From assembly GCA_016780775.1 (NCBI GenBank), contig JADHLI010000006.1, forward strand, positions 1 through 64,000: DNA of 64,000 bases, written 5' to 3'. This document shows, piece after piece, positions 1 through 64,000 of this stretch. A program made the translations under genes and the position numbers. Positions within the stretch are counted from its first letter, which is position 1; each line of letters opens with the position of its first letter. The stretch comes from Alphaproteobacteria bacterium (lineage in GTDB: Bacteria; Pseudomonadota; Alphaproteobacteria; Puniceispirillales; Puniceispirillaceae). A model generated the notes under the pieces. That model worked only from the letters and a program-made list of their open reading frames with translations. It had not been told where the DNA came from and made no database searches.

Positions 1-10
1 TTAATATTTT

Positions 11-34
11 AGGATTGTTGCCAATCCTGGCAAC
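11..34 (+). promoter_or_regulatory. Two mutually exclusive hairpins in the porin 5' leader
   Basis: AGGATTG (11-17) can pair with CAATCCT (22-28). Alternatively GTTGCC (17-22) can pair with GGCAAC (29-34). The two stems share bases, so only one can form at a time. The region sits 11-34 bases upstream of the porin ribosome binding site GGGA (45-48). No T-run follows, so it is not an ordinary terminator. It could stabilise the mRNA, be a protein or sRNA target, or be the tail of a terminator from a gene outside the window. Confidence 0.35.
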
Positions 35-56
35 GTAATCTTTTGGGAGATTTAAC

Positions 57-1001
57 ATGCGTAAGATTCTTCTTGCATCAACAGCTCTCGTTGCAATGAC
101 TTCAGTGTCAGCAATGGCAGCAGACGTAACAATTTCAGGCTCAATCGACGCCAAATATTCAATGGTTGACGATGACGGCGAAACAGGTGACAAAGATTCA
201 TTTGCACAGACAAGTGACATCGACATCAGCTTCTCAACAACCACAGACAGCGGCCTGACAATGTCATTGGCAACTGGCTTCTCAGATGGTTCCACTGACG
301 ATTCAGTGTTTAAAGTATCTGGCGATTTCGGTACAATCATGATCGAAGACGGTGGTATAGACAAAGATGACAGCGATGCCGTTGAATCAATGGATATCGA
401 CGTTGACACCTACACAAATGACGAAGGCTATTCAACTGCAGCTGGCACTGTTAAGCCAGCATATGGTGGCGGATTCTCAGCAACTAAAGCCGACTCAATC
501 TCATACACACTTCCAGCAATAGCTGAAGGGCTTTCAATTGCAGTTGCGCTTAGCGATGGCGAAGACGATGCAAAAACAACTGCATATGGTCTGACCTACA
601 CAGGTTCAACTGGCACAGTTGGCTTCAAGCTAGCAGCAGCAGCATCTAGCGCAGACAACGGTACAGATGAAACTGACCAGACACATTACGGTCTTGAAAT
701 CACTTCAGGTGCTATCACATTGGGCTTGGCTTCAAATGGCCAGGACAAGTCAGATGACAATTTAGATTACTCATCATCTGAAATGGGCATCAAATACGCA
801 GTATCAGACGTTCTGACAATTGCTGCAATGAACCGTACAGCCGAGACAGGCACTGCGACACAAGATTACGAAATGACAGCTTATGGCGTGACTTACACAA
901 TCGCACCTGGTCTGACAACAAGCGTAACATCTTCAGATGTTGACGTTAACGCAACAAACAAAGACAGCCGCATTGTTATCGCACTGGAAGCCTCTTTCTA
1001 A
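57..1001 (+). CDS. Outer-membrane porin, general bacterial porin type
   Basis: A 314-residue protein that should form a beta-barrel channel for small solutes in the outer membrane. Residues 1-21 are a classical Sec signal peptide (basic RK, hydrophobic core, cleavage near AMA/AD). The mature part is made of short alternating strands rich in Gly, Ser, Thr and Asp and ends in a terminal Phe (EASF), the usual C-terminal signal for barrel insertion. The mature chain is strongly acidic and almost free of Arg. Codon choice is very uniform, as in highly expressed genes. GGGA at 45-48 precedes the ATG at good spacing and a strong terminator follows, so it is probably monocistronic. The closest family is the Gram-negative porin (Porin_4) group; substrate unknown. 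Confidence 0.85.
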   Translation: MRKILLASTALVAMTSVSAMAADVTISGSIDAKYSMVDDDGETGDKDSFAQTSDIDISFSTTTDSGLTMSLATGFSDGSTDDSVFKVSGDFGTIMIEDGGIDKDDSDAVESMDIDVDTYTNDEGYSTAAGTVKPAYGGGFSATKADSISYTLPAIAEGLSIAVALSDGEDDAKTTAYGLTYTGSTGTVGFKLAAAASSADNGTDETDQTHYGLEITSGAITLGLASNGQDKSDDNLDYSSSEMGIKYAVSDVLTIAAMNRTAETGTATQDYEMTAYGVTYTIAPGLTTSVTSSDVDVNATNKDSRIVIALEASF

Positions 1002-1021
1002 TTATTGAAAGATTAGCTATA

Positions 1022-1056
1022 AGAGAGAGGTCGGCTTGCCGGCCTCTCTTTTTTTA
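1022..1056 (+). terminator. Rho-independent terminator of the porin gene
   Basis: A long GC-rich stem: AGAGAGG (1024-1030) pairs with CCTCTCT (1043-1049), extended by CGG/CCG, around a CTTG tetraloop. A run of T follows (1049-1055). It lies 20 bases after the porin stop and just before the next ribosome binding site. Confidence 0.9.
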
Positions 1057-1069
1057 TGAGGATTAAATG

Positions 1070-1561
1070 ATGCGCACACTATTCGCCCTTGCTTTCATTC
1101 TCGCTTTAACAAGCTGTTCTGGTGTTGGACGAGCACCGGTGGAGGAAAAAAGTGCTGGCTCCATTTTAACAGGTAAAGATACACAAGGCATTAACCTTTT
1201 AGAGCTTGGCGAAACATCGAATAGTGAAACTGGCCTGCCCATCAATGCGCTTTTATGGCGGGCATCTCTTGATATAGCCTCCTCTATACCGCTTGATGAT
1301 ATTGATACATTTGGCGGGACAATTGTGACCGAATGGTATCAGCTGGACGAGAATAATGAGGAGCGTATTAAACTGGCTATTTTTGTACTTGACCGGGAAT
1401 TGCGCTCAGATGGTATCCGGGTTGTGGTCTATGTTCAAAAACGTGACGGCAGCGATTGGCGCGATGAAGGTACAGACAGTGAAATGGGCTTGCGCCTAGA
1501 AGAGCTTATCCTAACCAGAGCAAGAGAAATTCGCGCCGGAACGGTGAGTGAAACAAATTAA
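1070..1561 (+). CDS. DUF3576 family lipoprotein
   Basis: A small lipoprotein of about 163 residues with a lipobox LTSC near residue 16, so it should be lipidated and membrane anchored. The body (LLWRASLDIASSIPL, then a GG.I.TEWY segment and a C-terminal ARE.R helix) matches the DUF3576 family, which commonly sits just upstream of leuS in Alphaproteobacteria. Function is not established. Two ATGs are possible (1067 and 1070); the Shine-Dalgarno GAGGA (1058-1062) is 7 bases from 1070 and only 4 from 1067, so 1070 is preferred. The position ahead of leuS and lptE suggests an envelope role, which is inference. Confidence 0.7.
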   Translation: MRTLFALAFILALTSCSGVGRAPVEEKSAGSILTGKDTQGINLLELGETSNSETGLPINALLWRASLDIASSIPLDDIDTFGGTIVTEWYQLDENNEERIKLAIFVLDRELRSDGIRVVVYVQKRDGSDWRDEGTDSEMGLRLEELILTRAREIRAGTVSETN

Positions 1562-1635
1562 TGTAGGCGCAGGTTTTATCCGGCTGGCCTTGCTGTCAGT
1601 TCAAAATATCTGTTCTGCTGTCTTTTGAGTGTCCC

Positions 1636-4200
1636 ATGACAAAATTAACCCCTTCAGAGCTTGAAACCAAGTGGCAAAAAATCTGGAATGCACAAAATGC
1701 ATTTGCCAGCGAAGCTGACCCTAGCCAGCCTAAATATTATGTGTTGGAGATGTTTCCCTATCCCTCAGGGCGCATTCATATGGGACATGTACGCAATTAC
1801 GCCCTAGGCGATGTGGTTGCGCGGTTTAAGCGCGCTAAGGGGTTTAATGTTCTGCACCCGATGGGCTGGGATGCGTTTGGTCTGCCAGCTGAAAATGCAG
1901 CGATAGAGCGCGGTGTGCATCCGGGCAAATGGACAACCCAAAATATTGCCGCCATGCGGGCGCAGCTGAAAACAATGGGCCTTTCTTATGACTGGGAGCG
2001 CGAAATTGCAACCTGCACCCCAGATTATTACAAACATGAACAGAAAATGTTCCTTGATTTTCTGGATGCTGGTCTTGCCTATCGCAAAGAAAGCTGGGTG
2101 AATTGGGATCCGGTGGAAAACACTGTGCTTGCGAATGAGCAAGTAGTAGATGGGCGCGGCTGGCGGTCAGGTGCTCTTGTGGAACGCCGGAAATTATCAC
2201 AATGGTTTCTGGCTATATCAGAATTTGCTGATGATCTGTTGCAGGCTATTGATGGGCTGGAAAGATGGCCCGACAAAGTCCGTTTGATGCAAAATAACTG
2301 GATTGGCCGCTCCGAGGGCGCTGAATTACGCTTTGCCCTAACAGGGGAGGAAGACAACGAAATTGCCGTTTTTACGACCCGGCCAGATACCTTGTACGGC
2401 GCATCTTTTATTGCCTTATCAGCACAACATCCCCTAGCAGCTGAACTGGCGAAAACCCGGTCCGATATTGAAGCTTTTATCGCAGAATGCGCCCAGCTAG
2501 GCACATCTGAAGCGGTGATTGAAAAAGCAGAGAAAAAAGGGTTTGATACAGGCCTGTTTGTAAAACACCCGCTGATTGAAGGGCATAAATTGCCTGTCTA
2601 TATAGCGAATTTTGTATTGATGGATTACGGCACTGGTGCGGTTTTTGGTTGTCCAGCCCATGACCAGCGTGATCTAGATTTTGCAAATGCCTACAGCCTG
2701 CCGATTATTCCGGTAGTGCGCCCACATGATGCAGGCGATGATTTCAGCGTATCAACACAAGCCTATACTGGCCCCGGGGTGCTATTTGGCTCTGGTGAAT
2801 GGTCAGGGCTAGAAGTAGAGGCTGCAAAAAAAGCGGCTATTGATAAGATTGAAGAATTAGGAGCAGGCCAGCAGAAAATAACTTTTCGTTTGCGCGATTG
2901 GGGCGTATCGAGGCAACGCTATTGGGGCTGTCCTATCCCAATAATCCATTGCGGTTATTGCGGCGCGGTACCGGTACCAGAAAAAGACCTACCTGTTACT
3001 CTGCCAGAAGATGTGGAGTTTGATAGCCCCGGCAATCCACTGGACCGTCACCCTAGCTGGAGCCAAGTTGATTGTCCTTCTTGTGGTAGGGCTGCTAGGC
3101 GCGAGACAGATACATTTGATACATTTTTTGAGAGCTCTTGGTATTTTCTGCGCTATACAGATCCAAAAGCTGAGGAAAAGGGCTTCTCAGCTGAAGCTGC
3201 AAGCTATTGGATGCCTGTTGATCAATATATTGGCGGGGTGGAACATGCGGTTCTGCACCTGCTTTATTCAAGATTCTTTACCCGCGCTTTGTCAAAAACT
3301 GGCTATTTGCAGCTAGATGAGCCTTTCGCTGGGCTTATGACACAAGGGATGGTGTGCCATCAGAGTTTTAAAGATAGTCAAGGAAACTGGCTGTTCCCCG
3401 AAGAGGTTGAAAAACAAGATGGGGCATGGGTGCATAAAAAGACCGGTGCGGAAATTAATGCTGGCCGCGTTGAAAAAATGAGCAAATCTAAGCGAAATGT
3501 GGTTGACCCGGAGCATATTATCCAAACCTATGGAGCGGATACAGCACGTCTATTTATGCTATCGGACTCTCCGCCTGAACGCGACCTGGAATGGACAGAA
3601 TCAGGGGTAGAAGGTGCCCATCGTTTTATTCAGAAGATTTGGAAGCTAGCTTTGGCTACCACGGCTTGCCCACAAGGTTTCACACTTAACAAGGATATGG
3701 CTACTACCGAAGCAGATGAGGAGCTGGCACGCGCCCTAAATAAAGCCATAGACGACATTGCCAATGATATTGAACGTTTCGCTTTTAACCGTTGTGTTGC
3801 GCATTTGCATATTTTGGTTAGCGCCTTAGCTGACTATCAAGCATCCGCGCAGCCAAATCAGGATTGTTTTGGTTTTGCGATGGGACGGTTCGCTGTGCTT
3901 TTATCTATGTTCTCGCCGCATATTGCTGAGGAAATTTGGTTGCGATCAGGCGGAACGGGTCTGGTATCGCAAGCAAAATGGCCAGAAATTGACCCGAACT
4001 GGCTAAAAGCAGATACAGTAGAAATAGCTGTTCAAGTAAATGGCAAGCTGCGTGCGCGCCTTGAGCTGCCGTTAGATTGCCCTGCCAAAGATGCAGAAGA
4101 AAAAGCACTGGCGCTTGAGAGCTTGCAGCGATATCTTGAAGGAAAATCACCTAAACGCGTGATTGTTGTGCCTAACAGGATTATCAATGTGGTGTGTTAA
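1636..4200 (+). CDS. leuS: Leucyl-tRNA synthetase
   Basis: A cytoplasmic class I aminoacyl-tRNA synthetase charging tRNA-Leu. The 854 residues fit the family. The HIGH motif appears as HMGH near residues 48-51 after PYPSG, and KMSKS is at residues 614-618. Between them lie the CP1 editing domain ([12 protein letters not shown], about 248-260) and zinc-type CxxC pairs (HCGYCG and CPSCGR). The C-terminal domain ends in a basic strand. GAG at 1627-1629 is a weak ribosome binding site. The gene overlaps the start of lptE by 14 bases, implying translational coupling; the leuS-lptE-holA order is usual in this class. Confidence 0.97.
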
Positions 4201-4699
4201 TTATTGCAGAAATTTTGTGGCGTTCAGCCTGCTTTTAATGAGTTTGGTTGGCTTAAGCGGCTGTTCGGTTAAAACAATGGCAGATGTGGACCTTACAACT
4301 TCTGCTTATTTTCAACATATGGTACTGCCTGAGACACAAAATCGCTCGCAGCAGCTTATGAACCGGACCTTGTCTGACTATGTAGGCGTGTTTGATACGG
4401 ATGCGCATTATGCGCTTTCTTATAAATTAAGCTCAGCTAGCCGTTCTGTTTTATCTTCTGCTGGCGAAGATAGCTCTATTAACAACACCAAAATGTCTGT
4501 TAGTTACGAGCTGCGTGAACTTGCAACAGGCAATATATTAACAAGCGGTAATATTGATGCATTTGCAACTTCAGGTGCGGTTTCCTCATTCCATGGTCAG
4601 GATGTTTCAGAAGATTTTGCTGAAGAGCGTTTGATTAAGCTTCTTGGGGAACGCTTATATCAGAAATTGCAGCTTTATTTCCTTACTCTTGAGGTTTAG
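4187..4699 (+). CDS. lptE: LPS-assembly lipoprotein LptE
   Basis: Outer-membrane lipoprotein that plugs the LptD barrel during lipopolysaccharide insertion. The protein has a hydrophobic N-terminus ending in the lipobox LSGC (Cys at about residue 26), then roughly 145 residues of beta-rich sequence typical of the divergent alphaproteobacterial LptE. Its place between leuS and holA is the classic lptE locus. An in-frame start at 4163 exists, but ATG 4187 has CAGGA (4176-4180) at 6 bases and is chosen, giving 170 residues and a 14-base overlap with leuS. Identification rests on context plus lipobox more than on sequence conservation. Confidence 0.75.
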
Positions 4700-5737
4700 A
4701 TGAAAATTGCTGCTCGGGATGTTGCCGGATTGCTAAAGAACCCGGGAACGCGCTTTTCAGCCTATCTTCTTTATGGACCTGATCAGGGACTTGTGCGCGA
4801 GCGCGCAAGCCAGCTTTCCAGCCATTTTTTCGATCAACCTGACGATCCTTTTGCACAGACAAGCCTGACCGGCACACAACTCGCCGATGATAAAGCCAGA
4901 TTATCAGATGAAGCCATGGCGGTGAATATTTTTGGTGGTCTGCGTGTAGTCACTGTCAGCGGTAGCGGTAGTGAGATGACAGCAGCGGTTAAATTGGCCT
5001 TCTCCCAGCCCAATCCAGATGCGCGTATTATCATCCGAGCGAGTGATGTTAACACCCGCCATGCGCTGGTTAAATTATGTGATGAGACAGAATTTTGTGC
5101 CTCTATCGGATGTTATTCTGATGACATGCGTAATTTACAGCAAATCGCGAGGGAAATTTTTGCAAAAGACAATATCACGGCCGCACCAGATGTGATGACA
5201 GCCATAGTTGCGCGTCTTGGTTCTGACAGACAAGTTAGCTTGTCTGAGCTAAGTAAGCTGGCGCTATATGCAGGGCCGGACGGTGTGCTAGGCCTGGAAG
5301 ATGTAGCCGCGGCATTAGGAGATAGCGGGGCAGTGGCAGTTGATGAGGTTAGCATTGTGCTTTTGAGCGGTGATGTTGGCGCCTTTGAGCGGGATTACGC
5401 GCGGCTTCGCCACGAAGGTATCCAACCTATTGCGGTGCTTCGCCAACTCCTTTCCCTATTTAAAGGGATGCAGGCAGCGAGGGCACGCATGCAGACAGGC
5501 CAGCCTGCTGCCCAAGCGGTGGCGCAGCTTCGCCCACCTGTACATTTTAAAATGAAACCAATAGTTACCCGGCAGCTAGGCTTATGGCGTGAACATCAGA
5601 TAACAGACACTATTGAAAGGCTGATGCAGGCAGAAATTCAAACAAAATCAGCAGCTTCTGCAAATCCAGCAACCCTTACTGGACAGATTTTGCTAGGGAT
5701 TTGCTTACGCGCCCGGCAGCTGAATAGACAGCGCTAG
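4700..5737 (+). CDS. holA: DNA polymerase III delta subunit
   Basis: Clamp-loader delta subunit, which opens the beta clamp during replication. The 345 residues match the family length. The N-terminal half contains YLLYGPDQGLVRERA, the delta counterpart of a degenerate P-loop region; the middle has the helical AAA+ lid; the C-terminal helical collar includes FKGMQAAR and LGLWREHQI. The ATG follows the lptE stop with no gap, and GAGG (4691-4694) is well placed inside lptE. Convergent with parB, whose stop is 12 bases away. Confidence 0.93.
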   Translation: MKIAARDVAGLLKNPGTRFSAYLLYGPDQGLVRERASQLSSHFFDQPDDPFAQTSLTGTQLADDKARLSDEAMAVNIFGGLRVVTVSGSGSEMTAAVKLAFSQPNPDARIIIRASDVNTRHALVKLCDETEFCASIGCYSDDMRNLQQIAREIFAKDNITAAPDVMTAIVARLGSDRQVSLSELSKLALYAGPDGVLGLEDVAAALGDSGAVAVDEVSIVLLSGDVGAFERDYARLRHEGIQPIAVLRQLLSLFKGMQAARARMQTGQPAAQAVAQLRPPVHFKMKPIVTRQLGLWREHQITDTIERLMQAEIQTKSAASANPATLTGQILLGICLRARQLNRQR

Positions 5738-5749
5738 CACCATTTTTTT

Positions 5750-6697
5750 CTACATTAATTTCAGCTTTTTCAGCAAATCATCTAACTGCTCTAACGAGGT
5801 AAGGCTAACCGATATCCGGCCCTTCTCGCGCCCCTCATCCCAGTTGATTGAAAGAGCAAGGCCAAGCTCTGTCTGAGCGCGCAATTCTAACGCGCGGATA
5901 TCAGCTGATTTCTGAACAGGGTGGCGCGAAGACTTACCAGATTTACCAGCCTTTATAAGGGCTTCTACTGCACGAGCGCTTAAATTATCAGCGGCAATTT
6001 TTACCGCTAATTCTGCAGCCTGTGGATGACCGATAAGGGGACGTGCCTGACCCATAGTTAATTTGCCTTCTGCCAGCATCGTCTTGACAGATACAGGTAG
6101 TTGACGCAAACGCAGTAAATTAGCGATGTGGGAGCGCGATTTGCCTATAATCTGCGATAATTCATCTTGGCTGTAATTATGCGCATCAATAAGCGATTGA
6201 TATCCATCTGCCTCTTCAATAACGCTCAAATCCTGACGCTGGATATTCTCAATGAGCGATAATTCCGCAGCTTGCTGATCTGTAAAATCAGAGATAATCG
6301 CTGGAATTTCGTGCATTTTTGCCATTTGCGCCGCACGCCAGCGCCGCTCACCAGCAATTAGCTCATAACGTGATGGCTTTTGGCTGTTTTCACGCACTAA
6401 AATAGGCTGAATAAGGCCGCGTTCCTTTATCGAGGTAGCCAGCTCACGCAATGCCTCTTTATCAAACTGTCGGCGTGGTTGCCAAGGACCTGGATTAATC
6501 CATTCTATTGGTAATTGGCGCACCTGACCTTTACTAGGCCCAGCAGCGGGGGCATTTTGTGTGCTTTCAGGTACTGGTCTGCCCCCAGTATCTGAAATAT
6601 CGCCAGAGGCAGGCGCAATAGGCACTTCGCCTAATAATGAGGAGAGGCCTCGGCCAAGACGATTAGTTTCTTTTGGTTTTTTGGGCGTTTTGGTCAT
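5750..6697 (-). CDS. parB: Chromosome-partitioning protein ParB
   Basis: CTP-dependent clamp that loads on parS and spreads along DNA to build the partition complex, working with ParA. After a short basic N-terminus with RLGRGLSSLLGE, the ParB/sulfiredoxin domain has QPRRQFD and GERRWRAAQ (CTP-binding boxes). The helix-turn-helix region GKSRSHIANLLRLRQL follows, and a C-terminal dimerisation domain ends the protein. A longer reading frame reaches 6763, but ATG 6697 overlaps the parA stop as ATGA and starts the typical basic tail; this gives 315 residues. Three parS sites lie 1.4-5.2 kb away. Confidence 0.95.
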   Translation of the reverse strand: MTKTPKKPKETNRLGRGLSSLLGEVPIAPASGDISDTGGRPVPESTQNAPAAGPSKGQVRQLPIEWINPGPWQPRRQFDKEALRELATSIKERGLIQPILVRENSQKPSRYELIAGERRWRAAQMAKMHEIPAIISDFTDQQAAELSLIENIQRQDLSVIEEADGYQSLIDAHNYSQDELSQIIGKSRSHIANLLRLRQLPVSVKTMLAEGKLTMGQARPLIGHPQAAELAVKIAADNLSARAVEALIKAGKSGKSSRHPVQKSADIRALELRAQTELGLALSINWDEGREKGRISVSLTSLEQLDDLLKKLKLM

Positions 6698-7470
6698 GTG
6701 TTTTGCTTTTCCTGCTCCAGAAGTTCTGCGGCTAATGCCACATAAGCTTGTGCGCCTGCACATTTTAAATCATACATTAACACAGGTTTACCAAATGACG
6801 GTGCTTCTGATACACGCACATTCCGCGGAATAACTGTTTTATAGACTTGCGCACCAAAATGGCCACGCACATCACTTTCAACCATCTCTGACAGCTTGTT
6901 TCGGGCATCATACATTGTAAGCACAATACCTTGCATCATGAGTTGTGTATTAAAGTTTGAGCGCACCACAGAAACAGTTTTCATTAATTGCGCTAACCCC
7001 TCTAGAGCATAAAACTCGCATTGCAGCGGTACCATAAAGGCATTAGCCGCGCATAGACCATTTACCGTTAACAGGCCAAGCGAAGGTGGACAGTCAATGA
7101 TTATATAGTGAAAATACTGACGCTGCGCCTCTAGCGCATTTGAAAGGCGGAATTCCCGTGCCTTCAAATCACTTAATTCAACCTCAGCAGCCGATAAATC
7201 CATTACCGCAGGCAGAATAGACAAGCGCGGCACAAGAGTGGGTACTATTGCCTCTGCTGCGCTGCATTCACCTGTCAACACCCGATAGGCATTGGCCTGA
7301 CGCTGCCCCTCATCAATCCCAAGCCCCGTGCTGGCATTACCCTGCGGGTCAAAATCAACCAGCAGCACATCCAGACCGCATGCCGCCATAGCGGTTGCCA
7401 GATTAACAGCTGTTGTTGTTTTACCCACGCCGCCCTTCTGATTAGTAATGGCAATAATTTTGGCTTGCAT
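6694..7470 (-). CDS. parA: Chromosome-partitioning ATPase ParA (Soj family)
   Basis: DNA-bound Walker ATPase whose gradient moves ParB-parS complexes during segregation. The deviant Walker A motif KGGVGKTT is at residues 12-19, with LLVDFDPQGNAS (switch I/A' region) near 38-49 and the Walker B-like IIIDCPPSLG near 120. Length 258 residues is typical. It is upstream of parB with a 4-base overlap, so the two are one transcriptional unit, and it lies 24 bases after rsmG. Confidence 0.96.
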   Translation of the reverse strand: MQAKIIAITNQKGGVGKTTTAVNLATAMAACGLDVLLVDFDPQGNASTGLGIDEGQRQANAYRVLTGECSAAEAIVPTLVPRLSILPAVMDLSAAEVELSDLKAREFRLSNALEAQRQYFHYIIIDCPPSLGLLTVNGLCAANAFMVPLQCEFYALEGLAQLMKTVSVVRSNFNTQLMMQGIVLTMYDARNKLSEMVESDVRGHFGAQVYKTVIPRNVRVSEAPSFGKPVLMYDLKCAGAQAYVALAAELLEQEKQNT

Positions 7471-7494
7471 TATGCTTTCCTAAGATATTGTATT

Positions 7495-8133
7495 TTAATG
7501 ATTAAATGGTTTTAAATGGATGATAGACGCCTCACCATCCGTTAAGCTGGGTAAACATTCAGCCTCTAGTTTCGGACAGGAAGGCAGTGTGGTCAATTCC
7601 TCTTTTGCGTCGCGGCCTTTCAGGAACAAATATTCAAGCTTGTCATGATGCTGGGCATTACAAAGTGCCATAAGCTGATCAAGCGGTGCAAGCGCTCGGG
7701 CGGTAATAACATCTGGCTGTAAAACAGGCAGCTGCTCGATACGCGTTTCATGTAGAACCGCATCAGTCCCTGTTTCTCTTAGGGCTGTTCGCATAAATGA
7801 GACCTTGCGACTATCTGATTCGGCTAGATGCAGCTGGTGATCTGTCAATATCGCCAGAATAACCCCCGGTAGCCCTGCCCCGCTTCCCATATCTAGTATA
7901 ACAGACGGCCTTGCTGGCAAATGTAAGACAAGCTGGGCGCTATCAAGTATGTGGCGATGCCAAATTTCAGGCAATGTTTTTGAAGAGATAAGATTAATAC
8001 GTGCCTGCCACCTTGTTAGCAAATCTACATATATTTCTAATTTTTCGCGTGTTTCACGTGAAACATTGAAAAAATGAGCAATCGAATTTGCATGTGCCTC
8101 TTCTACTGTCCAATGCGTATTTCTGTGTGTCAT
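7495..8133 (-). CDS. rsmG: 16S rRNA (guanine-527-N7)-methyltransferase
   Basis: SAM-dependent methyltransferase (GidB) acting on G527 of 16S rRNA. Visible are the substrate segment RWQARINLIS, the SAM loop DMGSGAGLPGVILAI and the later TARALAPLDQL. ATG 8133 is preferred over an upstream frame to 8193, because the latter would run 50 bases into mnmG and 8133 has a GCGAG-type binding site; this gives about 212 residues. A perfect parS (8050-8065) is embedded in the coding sequence and encodes part of NVSRET, a recurrent arrangement in RsmG genes next to parAB. Confidence 0.94.
   Translation of the reverse strand: MTHRNTHWTVEEAHANSIAHFFNVSRETREKLEIYVDLLTRWQARINLISSKTLPEIWHRHILDSAQLVLHLPARPSVILDMGSGAGLPGVILAILTDHQLHLAESDSRKVSFMRTALRETGTDAVLHETRIEQLPVLQPDVITARALAPLDQLMALCNAQHHDKLEYLFLKGRDAKEELTTLPSCPKLEAECLPSLTDGEASIIHLKPFNH
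8050..8065. promoter_or_regulatory. parS: parS site 1 (perfect 16-bp palindrome) inside rsmG
   Basis: TGTTTCACGTGAAACA, identical to the widely conserved chromosomal parS consensus bound by ParB. It is a complete inverted repeat. It is read through in rsmG as V-S-R-E-T, so coding and binding functions overlap. Confidence 0.95.
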
Positions 8134-8143
8134 GCTCGCCCGC

Positions 8144-10054
8144 TTACAGACTAAAACTTGCGGATATGGGACGCGGCTGGCCATCCCCAGCACTGCTGAT
8201 TTTACGCAAATGGCGCAGTAATGCTACGACGGCAGCGGGCGTCATGCCAGGAATTCGGCTAGCCTGCCCAATAGTTTGCGGCTGATAACGGGCAAGCAAA
8301 TCTTTTGATTCAGACGATAGACCGCCTATCGCTGATATATTTAAATGAGCAGGAATTTTAACCGCATCATCACGGCGCATGGCGTCAATATCTGCCTGCT
8401 GCCGCTCCAGATAACCAGCATAGCGGCAATCTGTTTCTAATTGGTTATGTAGGGGCTCAGGGATTGTTGCTAGTTCTGGCCAAATTTCAAAAAGCTGAGT
8501 TAAACCCACCCCTTCCAAGGCTAGCAGGTCGGCAGGTGTTCTCATACTACCATCACGCGGTGTTGGCAAACCAGCCGCTGCCACCACGTTTGGGCCTTTT
8601 GGTTGGCTAGATAGTAACCGGCGCGCGGCACTCAATGCTGTTTTTTTGTCTGTCCAGTGACGTGAACGTACCGGCCCAATACAGCCAATTTCTAAACCTT
8701 TGTCTGTAAGCCGTTGATCTGCATTATCAGCTCGTAAATGTAGACGATATTCCGCACGAGAGGTAAACATCCGGTAAGGCTCTGGCGCGCCCTTGGTAAC
8801 CAGATCATCAACCATAACCCCAATATATGCATCCGCACGGTCTAAAATAAAGCCGTCAGCTGCTTTTGCAGATGGGTTGCAATGCAGGCTAGCGTTAATA
8901 CCGGCAATAAGACCTTGCGCAGCCGCCTCCTCATAGCCTGTTGTCCCATTAATCTGGCCAGCTAAAAACAGGCCTTTCAGAGCCTTTAACTCTAGGGTTG
9001 GCGCTAAGGCACGCGGGTCAATAAAGTCATATTCTATAGCATAGCCAAATTGCAAAATCTCAGTCTTTTCAAGCCCTTCTATTGTGGCAATAAGGGCAGA
9101 CTGCACATCACGTGGCAGACTGGTAGAAATGCCATTTGGATAAACTGTGCTATCATCTAGCCCTTCTGGTTCTAGAAAAATTTGATGCGAGCTTTTATCC
9201 GCAAAACGGTGAATTTTATCTTCAATAGATGGGCAATAACGTGGCCCCTGACCTTCAATTTGGCCTGAATAAACAGCAGAAAGATGGATAGAATCAGAAA
9301 TAATCTGATGCGTTTTCTCGTTAGTACGGGTAATGCCGCAAGAAATTTGAGGGACTTCAATGCGCTGCGTCAAGCTAGAAAACGGCACCAAAATATCGTC
9401 TGCCGGCTGCATTACCAGCCTATCCCAGTCGATAGTTCTCCCGTTTAGACGGGCCGGCGTACCCGTTTTTAATCTTCCCACTGGTAGACCCAATCCGCGC
9501 AGCCGTTTGGCCAATTGCAAAGATGGGCGCTCCCCAAAGCGACCTGCTGGTGTGCGCTCCGTACCTAAGTGAATAAGCCCGCCGAGAAAAGTTCCGGTGG
9601 TGAGCACTACCGAAGGGGCATAAATATGCCGGCCATCTTCGGTAATAATGCCTGTTATTTGCCCATTTTCGGTGCTTAAATCCCCAACAGCTCCTTCGAT
9701 AATTTGCAAATTATCTTGCGACGCCAATAATTCCTGCACAGCGTTACGATACAGCTTTCGGTCTGCTTGGGCACGTGGTCCCTGAACTGCTGGCCCACGC
9801 GATTTATTTAACATGCGAAACTGAATGCCTGCCTTATCGATGGCTTGACCCATCAAGCCATCTAACGCGTCAATTTCCCGCACAAGCTGACCCTTGCCCA
9901 GCCCACCAATTGCCGGATTACAAGACATTTCCCCAATTTTATCTACTGCAATTGTTACCAGCGCAGTAGCCGCACCCATGCGCGCCGCTGCTGCTGCTGC
10001 TTCGGTGCCTGCATGACCACCACCAATTACAATGACATCAAATTTCTGGCTCAT
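8144..10054 (-). CDS. mnmG: tRNA uridine-5-carboxymethylaminomethyl modification enzyme MnmG
   Basis: FAD-dependent partner of MnmE (GidA) that installs the carboxymethylaminomethyl group at the wobble uridine of several tRNAs. The N-terminal dinucleotide fold reads VIGGGHAGTEAA (residues 10-21). The family signatures CNPAIGG.GKG (about 46-56), GPRAQADR and GTFLGG follow. The C-terminal helical domain that contacts MnmE ends the protein at 636 residues, near the usual 620-630. It is followed after 10 bases by rsmG and preceded by a parS-bearing spacer that separates it from mnmE. Confidence 0.97.
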   Translation of the reverse strand: MSQKFDVIVIGGGHAGTEAAAAAARMGAATALVTIAVDKIGEMSCNPAIGGLGKGQLVREIDALDGLMGQAIDKAGIQFRMLNKSRGPAVQGPRAQADRKLYRNAVQELLASQDNLQIIEGAVGDLSTENGQITGIITEDGRHIYAPSVVLTTGTFLGGLIHLGTERTPAGRFGERPSLQLAKRLRGLGLPVGRLKTGTPARLNGRTIDWDRLVMQPADDILVPFSSLTQRIEVPQISCGITRTNEKTHQIISDSIHLSAVYSGQIEGQGPRYCPSIEDKIHRFADKSSHQIFLEPEGLDDSTVYPNGISTSLPRDVQSALIATIEGLEKTEILQFGYAIEYDFIDPRALAPTLELKALKGLFLAGQINGTTGYEEAAAQGLIAGINASLHCNPSAKAADGFILDRADAYIGVMVDDLVTKGAPEPYRMFTSRAEYRLHLRADNADQRLTDKGLEIGCIGPVRSRHWTDKKTALSAARRLLSSQPKGPNVVAAAGLPTPRDGSMRTPADLLALEGVGLTQLFEIWPELATIPEPLHNQLETDCRYAGYLERQQADIDAMRRDDAVKIPAHLNISAIGGLSSESKDLLARYQPQTIGQASRIPGMTPAAVVALLRHLRKISSAGDGQPRPISASFSL

Positions 10055-10163
10055 TTATCTGCCTAAATACGCTTAGAGAATAATATCTTATGGCTCAAAT
10101 ACTGCGGAACAGTAGCAATATGCCTTTGCAAAATTCCCCTGATAATTCGTCGCTAGCTTAATC

Positions 10164-10179
10164 TGTTTCACGTGAAACG
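10164..10179. promoter_or_regulatory. parS: parS site 2 (15 of 16) in the mnmE-mnmG gap
   Basis: TGTTTCACGTGAAACG: the core GTTTCACGTGAAAC is a perfect inverted repeat; only the last base departs from the 16-bp consensus. It lies in the 175-bp space between mnmE and mnmG, where I see nothing else recognisable. Confidence 0.9.
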
Positions 10180-10229
10180 GCAATCTGCTTTTCAGCGCAT
10201 AGAGTTCAGCGCCAGTATTTATCTTAAAA

Positions 10230-11576
10230 TTATTTACCGATACAAAAACGCGAGAAAATATGGTCGAGTAATTCTTCAACATCAATATGCCCAGTTATCC
10301 GCCCCAATGCAGAGGCAGCACGCCGATAATCCTCCGCTATCAAGGCAATATCGCCCTCCCATGACAGGGTCTGGCTATGCTGTAACCTTACAAGAGCGGC
10401 TGCGAATGCATCACGGTGACGTGCACGGGTAATAATGGGTGTCTGGTTTGCCTGATTAAGGGGGGCTAGATAGCTATGTAAGGCTGCTTCAATTTTCTGG
10501 GCTGTTTTACTTTGTGTTAAATCAGCTGAAAAATAGCCATCCTCATCCAGATCTGCCGCCACTAGCCCTTTATCTGACTTACTGGCAATAATCAAATAAG
10601 GGGAGCCGAATTCTTGGCACATCTTATCCGCTGTTTCTGCCCAACCAGGCTGACTACCATCTATGACTAACAACACCAAATCTGCTGTATTTATCTCAGT
10701 TTGTGCGCGCAAAATCCCCTCTGCTTCAATATTATCAGCAGTTTCACGAAATCCGGCAGTATCAGCTAACCGAACAGGAATTCCAGATAAAGTCAGACGC
10801 ACCTCTATCACGTCCCTTGTTGTGCCTTCAGTATCAGATACAATAGCGGCGTTGCGGCCAGCCAATAAATTCATCAAGGTTGATTTGCCCGCATTTACCG
10901 GCCCCGCTATGACCACAGACAGACCATTTCGGATAATCTCACCAAAGCGCTGATCATCAAGCGCGGTTTCAAGGGCCGCGCATAATTTTGCGGTATCTGC
11001 CTCTATCTCTTGGCGTAATGCTTCTGGAAGCTCTTCATCAGCAAAATCAATAAGGGCCTCTAAATGTGCAAGCAGCCGTGCTATCTCCTCACGCCAGAAC
11101 CCTACTGGCCGACTAAGCTGCCCGGTCATTTGAGCACTCGCTTGCCGGCGCTGCAGCGTCGTTTCCGCCTCAATAAGGTCTGCTAACCCTTCTGCAGCGG
11201 TTATATCCATTTTGCCATTATCTAGCGCTCGCCGCGTAAACTCGCCTGCCTCAGCAGGGCGAAACCCTTCTGTCTTTGCCAGCACACCCAATATATCCTC
11301 AATGACCGCGACTGACCCGTGACAATGGATTTCTAGTACATCCTCACCCGTGGCTGAGGCTGGTGCTGCAAAGCCAAGCAACATCACATCATCAAGTATA
11401 ATGCCCCTATCATCTTTTAAAAAGACCCGTTTCGCTGTACGTGGTACACTAGCTTCTACACCAAATAAATGCGGTACCCGCAGCGCGCTAACGCCTGAAA
11501 TACGGATAACGGCAATGGCTGACACACCAGGCGGCGTCGCTAGCGCAAATATTGTATCAGCATTTGAAAAGGACAT
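10230..11576 (-). CDS. mnmE: tRNA modification GTPase MnmE
   Basis: GTPase (TrmE) that, with MnmG, modifies wobble uridines. It has an N-terminal folate-binding domain (TIFALATPPG, EIHCHGS) and a helical domain interrupted by a G domain. The P-loop reads GPVNAGKST, switch II is DTAGFRET, and the G4-like motif is SKSD. The conserved C-terminal CIGK ends the protein. ATG 11576 has AGGA at about 7 bases and starts at the usual family position (448 residues), so it is preferred to an upstream TTG at 11603. Divergent from ogt. Confidence 0.96.
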   Translation of the reverse strand: MSFSNADTIFALATPPGVSAIAVIRISGVSALRVPHLFGVEASVPRTAKRVFLKDDRGIILDDVMLLGFAAPASATGEDVLEIHCHGSVAVIEDILGVLAKTEGFRPAEAGEFTRRALDNGKMDITAAEGLADLIEAETTLQRRQASAQMTGQLSRPVGFWREEIARLLAHLEALIDFADEELPEALRQEIEADTAKLCAALETALDDQRFGEIIRNGLSVVIAGPVNAGKSTLMNLLAGRNAAIVSDTEGTTRDVIEVRLTLSGIPVRLADTAGFRETADNIEAEGILRAQTEINTADLVLLVIDGSQPGWAETADKMCQEFGSPYLIIASKSDKGLVAADLDEDGYFSADLTQSKTAQKIEAALHSYLAPLNQANQTPIITRARHRDAFAAALVRLQHSQTLSWEGDIALIAEDYRRAASALGRITGHIDVEELLDHIFSRFCIGK

Positions 11577-11650
11577 TCTGTTTTCCTGTTTTAAAAAGCG
11601 CAATATCAGTAGTGGCTAAGCAATGGCAGATGACAGGTTAGGCAATAGTT

Positions 11651-11677
11651 TTGACATTTTCTTAATCATGCTACACT
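11651..11677 (+). promoter_or_regulatory. Possible sigma-70-type promoter of ogt
   Basis: TTGACA (11651-11656) is a perfect -35 hexamer. TACACT (11672-11677) follows with a short 15-base spacer. A transcript would begin roughly 60 bases before the ogt start. The short spacer makes this tentative. Confidence 0.3.
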
Positions 11678-11743
11678 CCCATGTCTATAGATACATTTGG
11701 GAAACTCTATCTCTTTACAAATTTTTGCTACAGGAGAATGGCT

Positions 11744-12271
11744 ATGACCTATTCTAGTATTACCCATACCCCGCTTGGTTATATGCGGGCAATCACCACA
11801 GATATTGGTGTTTGCAGATTAGATTGGCAGCAAACTCCTTTTACAATACAGCCTGACCAAATAGATAATCAGCAAAATGATGTTTCACGTGAAACAATCA
11901 GCCAGTTAAATGCATACTTAGCGGGGAAACGTCCAAAATTTACTCTCCCATTAGATTTATCAAACATTGCACCCACACTTCAAAAATGGCTGCTTGTTCT
12001 GAATGACGTTCCTTATGGTGAAACCATTTCTTATGCTGACTTTGCAGACCTTTGGGGCAACCGTAAAGCTGCCCGCGCTGCGGGCGGCGCATGCCAGCGT
12101 AATCCCCTACCGATTATCGTGCCATGCCATCGTGTTTTAAAAGGTGATGGTAGTTATGATAATTATAGTGGCGGCGACAATAAAAACCCGCAACACCCTG
12201 ATAATGTATACAGAAAACAATGGCTTATAGAATTAGAGGCTCAGAACTTCCAAAACCAATTAGCCTCTTAA
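11744..12271 (+). CDS. ogt: Methylated-DNA--protein-cysteine methyltransferase
   Basis: Suicidal repair protein that removes the alkyl group from O6-alkylguanine. The active-site motif is IPIIVPCHRV (Cys at about residue 128 from this start); before it lie the DNA-binding helix YADFADLWGNRKAARAAGGAC and, after it, the YSGG loop. AGGAG (11732-11736) is 7 bases from ATG 11744 but only 1 base from ATG 11738, so 11744 is preferred (175 residues); other in-frame starts reach 11681. It is the only rightward gene in a leftward block, and it carries a perfect parS in its coding sequence. Confidence 0.9.
   Translation: MTYSSITHTPLGYMRAITTDIGVCRLDWQQTPFTIQPDQIDNQQNDVSRETISQLNAYLAGKRPKFTLPLDLSNIAPTLQKWLLVLNDVPYGETISYADFADLWGNRKAARAAGGACQRNPLPIIVPCHRVLKGDGSYDNYSGGDNKNPQHPDNVYRKQWLIELEAQNFQNQLAS
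11881..11896. promoter_or_regulatory. parS: parS site 3 (perfect 16-bp palindrome) inside ogt
   Basis: TGTTTCACGTGAAACA, a full match to the ParB consensus. It is read in ogt as D-V-S-R-E-T, the same peptide encoded by the rsmG parS, and falls in the poorly conserved N-terminal domain of the repair protein. Confidence 0.95.
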
Positions 12272-12294
12272 TAGCGTTATCAAGCTGTTATTAC

Positions 12295-13554
12295 CTAGCT
12301 GTTCATCTGTTCAAAGAAATCATCATTCGTCTTAGAGTGACGCATCTTATCAGATAAGAACTCCATTGCATCAACAGGGCCCATTTGCATCAAGATACGG
12401 CGCAACACCCACATTTTCGACAAGGTCATCTTGTCCACCAGCAACTCTTCTTTACGCGTACCTGATTTTGTCACATCAATAGCAGGGAAGACACGCTTAT
12501 CAGATAGTTTACGATCTAGCACCACTTCACTATTGCCTGTGCCCTTGAACTCTTCGAAAATCACTTCATCCATACGTGACCCAGTTTCGATAAGGGCGGT
12601 TGCGATAATTGTTAACGAGCCGCCCTGTTCCACATTACGCGCAGCACCAAAAAAGCGCTTTGGACGTTGCAGCGCATTTGCATCAACCCCGCCTGTCAGC
12701 ACTTTGCCAGACGATGGTACGACAGTGTTATATGCCCGTGCTAAACGCGTGATAGAATCCAGCAAAATGACAACATCTCGCTTATGCTCAACTAGCCGCT
12801 TTGCTTTTTCGATAACCATATCAGTAACTTGCACGTGACGCACTGCAGGCTCATCAAAGGTAGAGGAGATAACCTCCCCATTTACAGACCGCTGCATATC
12901 CGTTACTTCTTCTGGCCGCTCATCGATTAGTAGCACAATCAGATAGACTTCGGGGTGATTAATAGCAATCGCGTGAGCGATGCTCTGCAGCATCATGGTT
13001 TTACCTGTACGCGGCGGCGCAACAATCAAGCCGCGCTGGCCTTTACCCATAGGCGAGATAAGGTCAATAACGCGCGGCGTATTGTCTTTTTTATCTGGAT
13101 CAAACGGCAGCTCTAGCGATAATTTCTCATCAGGATAGAGAGGTGTTAAATTATCAAAATTAATCCGGTGGCGGACCGCATCTGGATCTTCGAAATTAAT
13201 AGATTCTACTTTAAGCAACGCAAAATATCGCTCGCCATCCTTTGGCGCTCTTATCTCTCCTTCAACAGTATCCCCGGTACGCAAGCTAAATCTACGAATC
13301 TGGCTAGGTGAGACATAAATATCATCTGGGCCTGGCAGATAGTTTGATTCAGGTGCCCGCAGAAAACCGAACCCATCAGAGAGTACTTCTAATACTCCAG
13401 ACCCCCTAATGATGACGTCATTCTCCGCTAATTGTTTAAGAATAGCGAACATCATATCTTGAGTACGAAGAGTAGAAGCGTTTTCAATCTCTAGCTCTTC
13501 AGCATAAGCAAGTAATTCAGATGCTGATTTTGATTTTAGTTCCTTGAGATGCAT
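12295..13554 (-). CDS. rho: Transcription termination factor Rho
   Basis: Hexameric RNA helicase that terminates transcription. The 419 residues show the N-terminal helix bundle and cold-shock-like RNA-binding domain ([16 protein letters not shown], about 57-72), the P-loop [11 protein letters not shown] near 177-187, Walker [15 protein letters not shown], the Q-loop and R-loop ([18 protein letters not shown]). ATG 13554 begins [10 protein letters not shown], the family start. Upstream lie about 200 noncoding bases with a direct repeat; the gene is convergent with ogt, 23 bases away. Confidence 0.98.
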
Positions 13555-13649
13555 AACAAATGACCATGAATAACAATAAGGGAAGGGAGATATAATTGTC
13601 CGGCTTACTGAAGAGCTGATATTATATGGAATAAATGCTGGTCTCTATG

Positions 13650-13678
13650 GGTGGACAACTACACATTTAGGTGGACAA
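13650..13678. repeat. Direct repeat GGTGGACAA upstream of rho
   Basis: GGTGGACAA occurs at 13650-13658 and again at 13670-13678, offset by exactly 20 bases, about two helical turns. It lies 95-125 bases before the rho start codon, in the 203-bp rho-hemJ gap. Same-face spacing suits a dimeric DNA-binding protein, but no regulator can be named. The rest of the gap is AT-rich with no recognisable gene. Confidence 0.45.
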
Positions 13679-13757
13679 TTCTTCCTACACTTGGTCGCAA
13701 TTATCAAAAAAAGTCAAGAAATGATTAGAAAAGTTAATATTTAGAGAAAATTGCCCA

Positions 13758-14183
13758 TTAAATAGGCTCAACTACCGCCATAATAACGATAATGATCATT
13801 AAAATGGTCGGAGCTTCGTTCCAAATACGATACGCGCTATCTTTGCGAGCCCTGTCTTTTTCTAACTCTTTGCGCATTTTTCCAAAAACCATATGCGCTG
13901 CGGTCATACCTATGATACTCACGATTTTGATCATCATCCAAATTTCAGATAACAAACCGGGGTTCATATACAACATCGCCAGCCCAAACCCCCAGCTAGC
14001 TATCATTGCTGGATTCATAATCGCTTTTAAAAGGCGGCGCTCCATCAGCTTAAAGGTTACAGCACGGACAGACCCTGCTTCTACCATTGCATGATAAACA
14101 TAAAGTCGCGGCAAATATAATAATCCGGCCATCCAAGCGATAACAGATATTACATGTAACGCTTTAATCCATTCATAAGCCAT
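13758..14183 (-). CDS. hemJ: Protoporphyrinogen oxidase HemJ
   Basis: Inner-membrane enzyme oxidising protoporphyrinogen IX to protoporphyrin IX. The 141-residue protein has four predicted membrane segments. The family His is seen in WIKALHVISVIAWMAGL, with LPRLYVYH close behind, and the second half shows FGLAMLYMNPG, the Lys-containing loop and AHMVFGKMRKEL. It lies 23 bases downstream of hemE, so two haem steps are probably co-transcribed. Confidence 0.93.
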   Translation of the reverse strand: MAYEWIKALHVISVIAWMAGLLYLPRLYVYHAMVEAGSVRAVTFKLMERRLLKAIMNPAMIASWGFGLAMLYMNPGLLSEIWMMIKIVSIIGMTAAHMVFGKMRKELEKDRARKDSAYRIWNEAPTILMIIIVIMAVVEPI

Positions 14184-14206
14184 TGATACTCTCCGCTTTG
14201 TAAGGT

Positions 14207-15223
14207 TTATGCGCGTATTAACGCCAATAATTCAGTGACGTGCTCAGGCGGCGTTTGCGGCACAATTCCGTGGCCTAAATTAAAAATATGTCGGCGGCTA
14301 GCAAAAATTTCCAATATTTCATTAACCTCACGCCGCATGACGTCCCCGCCAGATACAAGACATAATGGGTCAAGATTACCTTGCAAAACGATGTCCGAGC
14401 GTAAATTCTCTGCAGCCCAACGCCTATCTACATAATGGTCAAGCGCTAGGGCTTGGATATCAACCTCTTCGCTATATTCTTTCAGCCCTTCAGAAAGACC
14501 TTTCGGAAAAGAGATTATCGGTAAATGGATGCCAGAACTACGCAGGTCAGCGATAATTTTCTTATGCAGACTGGTTATAACACGACCACGTTGTGATGCG
14601 GGTACCGCCCCTGCCCAACTATCAAAAAGCATTAATACATTTGCGCCTGCATTCGCCTGCAAAGTTAGAAAAGAAACCACATATTCTGCTAAATGATGAA
14701 GAAGTTTTTCACTTTCTTTAGGCTTTGACCATAACCAGTCCCGGGCAAAATTAAAATCACGTGACCCTGCCCCTTCGGTAATATAGGTCATCAGAGTCCA
14801 GGGCGCGCCCGAAAACCCAATAAGAGCGGTTTGTTCTGGTAATTTTCCGCGGGTAAGCTTTATCGCATCAGCCACTGGTTTTAAAAAATTCTGAAATTCA
14901 TCAAAATCTGGCAATGATAACTCATCAACAGAATTTAGTTTAGTTAAAATTGGACCTGTTCCTGGAATAAACTTTACCTCCCTGCCAATGGCATGGGGTA
15001 CAAGCAAGATATCAGAGAAAATGATTGAAGCATCAAAATCATAACGTCTTATAGGTTGCAGAGTTACTTCACAGGCTTTTTCTGGATTTAGGCAAAAATC
15101 GATAAAGTTATTGGCCGATTTCCGCAATTCACGATATTCTGGTAAATAGCGTCCAGCTTGCCTCATTATCCATACAGGTGGTTTATCGGCTGTTTTCCCA
15201 TTTAAAAGGTCAGTGAAGATCAT
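14207..15223 (-). CDS. hemE: Uroporphyrinogen decarboxylase
   Basis: Cytosolic haem-pathway enzyme converting uroporphyrinogen III to coproporphyrinogen III. The signature PPVWIMRQAGRYLPEYR is at about residues 16-32, and a second family motif GFSGAPWTLMTY is near 138-149. Length 338 residues is normal. It is the first gene left of the putative origin and is transcribed away from it; this hemE-origin adjacency is the arrangement known in Caulobacter and Rickettsia. An AT-rich stretch (15224-15265) immediately upstream probably holds its promoter. Confidence 0.97.
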   Translation of the reverse strand: MIFTDLLNGKTADKPPVWIMRQAGRYLPEYRELRKSANNFIDFCLNPEKACEVTLQPIRRYDFDASIIFSDILLVPHAIGREVKFIPGTGPILTKLNSVDELSLPDFDEFQNFLKPVADAIKLTRGKLPEQTALIGFSGAPWTLMTYITEGAGSRDFNFARDWLWSKPKESEKLLHHLAEYVVSFLTLQANAGANVLMLFDSWAGAVPASQRGRVITSLHKKIIADLRSSGIHLPIISFPKGLSEGLKEYSEEVDIQALALDHYVDRRWAAENLRSDIVLQGNLDPLCLVSGGDVMRREVNEILEIFASRRHIFNLGHGIVPQTPPEHVTELLALIRA

Positions 15224-15686
15224 TGATATAAAACTACCTAAATAAATATATTATATAATAAGGTTGTAGGGGTTGTTGATAGGTGTGAATTCCTGTTTGC
15301 CAGCCTATCCACAATTTTTGCACCTAATTTATCCCCTAATATGCTGTTAGTGCTTACTGGATATCAGAACTTTCATCTAGTCAAAAAATAAAACTATAAC
15401 AGCTCCCTATTTAGCATTTTGTTAATCAGCTTCAACATCCAAGTAAAGTTATCCCCAATATTCACTTTTGGTAACACACTATCTTCAACAAGCCATCTAT
15501 TTGCCCCTAAGATGTGGATAAATTGGACAAAAAATACAAACACTAAAACTTATCCCCATTCTTGGTCTAATTTTAAATAACCGAGGATAAGCTGTAGATA
15601 ATATGATATTTATTTATATCTTCAGAACAAAGCCATTGCGGCATTATGATGACTTCTCAAGTTAGAATTGTTATCACATAGAAATT
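15224..15686. other. oriC: Putative chromosomal replication origin (oriC) between hemE and ppsR
   Basis: A 463-bp noncoding, AT-rich gap with a cluster of DnaA-box-like nonamers. Against TTATCCACA: a perfect box on the minus strand at 15513-15521; one-mismatch boxes at 15305-15313, 15449-15457, 15550-15558 and 15593-15601 (minus); and weaker ones at 15329-15337, 15582-15590 (minus) and 15671-15679. Pure A/T runs lie at the hemE end (15236-15263) and around 15600-15620, candidates for strand opening. The neighbours (hemE on one side, ppsR-maf-coaE-dnaQ on the other, parAB and parS within 10 kb) match the Caulobacter origin. Genes on both sides mostly point outward. Confidence 0.82.
15513..15521 (-). 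promoter_or_regulatory. Perfect DnaA box
   Basis: TGTGGATAA on the plus strand is TTATCCACA on the minus strand, the exact DnaA consensus nonamer, flanked within 65 bases on each side by two TTATCCCCA boxes. Confidence 0.8.
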
Positions 15687-16529
15687 ATGGAAACGACATT
15701 GCATATTCACCTTGTCTCTGATTCAACTGGCGAGACGGTTCATCAGGTCACCAGAGCAGCGCTTGCCCAGTTCTCTAATGTTAAGGCATCAGAACATATT
15801 TGGACGCTGGTGCGCACTTCAGCCCATCTCCAAACCATTCGATCTGGTCTAGAGCGTAATCCGGGGATCATCTTATATTCAATTGTTGACCCCAAAATTC
15901 GTGATGAACTTGAAGCTTTATGTGCAGATTTAAATATTCCTAACCTATCTATATTAGATCCGCTTGTTGACCTGTTTTCTACCGTTTTGGGTTATAAACA
16001 AAATAGCCGTCCCGGCGGCCAACACAAGCTAGACCGTGCTTATTTCGAACGTATGGCAGCGGTTGAATTTGCGGTTAATCATGATGATGGCCTGAATATG
16101 GAAAGTTTGCAAAATGCGCAGATTTTACTCGTTGGCGTCTCCCGCACCTCTAAAACACCTACCTCTATGTATCTTGCTAACAGGGGCTATTGGGTAGCAA
16201 ATTATGCGCTGGTTCCAAATGTTCCTTTTCCGTTAAAAACGATAGAGAAATTTCCAAAATTATTTATTGTTGGTTTAACAACAGATCCTAAACGTTTGGC
16301 GCATGTTCGCCGCAACCGGCTTGCCCATCTAACCGATAAATCAAATCAGAATTATGCAGATATGGAAAAAATTAGCGAAGAGCTCTCTGAGGCGCGCCGG
16401 CTATTTTCCAAGCAAGGATGGCCAGTATTGGATGTTTCGCGCCGTTCTGTTGAAGAGACAGCTGCCGCTATTTTGCATTTATATATGAATCATAAAGAAG
16501 CGCAGGCAGAAAACAACGGGGCTAGCTGA
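15687..16529 (+). CDS. ppsR: PEP synthase / pyruvate phosphate dikinase regulatory protein (DUF299)
   Basis: Bifunctional ADP-dependent kinase and phosphate-dependent phosphorylase that switches PEP synthase or pyruvate phosphate dikinase off and on. The N-terminus IHLVSDSTGETVHQVTRAAL and the P-loop GVSRTSKTPTSMYLANRG (about 150-167) are the family signatures. It has 280 residues. It is the first rightward gene after the putative origin and overlaps maf by one base. Which of the two target enzymes it controls cannot be told from the window, as neither is present. Confidence 0.92.
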   Translation: METTLHIHLVSDSTGETVHQVTRAALAQFSNVKASEHIWTLVRTSAHLQTIRSGLERNPGIILYSIVDPKIRDELEALCADLNIPNLSILDPLVDLFSTVLGYKQNSRPGGQHKLDRAYFERMAAVEFAVNHDDGLNMESLQNAQILLVGVSRTSKTPTSMYLANRGYWVANYALVPNVPFPLKTIEKFPKLFIVGLTTDPKRLAHVRRNRLAHLTDKSNQNYADMEKISEELSEARRLFSKQGWPVLDVSRRSVEETAAAILHLYMNHKEAQAENNGAS

Positions 16530-17161
16530 TGGCAGGATGGGCAATAACCAAGCATAAAATATATCTTGCTTCTGCTAGCCAAACACGCGTCCACCTTCTG
16601 CGATCTGCTGGCTTAGTGTTCGATGCCAAAGCTGCACCTATTGATGAAGAGGCGATTAAGCAAGCTGGCCTGGCTGAAAATGTCCCGCCCGATGATATCG
16701 CTATCACTCTGGCAGAGTTAAAGGCACAAAAACTAGCTAGCCAGAAAGAGGGATATATTATTGGTTGTGACCAGCTTTTAAGCTGTGAGGGTGCAATTTT
16801 CAGTAAGCCGCGCTCCGAGCAGGAAGCTGCCCAACATTTAGAAAAATTAAGCGGCAAAACGCATCGGCTACATAATGCGGTTGTCGTATTTCAGGCAGGC
16901 AGGCGTATTTGGCACCATTGCAGCCATGCAGACCTAACAATGCGTAAATTAACCGCACAAGATATCGCTGACTACCTAGCCTTTTGTGGATCAGACTGCC
17001 TGTCTTCGCCGGGCTGTTATCAGATAGAGGCGGGCGGCGCACAGCTTTTTTCTGAAATAAAAGGTGTCTATTACGATATTTTAGGGCTTCCCTTGCTGCC
17101 CCTTTTACAGCTGCTTCGTGCACATGGCCTAATGGCTATTGATGGCGAGGCTGGCAAATGA
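16529..17161 (+). CDS. maf: Maf-family nucleoside triphosphate pyrophosphatase
   Basis: House-cleaning enzyme hydrolysing non-canonical or modified nucleoside triphosphates. The N-terminal ASASQTRVHLLRSAGL corresponds to the family S-x-R-R motif, here with TR in place of the usual PRR. DEEAIKQ and GCDQLLSCEG follow, and LSGKTHRLHNAVVV is the later conserved block. It starts inside the ppsR stop (TGATG) and ends with a 4-base overlap into coaE, so translation of the three is probably coupled. In Caulobacter aroE lies between maf and coaE; here it is absent. Confidence 0.88.
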   Translation: MAGWAITKHKIYLASASQTRVHLLRSAGLVFDAKAAPIDEEAIKQAGLAENVPPDDIAITLAELKAQKLASQKEGYIIGCDQLLSCEGAIFSKPRSEQEAAQHLEKLSGKTHRLHNAVVVFQAGRRIWHHCSHADLTMRKLTAQDIADYLAFCGSDCLSSPGCYQIEAGGAQLFSEIKGVYYDILGLPLLPLLQLLRAHGLMAIDGEAGK

Positions 17162-17751
17162 AGATTATTGGTCTTACTGGCTCTATCGCGTCTGGTAAAT
17201 CTACCATTGCGCAAATGTTCCGCGAATCTGGCTTGCCTGTCCATGATGCAGATAAAGCGGTGCATCAGCTAATGAGCGCAAAGGGTAAGGCAACCCCCCT
17301 TGTCCTTGCCGCGTTTGGCGATGATATGCGTGCTAGCGATGGCAGTATTAACCGTCCAGCCTTGGGCAAAAAAATCTTTTCTGATCCTCAAGCTCGCGCG
17401 TCACTAGAAGCAATTTTGCACCCGCTTGTTTATCAGGAAAGAAACAGTTTTTTTGCGGAGCTTCATCGTGCGCGCAAATCTTTAGCTGTTCTAGACGTAC
17501 CCTTGCTTTTTGAGACAGGTAGTGACGAGAAATGTGATTATCTGGTCACTGTTTGGGCACCGCATCGCCTGCTCCGGCAACGTGCACTGCAACGGGCCTA
17601 TATGACAGAAGAAAAATTTGCCGCCATTATTACCGCCCAGTTGCCCCAATCTGAAAAGATCAGACTTTCTGACCTAGCTCTTCCTACAGGATTAGGGCGC
17701 GCAGAAAGCAGGCGGCGACTAAAAAAATGGCTGAAAAAAATCAAAATCTGA
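17158..17751 (+). CDS. coaE: Dephospho-CoA kinase
   Basis: Last step of coenzyme A synthesis: phosphorylation of the ribose 3'-OH of dephospho-CoA. The P-loop GLTGSIASGKST is at residues 5-16, with HDADKAVH (about 33-40), the LDVPLLFETG lid and the R.LLRQRALQR segment. Length 197 residues is typical. It overlaps maf by ATGA. It is followed by 100 bases before the dnaQ start. Confidence 0.95.
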   Translation: MKIIGLTGSIASGKSTIAQMFRESGLPVHDADKAVHQLMSAKGKATPLVLAAFGDDMRASDGSINRPALGKKIFSDPQARASLEAILHPLVYQERNSFFAELHRARKSLAVLDVPLLFETGSDEKCDYLVTVWAPHRLLRQRALQRAYMTEEKFAAIITAQLPQSEKIRLSDLALPTGLGRAESRRRLKKWLKKIKI

Positions 17752-17851
17752 GTAGCACTCGCTATCCTTGCATCTTGGTCTTAGAACGTTCTATGCTTTC
17801 GCCCAAGAATGCTTCTGCCAATTCGATCTAAATGATGGAGCCCGTCCAATT

Positions 17852-18595
17852 ATGCGTCATATTATCCTTGATACAGAAACTACTGGCCTGTCGGTGAGAG
17901 AGGGACACCGGATTATCGAAATAGGCGCGCTAGAAATGGTGAATTACGCCCTCACTGGCGAGAAACTGCATCTCTATATTAATCCAGAGCGAGAGATAGA
18001 TGAGGGCGCACAAGCGATTCACGGCATTAGCGCCGAATTTTTACAGGATAAGCCTGTTTTTAGCGAGATTGCGGATAAATTTCTTACCTTTGTTGGTGAG
18101 GATGTGCTGGTTATTCATAACGCCCCTTTTGATGTCGGGTTTTTAAACGCTGAGCTTGAAAATTGCCAAAAACCAGTTCTGAGTAACGATCGGGTTACCG
18201 ATACTCTCACCCTAGCGCGGCAAAAATTTCCCGGTGCCCAAGCGAGCCTTGATGCGCTCTGCCGCCGGTTTCAAATTGATAACAGCCACCGTGATTTACA
18301 TGGCGCGCTCATTGATGCTGATTTGCTTGCTGGCGTGTTTGTTGAGCTGCAAGGTGGTAAACAGCCTGGCCTGGCTTTGCAAGAAGAGACAGAAAAAGGG
18401 GCAAATGCCGATCAGCCATCAATGGATGAAGGCAGCAATCTTTCTGGCTTTAATGTAGCAGACAGGCCCATTCGGCCTGCCCGTATTTTTGCTGTGCCTA
18501 CCCAAGAGTTAGCGGCACATAATGCTCTGCTAGATAAAATGGACAACCCTATTTGGCGTCAAACCGCATCCCATCATGATAAGGAAACAGACTAG
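17852..18595 (+). CDS. dnaQ: DNA polymerase III epsilon subunit (proofreading exonuclease)
   Basis: 3'-5' exonuclease of the replicative polymerase. DEDDh motifs are visible: ExoI DTETTGL (about 6-12), ExoII HNAPFDVGFLN (about 90-100), ExoIII HRDLHGALIDADLLAG (about 147-162). A roughly 75-residue C-terminal extension follows, acidic then basic, which should bind the polymerase alpha subunit. An upstream frame extends to 17768, but ATG 17852 begins MRHIILDTETTG, the family start, giving 247 residues; the binding site GGAG is 11 bases before it. Convergent with secB. Confidence 0.93.
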   Translation: MRHIILDTETTGLSVREGHRIIEIGALEMVNYALTGEKLHLYINPEREIDEGAQAIHGISAEFLQDKPVFSEIADKFLTFVGEDVLVIHNAPFDVGFLNAELENCQKPVLSNDRVTDTLTLARQKFPGAQASLDALCRRFQIDNSHRDLHGALIDADLLAGVFVELQGGKQPGLALQEETEKGANADQPSMDEGSNLSGFNVADRPIRPARIFAVPTQELAAHNALLDKMDNPIWRQTASHHDKETD

Positions 18596-18606
18596 CCGCA
18601 GGCTAG
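18592..18606. terminator. Hairpin at the dnaQ/secB convergence
   Basis: CTAGCC (18592-18597) and GGCTAG (18601-18606) form a 6-bp stem with a GCA loop that overlaps the dnaQ stop. A T6 run comes only ten bases later (18617-18622), so it is a weak terminator candidate for dnaQ. Confidence 0.35.
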
Positions 18607-18613
18607 GTACAGC

Positions 18614-19183
18614 TTAGTTTTTTGACGCTGCTGCCTGTTGGCGTTGCTGCATATTTTGCTGATATAAGGCAAGGAAATCAATCGGGTTAAGATTGAGCGG
18701 CAAAAAGCCTCCCTCACGGGTAATATTGGCAACCACCGCCCGCGCAAATGGAAATATCAAGCGAGGCCCTTCAATAGCAACTAGTGGATGTAGCATATTT
18801 TCATCTGTGACATTTGATGACACGATGCCGCCATAGCTAAGCTCCACAATGAAGATGGTATTATCTTCTGTTTTTGCGGTAGCTGCGATTTTCAACACTA
18901 CCTCAAAATGATTATTTTCTAGCTTACTGGAGTTGACATTAACGGCCACCTCAACATTGGGCTGACCAGGCTGGTTTAAAAACACATCTGGTGAAGAAGG
19001 GCTTTCAAACGAGAAATCCTTTACATATTGAGTATGCAGGAAAATTTGCGGCTGAACCTGTTTTTGGGCTTCACCAGCAGCGGCTGTCTTTTCAGGAGTT
19101 TCTAATTTCACGCCAGTTTTAACTTCTGTCTTATCGTCCGCGTTAGCTTTGGTGTTTTTCGAGGTTTTTTTGGACTCTGCCAT
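18614..19183 (-). CDS. secB: Protein-export chaperone SecB
   Basis: Tetrameric chaperone keeping preproteins unfolded for SecA. The core (QIFLHTQYVKDFSFESPSSP, FEVVLKIAATAKTEDNTIFIVELSYGG, LIFPFARAVVANITREGGFLPLNLNPIDF) is canonical. It is preceded by an N-terminal extension of about 43 Lys/Thr/Ala-rich, probably disordered residues, making the protein 189 residues, longer than the usual 150-165. No internal Met lies near the core start, so the extension looks genuine. Confidence 0.94.
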   Translation of the reverse strand: MAESKKTSKNTKANADDKTEVKTGVKLETPEKTAAAGEAQKQVQPQIFLHTQYVKDFSFESPSSPDVFLNQPGQPNVEVAVNVNSSKLENNHFEVVLKIAATAKTEDNTIFIVELSYGGIVSSNVTDENMLHPLVAIEGPRLIFPFARAVVANITREGGFLPLNLNPIDFLALYQQNMQQRQQAAASKN

Positions 19184-19287
19184 AATATTTCATCCACTTA
19201 AATTATGTAAATTTGAAGCTATTGTTATCAGTGTTAAGAACTACCAGCAAGAAAAGGTGAATGAAAAGGCGCGTTGTTTACGTATCT

Positions 19288-19803
19288 TTAATCCTTTTTC
19301 TCAAAATCCCCTTCAATGATGTCTCCATCTAAATTTTTTGGCTGGCTAGAGGCGCGCCTATCATTTGAATAAGTTGTGCTATCACGTCTATCAGAAGCGG
19401 GGCTAAAACCAGAAGAAAAACGTTGCCCAAACATATTTTGAACGTTCACCAGCTGAAATCTGGAGAGAAGGGCGCTACCGATCAAAAAACGCAGACCAGG
19501 AATAAAGCATAAAATGCCCATAGCATCGGTAACATAACCTGGTAATAACATCAGCAAAGCACCAAGAAGCAAGGATAATCCGCTAGCGAGTGAAGCTGTT
19601 TCCACCTCACCTCTGGTCAGATTTGCCTGCCATCTTGCTAAAACAGCGCGCCCTTGTGAGCGAAGCAGCCACATACCAATGAAAGCAGTGACAAAAATGC
19701 CTAAAAAGCTGGCTAAACCGCCAATTTCGCTGCCAATAAATATCAAGGCTTCAAATTCAACCCAACCATAGAGGCCGAATAAAATTAGGATATAAAACAG
19801 CAT
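19288..19803 (-). CDS. fxsA: FxsA-family inner-membrane protein
   Basis: Small membrane protein of the FxsA/UPF0716 family, whose E. coli member relieves phage T7 exclusion when overproduced; the normal role is unclear. The sequence shows FYILILFGLYGWVEFEALIFIG, a second hydrophobic pair, and LLMLLPGYVTDAMGILCFIPGLR, the family hallmark. The C-terminus is polar. ATG 19803 has GGAG 7 bases upstream and is chosen over a longer frame to 19842; length 171. Divergent from the Tim44-like gene, as in other Alphaproteobacteria. Confidence 0.87.
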   Translation of the reverse strand: MLFYILILFGLYGWVEFEALIFIGSEIGGLASFLGIFVTAFIGMWLLRSQGRAVLARWQANLTRGEVETASLASGLSLLLGALLMLLPGYVTDAMGILCFIPGLRFLIGSALLSRFQLVNVQNMFGQRFSSGFSPASDRRDSTTYSNDRRASSQPKNLDGDIIEGDFEKKD

Positions 19804-19968
19804 TTTTTGTCTCCAGCTTGTATCTGAAAATGGGCAACCCATATGTTATCATATAGGAAGGCATTCTTTTAGATGCAAATCTTGATGCTTTTATGGCATA
19901 GTTCTCTTAAAGTTTAGCCCTTGTTAAGTTTAACCTCTGCCCTGAAACCTTTTTATAGACGCTTTATT

Positions 19969-20619
19969 ATGCCCCTTATCGATATTCTGATATTCGCTGC
20001 TATTGCTTTGTTTCTTATTTTCCGTTTGCGCTCCATCTTAGGAAGTCGCGACGGGTTCGAGCAAAAGCGTGAAGAGCTGTCCCGTTTTAACAATGAACCT
20101 GCTAATGACACAGCTAGCCAAGATGAGAAGGTTATTTCCTTGCATGGCGAGCAAAAGGCTATAAATGGCAAAGGTCTGACATTTGTTCGTCAAGCAGATC
20201 CAAGCTTCCGCGATGATGAATTCATGAGCGGTGCGGCCTCAGCCTTTTCTATGGTACTAAACGCGTTTGCGGATTGTGATTTGGCAACGCTACGCCGCCT
20301 ATTGGCATTTGAGCTTTATCAAGAATTTGCCCAGAGCGTGCATGAACGTAATAAACGCGGTGACAGGCTTGAGATTACAATTGATGAAATTGAGGATGTC
20401 CAGCTTATCGATGGTGAGGTTGTTGATAATGTTGCTTCTGTTACGGTTCAGTTTGTAAGTCTGCAAACTCGGATGGTTACAGACAAAAATGCTGTGGTGT
20501 TAGAAGATGAGTCAGAAACAAAGGTGAAAATTACCGATATCTGGGTCTTTGAGCGTGACACCCAGCTGGCTGATCCAAATTGGAAACTGGTTGAAACCCG
20601 AATTGAAGATGATAATTAG
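19969..20619 (+). CDS. Tim44-like domain inner-membrane protein
   Basis: One N-terminal membrane segment (IDILIFAAIALFLIFRL, about residues 4-20), then a low-complexity linker and a C-terminal Tim44-like domain starting near FMSGAASAFSMVLNAFADCDLATLRRLL and ending in VWVFERD..DPNWKLVETR. Bacterial Tim44-like proteins (TimA) are membrane-bound relatives of the mitochondrial import motor subunit; their bacterial role is not firmly known. ATG 19969 is chosen because it starts just before the membrane segment; a TTG at 19921 would add a basic tail. A terminator follows directly. Confidence 0.85.
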   Translation: MPLIDILIFAAIALFLIFRLRSILGSRDGFEQKREELSRFNNEPANDTASQDEKVISLHGEQKAINGKGLTFVRQADPSFRDDEFMSGAASAFSMVLNAFADCDLATLRRLLAFELYQEFAQSVHERNKRGDRLEITIDEIEDVQLIDGEVVDNVASVTVQFVSLQTRMVTDKNAVVLEDESETKVKITDIWVFERDTQLADPNWKLVETRIEDDN

Positions 20620-20621
20620 AC

Positions 20622-20647
20622 GCCTCTAATCATTAGAGGCTGTTTTT
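20622..20647 (+). terminator. Rho-independent terminator after the Tim44-like gene
   Basis: GCCTCTAA (20622-20629) pairs with TTAGAGGC (20633-20640) around a 3-base loop, followed by TGTTTTTATT. It starts two bases after the stop codon and lies 25 bases before the next gene. Confidence 0.85.
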
Positions 20648-20671
20648 ATTCTTCCAAATTGAGTGCAGCAA

Positions 20672-21289
20672 ATGGCCTCAAATAAAAATAAAACGCGAAA
20701 AGTAAGGCCGGCCTCCGCAGATAGTGATGAGGCGAGCATACTTTGGGATGAGGTAGCAAATACGGTTAAACGCCAGCCCTCCTCGCGAATACCCCCTGTT
20801 GCATTGCCAGAAAACGCCCAAAAAAAGCACTTATTGGCTAAAAAGACATCCGCAAGTACAAACAAGGCTGTAAATTTGCGCAAAATTGCTGACCTTAAAA
20901 TGGATACGGTTAATGCAGGCCTTGTTACGGGTCCAGCTAATTTGTCGCAGCCAGTTTATGCAGGTATCGACCGTAGTTCTGCCAAAAAATTACAGCAAGG
21001 CAAAATGGCGCTCGAAGCCCGAATTGACTTACATGGGTTAAGCCAACTTGCGGCGTATCAACGTTTACAACATTTTATTCAAAAATCGAGACAACAAGGC
21101 TTACGCACTATTCTTGTGATTACAGGCAAAGGTAAGGCTGGACGCGGTGTGTTGCGTGAAAATGTGCCGCAATGGCTCTCAGAACCCCCTTTGAGCGATG
21201 CCATAATTGCTTTTGGCACCTCACGTCCGCAAGATGGCGGTGAAGGCGCTCTTTATGTTCGCCTGAAGCGAGCCCGGGAGCGATTGTGA
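20672..21289 (+). CDS. Smr domain protein
   Basis: A protein of about 205 residues with a basic, disordered N-terminal half and a C-terminal Smr domain: ARIDLHGLSQLAAYQRLQHF (the DLHG motif), ILVITGKGKAGRGVLRENVPQWL (the TGKG motif) and ALYVRLKRAR. Smr domains are nucleases or RNA/DNA-binding modules; this stand-alone form resembles E. coli YdaL/SmrA-type proteins. The start could be ATG 20672 or the GTG at 20663. It overlaps the following regulator gene by 4 bases. Confidence 0.8.
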   Translation: MASNKNKTRKVRPASADSDEASILWDEVANTVKRQPSSRIPPVALPENAQKKHLLAKKTSASTNKAVNLRKIADLKMDTVNAGLVTGPANLSQPVYAGIDRSSAKKLQQGKMALEARIDLHGLSQLAAYQRLQHFIQKSRQQGLRTILVITGKGKAGRGVLRENVPQWLSEPPLSDAIIAFGTSRPQDGGEGALYVRLKRARERL

Positions 21290-21693
21290 CGCCATTTGGT
21301 TTAAAAATGCGCAGCTTGCGCGCCAAAAGAGGGCTGACACTGCAAGATCAAGGTGATTTTCTTGGCGTGTCATCAGCCTATATATCCGCACTTGAACATG
21401 GCAAGCGTGGCCGTCCATCCCCAGCTTTTGTTGATCAAATTTGTGTTTGGCTGGAACTGATTTGGGATGAAGCAGAATTGCTAAAATATTTAGCGCAAAT
21501 GTCACACCCTGCGCCTACAGTTCAAACAGCTAGCTTGCCCCCAGAGGCAACATTTCTGGCAAATTTGCTTGCCCAGAATATCGATCGCCTTTCTCCTCAG
21601 GAATGCCGGCAGATTTTTGAGGGCTTGCAGGGTTATTTAAAACAAGAAACAGGCATTGATTTTGATGGAGAGGCCCCCACAAGTCCAAGCTGA
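21286..21693 (+). CDS. XRE-type helix-turn-helix regulator
   Basis: A small DNA-binding protein of 135 residues. The N-terminal 70 residues form a Cro/C1-type HTH: KMRSLRAKRGLTLQDQGDFLGVSSAYISALEHGKRGRPS. The C-terminal part (about 75-135) is not recognised and contains one predicted helical region. The GTG start overlaps the Smr stop as GTGA, so it is made from the same transcript. A location just before the histidine genes may be chance or may mean control of them; targets are unknown. Confidence 0.78.
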   Translation: MTPFGLKMRSLRAKRGLTLQDQGDFLGVSSAYISALEHGKRGRPSPAFVDQICVWLELIWDEAELLKYLAQMSHPAPTVQTASLPPEATFLANLLAQNIDRLSPQECRQIFEGLQGYLKQETGIDFDGEAPTSPS

Positions 21694-21859
21694 TGACCGG
21701 CTCAGTCCTGTAGCGGTGAAGCTTGCTTGTGCGCCTTCCTACATCACGAATTTGCTTGAAAGCGCACATATGCTGGTTTTATTGCGAAAAAACTGCTATG
21801 TCTTGGCCTCAGATCGTGCCGAAAACTTTTGGCAAAACCCGCGAGAGAGGGCTGAATGA
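21665..21859 (+). CDS. Possible small coupled ORF between the XRE gene and hisB
   Basis: A 64-codon frame begins at ATG 21665 inside the XRE gene (29-base overlap, different frame), fills the whole gap to hisB and stops in TGA overlapping the hisB start as ATGA. The peptide has no recognised domain; it contains a short hydrophobic stretch [14 protein letters not shown] and two Cys. No clear ribosome binding site precedes it. It could be a leader that couples hisB translation or simply a chance frame filling 162 bases. Confidence 0.3.
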
Positions 21860-22458
21860 GTAGAACTGCACAAGTAACACGCAAAACAAATGAGACAGAA
21901 ATTTCTGTCAGCCTGACAATTGATGGCACTGGCAAGGCAGATATCCAAACTGGTATCGGTTTCCTTGACCATATGCTGGAACAATTGGCGCGCCACAGCT
22001 TTATGGATATCACGCTTAAAGCAGAAGGTGATTTGCATATTGATGCTCACCACACAACCGAAGATACTGGCTGGGCAATTGGGGATGCATTGAATAAAGC
22101 GCTTGGTGATCGTGCGGGTATTAACCGTTATGCATCTTGCTTGCTGCCCATGGATGAATGTCTAAGCCGGGTGGCTTTGGATGTTTCTGGGCGTCCTTTT
22201 CTTGTTTGGCATGTTAATTTACCCTCAGAAACATTAGGGGTGATGGAAACAGAATTGTTCCGTGAATGGTTTCAGGCTTTTGCCATGGGTTCTGGTATCA
22301 CTTTGCATGTGAGTAACGAATATGGGGTAAATACCCACCATATTGTCGAAAGTTGCTACAAAGCATTGGCTCGCTCGCTGCGGCAAGCATGTGAAATAGA
22401 CCCAAGAAGTGGTGGACGTATCCCTTCAACCAAAGGGGTGCTTGGCGGCTCTCTTTGA
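21856..22458 (+). CDS. hisB: Imidazoleglycerol-phosphate dehydratase
   Basis: Histidine pathway step 6, dehydrating imidazole-glycerol phosphate to imidazole-acetol phosphate with Mn2+. The 200-residue monofunctional form lacks the phosphatase domain found in enteric bacteria. The metal-ligand motifs are present: [53 protein letters not shown] (21845-21851) precedes the ATG. First gene of the hisB-H-(GNAT)-A-F-E block. Confidence 0.97.
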
Positions 22459-22485
22459 AGAGATTGGCTTTAAGAGACGAGATTT

Positions 22486-23145
22486 ATGAAAATCGGCATT
22501 ATTGATTATGGTTCAGGGAATCTGCACTCGGTTCACCATTCGGTTGCATATGCAGCTGCAAAAAAAACAGATATGCAGGTAGAAACCTTATCAGATACAC
22601 AAAGCCTACAGGCATGTGACTATATCATTGTGCCAGGTGTTGGCCATTTCGCTGATTGCTGGGCAGGGCTTTCAGCTATTGATGGCATGGTCGAGGCATT
22701 GCGCGAGGCTGTATTGGAAAAAGGAAAGCCGTTTTTAGGTATCTGTGTGGGTATGCAACTCCTCGCAAATGAGGGCCATGAAGGTGGAAATATAACGCCG
22801 GGTCTAGGCTGGATTTCTGGTAAGGTTCGTCATTTCGCAGATTGTTCAAACGGGGGCAATATGGGGGGGCTGAAAATTCCGCATATGGGCTGGAATAATT
22901 TACAAATTAAAGCAGCTAGCCACCCTGTTGCAGCGGCATTGCCAGCCGAGGTGCAAATGTATTTTGTGCATAGCTACATGTTTGATGAAATTGATACAAA
23001 GCAGGTGTTGGCCGTAGCAGATTATGGCGTGTCTGTACCTGCGCTTATCGGCCGGGATAATATTGTTGGCACGCAGTTTCACCCAGAAAAAAGCCAGCAT
23101 GCCGGTCAGGCGATGCTGAATGCATTTTTATCTTGGCGGCCATAA
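22486..23145 (+). CDS. hisH: Imidazole glycerol phosphate synthase, glutaminase subunit
   Basis: Class I glutamine amidotransferase supplying ammonia to HisF. The nucleophile is the Cys of FLGICVGMQLLA (about residue 87) and the His-Glu pair is in GTQFHPEKSQ near 197-202. The N-terminus IGIIDYGSGNLHSV is typical. Length 219 is slightly above the usual 200-215. The partner hisF lies two genes on, separated by an acetyltransferase gene and hisA. Confidence 0.96.
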   Translation: MKIGIIDYGSGNLHSVHHSVAYAAAKKTDMQVETLSDTQSLQACDYIIVPGVGHFADCWAGLSAIDGMVEALREAVLEKGKPFLGICVGMQLLANEGHEGGNITPGLGWISGKVRHFADCSNGGNMGGLKIPHMGWNNLQIKAASHPVAAALPAEVQMYFVHSYMFDEIDTKQVLAVADYGVSVPALIGRDNIVGTQFHPEKSQHAGQAMLNAFLSWRP

Positions 23146-23171
23146 TAGCGCCCGCGTTAAAGAGGATGTAA

Positions 23172-23717
23172 ATGAACACACAAAGAACACCTCTGGTGAC
23201 CATCGAGATGGCAACAGAGCTAAGCGCGAACGATATTTCAGAGCTTTGCGATGCTACCGAAGAAGCCATTGAGGCTGGTGGTGGTTTTGGCTGGTTGGCA
23301 CCGCCGCCGCGCTCGGTTCTGGAAGATTACTGGCGCGGTATTTTGCTGGTACCAGATTATCATTTGTTCTTGGGTAAGCTGGATCATGTGATCGCTGGTT
23401 CTTGCCAGATTGCACGCCCGCCACGAAATAATGAGGCACAGGCTACTACTTGCCAGTTGCGCACCTTCTTTCTGGCACCTTGGGCCCGTGGTCATGGGTT
23501 GGCAGGCGCGTTGGTGGCTGAGACAGAAGAGTTTGCCCGCTCTGAAGGCTATCAGATCTTAAATCTAGATGTACGGGCAACACAAGACAGAGCGATTAAG
23601 GCATTTGAGGCGCGCGGCTATCAGCATTTTGGCACTAACCCCTATTATGCACGGGTAGGCGATGATTTTGTCCCCGGCCTCTATTTCACCAAATTGCTGA
23701 ACGCATCTAAAGTTTAA
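23172..23717 (+). CDS. GNAT-family acetyltransferase within the his block
   Basis: A 181-residue predicted N-acetyltransferase. The acetyl-CoA loop is FFLAPWARGHGLAGALVAETEEFAR, with Arg-Gly-His-Gly-Leu-Ala as the pyrophosphate-binding motif A, followed by LNLDVRATQDRAIKAFEARGYQHFG (motif B). GAGG (23162-23165) lies 6 bases before the ATG. The gene sits between hisH and hisA, 67 bases ahead of the hisA start. Substrate unknown; no histidine step needs an acetyltransferase, so it may be a passenger or an unlinked function sharing the operon. Confidence 0.85.
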   Translation: MNTQRTPLVTIEMATELSANDISELCDATEEAIEAGGGFGWLAPPPRSVLEDYWRGILLVPDYHLFLGKLDHVIAGSCQIARPPRNNEAQATTCQLRTFFLAPWARGHGLAGALVAETEEFARSEGYQILNLDVRATQDRAIKAFEARGYQHFGTNPYYARVGDDFVPGLYFTKLLNASKV

Positions 23718-23784
23718 GGTGATAAGCAAAAAAAGATTAAAAGAAATTAAGCTCAACCAAGATTATAAGAATAGAAGAGTTATC

Positions 23785-24516
23785 ATGCATATTTATCCCG
23801 CAATTGATTTGAAAGATGGCCAAGGTGTTCGCCTGTTGCATGGTGATTTTAAACGGATGACGGTTTATGCACCAGATCCGAGGGCACAAGCGGAAAAATT
23901 CATTGCCGCAGGGTGTGAATGGATTCACGTCGTGGATTTGGATGGCGCCCTAAAAGGACAAACCGGCAATCGCCAAGCGGTTACAGATATCTGCCAAACA
24001 GGAGCTAGGATACAGCTAGGCGGCGGTATACGGACAATGGAAGATATTGAAAACTGGCTAACTGCTGGTATCAGCAGAGTGATTTTAGGCACTATTGCGC
24101 TGAAAAACCCAAAACTGGTTATCAAAGCAGCCAAAGCTTTTCCTGGCCATATCGCAGTAGGTGCGGATGCCCGTAATGGCCGTATTGCTGCGGAAGGCTG
24201 GCTGGAAGATAGTGATATCGAAGCCGTAGATTTGGTTCGCCGATTTGAGGATTGTGGTGTGTCTGCGGTAATTTTCACGGATATTTCACGCGATGGTGCG
24301 CTGACAGGTGTAAACGCGGATGCTACCGCTGCGATAGCGGATGCAGTATCGATACCGATTATTGCATCAGGCGGCGTTAAAGGAATTGAAGATATCAAGG
24401 CTTGTTTAGCCAAATCTGCGAGCGGCATTGAGGGTGTTATTGCAGGGCGCGCATTATATGATGGGCGTTTGGATTTAGCTGAAGCGCTGGCATTAGCGCG
24501 TGGCGGAAAGGTTTAG
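23785..24516 (+). CDS. hisA: Phosphoribosylformimino-AICAR-phosphate isomerase
   Basis: Histidine pathway step 4, an Amadori isomerisation on a (beta-alpha)8 barrel. The N-terminal half has [20 protein letters not shown] with the catalytic Asp, and the C-terminal half has the matching [15 protein letters not shown] and the phosphate-binding [15 protein letters not shown] 23785 has AGAAGAG 6 bases upstream and starts at the family position (243 residues); an upstream frame to 23719 is not favoured. It ends 5 bases before hisF. Confidence 0.96.
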
Positions 24517-24521
24517 ACGAA

Positions 24522-25286
24522 ATGCTGAGCGCGCGCGTAATTCCTTGCCTTGATGTACATGCTGGCCGCGTGGTTAAGGGTGTAAATTTTGTCAATTTGA
24601 TAGATGCAGGCGATCCTGTAGAGCAGGCCCGTATTTATGATGCGGCAGGCGCAGATGAGCTGTGTTTTCTAGACATTACCGCTACCCATGAAGGGCGCGA
24701 TACAATTTACGAGGTTATTTCCAGAACCGCAGATGCCTGCTTTATGCCACTGACAGTAGGGGGCGGTGTTCGGGATGTTGGCGATTTCAGAAAGCTGCTT
24801 TTATGCGGTGCTGACAAGGTTTCTGTAAACTCCTCTGCTGTTCGAGACCCTGATTTAATCTCGCGTGCGGCGGATAAATTTGGCAGCCAATGCGTGGTTG
24901 TGGCGATAGATGCGCATTTGCATGAAGATGGCTGGTTTGAGGTGACAACCCATGGTGGGCGAACTCCAACTGGCATCAATGCGGTAGATTGGGCTGTTGC
25001 AGCAGCAGAAAAAGGTGCTGGCGAAATTTTACTGACCTCTATGCGCGGTGATGGCACGAAAGCAGGCTTTGATATTCCATTAACACGCGCGGTTAGTGAT
25101 GCGGTTAATGTGCCGGTTATTGCTTCTGGCGGGGCTGGCAAGCCAGAACATTTCGCTGAGGCAATTACAAAAGGTCATGCAAGTGCCGTATTGGCAGCAT
25201 CTGTTTTTCACTTTGGACAATTTACCATTGATGAGGCAAAATCAGCTATGCAGGCTGCAAATGTGCCCGTGCGCCGTTTGAAATAA
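24522..25286 (+). CDS. hisF: Imidazole glycerol phosphate synthase, cyclase subunit
   Basis: TIM-barrel partner of HisH that converts PRFAR plus ammonia to imidazole-glycerol phosphate and AICAR. Visible motifs: [19 protein letters not shown] (catalytic Asp), [49 protein letters not shown] (second catalytic Asp) and [13 protein letters not shown]. The 254 residues fit the family. Confidence 0.97.
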
Positions 25287-25307
25287 TATCAGGAAAGCAA
25301 GCAAATC

Positions 25308-25640
25308 ATGTCGTCTGATCTACCTTCTATCCATGTGTTGGAACAACTTTATGCGGTGATAGAGGCACGTAAAGATGCGCCGTTAACCGAAAGCTATAGT
25401 GCTGCGCTGCTTGCTGAAGCACCGGAAAAACCTGTACGCAAACTAGCAGAAGAAACTACGGAAGTTGTTATTGAAGCTTTGAAGGGTGATAAAGAAGCCC
25501 TTGCCTGCGAATCTGCTGATCTGCTCTATCATTTAATGGTGGTATGGGTGGCAGCTGGGTTAACGCCTGAGGAAGTCTGGCAAGAGCTTGCTGCGCGCCA
25601 AAACCGTTCAGGTTTAGCCGAAAAAGCGGCACGAAAATAA
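25308..25640 (+). CDS. hisE: Phosphoribosyl-ATP pyrophosphatase
   Basis: Histidine pathway step 2, a MazG-fold all-alpha pyrophosphatase. In 110 residues it shows the metal-binding KLAEETTEVVIEAL and the ESADLLYHLMVVW helix. Stand-alone HisE, not fused to HisI, is usual in Alphaproteobacteria. It closes the his block; hisG, hisD, hisC and hisI are not in the window. Confidence 0.95.
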   Translation: MSSDLPSIHVLEQLYAVIEARKDAPLTESYSAALLAEAPEKPVRKLAEETTEVVIEALKGDKEALACESADLLYHLMVVWVAAGLTPEEVWQELAARQNRSGLAEKAARK

Positions 25641-25713
25641 CTATAACGGCCTCTACCCTAATATGGTGCTGAAGGGACGTTTTTCGGAATTGTAGGTAAG
25701 GAGAATAAAAGCC

Positions 25714-26088
25714 ATGTCACAGCCGATATATGATGATGAGAATATTTTTGCTAAGATTCTGCGCGGTGAAATTCCCTGCAATAAGGTAGATGAGTGCGAC
25801 CACACGCTAAGCTTCCATGATATTCAGCCTCAAGCGCCAGTACATGTGCTGGTAATCCCGAAAGGCCCTTATGTAAATATGACAGATTTCAGCGAAAAGG
25901 CTCCGCCTGAGGCACAGGCTGCTTATATCGCTGCCCTTGGCCGTGTTGCCAAGATGGTAGGGGTCGCAGAAGATGGCTATCGTCTAATCGCCAATACCGG
26001 AACAAATGGCCATCAAGATGTCCCGCATCTTCATGTTCATATAATGGGCGGTCAACCGCTTGGCAGGATGATGCCTTCTGCCCATTAG
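25714..26088 (+). CDS. HIT-family nucleotide-binding protein
   Basis: A 124-residue histidine-triad protein of the HinT type, a purine phosphoramidase. The triad HLHVHIMGG is near residues 108-116. The N-terminus IFAKILRGEIPCNKVDE and DIQPQAPVHVLVIPK are also typical. AGGAG is about 12 bases upstream. It commonly follows hisE in Alphaproteobacteria; the physiological role is not settled. Confidence 0.93.
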   Translation: MSQPIYDDENIFAKILRGEIPCNKVDECDHTLSFHDIQPQAPVHVLVIPKGPYVNMTDFSEKAPPEAQAAYIAALGRVAKMVGVAEDGYRLIANTGTNGHQDVPHLHVHIMGGQPLGRMMPSAH

Positions 26089-26167
26089 ATAAGCTTAAAG
26101 CATATTTATTTCTTATAAGTTTTAAAAACAGTTAGGGCAGAATAGTTACCCGTGATAGCTGTATTTA

Positions 26168-27688
26168 ATGCAATCATTTGTCTCAACGGTTGCCTATCGC
26201 GGCATCGAAACACTGGATGTTTCTGTTCAGGTACATATGTCCAATGGCCTGCCTGCTATGGCAATTGTTGGTCTAGCGGATAAAGCCGTTGCTGAATCCA
26301 AAGAACGTGTACGCGCAGCTTTATCTTCACTAGGGCTTGCATTGCCAGCTAAGCGTATTGCGGTAAACCTGTCTCCTGCTGATCTGTTAAAAGAAGGCGC
26401 CCATTTCGATTTGCCCATAGCAATGGGGCTACTGACAGCGATGGGGGTACTGCCTTCGGATAGTTTAAGCGAGCATATTATATTAGGCGAGCTAGCTTTA
26501 GATGGTTCTATACGGCGGGTGGCGGGAATTCTGCCAGCAGCTTTGCATGCTAAGGGCAGCGCTAAGGCCCTAATTTGTCCAGCTGAAAATGGAGCAGAGG
26601 CTGCGTGGGCTGGCGACCTAACAATCCTAGCTTCTCAAAATTTAACAGAATTAATAAATCATTTGCGCGGTAATCAGCTGCTAGCCGCGCCAGTAGCGCG
26701 TGCAGAACCGCCGCCAGAAAACGGCCCTGACTTAGCTGATTTAAAGGGTCAGGAAACAGCTCGCCGTGCATTGGAAATTGCTGCTGCTGGCGGGCATAAT
26801 TTATTGATGATAGGCCCGCCCGGTGCGGGTAAATCAATGCTGGCCGCTCGTTTGCCGTCTCTGCTGCCGCCGCTTACCGCAAGTGAGGCTTTAGAGGCTA
26901 CCATGATCCATTCTGTAGCTGGTGCGCTACCCGCATCTGGGCTTATCCAGCAACGCCCATTTCGCGATCCACATCATTCAGCTTCCATGGCATCGCTTGT
27001 TGGTGGAGGCCAAAAAGCATGGCCAGGGGAAGTATCGCTTGCCCATAGGGGTGTTTTATTTTTAGACGAGCTCGCAGAATTTAGCCGCCCTGCTTTGGAT
27101 AGTTTGCGCCAGCCCCTTGAAACAGGCGATATTGTCATAGCCAGAGCTAATCATCATGTCCGTTACCCAGCAGGTTTTCAGCTGGTTGCGGCAATGAACC
27201 CTTGCCGTTGCGGCTATCTGTCAGATCCAGCCCGGGCATGCAGCCGCGCCCCGCGTTGTGCCCAAGATTACATGGCACGTATATCTGGGCCCATACTTGA
27301 TAGATTTGATATTTTGCTGGATGTTGCGGAATTGCGCCCAAGTGAGCTGTTATCAGAACAGCTTTCAGAATCAACAGCAGCTGTGCGCAAGCGCATCTTT
27401 TCTTCCCGCAATTTCGCTGCCGCCCGTCACAGCGCCCATCCAGAGATATTGAATGCCCATCTTGAGGCTAAATCGCTAAATGATGAGCTAAAAAACAATG
27501 ACGAAATTCGTGCTCTTTACAGTGAGGCGCTTGAAAAACAGGCATTATCTGCTCGCGGTTTTCATAAATCGATAAGGGTAGCACGCACAATTGCTGATCT
27601 TGCCGCCAGCCAGCATATTACCCGTTATCATGTTCTAGAAGCGCTATCTTATCGGCGATTTTTTCTGTTTGGCGCTGATAATGGCTAA
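26168..27688 (+). CDS. comM: YifB/ComM-family Mg-chelatase-like AAA+ ATPase
   Basis: An AAA+ ATPase related to magnesium chelatase; ComM is a branch-migration helicase in natural transformation in some bacteria. The 506 residues begin with the family's N-terminal domain (GLPAMAIVGLADKAVAESKERVRAAL), followed by the P-loop MIGPPGAGKSMLAARLPSLLPPL near 216-238, Walker B GVLFLDELAEF, and the Cys-containing AAMNPCRCGY arm. Convergent with gshB, 11 bases apart. Confidence 0.93.
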   Translation: MQSFVSTVAYRGIETLDVSVQVHMSNGLPAMAIVGLADKAVAESKERVRAALSSLGLALPAKRIAVNLSPADLLKEGAHFDLPIAMGLLTAMGVLPSDSLSEHIILGELALDGSIRRVAGILPAALHAKGSAKALICPAENGAEAAWAGDLTILASQNLTELINHLRGNQLLAAPVARAEPPPENGPDLADLKGQETARRALEIAAAGGHNLLMIGPPGAGKSMLAARLPSLLPPLTASEALEATMIHSVAGALPASGLIQQRPFRDPHHSASMASLVGGGQKAWPGEVSLAHRGVLFLDELAEFSRPALDSLRQPLETGDIVIARANHHVRYPAGFQLVAAMNPCRCGYLSDPARACSRAPRCAQDYMARISGPILDRFDILLDVAELRPSELLSEQLSESTAAVRKRIFSSRNFAAARHSAHPEILNAHLEAKSLNDELKNNDEIRALYSEALEKQALSARGFHKSIRVARTIADLAASQHITRYHVLEALSYRRFFLFGADNG

Positions 27689-27699
27689 AAAACACAAAA

Positions 27700-28668
27700 T
27701 TAGCGAGAGATGACGCTATTCGTCCAATGAGTGGTCCATTCTTCGATAATGTTCCAGAATTCAGCTGCCATGCTCAGTCCGGTAAACGCCTCTATTTCCC
27801 GAATGCCAGTGGGAGAGGTTACATTAATTTCGGTCAGATAATCGCCAATCACATCAATACCTACAAAAACAAGTCCACGTTTTTTTAGCTCTGGGCCAAT
27901 GATATTACAGATTTCAATATCGCGTTTGGTTAATTCTACGGCTTGTGCAGACCCGCCCACATGCAAGTTAGAGCGTGCCTCCCCTTCTTGGGGCACCCGG
28001 TTAATCGCACCTTTAGCTTCGCCATTAATGAGGATTATTCGTTTATCACCAGCGCGCACTTCCTCTAGATATTTTTGCACCATTACAGGCTCGCGGCTGG
28101 TTGCGAAAAACATCTCTAATAATGCATTTAAATTCTGATCAGCTTCTTGCAAGCGAAACACACCTTCCCCGCCATTACCGAAAAGCGGCTTGATGATGAT
28201 ATCTTGATAATGCTCGCGAAAGGCTTTGATTTTATCTGCATCCCGCGAGATAAGCGTAGGTGGCATAAGCTCTGAAAACAGGGTTACTAACAGCTTTTCC
28301 GGCGCATTTCGGACTTCAGCTGGATTGTTAATTACTTTGGTTGTAGGGGGCAACATTTCTAACAGATGCGTTGCCGTGATATAGGCCATATCAAAGGGCG
28401 GGTCTTGGCGCATCAATATTACATCAAATTCCTGTAAAGGCCGCTCTTCAAAGGAGCCGGTTTCAAAAAAATGTGCCGGATTATCAAATAAACGCAGCGT
28501 CTGACCAACCGCACTTATAACGCCCTCATTATAGCTCAGCTTGTCTGGTGTATAATACCACAGGGAATGACCACGCTCTTGTGCCTTTAGAGCGAGCGCA
28601 AAAGTGGTATCCCCTTTTATATCAATTGAGGATACGGGATCCATCTGGATGGCGATATTGAACGGCAT
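27700..28668 (-). CDS. gshB: Glutathione synthetase
   Basis: ATP-grasp ligase joining gamma-glutamylcysteine and glycine. The 322 residues show MDPVSSIDIKGDTTFALALKAQERGH, MRQDPPFDMAYI, the ATP-grasp loop IIKPLFGNGGEGVFRL and INVTSPTGIREIEAF. Length and motifs are those of the bacterial GshB. It follows the BON-domain lipoprotein gene by 8 bases and is probably co-transcribed; gshA is not in the window. Confidence 0.96.
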   Translation of the reverse strand: MPFNIAIQMDPVSSIDIKGDTTFALALKAQERGHSLWYYTPDKLSYNEGVISAVGQTLRLFDNPAHFFETGSFEERPLQEFDVILMRQDPPFDMAYITATHLLEMLPPTTKVINNPAEVRNAPEKLLVTLFSELMPPTLISRDADKIKAFREHYQDIIIKPLFGNGGEGVFRLQEADQNLNALLEMFFATSREPVMVQKYLEEVRAGDKRIILINGEAKGAINRVPQEGEARSNLHVGGSAQAVELTKRDIEICNIIGPELKKRGLVFVGIDVIGDYLTEINVTSPTGIREIEAFTGLSMAAEFWNIIEEWTTHWTNSVISR

Positions 28669-28676
28669 GTCTGTGG

Positions 28677-29273
28677 CTAGTCTCTCTTATCTGTTTCCAG
28701 AATAATGTAATTCACCACTTTTTTAGCAAAGCGTAATTCCTGAGCATGGGCGATAACCCGCTCTTTCTCCGTTTCATTGGACGCCACCCCTGCTAGATAA
28801 ACAATACCGTTCACCACATCGATAGAAAAATTCAGAGACGAGACGTTGGAATCACCAATGAGTGCAGCGCGAAGCTGTGCAGTTGCCGCTAAATCTTTTG
28901 CTGTGTCGCGCAACGAGGTATCTTGTGTTACCTGCAGCTCATTTACAACTTCACGAACTCCCTTAATTTCCCACGCCAATTTGGTCGCTAGTACTTTTTG
29001 CTCAATGGTATCCACACTACCTGTGAATAGCACACTTCCATTATTTACAGATTTCTTGATGTTAGTTGCTAGGGATGCATCATTTTGGATGAATCTATCG
29101 ACTAGCTTCGCTTCAATAATGCCATCCGAAACAGAGGTTGATAGCCCCTTTTCAGTTGAAGATGCCGCCACAGCAGCGGTGCCAATACCAACAGCAGCGC
29201 CTACACACCCTGACAAGGCCAAGGCAGATGAAAGAAGTAAAAAAACGCTAAAATAAAGGTTTCTGATAATCAT
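28677..29273 (-). CDS. BON-domain outer-membrane lipoprotein (DolP/YraP-like)
   Basis: A lipoprotein of about 198 residues with lipobox LSGC after a hydrophobic N-terminus, then a Gly/Ala-rich stretch and two BON domains (about 55-120 and 125-195: SVLFTGSVDTIEQKVLATKLAWEIKGVREVVNELQV and GIVYLAGVASNETEKERVIAHAQEL). E. coli DolP has the same plan and supports outer-membrane integrity. The neighbouring yraN, rsmI and lpoA-like genes repeat the E. coli yraL-M-N-P grouping, which strengthens the assignment. ATG 29273 is chosen; a GTG three bases upstream has slightly better spacing to AGGAG. Confidence 0.82.
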   Translation of the reverse strand: MIIRNLYFSVFLLLSSALALSGCVGAAVGIGTAAVAASSTEKGLSTSVSDGIIEAKLVDRFIQNDASLATNIKKSVNNGSVLFTGSVDTIEQKVLATKLAWEIKGVREVVNELQVTQDTSLRDTAKDLAATAQLRAALIGDSNVSSLNFSIDVVNGIVYLAGVASNETEKERVIAHAQELRFAKKVVNYIILETDKRD

Positions 29274-29409
29274 CACTGAAACGCTCCTGAAAAAAGGCGA
29301 TTAGCCCCTATTATTAAAAAATCTAGGCTCTTTTGATATACTGCAATTACGATTCTATAGAAAACTCCTTTTTTCATCAACCGTGTGCCGAGTATGTATT
29401 AAATCAAAT

Positions 29410-29778
29410 TTAAAAACCAATTTCGATCTGCTTTAGCCGGCCCCAGCCAGACCATTGAACCAGACGAAGATGTATCTGCCTACCTTTGAAAGCATTGTGA
29501 TGCGCAATCATCCAATTAACAGCCTTTTTCATCCGAGCTAGCTGACGCGCACTAGGAATACCGCTCTCTGCACTATCTATCTGCCGGCGATATTTAACTT
29601 CCAATATAAGGATGGTTTGCCGGCGTCGCAGGATAAGGTCTAATTCTCCGAAAGGGGTTTTCTGGCGTGCCGCAACACAAACATACCCTGTCAGAAAATA
29701 TAAAAATCTGGTCACGGTTTCAGCTCGCCTGCCAGCACGTTCTGCTGCTTTATATGCTGCTGTGTTTCTGCGCGCCAT
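29410..29778 (-). CDS. yraN: UPF0102 (YraN) family protein
   Basis: A small protein of 122 residues with an endonuclease-like fold. The core GELDLILRRRQTILILEVKYRR contains the Asp and Glu-x-Lys pattern of PD-(D/E)XK nucleases, and the N-terminal Arg-rich segment GRRAETVTRFLYFLTGYVCVAARQKTPFG fits the family. Molecular function has not been proven. ATG 29778 gives the usual MARR start; a GTG at 29790 is an alternative. It lies 54 bases downstream of rsmI. Confidence 0.85.
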   Translation of the reverse strand: MARRNTAAYKAAERAGRRAETVTRFLYFLTGYVCVAARQKTPFGELDLILRRRQTILILEVKYRRQIDSAESGIPSARQLARMKKAVNWMIAHHNAFKGRQIHLRLVQWSGWGRLKQIEIGF

Positions 29779-29832
29779 AGCCAGATGCACCAGCCCCCAA
29801 ATTCATAAGCTAAAGAGGCTAGTATGGGGGCA

Positions 29833-30666
29833 TTAATCTCTTCTGGCTATCTGTAAGGCCATTTGATAGAGCGTGCGACGTGGCCAGCCTGTCAGTGCTT
29901 CTGCTTCCTTGGCAGCATCTTTAACAGATGCGCGGTTAAGGATATCTTCCAAGAGCGAAATTACCGCCTCTTCGTCATAATTTTTGGCTGATTTATTTGC
30001 GCCGCTAACTAGCAGAACAAGCTCACCTTTTGGCGGGTCTGTATCCCCAAATTTTTGGGCTAAAACACTAAGGGTTTGCCGTTCAACCGTCTCATGGAGC
30101 TTGGTTAACTCGCGTGTGATAACAGCAGTACGTTCGCCGTAAATCTCTGCCATCAATGTAAGGGTTTTCGCAAGCCGGCGCGGGGTCTCAAACCAGATTT
30201 GCGTCATGGTGAGGCTTGCCGATTCTGTAATTTGTGCGCGCGCGGCGGTTTGTTTTTGTGGCACGAACCCTTGAAAGGTAAACCTGTCTGTTGGTAATCC
30301 GGAAATGGTTAGGGCCATTAAGGGTGCAGCAGGACCGGGCGTGGCTGTTACGCGTATGCCTTGGCTATGACAAGCGGCCACTAGTTTATATCCAGGGTCT
30401 GAAATAAGCGGGGTGCCAGCGTCACTAACCAGAGCAACGGTTCGGCCTGCTTCCAATAAAGCTAATAATTTTGGCCGCATTTCTTGGCCATTATGATCAT
30501 GATAGGCCAGTAATTTTGCCCGCACTTCCAGCGAACATAGCGCAAGCAGCTTGCGGGTGGTGCGGGTATCTTCACAGGCTATTATATCTGCCTCTTGCAG
30601 CGCTGTCATGGCGCGCGGACTAAAGTCGCCTAAATTTCCAATAGGTGTAGAGACAATATTCAGCAC
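29833..30666 (-). CDS. rsmI: 16S rRNA 2'-O-ribose C1402 methyltransferase
   Basis: SAM-dependent methyltransferase with a tetrapyrrole-methylase fold (YraL). It shows IVSTPIGNLGDFSPRAMTALQEADIIACEDTRTTRKLL at the N-terminus, then VSDAGTPLISDPGYKLV and the ATPGPAAPLMAL loop. Length 277 is typical. First gene of the leftward rsmI-yraN-dolP-gshB set and divergent from the lpoA-like gene. Confidence 0.96.
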   Translation of the reverse strand: MLNIVSTPIGNLGDFSPRAMTALQEADIIACEDTRTTRKLLALCSLEVRAKLLAYHDHNGQEMRPKLLALLEAGRTVALVSDAGTPLISDPGYKLVAACHSQGIRVTATPGPAAPLMALTISGLPTDRFTFQGFVPQKQTAARAQITESASLTMTQIWFETPRRLAKTLTLMAEIYGERTAVITRELTKLHETVERQTLSVLAQKFGDTDPPKGELVLLVSGANKSAKNYDEEAVISLLEDILNRASVKDAAKEAEALTGWPRRTLYQMALQIARRD

Positions 30667-30813
30667 AATTTTACCTTATTTTAATGCGTAGATTGTTTAG
30701 GTAATCAGCCATCTAGACAGGAGTGTGCCATGCGTCTTGGCATCTGTCACGCAAGGACAGAGATTGAGTTCTTTATGGTTTCATGGCATCACTATAGCGA
30801 GGTTTTATTGTAA

Positions 30814-32358
30814 ATGGCACAGGAAAAACGGCGCCTAAAGCTAAGGGATTGCTCTGCGATGTTAAGTTCAAGAATATATGCAAGCCTAATTGTAGCGCTG
30901 TTGCTAGCAGCTTGTGAGCCAGCGACCACAAAAAATGTGCGTCAAGATAAACAGCCCTCAACCAATCTTTCTGCCACCAGCCCTTCTCCTTCGAAGACAA
31001 CCCCTTCAGATATAGCTGATACACAAGCAAGCTCTGATATCGTTGGCAGCATTATATCGCAAATTGAAAATCAAACAGGTGAAGAGGATGCTGGGATAGC
31101 CCCAGAGGATGAAGTGTTGACCGCCGCTGCAGGGCAAGCAGCTAGGGTTGATGAAGCTACCATGAAACGTGAAGCCCTCGCAGAACAGGCTCTGGAGGCA
31201 GCGCTTAGCCTATTAAAAAACAAGGTGCCTGAGCGCCCTCTTGCTCCGGAGCCTTTTGAAATGCCGATTAAAGCAGATGGTCAATTTCGCATTGGCATGA
31301 TGCTCCCCTTTTCAGGTGATTATGCTACTCTTGGCCGTGATATAGCCAGCGGCGCAGAACTGGCCCTATTTCAGCTTGCTTCTGCTAATGCTACACTGGT
31401 CTATTTTGATACGGCAGGCGGCAGCCGCGCCGCTGAAGCGGCAAGAGAGGCGGTAGCGGCACAAGTTGATATTATCATTGGCCCGCTATTTACAAAATCA
31501 GTGATGCAGACGCGCACCATTTTTGCCGCATCTGCCATTCCGGCTATTTCCCTGTCCAATAATGTACAGGCCGCCACCCCAGGGCAGTGGGTGTTAGGCT
31601 ACCTGCCCGAACAGCAAATTGACCATTTACTAGGTCATGCTATTTCTGAAAACAGCACAAAAATTGCTATTTTAGCATCTGAAGATACGTTTGGTCAGCG
31701 CTTATTATCGCATACCCAAAATCGGCTCAGCTCGTTTGGGCTTCAGCCTGCTGAAGTGACAACTTTGCCACAAGAGCTGCTAGCAGATGAAGAAAGCATC
31801 AAAGCGGCTGTTCAGCGTTTCACCCGCTATATAAAGGCAGACCCCGATATACCCGAATTGCCAGAGCCTGCTTATGATGCGCTGATATTGGCAGGTAATT
31901 CAGAGTTTATTTTGCGGGTGGCACCGCTACTTTCCTATTACGATATGGACCCGTCGCGGGTGATGTTTTTAGGCACCGATTTATGGGCGCGCCCAGAATT
32001 GCTAGCAGAGCCGTCACTACAGGGCGCATTTATCACCCAAGCTTTGCAACCAGAGAGCACCAATTTTGAAAACCGCTATCAGGGCCTGTTTAATAAGCCA
32101 ACCAACCAGCTGGTTAAATTAGGGTTTGATGCGTTTGCACTGGTGGCCATTACCCATCAACAGGCGAGCAATAATGCGGCAAATACACAAATTGACTGGC
32201 GCGCCAGCTTGATAAGAGATGAAGGGTTTGAAGGTTTGAGTGGACGCTTTAATCTATTACCTGATGGCCAGAATCAACGCTTTTATGAAATTCAAAAGCT
32301 GGTAAATAATAAGCTGGTAAATATTAAGCTCGTAAGTAATAAGCTAGGGTCACGCTAA
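30814..32358 (+). CDS. Penicillin-binding-protein activator (LpoA/YraM-like lipoprotein)
   Basis: A 514-residue lipoprotein with lipobox LLAAC (Cys 34 from this start). A low-complexity Ser/Thr/Pro linker runs to about residue 150. A periplasmic-binding-protein-like domain follows: FRIGMMLPFSGDYATLGRDIASGAELAL, IIIGPLFTKSVMQT, IAILASEDTFGQRLL, VMFLGTDLW. In E. coli LpoA activates PBP1A from the outer membrane. GCGAGG is 11 bases before ATG 30814; ATG 30859 would give a more compact signal peptide. The C-terminus carries a threefold K-L-V-N-N-like repeat from a 15-bp tandem repeat. Divergent from rsmI. Confidence 0.8.
   Translation: MAQEKRRLKLRDCSAMLSSRIYASLIVALLLAACEPATTKNVRQDKQPSTNLSATSPSPSKTTPSDIADTQASSDIVGSIISQIENQTGEEDAGIAPEDEVLTAAAGQAARVDEATMKREALAEQALEAALSLLKNKVPERPLAPEPFEMPIKADGQFRIGMMLPFSGDYATLGRDIASGAELALFQLASANATLVYFDTAGGSRAAEAAREAVAAQVDIIIGPLFTKSVMQTRTIFAASAIPAISLSNNVQAATPGQWVLGYLPEQQIDHLLGHAISENSTKIAILASEDTFGQRLLSHTQNRLSSFGLQPAEVTTLPQELLADEESIKAAVQRFTRYIKADPDIPELPEPAYDALILAGNSEFILRVAPLLSYYDMDPSRVMFLGTDLWARPELLAEPSLQGAFITQALQPESTNFENRYQGLFNKPTNQLVKLGFDAFALVAITHQQASNNAANTQIDWRASLIRDEGFEGLSGRFNLLPDGQNQRFYEIQKLVNNKLVNIKLVSNKLGSR
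32296..32340 (+). repeat. Three tandem 15-bp repeats at the 3' end of the lpoA-like gene
   Basis: Units AAGCTGGTAAATAAT (32296-32310), AAGCTGGTAAATATT (32311-32325) and AAGCTCGTAAGTAAT (32326-32340), followed by AAGCT of a fourth. Being in frame they add K-L-V-x-x units to the protein just before its stop. Confidence 0.9.
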
Positions 32359-33533
32359 TCCAGCAAATGGCTTAAAATGCTATCAAGGCGTAAACGCCCT
32401 TCAAGCGTAGTGGAAAGCCCTGCATCATTCGCATTTAGCCAGCCTTCTTTTATAAAAGCCTCTAGCCATTTAGGGTTAAGCTGCAATGCTGTATTGCCAA
32501 ATTTGGCTGTCTCTGGCCATTTGACCCCGCTTGTTAGCCTAAGTCCCATCATCCAATATTCATTGAAATAATCTTCTGGCTTTTCTAGCGCATCTATATC
32601 CATCCCGCCTTGAGCCGTGTTTATACTCTCTAGCCAGCCAGACGGGCTGCGCCGGTTAATCCTGTTATAACGGCCATTTTTAGTCGTAAGCCTGCCATGC
32701 GCGCCAGGACCAATGCCAAGCCAATTTCCAGTTTGCCAGTAATTTAAATTATGCTGCGATGCTTCACCTTGTTTTGCATAATTTGAAATCTCATAGGCAG
32801 AAAGGCCCTTTTCTTTTAAAATGGTCTCGGTCAAAAGATAGAGATCGGCAATATTATCTGCATCCCCTGTTAGACGCTCACCCTTTTTATGACGGGTATA
32901 AAATTGTGTGCCTGGCTCAATAGTTAATTGATAGCAAGATAGATGCGAGGGCGCGTACAAGATTATTTCCTCTAGCTGCGCGCGCCAGTCTTCTTCGCTT
33001 TGCTCTGGCAGCCCATAAATCAGATCAGCTGACCAGCGCGGAAATAGTTTTGCAGCTTCCTCTAGGGCAGTAAGGGCATCCTTTGCGCTATGTTCGCGCC
33101 CTAAAAACTGCAAGCCACTTTCGCGCAGGCTTTGCACACCAAGAGATAACCGGTTAATACCAGCCCCATAAAAACCTTTTAACTTAGCTGTCTCAGCAGA
33201 AGTTGGATTAGCTTCAGCAGTAATTTCAATATCTGGGTCTATCGTAAAAAGGCCAGCAGCTTTAGTTAGCAAAGCTTCAATAATGGCAGGCGGCATCAGA
33301 CTAGGCGTTCCGCCACCAAAAAACACACTCTTCAATTCTATCTTGCCAGACTCAATTTCTAGCTGCTGGTAGGTATTTTCAGCTTGCCTTTCAAGGTCTG
33401 TTACCAGCGCTTGCTGCCAGCTTTTGGTATCAATATCAGTTGCCACATGGGAGTTAAAATCACAATAGGGGCATTTGGCGAGGCAAAATGGCCAATGCAC
33501 ATATAAGCTGATAGCAGGCACTTTTTTAATCAC
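32355..33533 (-). CDS. hemW: Radical SAM haem chaperone HemW
   Basis: Radical SAM protein of the HemN-like family (HemW), which binds haem and is proposed to insert it into respiratory proteins. The cluster motif is CLAKCPYC (Cys 17, 21, 24), followed by [19 protein letters not shown] and the C-terminal [13 protein letters not shown]. It lacks the extra N-terminal residues of true coproporphyrinogen dehydrogenase HemN, favouring HemW. Its start overlaps the rdgB stop by 4 bases, and its stop overlaps that of the convergent lpoA-like gene. Confidence 0.92.
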
Positions 33534-34138
33534 GGTGTAAAACAGGCCTCAAGCAGCTGATTAAAAGCAATAGCACGATGGCTCATTGCATGTTTCTCAG
33601 CTGGATCCATTTCCCCAAATGTCTGGCTATGACCAAGCGGGGTGAAAATAGCATCATAGCCAAAACCCCTATCGCCGCGTGGGGGCCAGCTAACCTCACC
33701 AGATATTCTGCCTTCAAAACTCTCACAATGCCCATCAGGCCAAGCAAGGGTGAGGGCGCAAATAAATTCGCAACTGCGATTTGTTGAACCAGACGCTAGT
33801 AACGCGGTGCTAACACGTTCCATAGCGTGGCTGAAATCCTTATCAGGCCCCGCCCAGCGTGCAGAATAAATACCAGGCGCACCCCCCAATGCCAGAACCG
33901 CAAAACCTGAATCATCTGATAGGGCTGGCAAATTTGCTGTTTTTGCTGCAAGGCTTGCTTTTAATTCTGCGTTTTCGATAAAAGTTTGCCCGGTCTCCTC
34001 AGGCTCTTCCAAGTCAAGCTCGCTAGCCCCGATAACTTCGATATGTAACGGCTCCAAAAGGGCTCTAATTTCTCGCACTTTGCCCTGATTATGGCTGGCA
34101 ATGACTAGCTTTTCTGAACGGTTAAATTTTCGCGCCAT
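33530..34138 (-). CDS. rdgB: XTP/dITP diphosphatase
   Basis: House-cleaning pyrophosphatase removing xanthosine and inosine triphosphates. Signature segments: [41 protein letters not shown], and [18 protein letters not shown]. The 202 residues match the family. Member of the rph-rdgB-hemW leftward set, 21 bases after rph. Confidence 0.96.
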
Positions 34139-34159
34139 ACTGGGTAATAACTTTCTTTT

Positions 34160-34894
34160 TTAGGATTTTGCTGTCCGAACGGCTTGCATCTGCATTTCAA
34201 ATAATTGCTGGCAACCTTTCTTGGCAAGGGCCATCATATCCATAAGCTGCGAATCAGAAAATGGATGCTGTTCTGCTGTGCCTTGTATTTCGACAATCCC
34301 GCCACTAGCTGTGAGAACGAAATTAGCATCTGTTTCTGCGTTGCTATCTTCATTATAATCGAGGTCTGCAAGTGCCTCCCCTGCAACCAGACCACAAGAA
34401 ATAGCTGCAACCTGATCACGAAGCGGCATAGCAGTTATCAGCCCTTTTTGCATTAAATCCTCAACCGCCAGCGACAAAGCTACCCACGCACCCGTAATAG
34501 AAGCGGTGCGCGTGCCGCCGTCGGCGCGAATTACATCACAATCTATTTTAATCTGGCGCTCACCCAGTTTTTCAAGGTCAACTATTGCCCGTAAAGAGCG
34601 CCCTATTAGGCGTTGTATCTCTTGTGTACGGCCAGATTGTTTACCGCGAGCAGCTTCCCTATCCATTCGGCTATGGGTGGCGCGCGGCAACATGCCATAT
34701 TCTGCTGTAACCCAGCCCCGCCCCGCTCCGCGCAGGAAAGGGGGCACTTTTTCATCTACAGAAGCGGTACAAATCACATGAGTATTGCCTACACAAATCA
34801 AGCATGAGCCTTCTGCATAAGGAGAAAAATGAGGCTCTATCGTGACGGTGCGGATATCTTCTGGCGTGCGGCCAGCTGAGCGGGTAAGTGCCAT
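34160..34894 (-). CDS. rph: Ribonuclease PH
   Basis: Phosphorolytic 3'-5' exoribonuclease trimming tRNA precursors. Motifs: [23 protein letters not shown] at the N-terminus, [48 protein letters not shown] (active site), [18 protein letters not shown]. Length 244 is typical. Divergent from hrcA across a 146-bp gap in which I see no CIRCE element; this rph/hrcA pairing is standard in Alphaproteobacteria. Confidence 0.97.
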
Positions 34895-35040
34895 TATTAA
34901 ACAAACTCCTTAAAGGTGCGGGTGCTGCCCTTTTTACATAATTTTTGGATTTTTATAAGAGGTAATCTTCTCAAAAATTCTACTATAACTTAAGATAATG
35001 CGAACATCATAACAGACTAGCTTTACTGAAGGTATCCTTT

Positions 35041-36096
35041 ATGGCCTCAACACCTGTCACGGAAATGACTTGGCGAACGACACAGATTTTCAACGAGATT
35101 GTCAAAAATTACCTTGAAACGGGCTCTCCTGTTGGTTCTGGGCTAATAGCGGCCTCTAAGGAAGTTAATCTGTCCTCCGCATCGGTGCGCGCAATTATGG
35201 CGGAGCTAGAAAGCAGCGGATTATTATTTTCACCACACATCTCAGCGGGGCGGGTGCCGACCAGAGCAGGGCTTAGGCTGTTTGTGGATGGGCTGATGGA
35301 GGTATGTGATAGCTTGGCCTTGGATGAACATAGCTCGATAGATGCCCTAGAACGCTCAGATGGTTTGTCGGTAAACCAGATGCTGGATAAGGCAAGTTTG
35401 GCCCTATCTGGCTTATCAAAATGTGCGTCTCTGGTAATGGCACCAACCGAAGATTTAAGCGTCAATCATATTGAATTTGTGCCGATACAGGACAACCGTA
35501 TATTGGTGATTTTAGTGTTCTCGAACGGGCATGTAGAAAACCGTATGATCGCTTTTCCAGCGGGTCTGCCAGCACATGTAATGACTGAAGCCTCAAATTA
35601 TATGAACAGCCAGTATAAGGGTAAATCAGTTAGCGAAATTATTACGTTGGTGGAACAGGATAAACAAATATGCCGTGCAGAGCTGGATAGCCTGACCAGT
35701 GATTTAATTGAGCGCGGTGTGGCTATCTGGTCAGATCATGCAGATACCCAAGAGGCGGCGCTTATCCTAAATGGTCAGGCAAATTTGCTAGAAGATGTGC
35801 GCGCAGTTGAAGATTTAGCGCGGGTGCGCACGCTGTTTGATAAGCTGGAAATGCGCGGACATACAGGCCATTTGATGGATTCTGTCTTGCATGCAGATGG
35901 GTTGCAAATTTTCATCGGTTCAGAGAACCAGCTTTTTTCAGAAACTGGATGCTCGATGGTGCTTGCCCCCTATCATAATAGCGAGAGAAAGATTATTGGC
36001 GCGGTCGGCGTTATAGGCCCCCGTCATATGAATTATGCGCGGATAATTCCGATGGTTGATTATACCAGCAAAACGATCGCCAAGATTTTGGGATAA
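35041..36096 (+). CDS. hrcA: Heat-inducible transcription repressor HrcA
   Basis: Repressor that binds CIRCE elements in front of chaperonin genes. The 351 residues have an N-terminal winged helix (QIFNEIVKNYLETGSPVGSG, SSASVRAIMAELESSGLL, SAGRVPTRAGLRLFVDGL) and the C-terminal GAF-like domain (HIEFVPIQDNRILVILVFSNGHVENR, IFIGSEN, IIGAVGVIGPRHMNYARIIPMVDYT). GroE modulates the family. The downstream grpE/dnaK genes lack a visible CIRCE, so its target is probably groESL outside the window. Confidence 0.96.
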   Translation: MASTPVTEMTWRTTQIFNEIVKNYLETGSPVGSGLIAASKEVNLSSASVRAIMAELESSGLLFSPHISAGRVPTRAGLRLFVDGLMEVCDSLALDEHSSIDALERSDGLSVNQMLDKASLALSGLSKCASLVMAPTEDLSVNHIEFVPIQDNRILVILVFSNGHVENRMIAFPAGLPAHVMTEASNYMNSQYKGKSVSEIITLVEQDKQICRAELDSLTSDLIERGVAIWSDHADTQEAALILNGQANLLEDVRAVEDLARVRTLFDKLEMRGHTGHLMDSVLHADGLQIFIGSENQLFSETGCSMVLAPYHNSERKIIGAVGVIGPRHMNYARIIPMVDYTSKTIAKILG

Positions 36097-36134
36097 AGTT
36101 TCAGGGTAAAAATTTCTGGAAAAAAAATTCTGGC

Positions 36135-36189
36135 CAAAATTCTGTCATCAAAATTCTGCCATCAAAATTCTGCCATCAAAATTCTGGGC
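36135..36189. repeat. Tandem 14-bp repeats just after hrcA
   Basis: Units CAAAATTCTGTCAT (36135-36148), CAAAATTCTGCCAT (36149-36162 and 36163-36176) and a partial fourth CAAAATTCTGGGC (36177-36189). Two degenerate AAAATTCTGG-like copies precede them (36110-36134). The array fills most of the 117-bp space between the convergent hrcA and zinc-ribbon gene stops. Confidence 0.9.
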
Positions 36190-36213
36190 GAGAAGTTCAA
36201 GGAGATGGGGATT

Positions 36214-36807
36214 TTAGCGCAGCAACGTGCTGAAGGCAGCTGAAACTTCCTGGCGATCAGGTAGCCCTGCTAAGAATTTATCTAACCATGTGCGGTCAAT
36301 AAGCTCTTCTTGCGCAGCCATCATCACCAGCGCTGTTAAAACAAAGCCCGCAAAAACTAAAAAAACAGCACTGCGCCAGCCCGGCAAAACCGGTTGAATA
36401 AGGCTAGAAGGTGCTGTGCTTGCCGCCTCTGCTACACTATTTTCGAGAGGCAGGGTTTCAATTTCTGTCGCTGGTGTTTGTTTTTGCCTGCTGGCCTTTG
36501 CTAGCGGCAGAGGATGGTGACAATCTGGGCAATAAAGTTCAGCCGCGCAAGCAATAACAGCTTCATATTTATTGGTATCTATCGCTGCTTTAATTTTACA
36601 ATTTGTACAGGTAATTTTCGTCTGGCGAACAAGTTTTTCTGGGCCGCTTACCACTGGAGCAAAATAATGTTGGCTGCAGTGATGACAGGCAATAGGCCAA
36701 TTGCTGTTTTGCAAGACTACAGAGGGTATTTCGCCTAATGCCTGACAATGGGGGCAGGCAATTTTCACCATCTGCTCTGAGGTTGTTGTCAATTTTTCGT
36801 GCATCAT
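36214..36807 (-). CDS. Zinc-ribbon membrane protein of unknown function
   Basis: I do not recognise a named family beyond the MJ0042-type zinc ribbon. Numbering from the longest frame (start 36825): two ribbons with Cys pairs C24/C27 + C47/C50 and C73/C76 + C99/C102, a polar linker, one membrane segment at about 152-171 (SAVFLVFAGFVLTALVMMAA), and a short C-terminal tail. Ribbons facing the cytoplasm and a single anchor are likely. ATG 36807 has AGGGA 8 bases upstream and is preferred (197 residues); it begins 15 bases after the stop of the upstream Lys/Ala-rich gene, so the two are probably one unit. Confidence 0.72.
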   Translation of the reverse strand: MMHEKLTTTSEQMVKIACPHCQALGEIPSVVLQNSNWPIACHHCSQHYFAPVVSGPEKLVRQTKITCTNCKIKAAIDTNKYEAVIACAAELYCPDCHHPLPLAKASRQKQTPATEIETLPLENSVAEAASTAPSSLIQPVLPGWRSAVFLVFAGFVLTALVMMAAQEELIDRTWLDKFLAGLPDRQEVSAAFSTLLR

Positions 36808-36821
36808 GATTTCATCCCTTA

Positions 36822-37736
36822 TCATGATTTCTTTTTAGGCCGTGCGGCCTTTTTAGCAGTTGTTTTTCTACCTGATATTTTTTTGGTGGATAGCGGCTTT
36901 TTGGCAATAGCCTTTTTTGCTGCAGCTTTTGTTACAGGCTTGGCTTCTACTTGTGTTTTCTTCTGTTTTTTCTGGACTAGTTTTTTCTGGGCCGATTGTT
37001 TCTGGGCCGATTGTTTCTGGGCCGATTGTTTTTGGGCTGATTGTTTTTGGGCCTGTTTCTTTTGGGCCGTCTTAGGGCCAGATTTTCGTTGTTTTTTAAC
37101 GGATGAGGCGTTTTTGTTGTCTTCTTCTGCCGTGGTTAGCGCCTTTGCCGGATGGTTAGCAAGCGCAATAATGGACAGCTGAGCTTTTAGGCGCACTTCA
37201 ATTTCATTATCGATGAGCTGGGCAATTTGATCGGTAAAATTCTGTCCTTTTAGGTTTGCGCGCTTGCCGGATTTTTTCTCAGTTTCTGTAATAGTAGGCG
37301 CGCCTGCCTCCCTCTTATTCGCTTTCAAAGGCGCATCAGATGGGGTTGGCTCACCAGCGGAAATGACAGCCTGACGAATAGCTAAAAACGGATTATCCGA
37401 CTCAATATCGCCAGTTTCACTCTTATAACTATCAGCATCTTGAGCATTTGATGTAGGGGTATTTGATATAGGCGCGTCTGCCATCGACGGCTCTATAGAA
37501 AACAGCGCTTCTGCCTGCTCTGATAAGGGGCGTTTTTGTCCGGCTAGGACAAGAAGTTCTGCAGATACAGGCGCGCCATCTTTGATGCGTATAGGCTGAG
37601 CACCAATGATTGGCATATTTTTAGGCTGCTCACGCTTGATGCGGCTTTTTTCTGTTTCGGAAATGGAATCAGCTTGATTGAACAAATCTTCAATTGATTC
37701 CATCACCAAATTATCATTTTTGGGCTTTTTGGCCAT
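36822..37736 (-). CDS. Unrecognised protein with histone-H1-like C-terminal tail
   Basis: A 304-residue protein I cannot assign. The first 100 residues are acidic to neutral (SIEDLFNQADSISETEKSRIKREQ, VLAGQKRPLSEQAEALFSIEP). A central segment has QNFTDQIAQLIDNEIEVRLKAQLSII, probably helical and dimerising. From about residue 215 to the end it is Lys/Ala/Gln-rich, with QKQSA repeats and then TKAAAKKAIAKK and TAKKAARPKKKS, the composition of H1-like or AlgP-like DNA-binding tails. AAGG is about 8 bases before ATG 37736. It lies between hrcA and grpE and precedes the zinc-ribbon gene. Confidence 0.68.
   Translation of the reverse strand: MAKKPKNDNLVMESIEDLFNQADSISETEKSRIKREQPKNMPIIGAQPIRIKDGAPVSAELLVLAGQKRPLSEQAEALFSIEPSMADAPISNTPTSNAQDADSYKSETGDIESDNPFLAIRQAVISAGEPTPSDAPLKANKREAGAPTITETEKKSGKRANLKGQNFTDQIAQLIDNEIEVRLKAQLSIIALANHPAKALTTAEEDNKNASSVKKQRKSGPKTAQKKQAQKQSAQKQSAQKQSAQKQSAQKKLVQKKQKKTQVEAKPVTKAAAKKAIAKKPLSTKKISGRKTTAKKAARPKKKS
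36984..37058. repeat. 15-bp tandem repeats encoding the Q-S-A-Q-K tail
   Basis: Plus-strand units TTTCTGGGCCGATTG at 36984-36998, 36999-37013 and 37014-37028, a variant TTTTTGGGCTGATTG at 37029-37043, and a partial fifth to about 37058. They encode five-residue QKQSA periods in the H1-like protein. Nearly identical copies imply recent slippage or duplication. Confidence 0.92.
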
Positions 37737-37859
37737 TTATCTGCCTTAATGTTCGCATTCCAGAAGGGTCTGCTTTTCGCATGCACTCGCATGTCAATCT
37801 AACTCTTTATAAACCAGAACTAAATTTTGGATAAAGCCTAAAAACAGCTAAAGACGTGT

Positions 37860-37882
37860 AACCTGGTCCAAAGAACCAGGTT
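37860..37882. promoter_or_regulatory. Hairpin in the grpE upstream region
   Basis: AACCTGGT (37860-37867) and ACCAGGTT (37875-37882) form an 8-bp perfect stem with a 7-base loop. It lies in the 252-bp gap between the divergent H1-like gene and grpE. Four T follow on the plus strand, too few for a confident terminator. It may be an operator dyad or a barrier between the divergent units. Confidence 0.35.
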
Positions 37883-37916
37883 TTGGCGAAAAATAAGCCT
37901 TTCTTTGACCCTACAT

Positions 37917-37945
37917 CTTGGCAATTCGCCAGACTATACTTAAAT
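37917..37945 (+). promoter_or_regulatory. Probable RpoH-type heat-shock promoter of grpE
   Basis: CTTG (37917-37920), an 18-base spacer, then CTTAAAT (37939-37945). This is close to the alphaproteobacterial RpoH pattern CTTG-N17/18-CYTATNTNNG, with one mismatch in the CYTATNT core. The start codon is 43 bases further on. Confidence 0.5.
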
Positions 37946-37988
37946 ACCATTCGGTTAGTCGATTTCACTTTTCAAAAATGGGCATAAA

Positions 37989-38681
37989 ATGACATCAGAA
38001 ACAGACAATAAAGATGCCAAAGATCAAGATATTGGGGATAATAACCCCAAGGATAAAGAACAAGAGGCAGCTTCTGAAGATATCCAGCAATCCGCTTCTT
38101 CAGAACAGCTTGATGCTGAAGATAAAATAGCTGATCTGAATTTAGCCGATATCATAGATGATGCCGATAACATAGATGATAAAGGTGGAGAAAATGCTGC
38201 TGATGAAGACGCTGCTGAATTAAAAGATCAGCTACTACGCCTGATGGCGGATAGTGAAAATTTACGCAAACGTAGTGAGCGCGATGTATCGGCAGCAAAA
38301 AAATATGGCGCCCTTGGTTTGGCGCGTGACCTGCTAGGGTCGATTGATAATCTTGAAACAGCGATTTCGCATATGCCTGAAAATAAGGATGATATGGATG
38401 AAACGCTAAAAAATATCCTAATAGGGGTTGAGATGTCTGCTCGTGAGCTTGCATCTGTTCTGGAGCGGCATCACATCAAAAAGGTGACGCCCGAGAAGGA
38501 AAAGTTTGACTACAATATCCATCAGGCGATGTTCGAAGTGCCAACAGATGAGGTTGAACCCGGCATGGTAGTTCAGGTGGTACAGTCTGGCTATATGCTG
38601 CATGACCGGCTTTTGCGTCCGGCAATGGTAGGGGTTTCCAAAGCAGCTTTGCCTAGTGAGCCAGAAAAGACAGACGGTTAA
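37989..38681 (+). CDS. grpE: Nucleotide exchange factor GrpE
   Basis: Dimeric co-chaperone that releases ADP from DnaK. After an Asp/Glu-rich disordered N-terminus (about residues 1-75) comes the long helix (ELKDQLLRLMADSENLRKRSERDV) and the C-terminal beta wing (VTPEKEKFDYNIHQAMFEVPTDEVEPGMVVQVVQSGYMLHDRLLRPAMVGVSK). Length 230 is at the upper end because of the acidic tail. The last codons and stop are part of a 16-bp tandem repeat that continues downstream. It lies 217 bases before dnaK. Confidence 0.95.
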   Translation: MTSETDNKDAKDQDIGDNNPKDKEQEAASEDIQQSASSEQLDAEDKIADLNLADIIDDADNIDDKGGENAADEDAAELKDQLLRLMADSENLRKRSERDVSAAKKYGALGLARDLLGSIDNLETAISHMPENKDDMDETLKNILIGVEMSARELASVLERHHIKKVTPEKEKFDYNIHQAMFEVPTDEVEPGMVVQVVQSGYMLHDRLLRPAMVGVSKAALPSEPEKTDG

Positions 38682-38722
38682 GAAAACAGACCGGTAAGAA
38701 AACAGACCGGTAAGAAAACAGA
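38680..38722. repeat. 16-bp tandem repeat at the grpE stop
   Basis: AAGAAAACAGACCGGT at 38680-38695 and 38696-38711, then AAGAAAACAGA (38712-38722). A degenerate copy precedes it inside the last grpE codons (about 38663-38679). The array therefore begins at the grpE stop codon (38679-38681). Confidence 0.9.
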
Positions 38723-38734
38723 TTTTGTGCTAAA

Positions 38735-38756
38735 TGGGGCGCTCATTAACGCCCCA
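38735..38756 (+). terminator. Hairpin between grpE and dnaK
   Basis: TGGGGCG (38735-38741) pairs with CGCCCCA (38750-38756) around an 8-base loop. No T-run follows, so it may be a weak terminator, an mRNA-stabilising 3' end for grpE, or both. Confidence 0.45.
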
Positions 38757-38806
38757 AACAGCATCTAGGCAGCTTATGAGCCAAAATGATGGATTAAAGG
38801 TTGCCT

Positions 38807-38837
38807 CTTGTATGGAAAAAAACAGCACTTATATATG
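38807..38837 (+). promoter_or_regulatory. RpoH-type heat-shock promoter of dnaK
   Basis: CTTG (38807-38810), 17 bases, then CTTATATATG (38828-38837). This matches the alphaproteobacterial RpoH consensus CTTG-N17/18-CYTATNTNNG at every defined position. A sigma-70-like reading (TTGTAT with an A/T-rich -10) overlaps it. The leader to the dnaK ATG is about 55 bases. Confidence 0.7.
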
Positions 38838-38898
38838 CTTCAGTTAAGAATTATTCTTCGCCGCTGGTGAGAGAATTGACGAAAAAAGGATCAGTAAA

Positions 38899-40821
38899 AT
38901 GGGCAAAGTCATTGGGATTGATTTAGGAACTACTAATTCCTGTGTTGCTGTCATGGACGGTAAGGCAGCAAAAGTTATCGAAAATGCCGAAGGTACGCGT
39001 ACCACACCTTCAATGGTTGCTTTTGCTGATGATGACGAACGGCTGGTTGGTCAATCTGCCAAGCGGCAAGCGGTAACCAATCCTGAAAAGACTATTTTTG
39101 CGATGAAACGTTTGATCGGACGTCGCGCAGATGATGCGGTTATCAAAGAATTTGCGGACCTTGTCCCATTTGAAGTAAAGCCAGCGAAAAATGGCGATGC
39201 GTGGATAGCTGTTGATAGTGAAGATTACTCACCGAGCCAGATGTCTAGCTTTGTCTTGCGCAAGCTGAAAGAAGATGCAGAGGCTTATCTTGGTGAAACT
39301 GTTGATCAGGCAGTGATTACCGTGCCGGCTTACTTTAATGATGCCCAGCGTCAGGCTACCAAAGATGCAGGTAAAATTGCCGGTCTGGAAGTATTGCGTA
39401 TTATCAACGAGCCTACAGCGGCAGCGCTTGCTTATGGTTTGGATAAAAAAGAATCAGGGATCATTGCTGTTTTTGATTTAGGTGGCGGCACGTTTGATGT
39501 GTCTATTCTAGAAATAGGGGATGGCGTTTTTGAGGTAAAATCAACAAACGGGGATACCTTCCTTGGCGGTGAAGATTTTGACCAGCAGATTATCGATTTT
39601 CTTGCTGATCAGTTCAAAACTGAGCAAGGCATTGATTTGCGCTCAGACAAAATGGCGCTACAGCGGCTGAAGGAAGCTGCAGAAAAAGCGAAAATTGAGC
39701 TTTCCTCAGCAACCCAGACAGAAGTTAATCTGCCCTTTATTACCGCAGATCAGTCTGGGCCAAAGCATTTGAATATTAAAATGACCAGAGCCAAGCTAGA
39801 ACAGCTTGTTGAAAATCTGGTCCAGCGTTCGCTTGAGCCATGTAAAAAAGCACTAAAGGATGCAGGGGTATCCGCAAGCGAGATTGACGAAGTAATTTTG
39901 GTAGGCGGCATGACCAGAATGCCGAAGATTATTGAAACAGTCGAAAAATTCTTTGGTAAAGAGCCGCATCGCGGTGTGAACCCAGATGAAGTGGTTGCCT
40001 CTGGAGCGGCTATTCAGGCAGGTGTGCTTACGGGTGATGTTAAAGATGTTTTGTTGTTGGATGTCACCCCATTATCGCTAGGTATCGAAACGCTAGGCGG
40101 TGTCTTTACCCGGCTGATCGACCGCAATACCACTATCCCGACCAAGAAAAGCCAAGTCTTTTCAACTGCAGAAGATAACCAGTCTGCGGTAACTATCTCG
40201 GTTTATCAGGGCGAGCGTGAAATGGCGACGCATAACAAGCTGCTAGGCCAGTTTAATCTAGAAGGCATCCCAGCGGCAGCCAGAGGCGTGCCACAAATCG
40301 AAGTTACTTTCGATATTGACGCAAACGGCATTGTAAAAGTGAGCGCCAAAGACAAAGCTACTGGCACAGAACAGGCGATCAGTATCAAGGCATCTGGCGG
40401 TCTCGATGATAATGAAATCGAAGATATGATTAAGGATGCTGAAACCTATGCTGAAGAAGATAAAGCGCGCCGTGAAGAAGTAGAAGCGCGCAACCGTGCC
40501 GAAGCGCTGGTACATACAGCTGAAAAAACGATGGCCGATCTCGGAGATAAAGCGGATGATGCTATCAAAGCAGAGGTCGAAAGCGGCGTTGCTGATCTGA
40601 AAACAGCTCTGGAAGGCGATGATGCAGCAGATATTGCGGCTAAGGCGGAGGTTCTGTCATCAGCAATGATGAAGATGGGTGAAGCAGCCTATCAGGCTGA
40701 ACCAGAAGCAGGCGAAGCTGAAGCCGGAAATGGGGCCAGTGATGGTGCAAATGATGGTGATGATGTTGTAGATGCTGAATTTGAAGAAGTTGATGATGAT
40801 CAGGACGCAAAAAAAGCGTAA
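38899..40821 (+). CDS. dnaK: Molecular chaperone DnaK (Hsp70)
   Basis: ATP-driven chaperone. The actin-like ATPase domain shows [17 protein letters not shown] (residues 4-20), [49 protein letters not shown] and [13 protein letters not shown]. The substrate domain begins near [14 protein letters not shown], and the C-terminus is the usual acidic [13 protein letters not shown] tail. Length 640 is standard. AGGA precedes the ATG. dnaJ follows after 72 bases. Confidence 0.99.
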
Positions 40822-40893
40822 TGTCCTGCTAAAGCCTCTTTCATAGTGAGGCGGCTTTATGTGTTTACAAGTTGAAATGAAAAATGGCCAAAT

Positions 40894-42000
40894 ATGCCGA
40901 AACGCGATTATTATGAGGTGCTGGGTGTCAGCAAAAATGCTGATGAAAAGGCAATAAAGTCTGCCTACCGCAAATTGGCGATGGCCAACCATCCCGACCG
41001 TAACGCAGGTGACGAAGACGCTTCAGAACGCTTCAAAGAAGCTAGCGAAGCTTATGAGGTGTTAAAAGATAGCCAGAAGCGTGCTGCCTATGATCAGATG
41101 GGTCATGCTGCTTTTGAACAATCTGGTGGCTTTGGTGGCGGCGCTGGTTTTGGCGGCGGCGGCTTTTCCGATATCTTTGAGCAAATGTTCTCGGAATTTT
41201 CAGGTGGGCGCGGGCGCACAGATCAAGCTCGGCATGGCGCAGATTTGCGTTATGATTTAACCATTGATTTAGATGAAGCTTATACCGGCTGCCAGAAAGA
41301 TATCGTTGCCAATATTTCTTCCAGTTGCGATAGTTGCGGCGGTAGTGGCGCGGCAAAAGGAAGCCAGCCTGTACCTTGTTCAGGTTGCGGCGGTATCGGC
41401 AAGGTTCGTGCCCAGCAAGGTTTTTTCACTGTAGAGCGCACCTGCCCCTCATGTCAGGGTGCTGGCGAGACTATCTCTAATCCGTGTAAGCCATGCCGTG
41501 GTCAAGGGCGCGTTGAAAAATCTGAAAACCTGTCTGTAAATATTCCAGCCGGCGTGGATACAGGTACCCGCATCCGCCTATCTGGTAAAGGTGAGGCTGG
41601 ATTACGCGGAGCCCCGGCAGGGGATTTATATATCTTTGTTTCTGTTGCAGATCATCCAATTTTCGAACGTGACGGTAGCAATCTGTATATTGATGTGCCT
41701 GTGCCAATGGTCACTGCAGCACTAGGCGGGTCAATAGAAGTGCCGACTCTGGGCGGTAAGATGGCACGCTTACAAATCGAAAAAGCTACGCAGTCAGGGC
41801 GTAAATTTAGAATGCGTGGCAAGGGTATGCCAGCGCTACGCGGCGGCGCGCATGGTGACCAGATTGTCGAAATTATTGTAGAAACCCCTACCAAGCTCAG
41901 CAAAAAACAGATTAATCTGTTGAAAGAATTTGATGAGGCTGGAGATGCTAGCCCACAAACAAAGAGCTTTATTGACCGCGTAAAAACCCTCTGGTCATAA
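40894..42000 (+). CDS. dnaJ: Chaperone DnaJ (Hsp40)
   Basis: Co-chaperone stimulating DnaK ATPase. The J-domain (KRDYYEVLGVSKNADEKAIKSAYRKLAMANHPDRN, with HPD) is at 1-70, followed by a Gly/Phe-rich linker (GGFGGGAGFGGGGFSDIF). Four zinc-binding repeats are present (CDSCGGSG, CSGCGGIG, CPSCQGAG, CKPCRGQG), then the C-terminal substrate domains. 368 residues, a type I DnaJ. It sits 72 bases after dnaK with an imperfect hairpin around 40831-40857 in the gap. Confidence 0.98.
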   Translation: MPKRDYYEVLGVSKNADEKAIKSAYRKLAMANHPDRNAGDEDASERFKEASEAYEVLKDSQKRAAYDQMGHAAFEQSGGFGGGAGFGGGGFSDIFEQMFSEFSGGRGRTDQARHGADLRYDLTIDLDEAYTGCQKDIVANISSSCDSCGGSGAAKGSQPVPCSGCGGIGKVRAQQGFFTVERTCPSCQGAGETISNPCKPCRGQGRVEKSENLSVNIPAGVDTGTRIRLSGKGEAGLRGAPAGDLYIFVSVADHPIFERDGSNLYIDVPVPMVTAALGGSIEVPTLGGKMARLQIEKATQSGRKFRMRGKGMPALRGGAHGDQIVEIIVETPTKLSKKQINLLKEFDEAGDASPQTKSFIDRVKTLWS

Positions 42001-42053
42001 GGGCTAGCGAAGGGCTTGTGGGCTGACCCATATTTTCAGGAGCGCGAGGCTAA

Positions 42054-42842
42054 ATGTCAGAAAAAAATTTGCAAATTGCACTGCCTGGTGCGGCTGGGAA
42101 AATGGGGAAAATGATTGCCTCACTTGTTGCAGAAAGCAGTGATATTGAAATCTGTGCAGCAAGTGAGCATTCTGAAAGCCCTGCCATTGGTCAGGATATA
42201 GGCGGGGCTAACATTAGTGCGGATGCAGGGGTGCTCGGCATTGGCTCTAACGGCGTTATGATAGATTTTACGCGCCCAGAAGCCACTATGCGGCATGTAG
42301 ATATTGCGCTGGCTAGCGGAACTGCGATGGTTGTCGGCACTACCGGTCTTAGTGCTGATGAAGAAGAGGTTCTAAAAAAGGCGGCAACGCAAATCCCTAT
42401 TGTTTATTGTGCCAATACCTCTGTAGGGGTGACCTTGCTTAGCCAGATTGTTGAGCAAATCGCTCGCCAATTAGACCCAGAATGGGATATTGAGGTTGTT
42501 GAAACCCATCATAATCAAAAAGTTGATGCCCCGTCTGGCACAGCATTGGCGCTGGGGCGTGCCGCAGCTAAGGGACGTGACATTGACCTTGATACAATAA
42601 AAGAGAGCGGGCGTGATGGTATAACAGGCGCGCGTGAACGAGGTGCAATTGGTTTTGCGGCTCTGCGTGGCGGTGATGTTGCAGGTGAGCATACAGTAAC
42701 CTTTTTCGGCCAGCAGGAACGCATTGAGGTTACCCACCGCGCAACAAGCCGCATTATTTTTGCCAGAGGCGCATTAAAAGCAGCCCGCTTTGCGGCTAGC
42801 CAGAAGCCTGGATTATATTCAATGGATGATGTTTTAAGCTAG
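42054..42842 (+). CDS. dapB: 4-hydroxy-tetrahydrodipicolinate reductase
   Basis: NAD(P)H-dependent step of lysine and diaminopimelate synthesis. The N-terminal fold shows IALPGAAGKMGKMIASLV, then VMIDFTRPEATMRHVDIAL and VVGTTGLS. The catalytic block EVVETHHNQKVDAPSGTALALG follows, and the C-terminus is FARGALKAARFA. Length 262. AGGAGCGCGAGG lies just upstream. dapB after dnaJ is a frequent alphaproteobacterial order. Confidence 0.97.
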   Translation: MSEKNLQIALPGAAGKMGKMIASLVAESSDIEICAASEHSESPAIGQDIGGANISADAGVLGIGSNGVMIDFTRPEATMRHVDIALASGTAMVVGTTGLSADEEEVLKKAATQIPIVYCANTSVGVTLLSQIVEQIARQLDPEWDIEVVETHHNQKVDAPSGTALALGRAAAKGRDIDLDTIKESGRDGITGARERGAIGFAALRGGDVAGEHTVTFFGQQERIEVTHRATSRIIFARGALKAARFAASQKPGLYSMDDVLS

Positions 42843-42856
42843 CCAAGTCTAGCTTA
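42835..42856. terminator. Hairpin at the dapB/DUF2244 convergence
   Basis: TAAGCTAG (42835-42842) and CTAGCTTA (42849-42856) form an 8-bp perfect stem with a 6-base loop. It includes the dapB stop codon. No T-run follows; a bidirectional 3'-end structure is possible. Confidence 0.4.
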
Positions 42857-42871
42857 GGAGCGGCAAATAAT

Positions 42872-43408
42872 TTAAGCAGGCGCGCCTTTATCATAACGTA
42901 CCCGCATTAACGCGTCATTTAACGCTTTGGCTAGGGCATTTTTTTCCACTGGCGGCATAAAGCTGCCAATTTCCATCTGCTGGGCATGGGCACGTAAAAA
43001 TAATTTAGGCCTATGTTCTTGTTCTTCCAATAATTCAGCATGCACCCATGGGCTATCTAGACAGGTTTGGGTTTCATTGCCGCGCCAATTAGTGCGCGTT
43101 ATCTGAACATAAGCAGGTGTAATTTCCACCTTTTCTACAAGTTGGCCAGCCCGGTAATTCATTTTAAAGGCAAACCAGACAATTAAAATTTCAGCACCTA
43201 GAAACCCGATGACAGGCCATGCCCCTAGCAAAAAAAATCCTGTGGCAATAAGGCTCATCAAGCTGGCCAATACAGCCATAAAAATCCGAAATCCCTTTAA
43301 GGAAAGCGAGCGATAAGGCCAAAGGGTGATGACATAGGTTTCGGTTTCTGCATCTCCTTTTGCATTAAACCATAATCGCCCTGTCCTATTATTCTTATCA
43401 GCCGCCAT
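42872..43408 (-). CDS. DUF2244 membrane protein
   Basis: A 178-residue protein with an N-terminal cytoplasmic strand (FNAKGDAETETYVITLWPYRSLSLKGF), two adjacent membrane segments (about 42-64 and 67-84) and a C-terminal domain containing VEITPAYVQITRTNWRGNETQTCLDSPWVHAEL. This matches DUF2244, a family often next to nth in Alphaproteobacteria. Its function is unknown. It is divergent from nth and convergent with dapB. Confidence 0.8.
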   Translation of the reverse strand: MAADKNNRTGRLWFNAKGDAETETYVITLWPYRSLSLKGFRIFMAVLASLMSLIATGFFLLGAWPVIGFLGAEILIVWFAFKMNYRAGQLVEKVEITPAYVQITRTNWRGNETQTCLDSPWVHAELLEEQEHRPKLFLRAHAQQMEIGSFMPPVEKNALAKALNDALMRVRYDKGAPA

Positions 43409-43527
43409 CTTAACCCTTCTTTTTGCAACTCTGCTTAGCAGGCATAACTATAGCCTCGCTTCTTATGGTTTTTACGTTATTATTATCAAGTTAAGTTCAT
43501 TTTTGAACTAGAAAAGGGGTTTTGAAG

Positions 43528-44175
43528 ATGCCACGTAAAATGCGCCTAGCAGATATTGAGGAAGTTTTTGTGTGTTTGTCCAAATTGGATTCAGATCCGC
43601 GCACAGAATTAGTATTTGAAGATCCCTACACATTGCTGGTAGCCGTAGCGCTATCTGCTCAAGCAACTGATGTTAGCGTTAACAAAGCAACGGGCCCTTT
43701 ATTTGCCGCTGCCAACACCCCCCAAAAGATGGTTATGCTTGGCGTTGAAAAGGTTAAATCCTATATCAAAACCATAGGCCTTTTTAATACTAAAGCAGAG
43801 AATGTCATCAAACTCTCACAGATGCTTCTTGATAATCATAATGGCAAAGTACCTGAGGATCGGGCGGCACTTGAAGCGTTGCCTGGTGTTGGACGAAAGA
43901 CGGCAAATGTAGTGCTAAATGAGGCCTTTGGCCATCCGACTATCGCGGTAGACACACATATTTTCAGAGTGGGCAATCGTACAGGTATGGCACCTGGCAA
44001 AACCCCAGACGCAGTGGAAAAAGAATTATTGCGGCGCGTACCAAAGCGCTACCTTAAAGGGGCGCATCACTGGCTTATCTTGCATGGCCGTTATGTCTGC
44101 AAGGCACGAAAACCAGATTGTGGGAATTGCGCGATATCAGAATATTGCCTGTTTAAAGACAAGCAGTTACCCTAG
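43528..44175 (+). CDS. nth: Endonuclease III
   Basis: DNA glycosylase/AP lyase removing oxidised pyrimidines. The helix-hairpin-helix ALPGVGRKTANVVLNEAFG carries the catalytic Lys, with the Asp in AVDTHIFRVGNRTG. The iron-sulfur cluster ligands appear as C-x6-C-x2-C-x5-C in CKARKPDCGNCAISEYC. ATG 43528 has GGGG (43516-43519) 8 bases upstream and is preferred to a TTG at 43522; 215 residues. It converges with the BamE-like lipoprotein gene 4 bases away. Confidence 0.96.
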   Translation: MPRKMRLADIEEVFVCLSKLDSDPRTELVFEDPYTLLVAVALSAQATDVSVNKATGPLFAAANTPQKMVMLGVEKVKSYIKTIGLFNTKAENVIKLSQMLLDNHNGKVPEDRAALEALPGVGRKTANVVLNEAFGHPTIAVDTHIFRVGNRTGMAPGKTPDAVEKELLRRVPKRYLKGAHHWLILHGRYVCKARKPDCGNCAISEYCLFKDKQLP

Positions 44176-44179
44176 AATT

Positions 44180-44812
44180 CTAGCCCTTCATCTGGCGCTG
44201 ATACAGCTCTTTCTGGCATCTTACTTCATCCAAAGGCTGGCTAATTATGCGCTTACGAATATCGAGGGCAATGGCTGTTTTTTGTGATAAATTCGTCGAT
44301 GTGTCGGTCATCTGGAAGAAGAAATCTACCACACAATTGGCTTGCCGATATTGCCAGATACCGATCTGGCCTTCACTACGCTTAAAATCAGCCTCACCGA
44401 GCTGGTTGGTAATATCTTCTAATGTTTTCCCAAGCAATTCTTGCGGGTTGATAGCCGTAATTTTCGGTGGCTCTGCTGGTAGCTCTTCTGGTAGCTCTAT
44501 TGCGGGCAGCGAAGCAAGATTTGCTGTTTCAATTCCGGATTCGCCTGTCAGGTTTTCTTCTGTTGTATCCTTCGGTAGCACTTCTGGCAGCACTTTTGGC
44601 GTGCTCCCGGCCAGTTCATCGGTGCTGGACGTTTCAGCCTGTATGGTTGCAGAAGGTGTTTTAGCTGGCTGTGCTGACGGTGTTGATAGGCTTGTTTGCA
44701 GGCCTGAATCTGTCAGGGTAACAGGTTGACAAGCGCTCAAAGCAAGAGCGAAAAGGCCTAAAATTGGGGTGATGAAAGCTTGCGGTGAAGCAAGAAAGGA
44801 TGATGATTTCAC
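44180..44812 (-). CDS. Lipoprotein with BamE/SmpA-like C-terminal domain
   Basis: A 210-residue lipoprotein with lipobox LSAC (Cys 28). A long Pro/Glu/Thr/Ser linker (about 30-115, with LPEELPAEPP) follows. The C-terminal domain of about 90 residues begins PQELLGKTLEDITNQLGEADFKRSEGQIGIWQYRQANCVVDFFF. The G-x-T-x3-I-x2-L-G-x-P/A-D pattern and the following beta strands resemble the SmpA/OmlA (BamE) fold. It is not a canonical BamE because of the linker and length. Role is probably envelope-related; exact function unknown. Confidence 0.6.
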   Translation of the reverse strand: MKSSSFLASPQAFITPILGLFALALSACQPVTLTDSGLQTSLSTPSAQPAKTPSATIQAETSSTDELAGSTPKVLPEVLPKDTTEENLTGESGIETANLASLPAIELPEELPAEPPKITAINPQELLGKTLEDITNQLGEADFKRSEGQIGIWQYRQANCVVDFFFQMTDTSTNLSQKTAIALDIRKRIISQPLDEVRCQKELYQRQMKG

Positions 44813-44859
44813 GATGGAATGACGCTCTTCTTACAGTCAAGGAATGGGAACCTAACGCG

Positions 44860-44889
44860 CCCATATTATCGTGACCCATATTATCGTGA
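44860..44889. repeat. 15-bp perfect duplication between the lipoprotein and phoB-like genes
   Basis: CCCATATTATCGTGA occurs at 44860-44874 and immediately again at 44875-44889. It lies 48 bases upstream of the lipoprotein start and 37 bases past the phoB-like stop. Confidence 0.9.
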
Positions 44890-44925
44890 TTAGAGCATGC
44901 AACAAGTAAAAAGTGACAGCGAGAG

Positions 44926-45618
44926 TTATTCGCACGCTTCAAAAGAATAGCCCATTGAGCGCACCGTCCGGATCATATCTGGCCCACCCGTGATATTGAT
45001 GGCTTTGCGTAGCCTTCTGATATGCACATCCACGGTGCGCATACCTACATAAACATCATCACCCCAAACACTATCCAGCAATTGATCGCGCGAGTAAACA
45101 CGCCCCTGATTGCGCATAAAATGCTCTAGCAATCGAAATTCCGTAGGCCCTAAATGAATAGATGTGCCATCCCGCTTAACGCGTTTTTGTTCTAGATCCA
45201 GCTCAATATCACCGCCAGTGAGCTTGGCATCATAGCCGCGTGTTTGCCGCCGGATAATGGCTCTGACCCGGGCCAGTACTTCAGCTGGGCTAAAGGGTTT
45301 TGTAACATAATCATCTGCCCCGCCATCTAGGCCGCGCAAACGATCCCCTTCCTCGCCTCTGGCTGTGAGCATAATAACCGGGATGTCTCTGGTATCAGCA
45401 CGGCTGCGAAGTTGGCGCAATACCTCAATGCCAGACAAAAGCGGTAGCATCCAATCGAGTAAAATCAGGTCAGGCTGGCTTTCAATAGCAAGCAAAAGAC
45501 CATCTTCCCCATTTTCACATAGCATAATGTCAAAACCAGCTTGGCTCAGATTATAGTCGAGCAATGTTTGAATATCTTGCTCATCTTCGATGACCAAGAT
45601 TTTTTTAGCTGTTTCCAT
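44926..45618 (-). CDS. phoB: PhoB-type response regulator
   Basis: OmpR/PhoB-family transcription factor. The receiver domain has LVIEDEQDIQTLLDY at the start, the phosphoacceptor Asp in LILLDWMLP (residue 55 from this start), the Thr in VIMLTARGEEGDRLRGL and the Lys in DDYVTKPFSPAEVLARV. The winged-helix domain has GPTEFRLLEHFMRNQGRVYSRDQLLDSVWG and RTVDVHIRRLRKAI. ATG 45618 puts the Asp where PhoB has it; ATG 45645 would add nine residues. No pst or phoU genes are here, so the phosphate role rests on similarity. Confidence 0.82.
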   Translation of the reverse strand: METAKKILVIEDEQDIQTLLDYNLSQAGFDIMLCENGEDGLLLAIESQPDLILLDWMLPLLSGIEVLRQLRSRADTRDIPVIMLTARGEEGDRLRGLDGGADDYVTKPFSPAEVLARVRAIIRRQTRGYDAKLTGGDIELDLEQKRVKRDGTSIHLGPTEFRLLEHFMRNQGRVYSRDQLLDSVWGDDVYVGMRTVDVHIRRLRKAINITGGPDMIRTVRSMGYSFEACE

Positions 45619-45740
45619 AGTTCTAAGCTGGCTTAAATCGTTCATTTATGAGACCGGATGACATGCGCATCGTAAGTACTATTCTACCCAGAATAATCAA
45701 TAATACAAATATGTGACTTTTTTATGACAATCTTTTTGGT

Positions 45741-45850
45741 GCCTGAAGCCCTGATTGAGGGCCATTTGATGCATGAAGCTCCCATTAAGGGCCATTTGGC
45801 GTATAAAGCTCCCATTAAGGGCCATTTAGCGTATAAAGCTCCCATTAAGG
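45741..45850. repeat. 30-bp tandem repeats spanning the end of phoR
   Basis: Three full 30-bp units at 45761-45790, 45791-45820 and 45821-45850, each of the form GCCATTTGGC...CCCATTAAGG. A degenerate two-thirds unit lies at 45741-45760. The last unit contains the phoR stop (45845-45847). It ends in GCTCCC ATTAA GGGAGC (45838-45854), a 6-bp stem that, read on the minus strand, is followed by TTTAT, so it may work as a terminator whose sequence has been duplicated. Confidence 0.9.
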
Positions 45851-47251
45851 GAGCGGCAAATAAACGGAGAAAGTTGAGCCCTCGCCTGCTTCAGAGGTGA
45901 TGCGTAGATGTCCTCGATGATGATTGACGATATGTTTAACAATGGCAAGTCCTAGCCCAGTGCCGCCTTTGGTGCGCGATCTGTCTTTATCAACGCGGTA
46001 AAAGCGCTCAGTTAGGCGCGGCAAATGTTCTTTATCTATTCCCTCTCCATCATCGCTGACATGGATACAACAAAAAGGCTGTTGCGGGGCAAGCGGATTG
46101 TTTGCCTGCGCCTCTAATGTGATCTTTACCTCACCGCCGGTGCGGCCATAGCGGATGCCATTTTCGACTAGGTTCTGTATCATCTGTACCAGCTCATCAG
46201 GACTGCCTTTGACAAGAAGGGGGGATGTTGGCTGGTTTAAATTCAGGATGATTTGCGCGGCTTCTGCCTGTTTTTGCAATGTGGTAATCACTCGGCTACA
46301 GATAAGGTTTAAATCACAAGCATCATTTGGAACATATTGCTCGGTTTGTTCAATGCGTGCCAGTGATAGCTGATCTGTGGCTAGCCGGAACATGCGCTCG
46401 GCTTGCTGTTGCAGAATATTCAAAAATTTTTCTCTGGTTTTTTTCTCTGCCCCTGCTGACCCTTGCAAGGTTTCAACAAAACCAAGAATAGAGGTAAGAG
46501 GTGTGCGCAACTCATGACTAACATTAGCCACAAAGTCTGAGCGCATTTTTTCTGCCTCCATCGCCAAGGTCCGGTCAATGAAGGTAATGGCGGTGCGGTT
46601 CTTCTCATCAGCGGAGAAATTTGAGGTCAGTACAGCGAAATGGCGCCTAACAGAAAAGCCGGTGGAAAGCTGAATCTCATTGAAACTTGTTTCGCCCCTA
46701 TTTACCTTTTGTATGGCTTCGAGCACTTCATTATTGCGGACGATAAAGGCAATAGGTTTGCCAATTTCAATATGGTCAAATAGCTCTTTAGCTTGTTTAT
46801 TAAATTCGCTGACTTGCCCATCATCATTTAAAATAATAAGCGGCAAGGGCAAATTATAGAGGACTTCATGTCGGTACTGGCTATCCAGTTTCAGATTACG
46901 AGCAGCAATAGAGGCTTGCTGCTCAGCAGTAGATACTGTCCAGATAAGGTCGGTTAGCTCTGTATCATCAAATTCAGCTGACCTCAGCCCCTGTTCTTTA
47001 GAAGGGATAAAATCTGCTGGGTTGTCTGCTGCGGCCTTGGCACGGAAATAGGTTTTAAGATGGATAAGCGCATGGCTTTCATTGCGCATTAGATAAAAAC
47101 CAACACCGCCCCCTATACTTAAAATAAACAGGGCATCAACAAAACTAATACGGTCAAAAACAAGCAGCAAGATGATACCAACTATTACCCCTGATAATAG
47201 TCGTAACAGGCGCCGGAAAAGTCCAGTTAGATAAGATGGCTCTGCTTGCAT
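45845..47251 (-). CDS. phoR: PhoR-type sensor histidine kinase
   Basis: A 468-residue membrane sensor kinase. Two N-terminal membrane segments (about 18-37 and 40-55) leave almost no periplasmic loop. A PAS domain follows (YNLPLPLIILNDDGQVSEFNKQAKELF, about 131-230), then the H-box FVANVSHELRTPLTSILGFVETL with His 246, and the ATPase domain with NLVENGIRYG, DDGEGIDKEHLPRLTERFYR and GGTGLGLAIVKHI. This plan is that of PhoR. It is upstream of phoB on the same strand; the 200-bp spacer contains tandem repeats. Confidence 0.85.
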   Translation of the reverse strand: MQAEPSYLTGLFRRLLRLLSGVIVGIILLLVFDRISFVDALFILSIGGGVGFYLMRNESHALIHLKTYFRAKAAADNPADFIPSKEQGLRSAEFDDTELTDLIWTVSTAEQQASIAARNLKLDSQYRHEVLYNLPLPLIILNDDGQVSEFNKQAKELFDHIEIGKPIAFIVRNNEVLEAIQKVNRGETSFNEIQLSTGFSVRRHFAVLTSNFSADEKNRTAITFIDRTLAMEAEKMRSDFVANVSHELRTPLTSILGFVETLQGSAGAEKKTREKFLNILQQQAERMFRLATDQLSLARIEQTEQYVPNDACDLNLICSRVITTLQKQAEAAQIILNLNQPTSPLLVKGSPDELVQMIQNLVENGIRYGRTGGEVKITLEAQANNPLAPQQPFCCIHVSDDGEGIDKEHLPRLTERFYRVDKDRSRTKGGTGLGLAIVKHIVNHHRGHLRITSEAGEGSTFSVYLPLP

Positions 47252-47307
47252 GGCTGAGTTTGTTCCATCCTTGCCTGTGTCTCTGGCATCTCTTTAAAAA
47301 AAATCAT

Positions 47308-49560
47308 CTACAATGATTCGTAAGCTGCTAATGCTGCCGCATTTACCAGATCATTAACGGTCGCGTTCATCGGAATAATTTGGAACGGAAATTCAGCGTT
47401 CAAAATCATTGGGCCAATAACTGTTCCGCCGCCCAATTGTTGCATCAGATTAAAAGAAATATTTGCAGAATGAAGACCTGGCATTACCAGAATATTGGCC
47501 GCTGCTGTCAAGCGTGAGAATGGGTAGCTACTCTGCATCAGGCCAAAATCCAGTGCGATATCTGCTGTCATCTCGCCTTCATATTCGAAATCAACTTTTC
47601 GTTTATCCAACACAGCTACCGCATCACGGGCAGCTTGTGTTATCTGGCTGGCAGGCCGGCCGAAGCTGGAAAAAGACAGAAAAGCAACGCGCGGCGTGTG
47701 TCCCATCAAGCGAGCTTTTTCAGCAATCGCTTCGGCGATATCTGCCATTTGCTCACCTGTAGGGCGCTCATGAATAGACGTATCGCCAATAAATACTGTA
47801 CGGCCTTTGGATATCAGCATGGAAGTAGCTGCAAAATCCTTACCCTTGGCTGGGTCAATGACGCGGGTTACATGCTCAAAGCTCGCTTGGAAAGAACGGG
47901 TCATGCCGGTAACAAGCGCATCTGCATGACCATGTGCCACCATACAGGCTGCGAACACATTTCTGTCTAGATTAACCATACGCTGGCAATCACGTTGCAG
48001 GATGCCGTGACGCTGTAATTTTTTGTACAGATACTGTATATATTCATCATTATGGTCAGAAATTTTGGCATTGATGATTTCAAAATCAATAACGCCATCC
48101 AAACCCATTTCTTCGATACGCTGTTTAATACGTGCTTCACGCCCCAGCAAAATGGGACGCCCATATCCAGCATTGCGAAAGGCGATAGCCCCGCGGATGG
48201 ACACCTCTTCCTCACCTTCGGTAAAGACCACTCTTTTCTGTTCTGGGGTGATGCGGGCAAAAACATCCTGCAAAAATGACGCGGTTGGATCTAACCTAGC
48301 AGATAGGTCGCGTTTATAAGCTTCAATATCCTCGATAGGCTTGCGCGCCACCCCTGTGGCCATCGCCGCTTCCGCAACCGCTGAGGACACTGCTGATATC
48401 AGCCGCGGATCAAACGGTGCAGGGATGATATATTCGGTACCATAGCGGAGCTGCTCGGCAGAATAAGCGTGATTAACTTCATCAGGAACATCTTCGCGCG
48501 CCAGCATTGCAATCGCGTTTGCTGCTGCAATTTTCATCTCGTCATTAATTGCAGATGCACGCACATCAAGTGCGCCACGGAAAATATAAGGAAAGCCAAG
48601 AACATTATTCACCTGATTAGGGAAATCAGATCGCCCGGTTGCGATAATCGCATCAGGCCGCGCCTTTTTAGCCACATCTGGCATAATCTCTGGCTCTGGG
48701 TTTGCCATTGCGAACACAATCGGCTTTTCTGCCATGCTTTTTAGCATTTCAGGGGTAACCGCCTTTGCAGCGGACAGACCTAAAAAGACATCAGCGCCTT
48801 TTAAGGCATCTACCAGATTGCGCGCTTCTGTTTTTACAGCATGCGCAGATTTCCACTGATTCATGCCCTCTTCACGGCCTTGATAAATAACACCGGAACG
48901 GTCACATAAAATCACATTTTCATGTTTGACCCCCATAGCTTTTATCAGCTCTACACAGGCGATAGACGCAGCACCTGCCCCATTTGATACAACTTTAATA
49001 TCCTTCATCTCGCGCCCAGTCAGATGTAGCGCGTTTATCAGGCCAGCCGCCGCAATAATCGCGGTACCGTGCTGATCATCATGGAATACTGGAATATCCA
49101 TCATCTCGCGCAGGCGCTGTTCAATAATAAAACATTCAGGAGAACGGATATCTTCTAGATTAATGCCGCCAAAAGAAGGCCCAAGCAGGCTAACGGCATC
49201 CACGAACCTGTCTACATCCTGAGTATCTAATTCTAGATCCATACCGTCAATATCGGCAAACTTCTTAAATAAGACCGCCTTGCCTTCCATCACTGGCTTT
49301 GAAGCCATGGCGCCAATATTGCCAAGACCAAGAACAGCAGACCCATTTGATATAACAGCAACAATATTGCCTTTAGCTGTATAGTCATAAGCAAGGTTAG
49401 GGTCGGCTTCGATCGCAAGGCAGGGTTCTGCTACGCCAGGAGAATAGGCGAGCGACAGGTCGCGCTGTGTGGTCAATGGCTTGGTTGGGGTAATCTCTAA
49501 TTTTCCCGGCCGGCCATCAGAATGGAATTGCAAAGCTTCTTTTTTAAATGATTTTTTCAT
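47308..49560 (-). CDS. maeB: NADP-dependent malic enzyme with phosphotransacetylase-like domain
   Basis: Decarboxylates malate to pyruvate. Residues 1 to about 430 are the malic enzyme ([86 protein letters not shown]). From about 430 to 750 there is a phosphate acetyltransferase-like domain ([46 protein letters not shown]). This 750-residue fusion is the MaeB/TME type. The second domain is usually regulatory (acetyl-CoA) rather than catalytic. Divergent from mutS with a 55-bp gap. Confidence 0.95.
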
Positions 49561-49615
49561 GTGATGTTTCTACTTTTTTTCATAAATATGTATAAAGAAG
49601 GTTTTAGGTGAACCA

Positions 49616-52315
49616 GTGGATGACCCTAGCTATCAACTTAATCGAAACTCTGAGCGTTTGAAACAGAATAAAACTCACAATTCGCAAAAGCTGACCCCGA
49701 TGATGGCGCAATATCTTGCTGTTAAAGAACAGTATCAAGATATACTGCTTTTCTATCGCATGGGTGATTTTTATGAAATGTTTTTGCACGATGCGGAAAT
49801 TGCTTCCGAAGCGCTTGGTATTGCGCTTACCCATCGCGGTGAGATTGATGGCAAGCGGGTGCAAATGTGCGGTGTACCGGTGCATGCAGCAGATAGCTAT
49901 CTGGCAAAATTAATTAAACTTGGGCACAGGGTTGCGGTATGTGAGCAATCAGAGACGCCCGAAGCGTTCAAAAAAAGAGGGGGTAAAGGCCCATTACCCC
50001 GCGATGTAGTGCGCGTCATTACGCCCGGCACATTGCAAGAGGATGGGCTATTAGATGCCTATCAGAATAATTTTCTGGCTGCTATTGGCCGGATTGGCGA
50101 TAAATTTGCGCTTGCGTGGGCAGATATGTCTACAGGCAGCTTTCAGGTTCAGGAATGTGCTGGCCAAGATATTGATACCATTTTAACGCAGCTAAATGTT
50201 GCTGAATTTGTTTATCCAGAAGACCTAGCAGAAAAAATAGAGCCGTTGGTGAATGCTGAGCGAGGCACAAGCCTCCGCCCTTCTGCTTTTAATCACCGTA
50301 AAGCAGAAGAGACGCTTTTTGCCCATTATGATGTTTCCACCTTGCAAGGGATGGGGCAGTTTAGTGCGCAGATGCTTTCTGCAGCAGGCGGCCTGCTAGC
50401 ATATCTGCGGCAAACACAGCTAGAAACCATGCCTTATCTGAAGCCGCTATCCGCGCAATGGCCAGATGCATTTATGGTTATAGATACCGCGACCCGAAAA
50501 TCACTAGAGCTCTCGCGAACGCTAACTGGAGAGCGCAAGGGTAGCCTATTATCAGCGATTGATAAAACCAGTACCGCAGGCGGCGCACGACTTCTGCATA
50601 CACGGCTCTCTGCCCCTTTAACTGGCCGTGCCGAGATAGAGGCGCGGCTAGGGCTAGCAACATGGTTTACCCAGAATCCGATTATCAGCTCAGAAACAGG
50701 CGATATCTTAACCACCATACCTGATATTGAACGGGCCCTCTCGCGGCTAGCAACCTCACGTGGTGGTCCGCGCGATCTAGCTGCTCTTGCCTTAGGGCTG
50801 TTTAAAGCACGCTCGCTTTCGCTTTTGTTAAACCGCTCTGGTACTGCTGAAAGCCAGCGTGATATTTTGGCGCTTGCAGAAATTGCGCAAACACCGGCCC
50901 CGCTAGCAGAAAAAATCACCCCTGCTCTTGCTGATGAGCTGCCTTTGCTGGCCCGAGACGGGCATTTTATCCGGCAGGGTTATGACAGCCAGCTAGATGA
51001 ATTGCGGCAGATGCGCGATGAAAGTCGCCGCTTGATAGCAGGCTTGCAAGCCAATTATGCCGAAATAACAGGCGTTTCAACGCTGAAAATCAAACATAAT
51101 AATGTGCTTGGATATCATATTGAAGTGCGTGCGGCTCACGCAGATAAGCTGATGTCTGATACACAGTTTATTCACCGGCAAACTACAGCTCAGGCAGTGC
51201 GGTTTACCACTACTGAACTCGCTGAGATGGAACAGGCTTTAGGCTCAGCTTCGGATAAAGCGCTGGCGCTGGAGGTGCATTTATTTGACCAGCTAGTGAG
51301 TGAAGTTATCATAGCAAAAGACGTTATTGCGGCGTGTGCAGATGCGGTGGCGGCACTGGATGTCGCCTGTTCTACAGCAAAGCTGGCAGATTTATATGAT
51401 TACTGCTGTCCACAATTGCGCGAGGATACCAGCTTTAATATCGAAGCCGGGCGGCATCCGGTGGTGGAACAGGCAGTTGGCCATGATGCACAATTTATCG
51501 CCAATGATTGTATGCTGTCTGAGGGTGCTAATCTGTGGCTGTTAACAGGCCCTAATATGGCTGGTAAATCCACCTATCTGCGCCAGAACGCGCATATGGC
51601 CATTTTGGCACAAGCAGGTGTCTTTGTCCCTGCAAGATCTGCCGAAATTGGGATTGTCGACAAGATTTTTAGCCGCGTTGGCGCATCAGACGACTTAGCA
51701 CGTGGGCAATCAACCTTTATGGTGGAGATGGTGGAAACCGCTGCTATTCTAAATCAATCAACCAGCAGGTCGCTTGTCATTCTAGATGAGATTGGGCGCG
51801 GCACAGCTACTTGGGATGGGCTAGCTATTGCGTGGGCTTGCCTTGAATATTTGCACGATAACATCGGTTGCCGCGCGTTGTTTGCAACCCATTATCATGA
51901 GCTAACAGCCCTGCAAGGCCAATTGACGCGCCTGCGCCCACATGCCATGCAGGTCAAAGAATGGAAAGGGGCAATCATCTTCTTGCATCAGGTTGCTAGT
52001 GGTGCGGCTGATAAATCATATGGGGTTCATGTAGCGCGCCTTGCTGGCTTGCCAAAATCAGTCACGAAGCGGGCTGCTCAGCTGGTAGGCAAGCTAGAAG
52101 CAGGGAATTTGCATGGCGAGAATAGATCCCTGCCCTTATTTGACCTGCCTGAAAATGGTCAAAATGATGTCTATGATAGCGCTAGCGAAATAGATGAGGA
52201 AATGGAAAAGCTGCGCCAGATGATAGCCGATTTAGAACCAGATAGCTTGACGCCAAAACAAGCGCTATCGGTACTTTACGATTTGAAATCAGCCCTAGCT
52301 GATAGCGATGATTAA
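49616..52315 (+). CDS. mutS: DNA mismatch repair protein MutS
   Basis: Mismatch-recognition ATPase. The N-terminal DNA-contact motif is seen in ILLFYRMGDFYEMFLHDA (Phe-x-Glu as F-Y-E). Connector, lever and clamp domains follow, then the ATPase with LLTGPNMAGKSTYLRQNA (about 643-660), SDDLARGQSTFMVEM, and VILDEIGRGTATWDGLAIAWA. The C-terminal dimer motif closes 899 residues. The annotated start is GTG 49616; the first ATG is 49700, so a downstream start remains possible but would remove the head of domain I. Heads the mutS-glnD-murJ-trpS series. Confidence 0.97.
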   Translation: MDDPSYQLNRNSERLKQNKTHNSQKLTPMMAQYLAVKEQYQDILLFYRMGDFYEMFLHDAEIASEALGIALTHRGEIDGKRVQMCGVPVHAADSYLAKLIKLGHRVAVCEQSETPEAFKKRGGKGPLPRDVVRVITPGTLQEDGLLDAYQNNFLAAIGRIGDKFALAWADMSTGSFQVQECAGQDIDTILTQLNVAEFVYPEDLAEKIEPLVNAERGTSLRPSAFNHRKAEETLFAHYDVSTLQGMGQFSAQMLSAAGGLLAYLRQTQLETMPYLKPLSAQWPDAFMVIDTATRKSLELSRTLTGERKGSLLSAIDKTSTAGGARLLHTRLSAPLTGRAEIEARLGLATWFTQNPIISSETGDILTTIPDIERALSRLATSRGGPRDLAALALGLFKARSLSLLLNRSGTAESQRDILALAEIAQTPAPLAEKITPALADELPLLARDGHFIRQGYDSQLDELRQMRDESRRLIAGLQANYAEITGVSTLKIKHNNVLGYHIEVRAAHADKLMSDTQFIHRQTTAQAVRFTTTELAEMEQALGSASDKALALEVHLFDQLVSEVIIAKDVIAACADAVAALDVACSTAKLADLYDYCCPQLREDTSFNIEAGRHPVVEQAVGHDAQFIANDCMLSEGANLWLLTGPNMAGKSTYLRQNAHMAILAQAGVFVPARSAEIGIVDKIFSRVGASDDLARGQSTFMVEMVETAAILNQSTSRSLVILDEIGRGTATWDGLAIAWACLEYLHDNIGCRALFATHYHELTALQGQLTRLRPHAMQVKEWKGAIIFLHQVASGAADKSYGVHVARLAGLPKSVTKRAAQLVGKLEAGNLHGENRSLPLFDLPENGQNDVYDSASEIDEEMEKLRQMIADLEPDSLTPKQALSVLYDLKSALADSDD

Positions 52316-52354
52316 CCAAGATTTTTAGGTAAAAAACCAAAGCGAGATGCACAA

Positions 52355-55183
52355 TTGACTTCTTCAGTTGCGATTAAACAAACAATGATGCCCGTTACGG
52401 TTTGGCAGTCATGGATGTCCCCCTTGCAAACAGCGATTGCCAAAGCAGATGCTGGTATATTTAAGGCGATTGATGAAGAAAAATATAATCAAGATCTGCA
52501 ACAGCTAGCTAAAGAGACAGCAAATAAAGACCAGTTGCGTGCTGGCGTGCTGACAGAAATGAAGGCTCAGCTGGCAGATGCCCGCACCCGCCTTGCAAAA
52601 AGATTGCAGACTGAACGTGATGGCGCTGATTATGTTGGTGCGCATGCGCATGCGCTGGATATTCTGATCCGTGGCGCTCTAAATCTGGCCTGTACACATA
52701 TTTTTAAAACGATGCCTAAATTTGGGTTGATGGCGGTAGGCGGATATGGCCGCGGCGAGCTAGCCCCGCATAGTGATATTGACCTGCTATTTGTAATGCC
52801 AGAACGCGGCAGCAAGCAGCAAGAACCTTTGATCGAGTTTCTATTATATCTACTTTGGGATATGGGCCTAACGGTTGGCCATGCTAGCCGGTCTATCCGC
52901 CAAAATCTAAGCGCAGCAGATGAAGATGTAACCATATGCACCAGCTTGCTAGAAATGCGTCCCATTGGCGGGGATAGCGCTGCATGTGAAAAAATGATGG
53001 CAGCTTTTTCAAAATGGCTTGGGCGCCAGCCAGCGGCTGTGTTTGTTAGTGCCAAATTAGAAGAGCGGGATGCACGTATTATCCGCACTGGCGGCACCCG
53101 TTATGCGGTTGAGCCAAATGTAAAGGATGGTAAGGGCGGTTTGCGCGATCTGCATACCTTGTTCTGGATTGCTAAATTTGCCTACGGCGTGAACAGCATT
53201 AGTGATGTATTGGATACAGGCATTGTCCGCCAATCAGAAGCACGAAGCTTTGCTTCTGCACAAAGGTTTTTATGGACTGTTCGGTGTTTTCTGCATCTGC
53301 ATCATGGCCGCGAGGATGACCGGCTTAGTTTTGATGCGCAGATGGAAATTGCCCCGCAAATGCGCTTTTCTGATAGGGGTGGTTTGCGCGGTGTCGAACG
53401 CTTTATGAAGCGTTATTTTCTGGCTGCGCGCCATGTTGGCAATTTGACCCGTATTTTTTGTGCGGCACTAGAGACTGATTTTGACAAGCGTCCGCGCCTA
53501 TCATTAAAAAAATTCTGGGCAAGTGGTGCTGAAGCTAAACTTGAAATAGCACCGTTCGTTCTTGAAAAAGGGCGCTTGCATCTGCCAGAGACGATGCGCT
53601 TTCGCGATGACCTGCACCGGATTGTCGAGATATTTTACCTTGCCCTTATCCATGAGTTGGATATTCATCCCGATACATTACGCAGCCTAACCAGAGCTGT
53701 GCGCGCCACTAAAACTCCGCAGTTACAAACCCTGCAAACTCATAGGGTGTTTTTGCAAATTATTAGTGGGAAGGGTAATCCTGAACGGGTTTTGCGATTA
53801 ATGAACGAAGCTGGCTGGCTAGGCACCTATTTGCCTGATTTTGGTCGGATTGTCGGCATGATGCAGTTTGATATGTATCATAGCTATACGGTAGATGAGC
53901 ATAGCCTGCGTGCGGTTGGTATCATGCGCGAAATTGAACAGGGTCAGCTCGCTGATGTCGCGCCGATGGCAAGTCAGCTTATTCATGAGATTTCCTCGCG
54001 CCGGGCGTTATTTGTGGCCATTTTCCTGCATGATATTGCCAAAGGAAGAGGCGGGGATCATTCAGCTCTTGGGGCTGAGGTAGCGCGTGAAATTGCACCA
54101 ATGCTTGGCCTTAGTGAAGAAGAAACAGAGACAGTTGTCTGGCTTATATCAAAACATCTGCTAATGAGCAAAACCGCTTTCCGCTATGATCTGAATGATC
54201 CACAAACTATTATTGATTTTGCCGAAGAAGTGCAATCACCTGAACGCCTGAAGCTGTTATTGGTGCTCACGGTTGCTGATATTCAGGCAGTTGGCCCTGA
54301 TATCTGGAATGGCTGGAAAGCAAGTTTGATGCGCGATCTGTATCATCGCTCAGAGGCGGTGCTGGGCGGGGCAGCCCCATCAGAGGTTTCCAAAGGTGCG
54401 GCGATAAATGCCATGCAGGAAGCCAGAGATCAGTTAACCGATTGGGATGATGCGCAGTTTGAGGCACATGCCAGCTTATTCTATCCTAGTTATTGGACAA
54501 ATTTCACCACATCATCACATTTGTACCATGCAAGATTGGCAACAAAATTTGACCGCTCAGATCAACAATTACTCGTTGATTTCAAAGTAGATGAAGATAA
54601 AAAATCAACTATTCTTATCGTGATGGCAGCAGACCATCCGGGCCTGTTTAGCCGCATAGTCGGCTCTGTTGCCATGTCTGGCTGTAGTATTATGAATGCA
54701 CGAATTAACACACGCCATGATGGCACAATTTTGGACCAGTTTCGTATTCAGAATCAAAATCGGGGGGCTGTTACCGATATCAGTACCCAACAGCGCATTG
54801 CTAATTTGATAGAACAATCACTGGCAGGCGATATTTCGCTGTTTGATAAGCTTCGCCAGAAATCCTCCCAGCTTTCCGCACGCCTGAAAGTTATGACAGT
54901 ACCGCCGCGGGTTTTGGTCACAAATGGCCGTAGTAAAACCCATACGGTTATTGAGGTTAATGGTGCGGATAGGCCGGGGCTTTTATATAAGATTACATAT
55001 CATTTGCTGCAGCTTGGTTTGCAGGTAAATTCAGCCACTGTTTCTACCTATGGCGAGAAGGCAGTAGATGTTTTTTATGTAAAAGATGTTTATGGGCTGC
55101 AAATTGAAAAGCCAGCAACACAGGCTAAAATAAAACAGACCTTGATGTCTATCTTTGCAGAAGATAGCGGCGATGATGAATAG
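52355..55183 (+). CDS. glnD: Bifunctional uridylyltransferase/uridylyl-removing enzyme GlnD
   Basis: Nitrogen sensor that uridylylates PII at low glutamine and reverses this at high glutamine. Domains in order: nucleotidyltransferase (VGGYGRGELAPHSDIDLLF, about 128-146), helical domain, HD domain (LFVAIFLHDIAKGRGGDHS, about 551-569) and two ACT domains (ILIVMAADHPGLFSRIVGSVAMSG near 750; VIEVNGADRPGLLYKITYHLLQLGLQVN near 865). 942 residues. The start is probably TTG 52355 with GCGAG 8 bases before it; ATG 52385 has no binding site. Confidence 0.96.
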   Translation: MTSSVAIKQTMMPVTVWQSWMSPLQTAIAKADAGIFKAIDEEKYNQDLQQLAKETANKDQLRAGVLTEMKAQLADARTRLAKRLQTERDGADYVGAHAHALDILIRGALNLACTHIFKTMPKFGLMAVGGYGRGELAPHSDIDLLFVMPERGSKQQEPLIEFLLYLLWDMGLTVGHASRSIRQNLSAADEDVTICTSLLEMRPIGGDSAACEKMMAAFSKWLGRQPAAVFVSAKLEERDARIIRTGGTRYAVEPNVKDGKGGLRDLHTLFWIAKFAYGVNSISDVLDTGIVRQSEARSFASAQRFLWTVRCFLHLHHGREDDRLSFDAQMEIAPQMRFSDRGGLRGVERFMKRYFLAARHVGNLTRIFCAALETDFDKRPRLSLKKFWASGAEAKLEIAPFVLEKGRLHLPETMRFRDDLHRIVEIFYLALIHELDIHPDTLRSLTRAVRATKTPQLQTLQTHRVFLQIISGKGNPERVLRLMNEAGWLGTYLPDFGRIVGMMQFDMYHSYTVDEHSLRAVGIMREIEQGQLADVAPMASQLIHEISSRRALFVAIFLHDIAKGRGGDHSALGAEVAREIAPMLGLSEEETETVVWLISKHLLMSKTAFRYDLNDPQTIIDFAEEVQSPERLKLLLVLTVADIQAVGPDIWNGWKASLMRDLYHRSEAVLGGAAPSEVSKGAAINAMQEARDQLTDWDDAQFEAHASLFYPSYWTNFTTSSHLYHARLATKFDRSDQQLLVDFKVDEDKKSTILIVMAADHPGLFSRIVGSVAMSGCSIMNARINTRHDGTILDQFRIQNQNRGAVTDISTQQRIANLIEQSLAGDISLFDKLRQKSSQLSARLKVMTVPPRVLVTNGRSKTHTVIEVNGADRPGLLYKITYHLLQLGLQVNSATVSTYGEKAVDVFYVKDVYGLQIEKPATQAKIKQTLMSIFAEDSGDDE

Positions 55184-55192
55184 GATGCCTGA

Positions 55193-56752
55193 ATGAGCCG
55201 CATCAGCCTAAAGCGTGCTTTTACCCAGATTAGCGGGTTAACCCTCATCTCGCGGATTTTAGGGTTTATTCGGGACATCTGTTTTGCCCATTTTTTAGGG
55301 GCAGGTAGTGCAGCAGATGCGTTTCTGGTTGCTTTTAAATTACCTAATCTGTTTCGCCGCCTTACCGCAGAAGGCGCATTAACCAACGCCTTTTTACCTG
55401 TCTATACCCTTGCCAGAGAAAAACAGGGTCAACCTGCTGCGCTTATTCTAGCAGCAGAGGTGCAAACGGCCTTGCTTCTAGCGCTATCGGCTATTGTTAT
55501 TGTCATGGAAATATTTATGCCTGCGATTATCGCGGTGCTGGCGCCAGGTTTTAATGCGACCCCAGAAAGATTTGACGCAGCTGTTCAATTAGCGCGTTTC
55601 ACCATACCCTATTTGCCCATGATATCGCTTGTTGCGCTCTGGGCAGCTTTGTTAAATAGTGCAGATGAATTTATCGCTGGGGCATTGCCGCCAGTGATAT
55701 TGAATTTCTTCTTAATCGCGGGGGCGATAGCTATCCCCTTTAGTGTGGCTGCGCTAGAAACAGGCCCCGCGATGCTTGCCTTGCCGCTTAGTATTGCATT
55801 ATTGCTGGCAGGTTTATGCCAGATGGCGTTGTTGCAAGCAGGGTTGCGGCGTAAATCACTGACTCCGAAATGGCGATTTGGCAAAATGTCTGCAGGGTCA
55901 CGCGCTATGTGGAAAGGCTTTGTGGTAGCAGCACTGGGTGCGGGTGCAACCCAAATTAATCTATTGGTAGATTTAATTCTTGCCTCACTCCTGCAAATTG
56001 GTGCGATATCTTGGCTTTATTATGCAGATAGGATTGCCCAGTTGCCGCTAGGTCTGGTGGGGATTGCGCTTGGTACAGCATTGTTACCCCGTCTATCTTC
56101 TATCGAAGCAGGTACAGAAAAAAAGGCGCGCAAGCAGAAATTCGCACAAGAATTATCCGCAGGGATTATGCCGGCAGCCTGTCTTGTCTTGCCTGCTACG
56201 GCTGCTTTATTGATAATCGCAGAACCTATTATTATAGGGCTATTCCAGTCGGGTGCCTTTAGCCTTGCAGATGGCAGGGCTGCGGCGGCTGCGTTGGTGG
56301 CCTATGCTATTGGCCTGCCTGCTTTTGTTGGGTTAAAGTTAACTGCGGCTGCGCTCTATGCCTTGCAAAAAGCGCGGCTGGTAATGATCATATCGCTGAT
56401 ATCGGTTGCATTAAACATTGCTCTCAGCCTCTATCTGATGCGTATTCTCGGGCATGTTGGACTAGCGCTTGCAACCGTGCTGGTGTCTTGGATGGGCTTT
56501 ATCTGGCAGCTTATCTGGCTTGGGCGTGCCGGCCGGCTGGAAAGTAGGCCGCTCCGCACCATTTGGCTTTCAGGTTTTTGTTCGGCTATTATGGCAGTAG
56601 CACTATATTTTCTGATGCCTTTAGTTGGCGCTGTAATATCTAGCCAAACAGGTGGGCTGGTTGTTCTGGTGTTGTCAGGCGGGGCAATTTATTTCTTAAC
56701 TGGCTGGCTCACCGGCCTTCTAAGACTAGTTTTTTATAGCAGAACATCTTAA
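55193..56752 (+). CDS. murJ: Lipid II flippase MurJ
   Basis: Inner-membrane MOP-family transporter moving lipid II outward for peptidoglycan synthesis (MviN). The 519-residue chain is almost entirely hydrophobic segments, with 13-14 helices expected. The N-terminus TQISGLTLISRILGFIRDICFAHFLGAGSAADAFLVAFKLPNLFRRLTAEGALTNAFLP has the family's RxxG, AF..A and RR..AEGA motifs with essential Arg residues. It starts 9 bases after glnD. Confidence 0.96.
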   Translation: MSRISLKRAFTQISGLTLISRILGFIRDICFAHFLGAGSAADAFLVAFKLPNLFRRLTAEGALTNAFLPVYTLAREKQGQPAALILAAEVQTALLLALSAIVIVMEIFMPAIIAVLAPGFNATPERFDAAVQLARFTIPYLPMISLVALWAALLNSADEFIAGALPPVILNFFLIAGAIAIPFSVAALETGPAMLALPLSIALLLAGLCQMALLQAGLRRKSLTPKWRFGKMSAGSRAMWKGFVVAALGAGATQINLLVDLILASLLQIGAISWLYYADRIAQLPLGLVGIALGTALLPRLSSIEAGTEKKARKQKFAQELSAGIMPAACLVLPATAALLIIAEPIIIGLFQSGAFSLADGRAAAAALVAYAIGLPAFVGLKLTAAALYALQKARLVMIISLISVALNIALSLYLMRILGHVGLALATVLVSWMGFIWQLIWLGRAGRLESRPLRTIWLSGFCSAIMAVALYFLMPLVGAVISSQTGGLVVLVLSGGAIYFLTGWLTGLLRLVFYSRTS

Positions 56753-56818
56753 AATAAATTCGACATCCACTTAGCAGCCTTTTTGCTGTGAGCAAATTAA
56801 GAGGCAGGGAAGACCGAC

Positions 56819-57826
56819 ATGGGTGAAGCAAAAAATGGACGTATTTTTTCTGGTGTACAACCAACCGGAAATTTACATTTGGGCAATTATCTGGGCGCAA
56901 TTAAAAACTGGATAGCCCTGCAAGATGATTTTGAATGTATCTATTGTGTGGTCGATTTACATGCCATAACCGTCCCGCAAGACCCAGCTGTGCTGCGCCG
57001 TTCCATCCGCGAGGTGGCTGCTTGTCTTATGGCTTCTGGGATCAATCCGGAAAAGTCGATTTTGTTTAACCAGTCGCGTGTACCTCAGCATGCAGAGTTG
57101 GCATGGATATTTAATTGTGTGGCGCGCCTTGGCTGGCTTAACCGGATGACACAGTTCAAAGAAAAAGCTGGTAAGAACCGTGAAAATGCTACGGTTGGCT
57201 TATATGCTTATCCAACGCTTATGGCAGCAGATATTTTGGCTTATAAAGCTACCCATGTCCCTGTAGGTGAGGATCAAAAGCAGCATCTAGAATTGACCCG
57301 TGATATTGCAGCTGCCTTCAATTCCATGTTTGATGCCGAGTTTTTTCCCCAGCCAGAGCCGCAAATCCAAGCGACTGCAGCACGTGTGATGAGCCTTCGT
57401 GATGGCAGCTCAAAGATGAGCAAATCTGATGTCTCTGATGCTACCCGTATTAATCTAACAGATAGCGCAGATGATATTGCCCAGAAAATTAAACGTGCGA
57501 AAACAGACCCTGAAGTCTTGCCATCTGAAATGGATGGGCTGGAAGGGCGGCCAGAGGCGGCCAATTTAGTTGGCATCTTTGCTGGATTATCTGGGCGCTC
57601 GCAGGCTGACGTCCTATCTGAGTTTGGCGGCCAAGGGTTCGGTGTTTTCAAACCAGCCTTAGCTGAATTAGCTGTTATGCAAATTGCGCCTATTAGTGCA
57701 GAGATGAATAAGCTTTTAGAGGATGATGCCCAAATTGATGCGCTATTGGAAAAAGGTGCTGAGCAGGCAAAAGCTATAGCTGATCCCATCTTGGCAGAGG
57801 TAAAAAAACTGGTTGGTTTTGCCTAA
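56819..57826 (+). CDS. trpS: Tryptophanyl-tRNA synthetase
   Basis: Class I aminoacyl-tRNA synthetase for tryptophan. [24 protein letters not shown] holds the HIGH-type motif (HLGN), and the KMSKS loop is present as KMSKSD near residues 199-204. [16 protein letters not shown] is also characteristic. Length 335 is normal. GAGGCAGGGA lies a few bases upstream. It is followed by a 173-bp gap in which I see no gene. Confidence 0.97.
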
Positions 57827-57999
57827 AGAATTTATCGCAGATACCGTGCTAAACATATTGGCAAGCGGTGTTGCGGCCTTGATAATGCGCACCAGCCTTC
57901 CCATATCACCACGGTTAGTTTATATTCATTACAAAAGATGATGGTGAGTATCGTTACCCTTATATCTGTCAGATTTGTACTCAATTGAGGATGAAACCT

Positions 58000-58548
58000 A
58001 TGTTTATTCAAACAGAAGATACACCTAATCCGGCGACGTTGAAATTTATTCCAGGCGTAGACGTATTGCCTGGTAATTCTGCGGAATTTAACTCATCAGA
58101 CGAAGCTAAAACCTCTCCTCTTGCCAGCCGGTTACTGCGTATTGATGGCGTAGAATCAGTATTTCTAAGTGGTGATTTTGTCTCTATCACCAAGGCAGAT
58201 CAGATGGAGTGGTTTGCCCTAAAGCCATCTGTTCTGGCAGGTATCATGGAACATTTTGCTTCTGGCTTGCCTGTTATGGACGCTGCTCAGGATAGCGATG
58301 CGGATAATAGTGATGATGATGAGGTAGTGCAGCAGATTAAACATCTTCTGGATACGCGCGTGCGCCCCGCCGTGGCAATGGATGGCGGCGATATCACCTT
58401 TCATTCTTTTGATGAAGGGGTGGTAACCTTGCAGATGCGCGGTGCTTGTCAAGGCTGCCCTAGTTCAACAGCGACTTTGAAAATGGGTATCGAGAATATG
58501 TTGCGTCACTATATCCCGGAAGTGGTTGAGGTGCGCCCAACCGAATAA
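58000..58548 (+). CDS. nfuA: NfuA-type iron-sulfur scaffold/carrier protein
   Basis: Carries iron-sulfur clusters to target proteins. N-terminal Nfu_N domain: MFIQTEDTPNPATLKFIPG and FLSGDFVSITKADQMEW. C-terminal NifU-like domain: VRPAVAMDGGDITFHSF and the cluster ligands in MRGACQGCPSSTATLKMGIEN (C-x2-C). ATG 58000 has GAGG (57987-57990) 9 bases upstream and starts at the conserved MFIQTE; 182 residues. A TTG at 57985 and ATG 57991 are less likely. Confidence 0.94.
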   Translation: MFIQTEDTPNPATLKFIPGVDVLPGNSAEFNSSDEAKTSPLASRLLRIDGVESVFLSGDFVSITKADQMEWFALKPSVLAGIMEHFASGLPVMDAAQDSDADNSDDDEVVQQIKHLLDTRVRPAVAMDGGDITFHSFDEGVVTLQMRGACQGCPSSTATLKMGIENMLRHYIPEVVEVRPTE

Positions 58549-58577
58549 TAGGCAACGCGCTTTCCACAGCGCCCTTT

Positions 58578-59663
58578 ATGCAGAACAGGATAATTCGAGC
58601 TGTGTCCCTTCATGAACCGGTCTCATTAAAATTATCTAACAAATCCCTCACTGGATTTCTTTTTGTGTGCATTTGCGCAGGGTTTTTATTACCGGCAATT
58701 ATCAGCCCTCCACATTTTCTTGCCCTAAAGTATGGCAATCAGAGGCTCTTTGCTGAAATCGCTAAACTTGAAGCAGAATTAGTTCGCTTGCAAGATTTGA
58801 GAAGCCAGCAAGGGCTTAGTGTTGCTGAACAGGATGCGCTTGACCGACAATTAGAGGTTGCCAGTACACAATTATCACAAGGGCTTCAGCGCACACAAAG
58901 CGCACGCTCAAAATCAACTCTCCTGAGCCTGCCAACCCGGCGCCCACCGATTCCGCAAACAGTTAAATATAGTTTGCCCACAGCGCGGGATGGAGTTATT
59001 CCGCGCGTATTTATTCCGCGAATGCCAAATCTATCCCCGCTAGAAGTAGGGGAGCGCAAAGAAGTGTTTGTGAAGATTTTGCTGCCGCTGATTTTGCGCG
59101 CAAATGATGAAATTCTTAGCCAGAGAGAAAATATTAACACGGCCTATCAGCGCGGTGACAGAACAACGTTAGAGCGATTTGCTGGGCAATATAAGATTGA
59201 TATAGAAGCTTCAGATGCAGCGCTTTATCAGGCTTTACGCCTGCGCGTTGTACCCGTTCCGGTATCGCTGGCTCTGGCTCAGGCTGCGGTTGAATCTGGC
59301 TGGGGGCAATCGCGGTTCACCATTGCTGGTAATGCGTTGTTTGGGCAATGGGTCTGGAATGATAAGGTGGGGATCAAGGCTAAGCAGGCAAGCGATAGCC
59401 GGGCATCGGTGCGCACCTTTCCAGATTTACTAGCTTCAGTACGAGCCTATATGCTGAACTTAAATTCTTTTTACGCCTATGAAGGCTTTCGTCAGAATAG
59501 AGCCTTATATAGACAAGGTAGCGCTAGATTTGATGAGGTGCTGGCAGAGCTATCTGTCTACGCTGAGATAGGCGATGAATATGTTGAAACGCTACAAACG
59601 GTGATCGCCCAAAATGATTTTAATCGATTTAACGAGATAAAACTAAAAGCACCGATATTTTAA
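58578..59663 (+). CDS. Bax-like glucosaminidase domain protein
   Basis: A probable peptidoglycan hydrolase. One N-terminal membrane anchor (SLTGFLFVCICAGFLLPAII, about 22-41) precedes a coiled coil (about 55-100, LFAEIAKLEAELVRLQDLRSQ) and a Pro/Arg-rich linker. The C-terminal domain contains PVSLALAQAAVESGWGQSRF (catalytic Glu in ESGWG), NALFGQWVW and FPDLLASVRAYMLNLNSFYAYEGFR. This matches the E. coli Bax/FlgJ-type N-acetylglucosaminidase group. It starts 29 bases after nfuA and may share its transcript. Confidence 0.85.
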   Translation: MQNRIIRAVSLHEPVSLKLSNKSLTGFLFVCICAGFLLPAIISPPHFLALKYGNQRLFAEIAKLEAELVRLQDLRSQQGLSVAEQDALDRQLEVASTQLSQGLQRTQSARSKSTLLSLPTRRPPIPQTVKYSLPTARDGVIPRVFIPRMPNLSPLEVGERKEVFVKILLPLILRANDEILSQRENINTAYQRGDRTTLERFAGQYKIDIEASDAALYQALRLRVVPVPVSLALAQAAVESGWGQSRFTIAGNALFGQWVWNDKVGIKAKQASDSRASVRTFPDLLASVRAYMLNLNSFYAYEGFRQNRALYRQGSARFDEVLAELSVYAEIGDEYVETLQTVIAQNDFNRFNEIKLKAPIF

Positions 59664-59682
59664 AGACCGTTATATCCAGCCC

Positions 59683-60771
59683 CTAATCTGTCAAGAATTG
59701 GCGGCTAAACCAACGCCATCTATTTTGGCCAGCAGGCATCGTGCAATTGATGCGTGAGCGGCCATTTTTCAATGCTCCTGGTAGCCTGATTTCTGCACGC
59801 TGACCAATAAGCGACACATCAACCTTGCCATAGCCACTGGCAAAACAGCGCAACTGCCCTTGTGGGCGCATACCTTCATGCAGGGTAAAGCCGTAGAGTG
59901 GCGGATTTTCGGTTAAGACCATATCTTCTGGCGTCAGATCGCTGATTTTCAGCGGCAAACCATTTATTGCAAGCTCTAGCCTGTCCATTGTGCCGTAATT
60001 TTCGTTAAAGGCAAAACGAGGCAGCTCAAACATTCTGTCCTGACTATGCATAATACCTGAATTCTGGCCAAAGGCGGCAACAAAGCCAGCTTCTTTTACA
60101 ATATCCACAACAAATTTTGAATATTCACCAAACGGATAGGCAAACAGCTCTGGTCGCAAGCCTAGCTCTTCTAAGAATAGCTGGTTGGAAGTTGTAATTT
60201 CCTGACGCACTTCATCAGCTGATTTACGATGTAGATGCGGGTGCGTATGGGTTTGTGAGCCAATAGTAACCCCTTCACCTTGTAGCTCTCTCAGCATGTC
60301 CCAGCTCATATAGCCGCGCCGATTCTTCTCTACCGGGTTAGTCGCCACAAATATGGTGAAGGGCAATCCAAGTTCTTTTAAGCGTGGCCAAGCTTGCTCA
60401 TAAACAGACAAATACGCATCATCTATGGTTATTGCGACGGTTCGGTCTGGCAGCGTACCGCCAGCTTGCAAGGTTTCAATTATATCAGGCAACGGCAAAA
60501 CAGTATAATCACCATTGGTTAAAAGCTCTAAATGCTCTTCAAATTGGGCGATGCGGATATTGGTTGAGGGATATCTGTCCTCACCAAAACGGTGATACAT
60601 AATCACAGAAGCGCTATCGCGTGCTAGTTCTTGTGCCAAGCTCTTTTGCGGAGATAAAATAGTGAGCATGGAAACCACCAACAATGTAACGGCAGTAATC
60701 ACGTGCATTGGCAGTTTGTTTGCGATCTTTTGCAACGCCGTCATCAAGAAAAAGCTAATATTAGTGGTCAT
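59683..60771 (-). CDS. Polysaccharide deacetylase family protein
   Basis: A 362-residue exported protein with an N-terminal membrane/signal segment (about 22-45, ending near SLAQEL). The NodB-homology domain has SVIMYHRFGEDRYPS, VAITIDDAYLSVYEQAWPRL (metal Asp pair), MSWDMLRELQGEGVTIGSQTHTHPHLH (metal His residues) and LFAYPFGEYSKFVVDIVKEAGF. A C-terminal beta domain of about 90 residues (from LPLKISDLTPED) is not assigned. GGAG lies 8 bases upstream of the ATG. The substrate could be peptidoglycan or an exported glycan; unknown. Confidence 0.85.
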   Translation of the reverse strand: MTTNISFFLMTALQKIANKLPMHVITAVTLLVVSMLTILSPQKSLAQELARDSASVIMYHRFGEDRYPSTNIRIAQFEEHLELLTNGDYTVLPLPDIIETLQAGGTLPDRTVAITIDDAYLSVYEQAWPRLKELGLPFTIFVATNPVEKNRRGYMSWDMLRELQGEGVTIGSQTHTHPHLHRKSADEVRQEITTSNQLFLEELGLRPELFAYPFGEYSKFVVDIVKEAGFVAAFGQNSGIMHSQDRMFELPRFAFNENYGTMDRLELAINGLPLKISDLTPEDMVLTENPPLYGFTLHEGMRPQGQLRCFASGYGKVDVSLIGQRAEIRLPGALKNGRSRINCTMPAGQNRWRWFSRQFLTD

Positions 60772-60871
60772 TTATGCACTCCTCAGACACTGGCCAAAGA
60801 TTAATTTTTTTTGACCTGTTATGCAACAACAGATAGGTAGAAGAGCAGATAAAAAGATAGAGCAATGAGAA

Positions 60872-61621
60872 ATGCCGCAAGATACAAAAACAGATAGCGC
60901 CATAATATTAGCACTTGAATCTAGTGGTAATGCGGCTTCTGCGGCCATTATGGTCGATGAAAAAATAGCGGGCTTTCAGGAACATAAAGCACGTCACGGG
61001 CATGCTGAAACACTCATAGGACTGGCAGATGAAGCAGCGGTTAAGGCAGGTGTTCAGCTAGAGGACATCACCCATATTGCTGCTGGCTGTGGACCAGGTT
61101 CGTTTACTGGCCTCAGGGTGTGTTTGTCTGCTGCCAAAGGGTATCAATTGGCAACAGGGGCAAAGCCGCTTGGCATCAGCGGTCTATCTGCGCTGGCCTA
61201 TCATGCAGCTGGGCACAATAAAATAGGGGATAATCAAATTTATCTCTGCGTTGCTGACAGTCGTAGAGGCACGTTTTTCGCCCAGCTATTTGATGCCGAA
61301 TTAGGCGTTTTAAACGAAATTAAGGATTATGATATAGCCAGCTTAAAAGCCTTGATAATAGAGGTTTTGGCAGAAGAAACTGTAAATAAGCTGGTTATAT
61401 GTGGGCTAGATGAAGAGGGATTTAAACAAAATACGGAACTGGCTGACCTGCGAGAGGAAAAAATTGTAGATAATAATGTGAAGTTTCACAGCCATTATTT
61501 AGATGCTCGCGATATTGCTTATTTTGCGCTGGCTAGCTTGCATGCCCCTGCACAATTTACCCTAGCAGGGTTAGAGCCTCTTTACATTGCTGCCCCGAAA
61601 CTTGGCGGTGCGCGCCCCTGA
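60872..61621 (+). CDS. tsaB: tRNA threonylcarbamoyladenosine synthesis protein TsaB
   Basis: Partner of TsaD (and TsaE) in t6A37 modification of tRNA. The ASKHA-fold N-terminus reads ILALESSGNAASAAIMVDEKIAGF, and ITHIAAGCGPGSFTGLRVCLSAAKGYQLATG is the family block. The C-terminal half is shorter and diverged, as usual for TsaB compared with TsaD. Length 249. Its stop codon lies within a 22-bp tandem duplication. rimI follows after 46 bases, a common pairing. Confidence 0.93.
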   Translation: MPQDTKTDSAIILALESSGNAASAAIMVDEKIAGFQEHKARHGHAETLIGLADEAAVKAGVQLEDITHIAAGCGPGSFTGLRVCLSAAKGYQLATGAKPLGISGLSALAYHAAGHNKIGDNQIYLCVADSRRGTFFAQLFDAELGVLNEIKDYDIASLKALIIEVLAEETVNKLVICGLDEEGFKQNTELADLREEKIVDNNVKFHSHYLDARDIAYFALASLHAPAQFTLAGLEPLYIAAPKLGGARP

Positions 61622-61657
61622 ATTAAGAAATGATGGCCCCTGAATTGAGAAATAACG
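61614..61657 (+). repeat. 22-bp tandem duplication over the tsaB stop
   Basis: The segment 61614-61635, which begins GCCCCTGAATT and holds the tsaB TGA (61619-61621), is repeated at 61636-61657 with 19 of 22 identities. The second copy lies immediately before the rimI ribosome binding region. Confidence 0.85.
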
Positions 61658-61667
61658 GATAGTGAGA

Positions 61668-62147
61668 ATGGCAAATAAGTCTGGGACTGCTCAGATAGTA
61701 CCGCACCTAACAGAACAGGCTTCTGCTATTGAAGACATATATCTTGCCGCCTATCCCCAAAAAATGGCTACCGAAGCTAAGATACTGACAAGATTGATGA
61801 AAAGTAAGGCAGTTTATGGGGCCGTCGCGTGTCTAGATGCACAAATCATAGGCTTTATCATTTTGCTGAGCTCTGGTGAGAGCGCAGATATTCTAGAAAT
61901 TTGTGTTGCCCCTACCGCGCAAAATAAGGGTATTGGAAAAAGGCTATTATCTGCGGGTATAGAGCTGTCCATAGCACGAGAACAGGAAAAGATAATATTG
62001 GAAGTTGCAGAAGATAATGATGTTGCCCAGCAACTTTACAGAAACGCTGATTTTAAAGAAATTGGCAGGCGCGAGCGCTATTATCAACGGGGTATTGACC
62101 AGATAGACGCGCTGGTTATGGAAAAACACTTACCCATAGCTCACTAA
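61668..62147 (+). CDS. rimI: Ribosomal protein S18-alanine N-acetyltransferase (RimI-like)
   Basis: GNAT-fold acetyltransferase expected to acetylate the S18 N-terminus. The acetyl-CoA motif is ILEICVAPTAQNKGIGKRLLSAGI (Q-N-K-G-I-G), followed by IILEVAEDNDVAQQLYRNADFKEIGRRERYY. Context directly after tsaB supports rimI over other GNATs. ATG 61668 is chosen, with GGA 8 bases upstream, over a GTG at 61662; 159 residues. Confidence 0.85.
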   Translation: MANKSGTAQIVPHLTEQASAIEDIYLAAYPQKMATEAKILTRLMKSKAVYGAVACLDAQIIGFIILLSSGESADILEICVAPTAQNKGIGKRLLSAGIELSIAREQEKIILEVAEDNDVAQQLYRNADFKEIGRRERYYQRGIDQIDALVMEKHLPIAH

Positions 62148-62255
62148 CCAGTGCTTGACGCAAATATAGCCCTACAGGTATGAGTGGCAACCGCGCAAAA
62201 AAAGGGTAACTTTTATTTTGCAAAATCAGATCAGATAGGGGATGATCGCAGATAG

Positions 62256-63617
62256 ATGAAGAAACTATATATCAAGACCTTTGGCTGTCAGATGAATGTC
62301 TATGATTCCGAAAGGATGGCAGATGTTCTTGCGCCTACCGGCTATACGCCAACGCACGCGCCTGAAGACGCAGATATGGTTATCTTAAATACCTGTCATA
62401 TTCGTGAAAAAGCTTCGGAAAAAGTATTTTCTGATCTTGGGCGGTTGCGGGTGCTAAAACAGCGCGCACAAGATCAGCAAAATCGCCAGATGTTGATTGC
62501 GGTGGCAGGATGTGTGGCGCAAGCTGAGGGTGAGGAAATTACCCGCCGCGCCCCTTATGTAGATATGGTGGTTGGTCCGCAAACCTATCACCGTCTGCCA
62601 GAACTGGTTGCCAAAGCAGACCCTGCAGCTCGAAAATCTGTGGTTGATACCGAGTTTCCAGAAGAAGTGAAGTTTGATTTTCTACCAGAAGAGGCGGCGC
62701 CCAGAGGGCCGGCAGCTTTTTTGTCGGTGCAGGAAGGATGTGATAAATTTTGTAGCTTTTGTGTTGTGCCCTATACCAGAGGTGCAGAGTTTTCCCGCCC
62801 GGCCGCTCAAATCTTGGATGAAGCCCGGCGGCTTGTCGCCAGCGGCACGCGAGAGCTTACGCTTTTAGGCCAAAATGTGAATGCATGGCATGGCACGCCT
62901 GTGGATAATCGCGGTAAATGGGGGCTGGGGCGTTTGCTGCGCGAGCTTGCTGAAATTGATGGGTTAGAGCGCTTGCGCTACACCACCTCACATCCGCTGG
63001 ATATGGATGAAGAGTTAATGACTGCGCATCGTGATATTCCGGCTCTGATGCCTTATTTGCATCTGCCTGTACAATCCGGATCGGACACTATTTTATCGGC
63101 GATGAACCGGCGCCACACAGCAGATGATTACCGCCGCATTATTGACCGTTTGCGGACGTTGCGTCCGGATATTGCGCTGTCAGGGGATTTTATTGTTGGC
63201 TTTCCGGGTGAGAGTGATCAAGATTTTGCTGATACCGTAAAGCTGGTCTCTGATATTGGCTATGCTTCTGCTTATTCCTTTAAATATAGTGCCCGCCCAG
63301 GCACCCCTGCTAGTGGGGCAGAAACCCAAATTGATGAGCCGGTAAAATCAGATAGGCTAGCTGCCTTGCAACAGCTTCTAGATGCCCAGCAATTTGCTTT
63401 CAATAAAAAATGTGAAGGCATGCGGCTGCCAGTTCTGATAGAAAAGCAAGGAAGCAGGGATGGGCAGATGACTGGGCGTAGCCCATTTATGCAATCGGTC
63501 TATCTAGAAGGAGAGGGAAGCTGGATAGGCCGTATTATGGATTTGGATATCACTGAAGCGCGGCAAAATTCCCTTCTTTGCACCCCTATAGCCGCTAGTA
63601 CAAAAGGAGCAGCATAA
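62256..63617 (+). CDS. miaB: tRNA-2-methylthio-N6-dimethylallyladenosine synthase
   Basis: Radical SAM methylthiotransferase acting on i6A37 of tRNA. The N-terminal cluster domain uses Cys 11 ([13 protein letters not shown]), Cys 47 ([10 protein letters not shown]) and Cys 86 (AGCVAQ). The radical SAM cluster uses Cys 162, 166 and 169 in [33 protein letters not shown] and a C-terminal TRAM domain ([12 protein letters not shown]) follow. Length 453 is typical. It precedes phoH by two bases. Confidence 0.97.
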
Positions 63618-63619
63618 GC

Positions 63620-64000
63620 GTGTCCGAGACACAGAAAACCGTTCGTCTAGAATTTGAAGATAATACTCTGATGACCATTATTTGCGGTCAGCATAACCAA
63701 CATTTGGCCCGCATTGAACAAGCTCTGAGTGTCAGTATGGACAGTTTTGGCAACCAGATAAAAATTACTGGTCTTTCAGATAAGGTAGAGCTGGCTAGCA
63801 AAACCTTCACCAGTCTATATAAGCAGCTCAGCGCCCAAGATAATAAGGATGAGATAAGCACCACCTTGGTTGATGATGTATTGCGGCAGACCGAAAATGG
63901 GGTAAACCCGGCAACCACCCCTATTGATAAAAGCCTGTTTGCGACCACTTGGAAGAAAAAGATATTCCCGCGTACAGCCGGACAGGCAGGTTATTTCAAA
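63620..64000 (+). CDS. phoH: PhoH-like ATPase (partial, 5' end only)
   Basis: The first 127 codons of a PhoH-family protein, cut by the window end. The GTG start lies two bases after miaB, with GGAG (63606-63609) 10 bases upstream. The N-terminal domain shows LEFEDNTLMTIICGQHNQHLARIEQALSVSMDSFGNQIKITG, which is typical of PhoH and resembles its KH-like region. The P-loop ATPase domain would lie beyond 64000. The miaB-phoH order (with ybeY usually next) is widespread and supports a role in RNA metabolism. Confidence 0.9.
   Translation, partial: MSETQKTVRLEFEDNTLMTIICGQHNQHLARIEQALSVSMDSFGNQIKITGLSDKVELASKTFTSLYKQLSAQDNKDEISTTLVDDVLRQTENGVNPATTPIDKSLFATTWKKKIFPRTAGQAGYFK

Follow-up and report, generated by a model that had tools for sequence, protein, structure and literature searches.

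A probable chromosomal replication origin between hemE and ppsR in a SAR116-type alphaproteobacterium

Background

Among alphaproteobacterial origins of the hemE type, Cori of Caulobacter crescentus and the origin of Rickettsia prowazekii sit between hemE and a gene of COG1806 and contain DnaA boxes (PMC1914354). Table 1 of that paper gives their sizes as 404 and 384 bp, respectively. Cori is reported to carry five sites for CtrA and one for IHF, and CtrA sites are absent in some of the other origins predicted there.

DnaA-trios in Bacillus subtilis are 3'-GAT-5' repeats adjoining a box (PMC8287927), and the BUS rule calls for at least three consecutive 3'-NAN-5' trios no more than 16 bp from a DnaA box (PMC8287927, PMC10721633). 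Asn187 of B. subtilis DnaA binds the middle adenine of the trio while Arg202 and Glu228 bind the G, and changing the middle A to T lowers strand separation and initiation (PMC10721633). BUS patterns were predicted in 1755 of 2070 origins, with proteobacterial classes marked in a figure legend, and alphaproteobacterial origins are probably among those in the supplement (PMC8287927). In Escherichia coli oriC, the single-strand motifs of the DUE are TTGT and TTATT (PMC10797057).

The SAR116 clade has been called one of the most abundant groups of heterotrophs at the ocean surface (PMC8547437), and the gap described here gives a sequence-level oriC candidate for it. Judged by title, no paper among the matches listed for a SAR116 or Puniceispirillum replication origin was on an origin. 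Here we analyse the window, that is, bases 1 to 64000 of contig C9 (115,986 bp) in a draft genome of 2.21 Mb and 44 contigs, which we take to be that of a SAR116-type organism (Puniceispirillales), and compare its hemE-ppsR gap with homologous loci of relatives.

Results and discussion

The hemE-ppsR gap and its neighbours

The gap measures 463 bp and has a GC fraction of 0.317, against 0.41 to 0.51 in the remaining 63 one-kb bins of the window (bin 15001-16000 excepted). It shares its boundary genes (hemE and CC0001-COG1806 in Caulobacter crescentus), AT enrichment and DnaA boxes with its closest known counterparts, Cori and the Rickettsia prowazekii origin, and is similar to them in size. 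The gap, its boundary genes and the nearby segregation genes and sites are as follows.

15224-15686, no strand: probable oriC, the intergenic gap between hemE and ppsR (size, GC, boxes, homologous gaps in relatives)
14207-15223, minus strand: hemE, left boundary gene (TIGR01464, 376.5 bits, above cut-off)
15687-16529, plus strand: ppsR-type kinase/pyrophosphorylase gene, right boundary gene (PF03618, 301.4 bits; NF003742 above cut-off)
5750-6763, minus strand: parB (TIGR00180, 191.5 bits, above cut-off)
6694-7470, minus strand: ParA-type ATPase gene (PF13614, 206.8 bits; the NF041546 ParA model under cut-off)
8050-8065, no strand: parS-like site, perfect (16-mer consensus scan)
10164-10179, no strand: parS-like site, one mismatch (same scan)
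11881-11896, no strand: parS-like site, perfect (same scan)

Curated models name the genes on the right side as a PPDK/PEPS regulator of the ppsR type (PF03618), a Maf-like gene, coaE, dnaQ and secB, and those on the hemE side as hemE, UPF0093, rho, mnmE, mnmG, rsmG, the ParA-type ATPase and parB. The gene order hemE | ppsR-maf-coaE-dnaQ-secB given in the preliminary description is thereby borne out, with the Maf-like and ParA-type genes identified by weaker models. The Maf-like gene scores under the equivalog cut-off, and the right boundary gene is below the cut-off of the stricter NF049928 PpsR model (155.8 vs 350). The same description had placed parAB and three parS sites near the gap, and these were found as listed, using a 16-mer that we take to be the parS consensus. 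The two perfect parS-like sites fall within reading frames, those of rsmG (GidB family) and an O6-methylguanine methyltransferase gene. As for the claim that genes mostly point away from the gap, it stands for about 9 kb leftward and several kb rightward; it does not extend to exceptions that include 11681-12271 (plus strand), secB and 19288-19842 (minus strand), or to the genes at 57-5737, which read toward the gap.

DnaA boxes

Scanning the gap with TTATCCACA returned one perfect, four one-mismatch and three two-mismatch sites. These are listed below from hemE rightward, together with one degenerate site recognised from the family alignment.

15274-15282, minus strand: weak DnaA box CTATCAACA, two mismatches, overlapping the T[A/T]G tract described below
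15284-15292, minus strand: degenerate box-like site, three mismatches by eye, positional counterpart of the relatives' TGTGGATAA in the family alignment
15305-15313, plus strand: DnaA box CTATCCACA, one mismatch
15329-15337, plus strand: weak DnaA box TTATCCCCT, two mismatches
15449-15457, plus strand: DnaA box TTATCCCCA, one mismatch, kept in the nearest relative
15513-15521, minus strand: perfect DnaA box TTATCCACA, kept in the nearest relative
15550-15558, plus strand: DnaA box TTATCCCCA, one mismatch, with eight NAN triplets directly before it
15582-15590, minus strand: weak DnaA box TTATCCTCG, two mismatches
15593-15601, minus strand: DnaA box TTATCTACA, one mismatch

The scan thus agrees with the earlier count of one perfect, at least four one-mismatch and some weaker nonamers on both strands of an AT-rich gap. 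Sites with at most one mismatch number five where 0.205 are expected, a count reached by none of 1000 dinucleotide shuffles, and the best other 450-bp stretches of the 116-kb contig clear of this cluster hold at most two. Across the 28 family gaps TTATCCCCA was counted 15 times, with 0.155 expected. The consensus of the Caulobacter W-box is TCCCCA, and these weak boxes resemble TTATCCCCA. Weak W-boxes are described for Caulobacter in PMC10797057.

Conservation in relatives

A ppsR protein was present in 46 of the 61 genomes searched in the order. Within the family, 34 ppsR loci were collected, the window's included; hemE was not found on four of them (L011, L019, L031 and L033), and in all 30 loci having both genes hemE and ppsR diverge around a gap of 359 to 556 bp. 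Together the 30 gaps contain 90 sites with at most one mismatch, where 5.85 are expected, and the 27 distinct SAR116-family gaps left after removal of the window's own and the duplicates L037 and L040 hold 79 (about 5 expected). The gaps of L013 and L028 have one box each, which is not above shuffles (15 and 20 of 100). For the other three families of the order (f2 to f4), 22 sequences were scanned over the 300 bp nearest to hemE on its upstream side and gave 64 sites vs 3.1 expected, two of the 24 loci (L119 and L124) having been left out with less than 130 bp upstream.

Family f4 gave no ppsR match in any of its ten genomes. DnaA boxes nevertheless lie within 700 bp upstream of hemE in nine of its ten loci (none in L130), and a T[A/T]G tract scoring at least four of five triplets is found upstream of hemE in all ten. 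The family seems to have lost ppsR (loci L127 to L132, L134, L136, L137 and L139).

GC skew

On the window's 116-kb contig, cumulative skew is lowest at 16347, which is 0.66 kb to the right of the gap. For relatives, skew was sampled or computed locally, and a minimum on or beside the gap was found in two of four complete genomes. In G009 the local minimum (1808564) lies 66 bp inside the gap at 1808499-1808893, and in G015 it lies at 1491844, 42 bp beyond the gap at 1491375-1491802; contiguous data around the two loci covered 260 and 210 kb, respectively. Twenty 20-kb stretches sampled from each of two single-contig relatives show the sign of the skew switching across the hemE-ppsR locus. In G043 a strong minimum lies 7 kb off the gap. 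G037 shows an almost level skew over some 70 kb, and its local minimum is 55 kb off. One stretch sampled from G009 (L043) has three boxes in 450 bp, equal to the count in the hemE gap of that genome.

Duplex stability and the site of melting

A nearest-neighbour stability scan yielded two candidate melting stretches, which are given here with the periodic tract that adjoins the first of them.

15219-15269, no strand: predicted duplex-unwinding element, least stable 50-step stretch of the window
15518-15618, no strand: second candidate melting stretch, least stable at 100 steps
15264-15278, plus strand: three-base-periodic DnaA-trio-like tract TTG-TAG-GGG-TTG-TTG, the best five-triplet window of the first 110 bp, with counterparts in relatives

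The least stable 30-step stretch is 15227-15257, and 15568-15618, within the second candidate, ranks second at 50 steps. Either candidate may be the melting site. Opening on the hemE side is favoured from the sequence, since there the 28-member family alignment shows a conserved consensus order of AT-rich DNA, AAGG, TTGTTGTTTTAGTAG, TGTGGATAA and then TTATCCACA. Read from hemE rightward, the window itself has the least stable 50-step stretch, the tract, the degenerate minus-strand box and the DnaA boxes. Eight A-centred triplets directly 5' of the box at 15550 (15526-15558) form a second possible trio array; judged by eye from the alignment, this run is not conserved in the nearest relative.

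A T[A/T]G tract beside the AT-rich stretch

The tract and its counterparts are strand-specific and have a three-base period. The best-of-five-triplets score was 3.82 on the plus strand of the 28 f1 sequences, 2.07 on the minus strand and 2.35 in shuffles, and the corresponding values for the 22 sequences of f2 to f4 were 4.09, 1.82 and 2.23. Over all 50 sequences, pairs of G at lag 3 numbered 256 vs 125.6 (z 13.2), and lag 6 was also raised (z 9.2). A weaker excess upstream of hemE was seen class-wide (plus 3.29, minus 2.67, shuffle 2.57; 24 loci) in a set drawn from the best 29 of 63 genomes with hemE, our own genome apart; the five of these 29 without a nearby ppsR were scored apart. Tracts scoring at least four of five were found in 20 of 28 f1 sequences and 19 of 22 in f2 to f4. 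In the three f3 sequences the best tract lies at the extreme hemE edge and is doubtful.

The middle base of the NNG triplets in these high-scoring tracts was T 44, A 40 and G 3 in f1, and T 50, A 31, G 4 and C 1 in f2 to f4; since the score demands a middle A or T, only the ratio of A to T is informative here, not the scarcity of C and G. The T[A/T]G pattern itself was picked post hoc after inspection of f1, where it gave 56 vs 34.2; out of sample, f2 to f4 gave 51 vs 26.2, and the maximum of 300 shuffle sets was 33. Strict TAG runs also exceed shuffles in f1 (37 vs 27.2) and f3/f4 (22 vs 11.1), and in f2 they are no longer than shuffles (8 vs 9.0). A-centred patterns are raised as well ([TA]A[GA] in f1, 67 vs 53.8;.A. 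runs in f2 to f4, 124 vs 99.5), which speaks against a claim that the middle A is ignored.

The layout is like the BUS of B. subtilis in that an AT-rich stretch, a three-base repeat and boxes follow in order, with G every third base on one strand and the same polarity toward the boxes. It differs in the middle base, which is A in the B. subtilis trios and T about as often as A here. The conserved tract of the window has a longest NAN run of one, short of the three consecutive NAN of the published rule, and 37 of the 50 tracts, extended by 9 nt, lack three consecutive NAN in all frames. The next box with at most two mismatches is 26 bp from the tract in the window and within 16 bp in 31 of the 50 sequences. 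NAN runs that fit the rule do occur outside the tract, such as the eight before 15550, at chance level. Of the 50 sequences, 43 have three NAN somewhere at most 16 bp from a box, and shuffled upstream DNA gives 43.7, so the published rule does not discriminate here.

The locus resembles E. coli oriC in that a strand rich in TTG adjoins the AT-rich part and lies 5' of the boxes. It differs in that the E. coli motifs overlap the 13-mers and work with IHF, whereas here the tract is phased and the gap has no IHF consensus.

Trio-reading residues of DnaA

DnaA of the window's genome was aligned to the PDB entry 8btg, which we take to be B. subtilis DnaA, as the residue numbering fits. With positions counted by hand, Tyr stands at Asn187, Lys at Arg202 and Glu at Glu228. 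The motif could be read in 35 of 37 alphaproteobacterial DnaA proteins (L217 and L219 were left out; L086, with His, and L216, with Tyr, were read by eye), and the residue equivalent to Asn187 is Tyr in 31, His in two, Phe in one and Asn in one. The same alignments give Asn and Gln for the solved structures 2z4r and 1l8q, presumably the DnaA proteins of Thermotoga and Aquifex. The sole DnaA keeping Asn (L082, genome G006) belongs with a tract (L022) that looks like the others, which argues against a tight link between residue and tract. Tyr at the position of Asn187 and tracts with a middle T co-occur at the level of the class.

One tentative and on balance unlikely reading is that alphaproteobacterial DnaA recognises a variant form of the trio, T-[A/T]-G, when it opens the origin, with the third-base G read as in B. 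subtilis and a middle base that can be other than adenine. Asn187 to Tyr would be the protein change matching such a trio, and the residues that contact the G are chemically conserved in DnaA of the window's genome (Arg202 replaced by Lys, Glu228 unchanged). If this were true, the TAG trio of B. subtilis and the TTGT motif of E. coli would be two ends of one recognition pattern. The tract also lends itself to testing how DnaA reads bases, T being routine at the position where an A-to-T change weakens strand separation and initiation in B. subtilis (PMC10721633). A partial look at the literature on DnaA-trios with alphaproteobacteria or the Caulobacter origin found no statement on a T-tolerant trio.

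Function of the gap and alternative explanations

We conclude that the gap is almost certainly the chromosomal oriC of a SAR116-type alphaproteobacterium and occupies the position that Cori has in Caulobacter. The computed support consists of the box cluster, the boundary genes, their conservation, the low duplex stability and the skew in relatives. What points to oriC, and upholds the probable origin of the preliminary description, is the combination of boundary genes, boxes clustered in relatives, skew minima in two of four complete genomes, the least stable 50 bp of the window, and the lack of a rival cluster at dnaA.

In many bacteria oriC lies beside dnaA, and although the window has no dnaA, as had been stated, the full-length match of the genome lies on the same contig at C9:91341, 75 kb rightward. 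The origin could then be sought there and the hemE-ppsR cluster be only a DnaA-titration or DnaA-regulated region. This is very unlikely: the 4.4-kb dnaA locus (L001) has one site with at most one mismatch, TTATCCAAA, and no box cluster, and in G015 (+803 vs -1585) as well as G009 (-1627 vs -4730) the cumulative skew reaches a much higher value at dnaA than at its minimum. An origin of plasmid or chromid type, in place of that of the main chromosome, is suggested by the parAB genes close to the gap, since parAB are nearby on many secondary replicons. We regard this as next to impossible. The gap has no match among 72,556 plasmid records at E 1e-5, its neighbours include rho, mnmE, mnmG, coaE, dnaQ and secB with dnaA on the same contig, and relatives whose genomes are single contigs of 2.59 and 2.75 Mb carry homologous gaps, which contradicts such a reading.

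The gap might instead be only the divergent promoter region of hemE and ppsR, with the T[A/T]G tract as part of the hemE promoter or leader. A sigma-70-like minus-strand site toward hemE (15279-15250, matching 10 of 12) does overlap the tract and the AT-rich stretch; promoter-like sites in the gap number four vs 2.8 +/- 1.6 in shuffles, which is not above expectation. A promoter function alone leaves the box excess and the skew switch unexplained and does not predict the three-base period (G-G lag 3, z 13.2), and family f4 keeps the tract in ten of ten loci and the boxes in nine (not L130) with no ppsR match in its ten genomes. It is therefore extremely unlikely as the whole explanation, and promoter and origin functions may share the DNA of the gap. 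Given the overlap at 15250-15279, transcription of hemE and opening of the origin could interfere.

For the preferred reading as oriC, we infer DnaA binding, the place and order of DNA opening, and segregation from the arrangement of sites. DnaA would load on the boxes between 15305 and 15601, spread toward hemE and capture the T[A/T]G tract (15264-15278) in single-stranded form. Melting of the AT-rich DNA at 15219-15269 would let helicase load and two forks leave. ParB on the parS-like sites 3 to 7 kb leftward could subsequently help to segregate the new origins. Such an origin would be an ordinary alphaproteobacterial one of the Caulobacter kind, new only as an instance, and the tract may be a slightly unusual DNA-opening element.

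Regulatory sites and cell-cycle regulators

No CtrA site (TTAA-N7-TTAA), either strict or with one mismatch at the A's, was found in the window's gap, and the IHF consensus of the Cori paper was likewise absent, in contrast to what is published for Cori. CtrA control of the origin through TTAA-N7-TTAA is therefore not supported, though a mild excess across the 28 family gaps (31 vs 20.7 expected, with two of 100 shuffle sets reaching 31) leaves room for it. Matches to TTWW-N7-TTWW were found five times on the minus strand and not on the plus strand (1.25 expected per strand); we disregard them, as DNA this rich in AT makes so permissive a pattern easy to match. The IHF consensus occurs nine times in the 28 family gaps vs 10.4 expected.

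GANTC and GATC are both absent from the gap. GANTC is rarer across the 28 gaps (4 vs 25.7 in shuffles, sd 5.3) and is also depleted over the window's contig, with 115 sites where base composition predicts 449. None of the 61 genomes searched in the order matched the ChpT family PF10090, and the Caulobacter control was positive. The genome does encode GcrA (PF07750), a CcrM-like methylase (NF050803, 606 bits, cut-off 830) and a CtrA-like regulator (L113:1462-2163), which scores 243.6 bits with the Rhodobacterales model NF045991, under its cut-off of 350.
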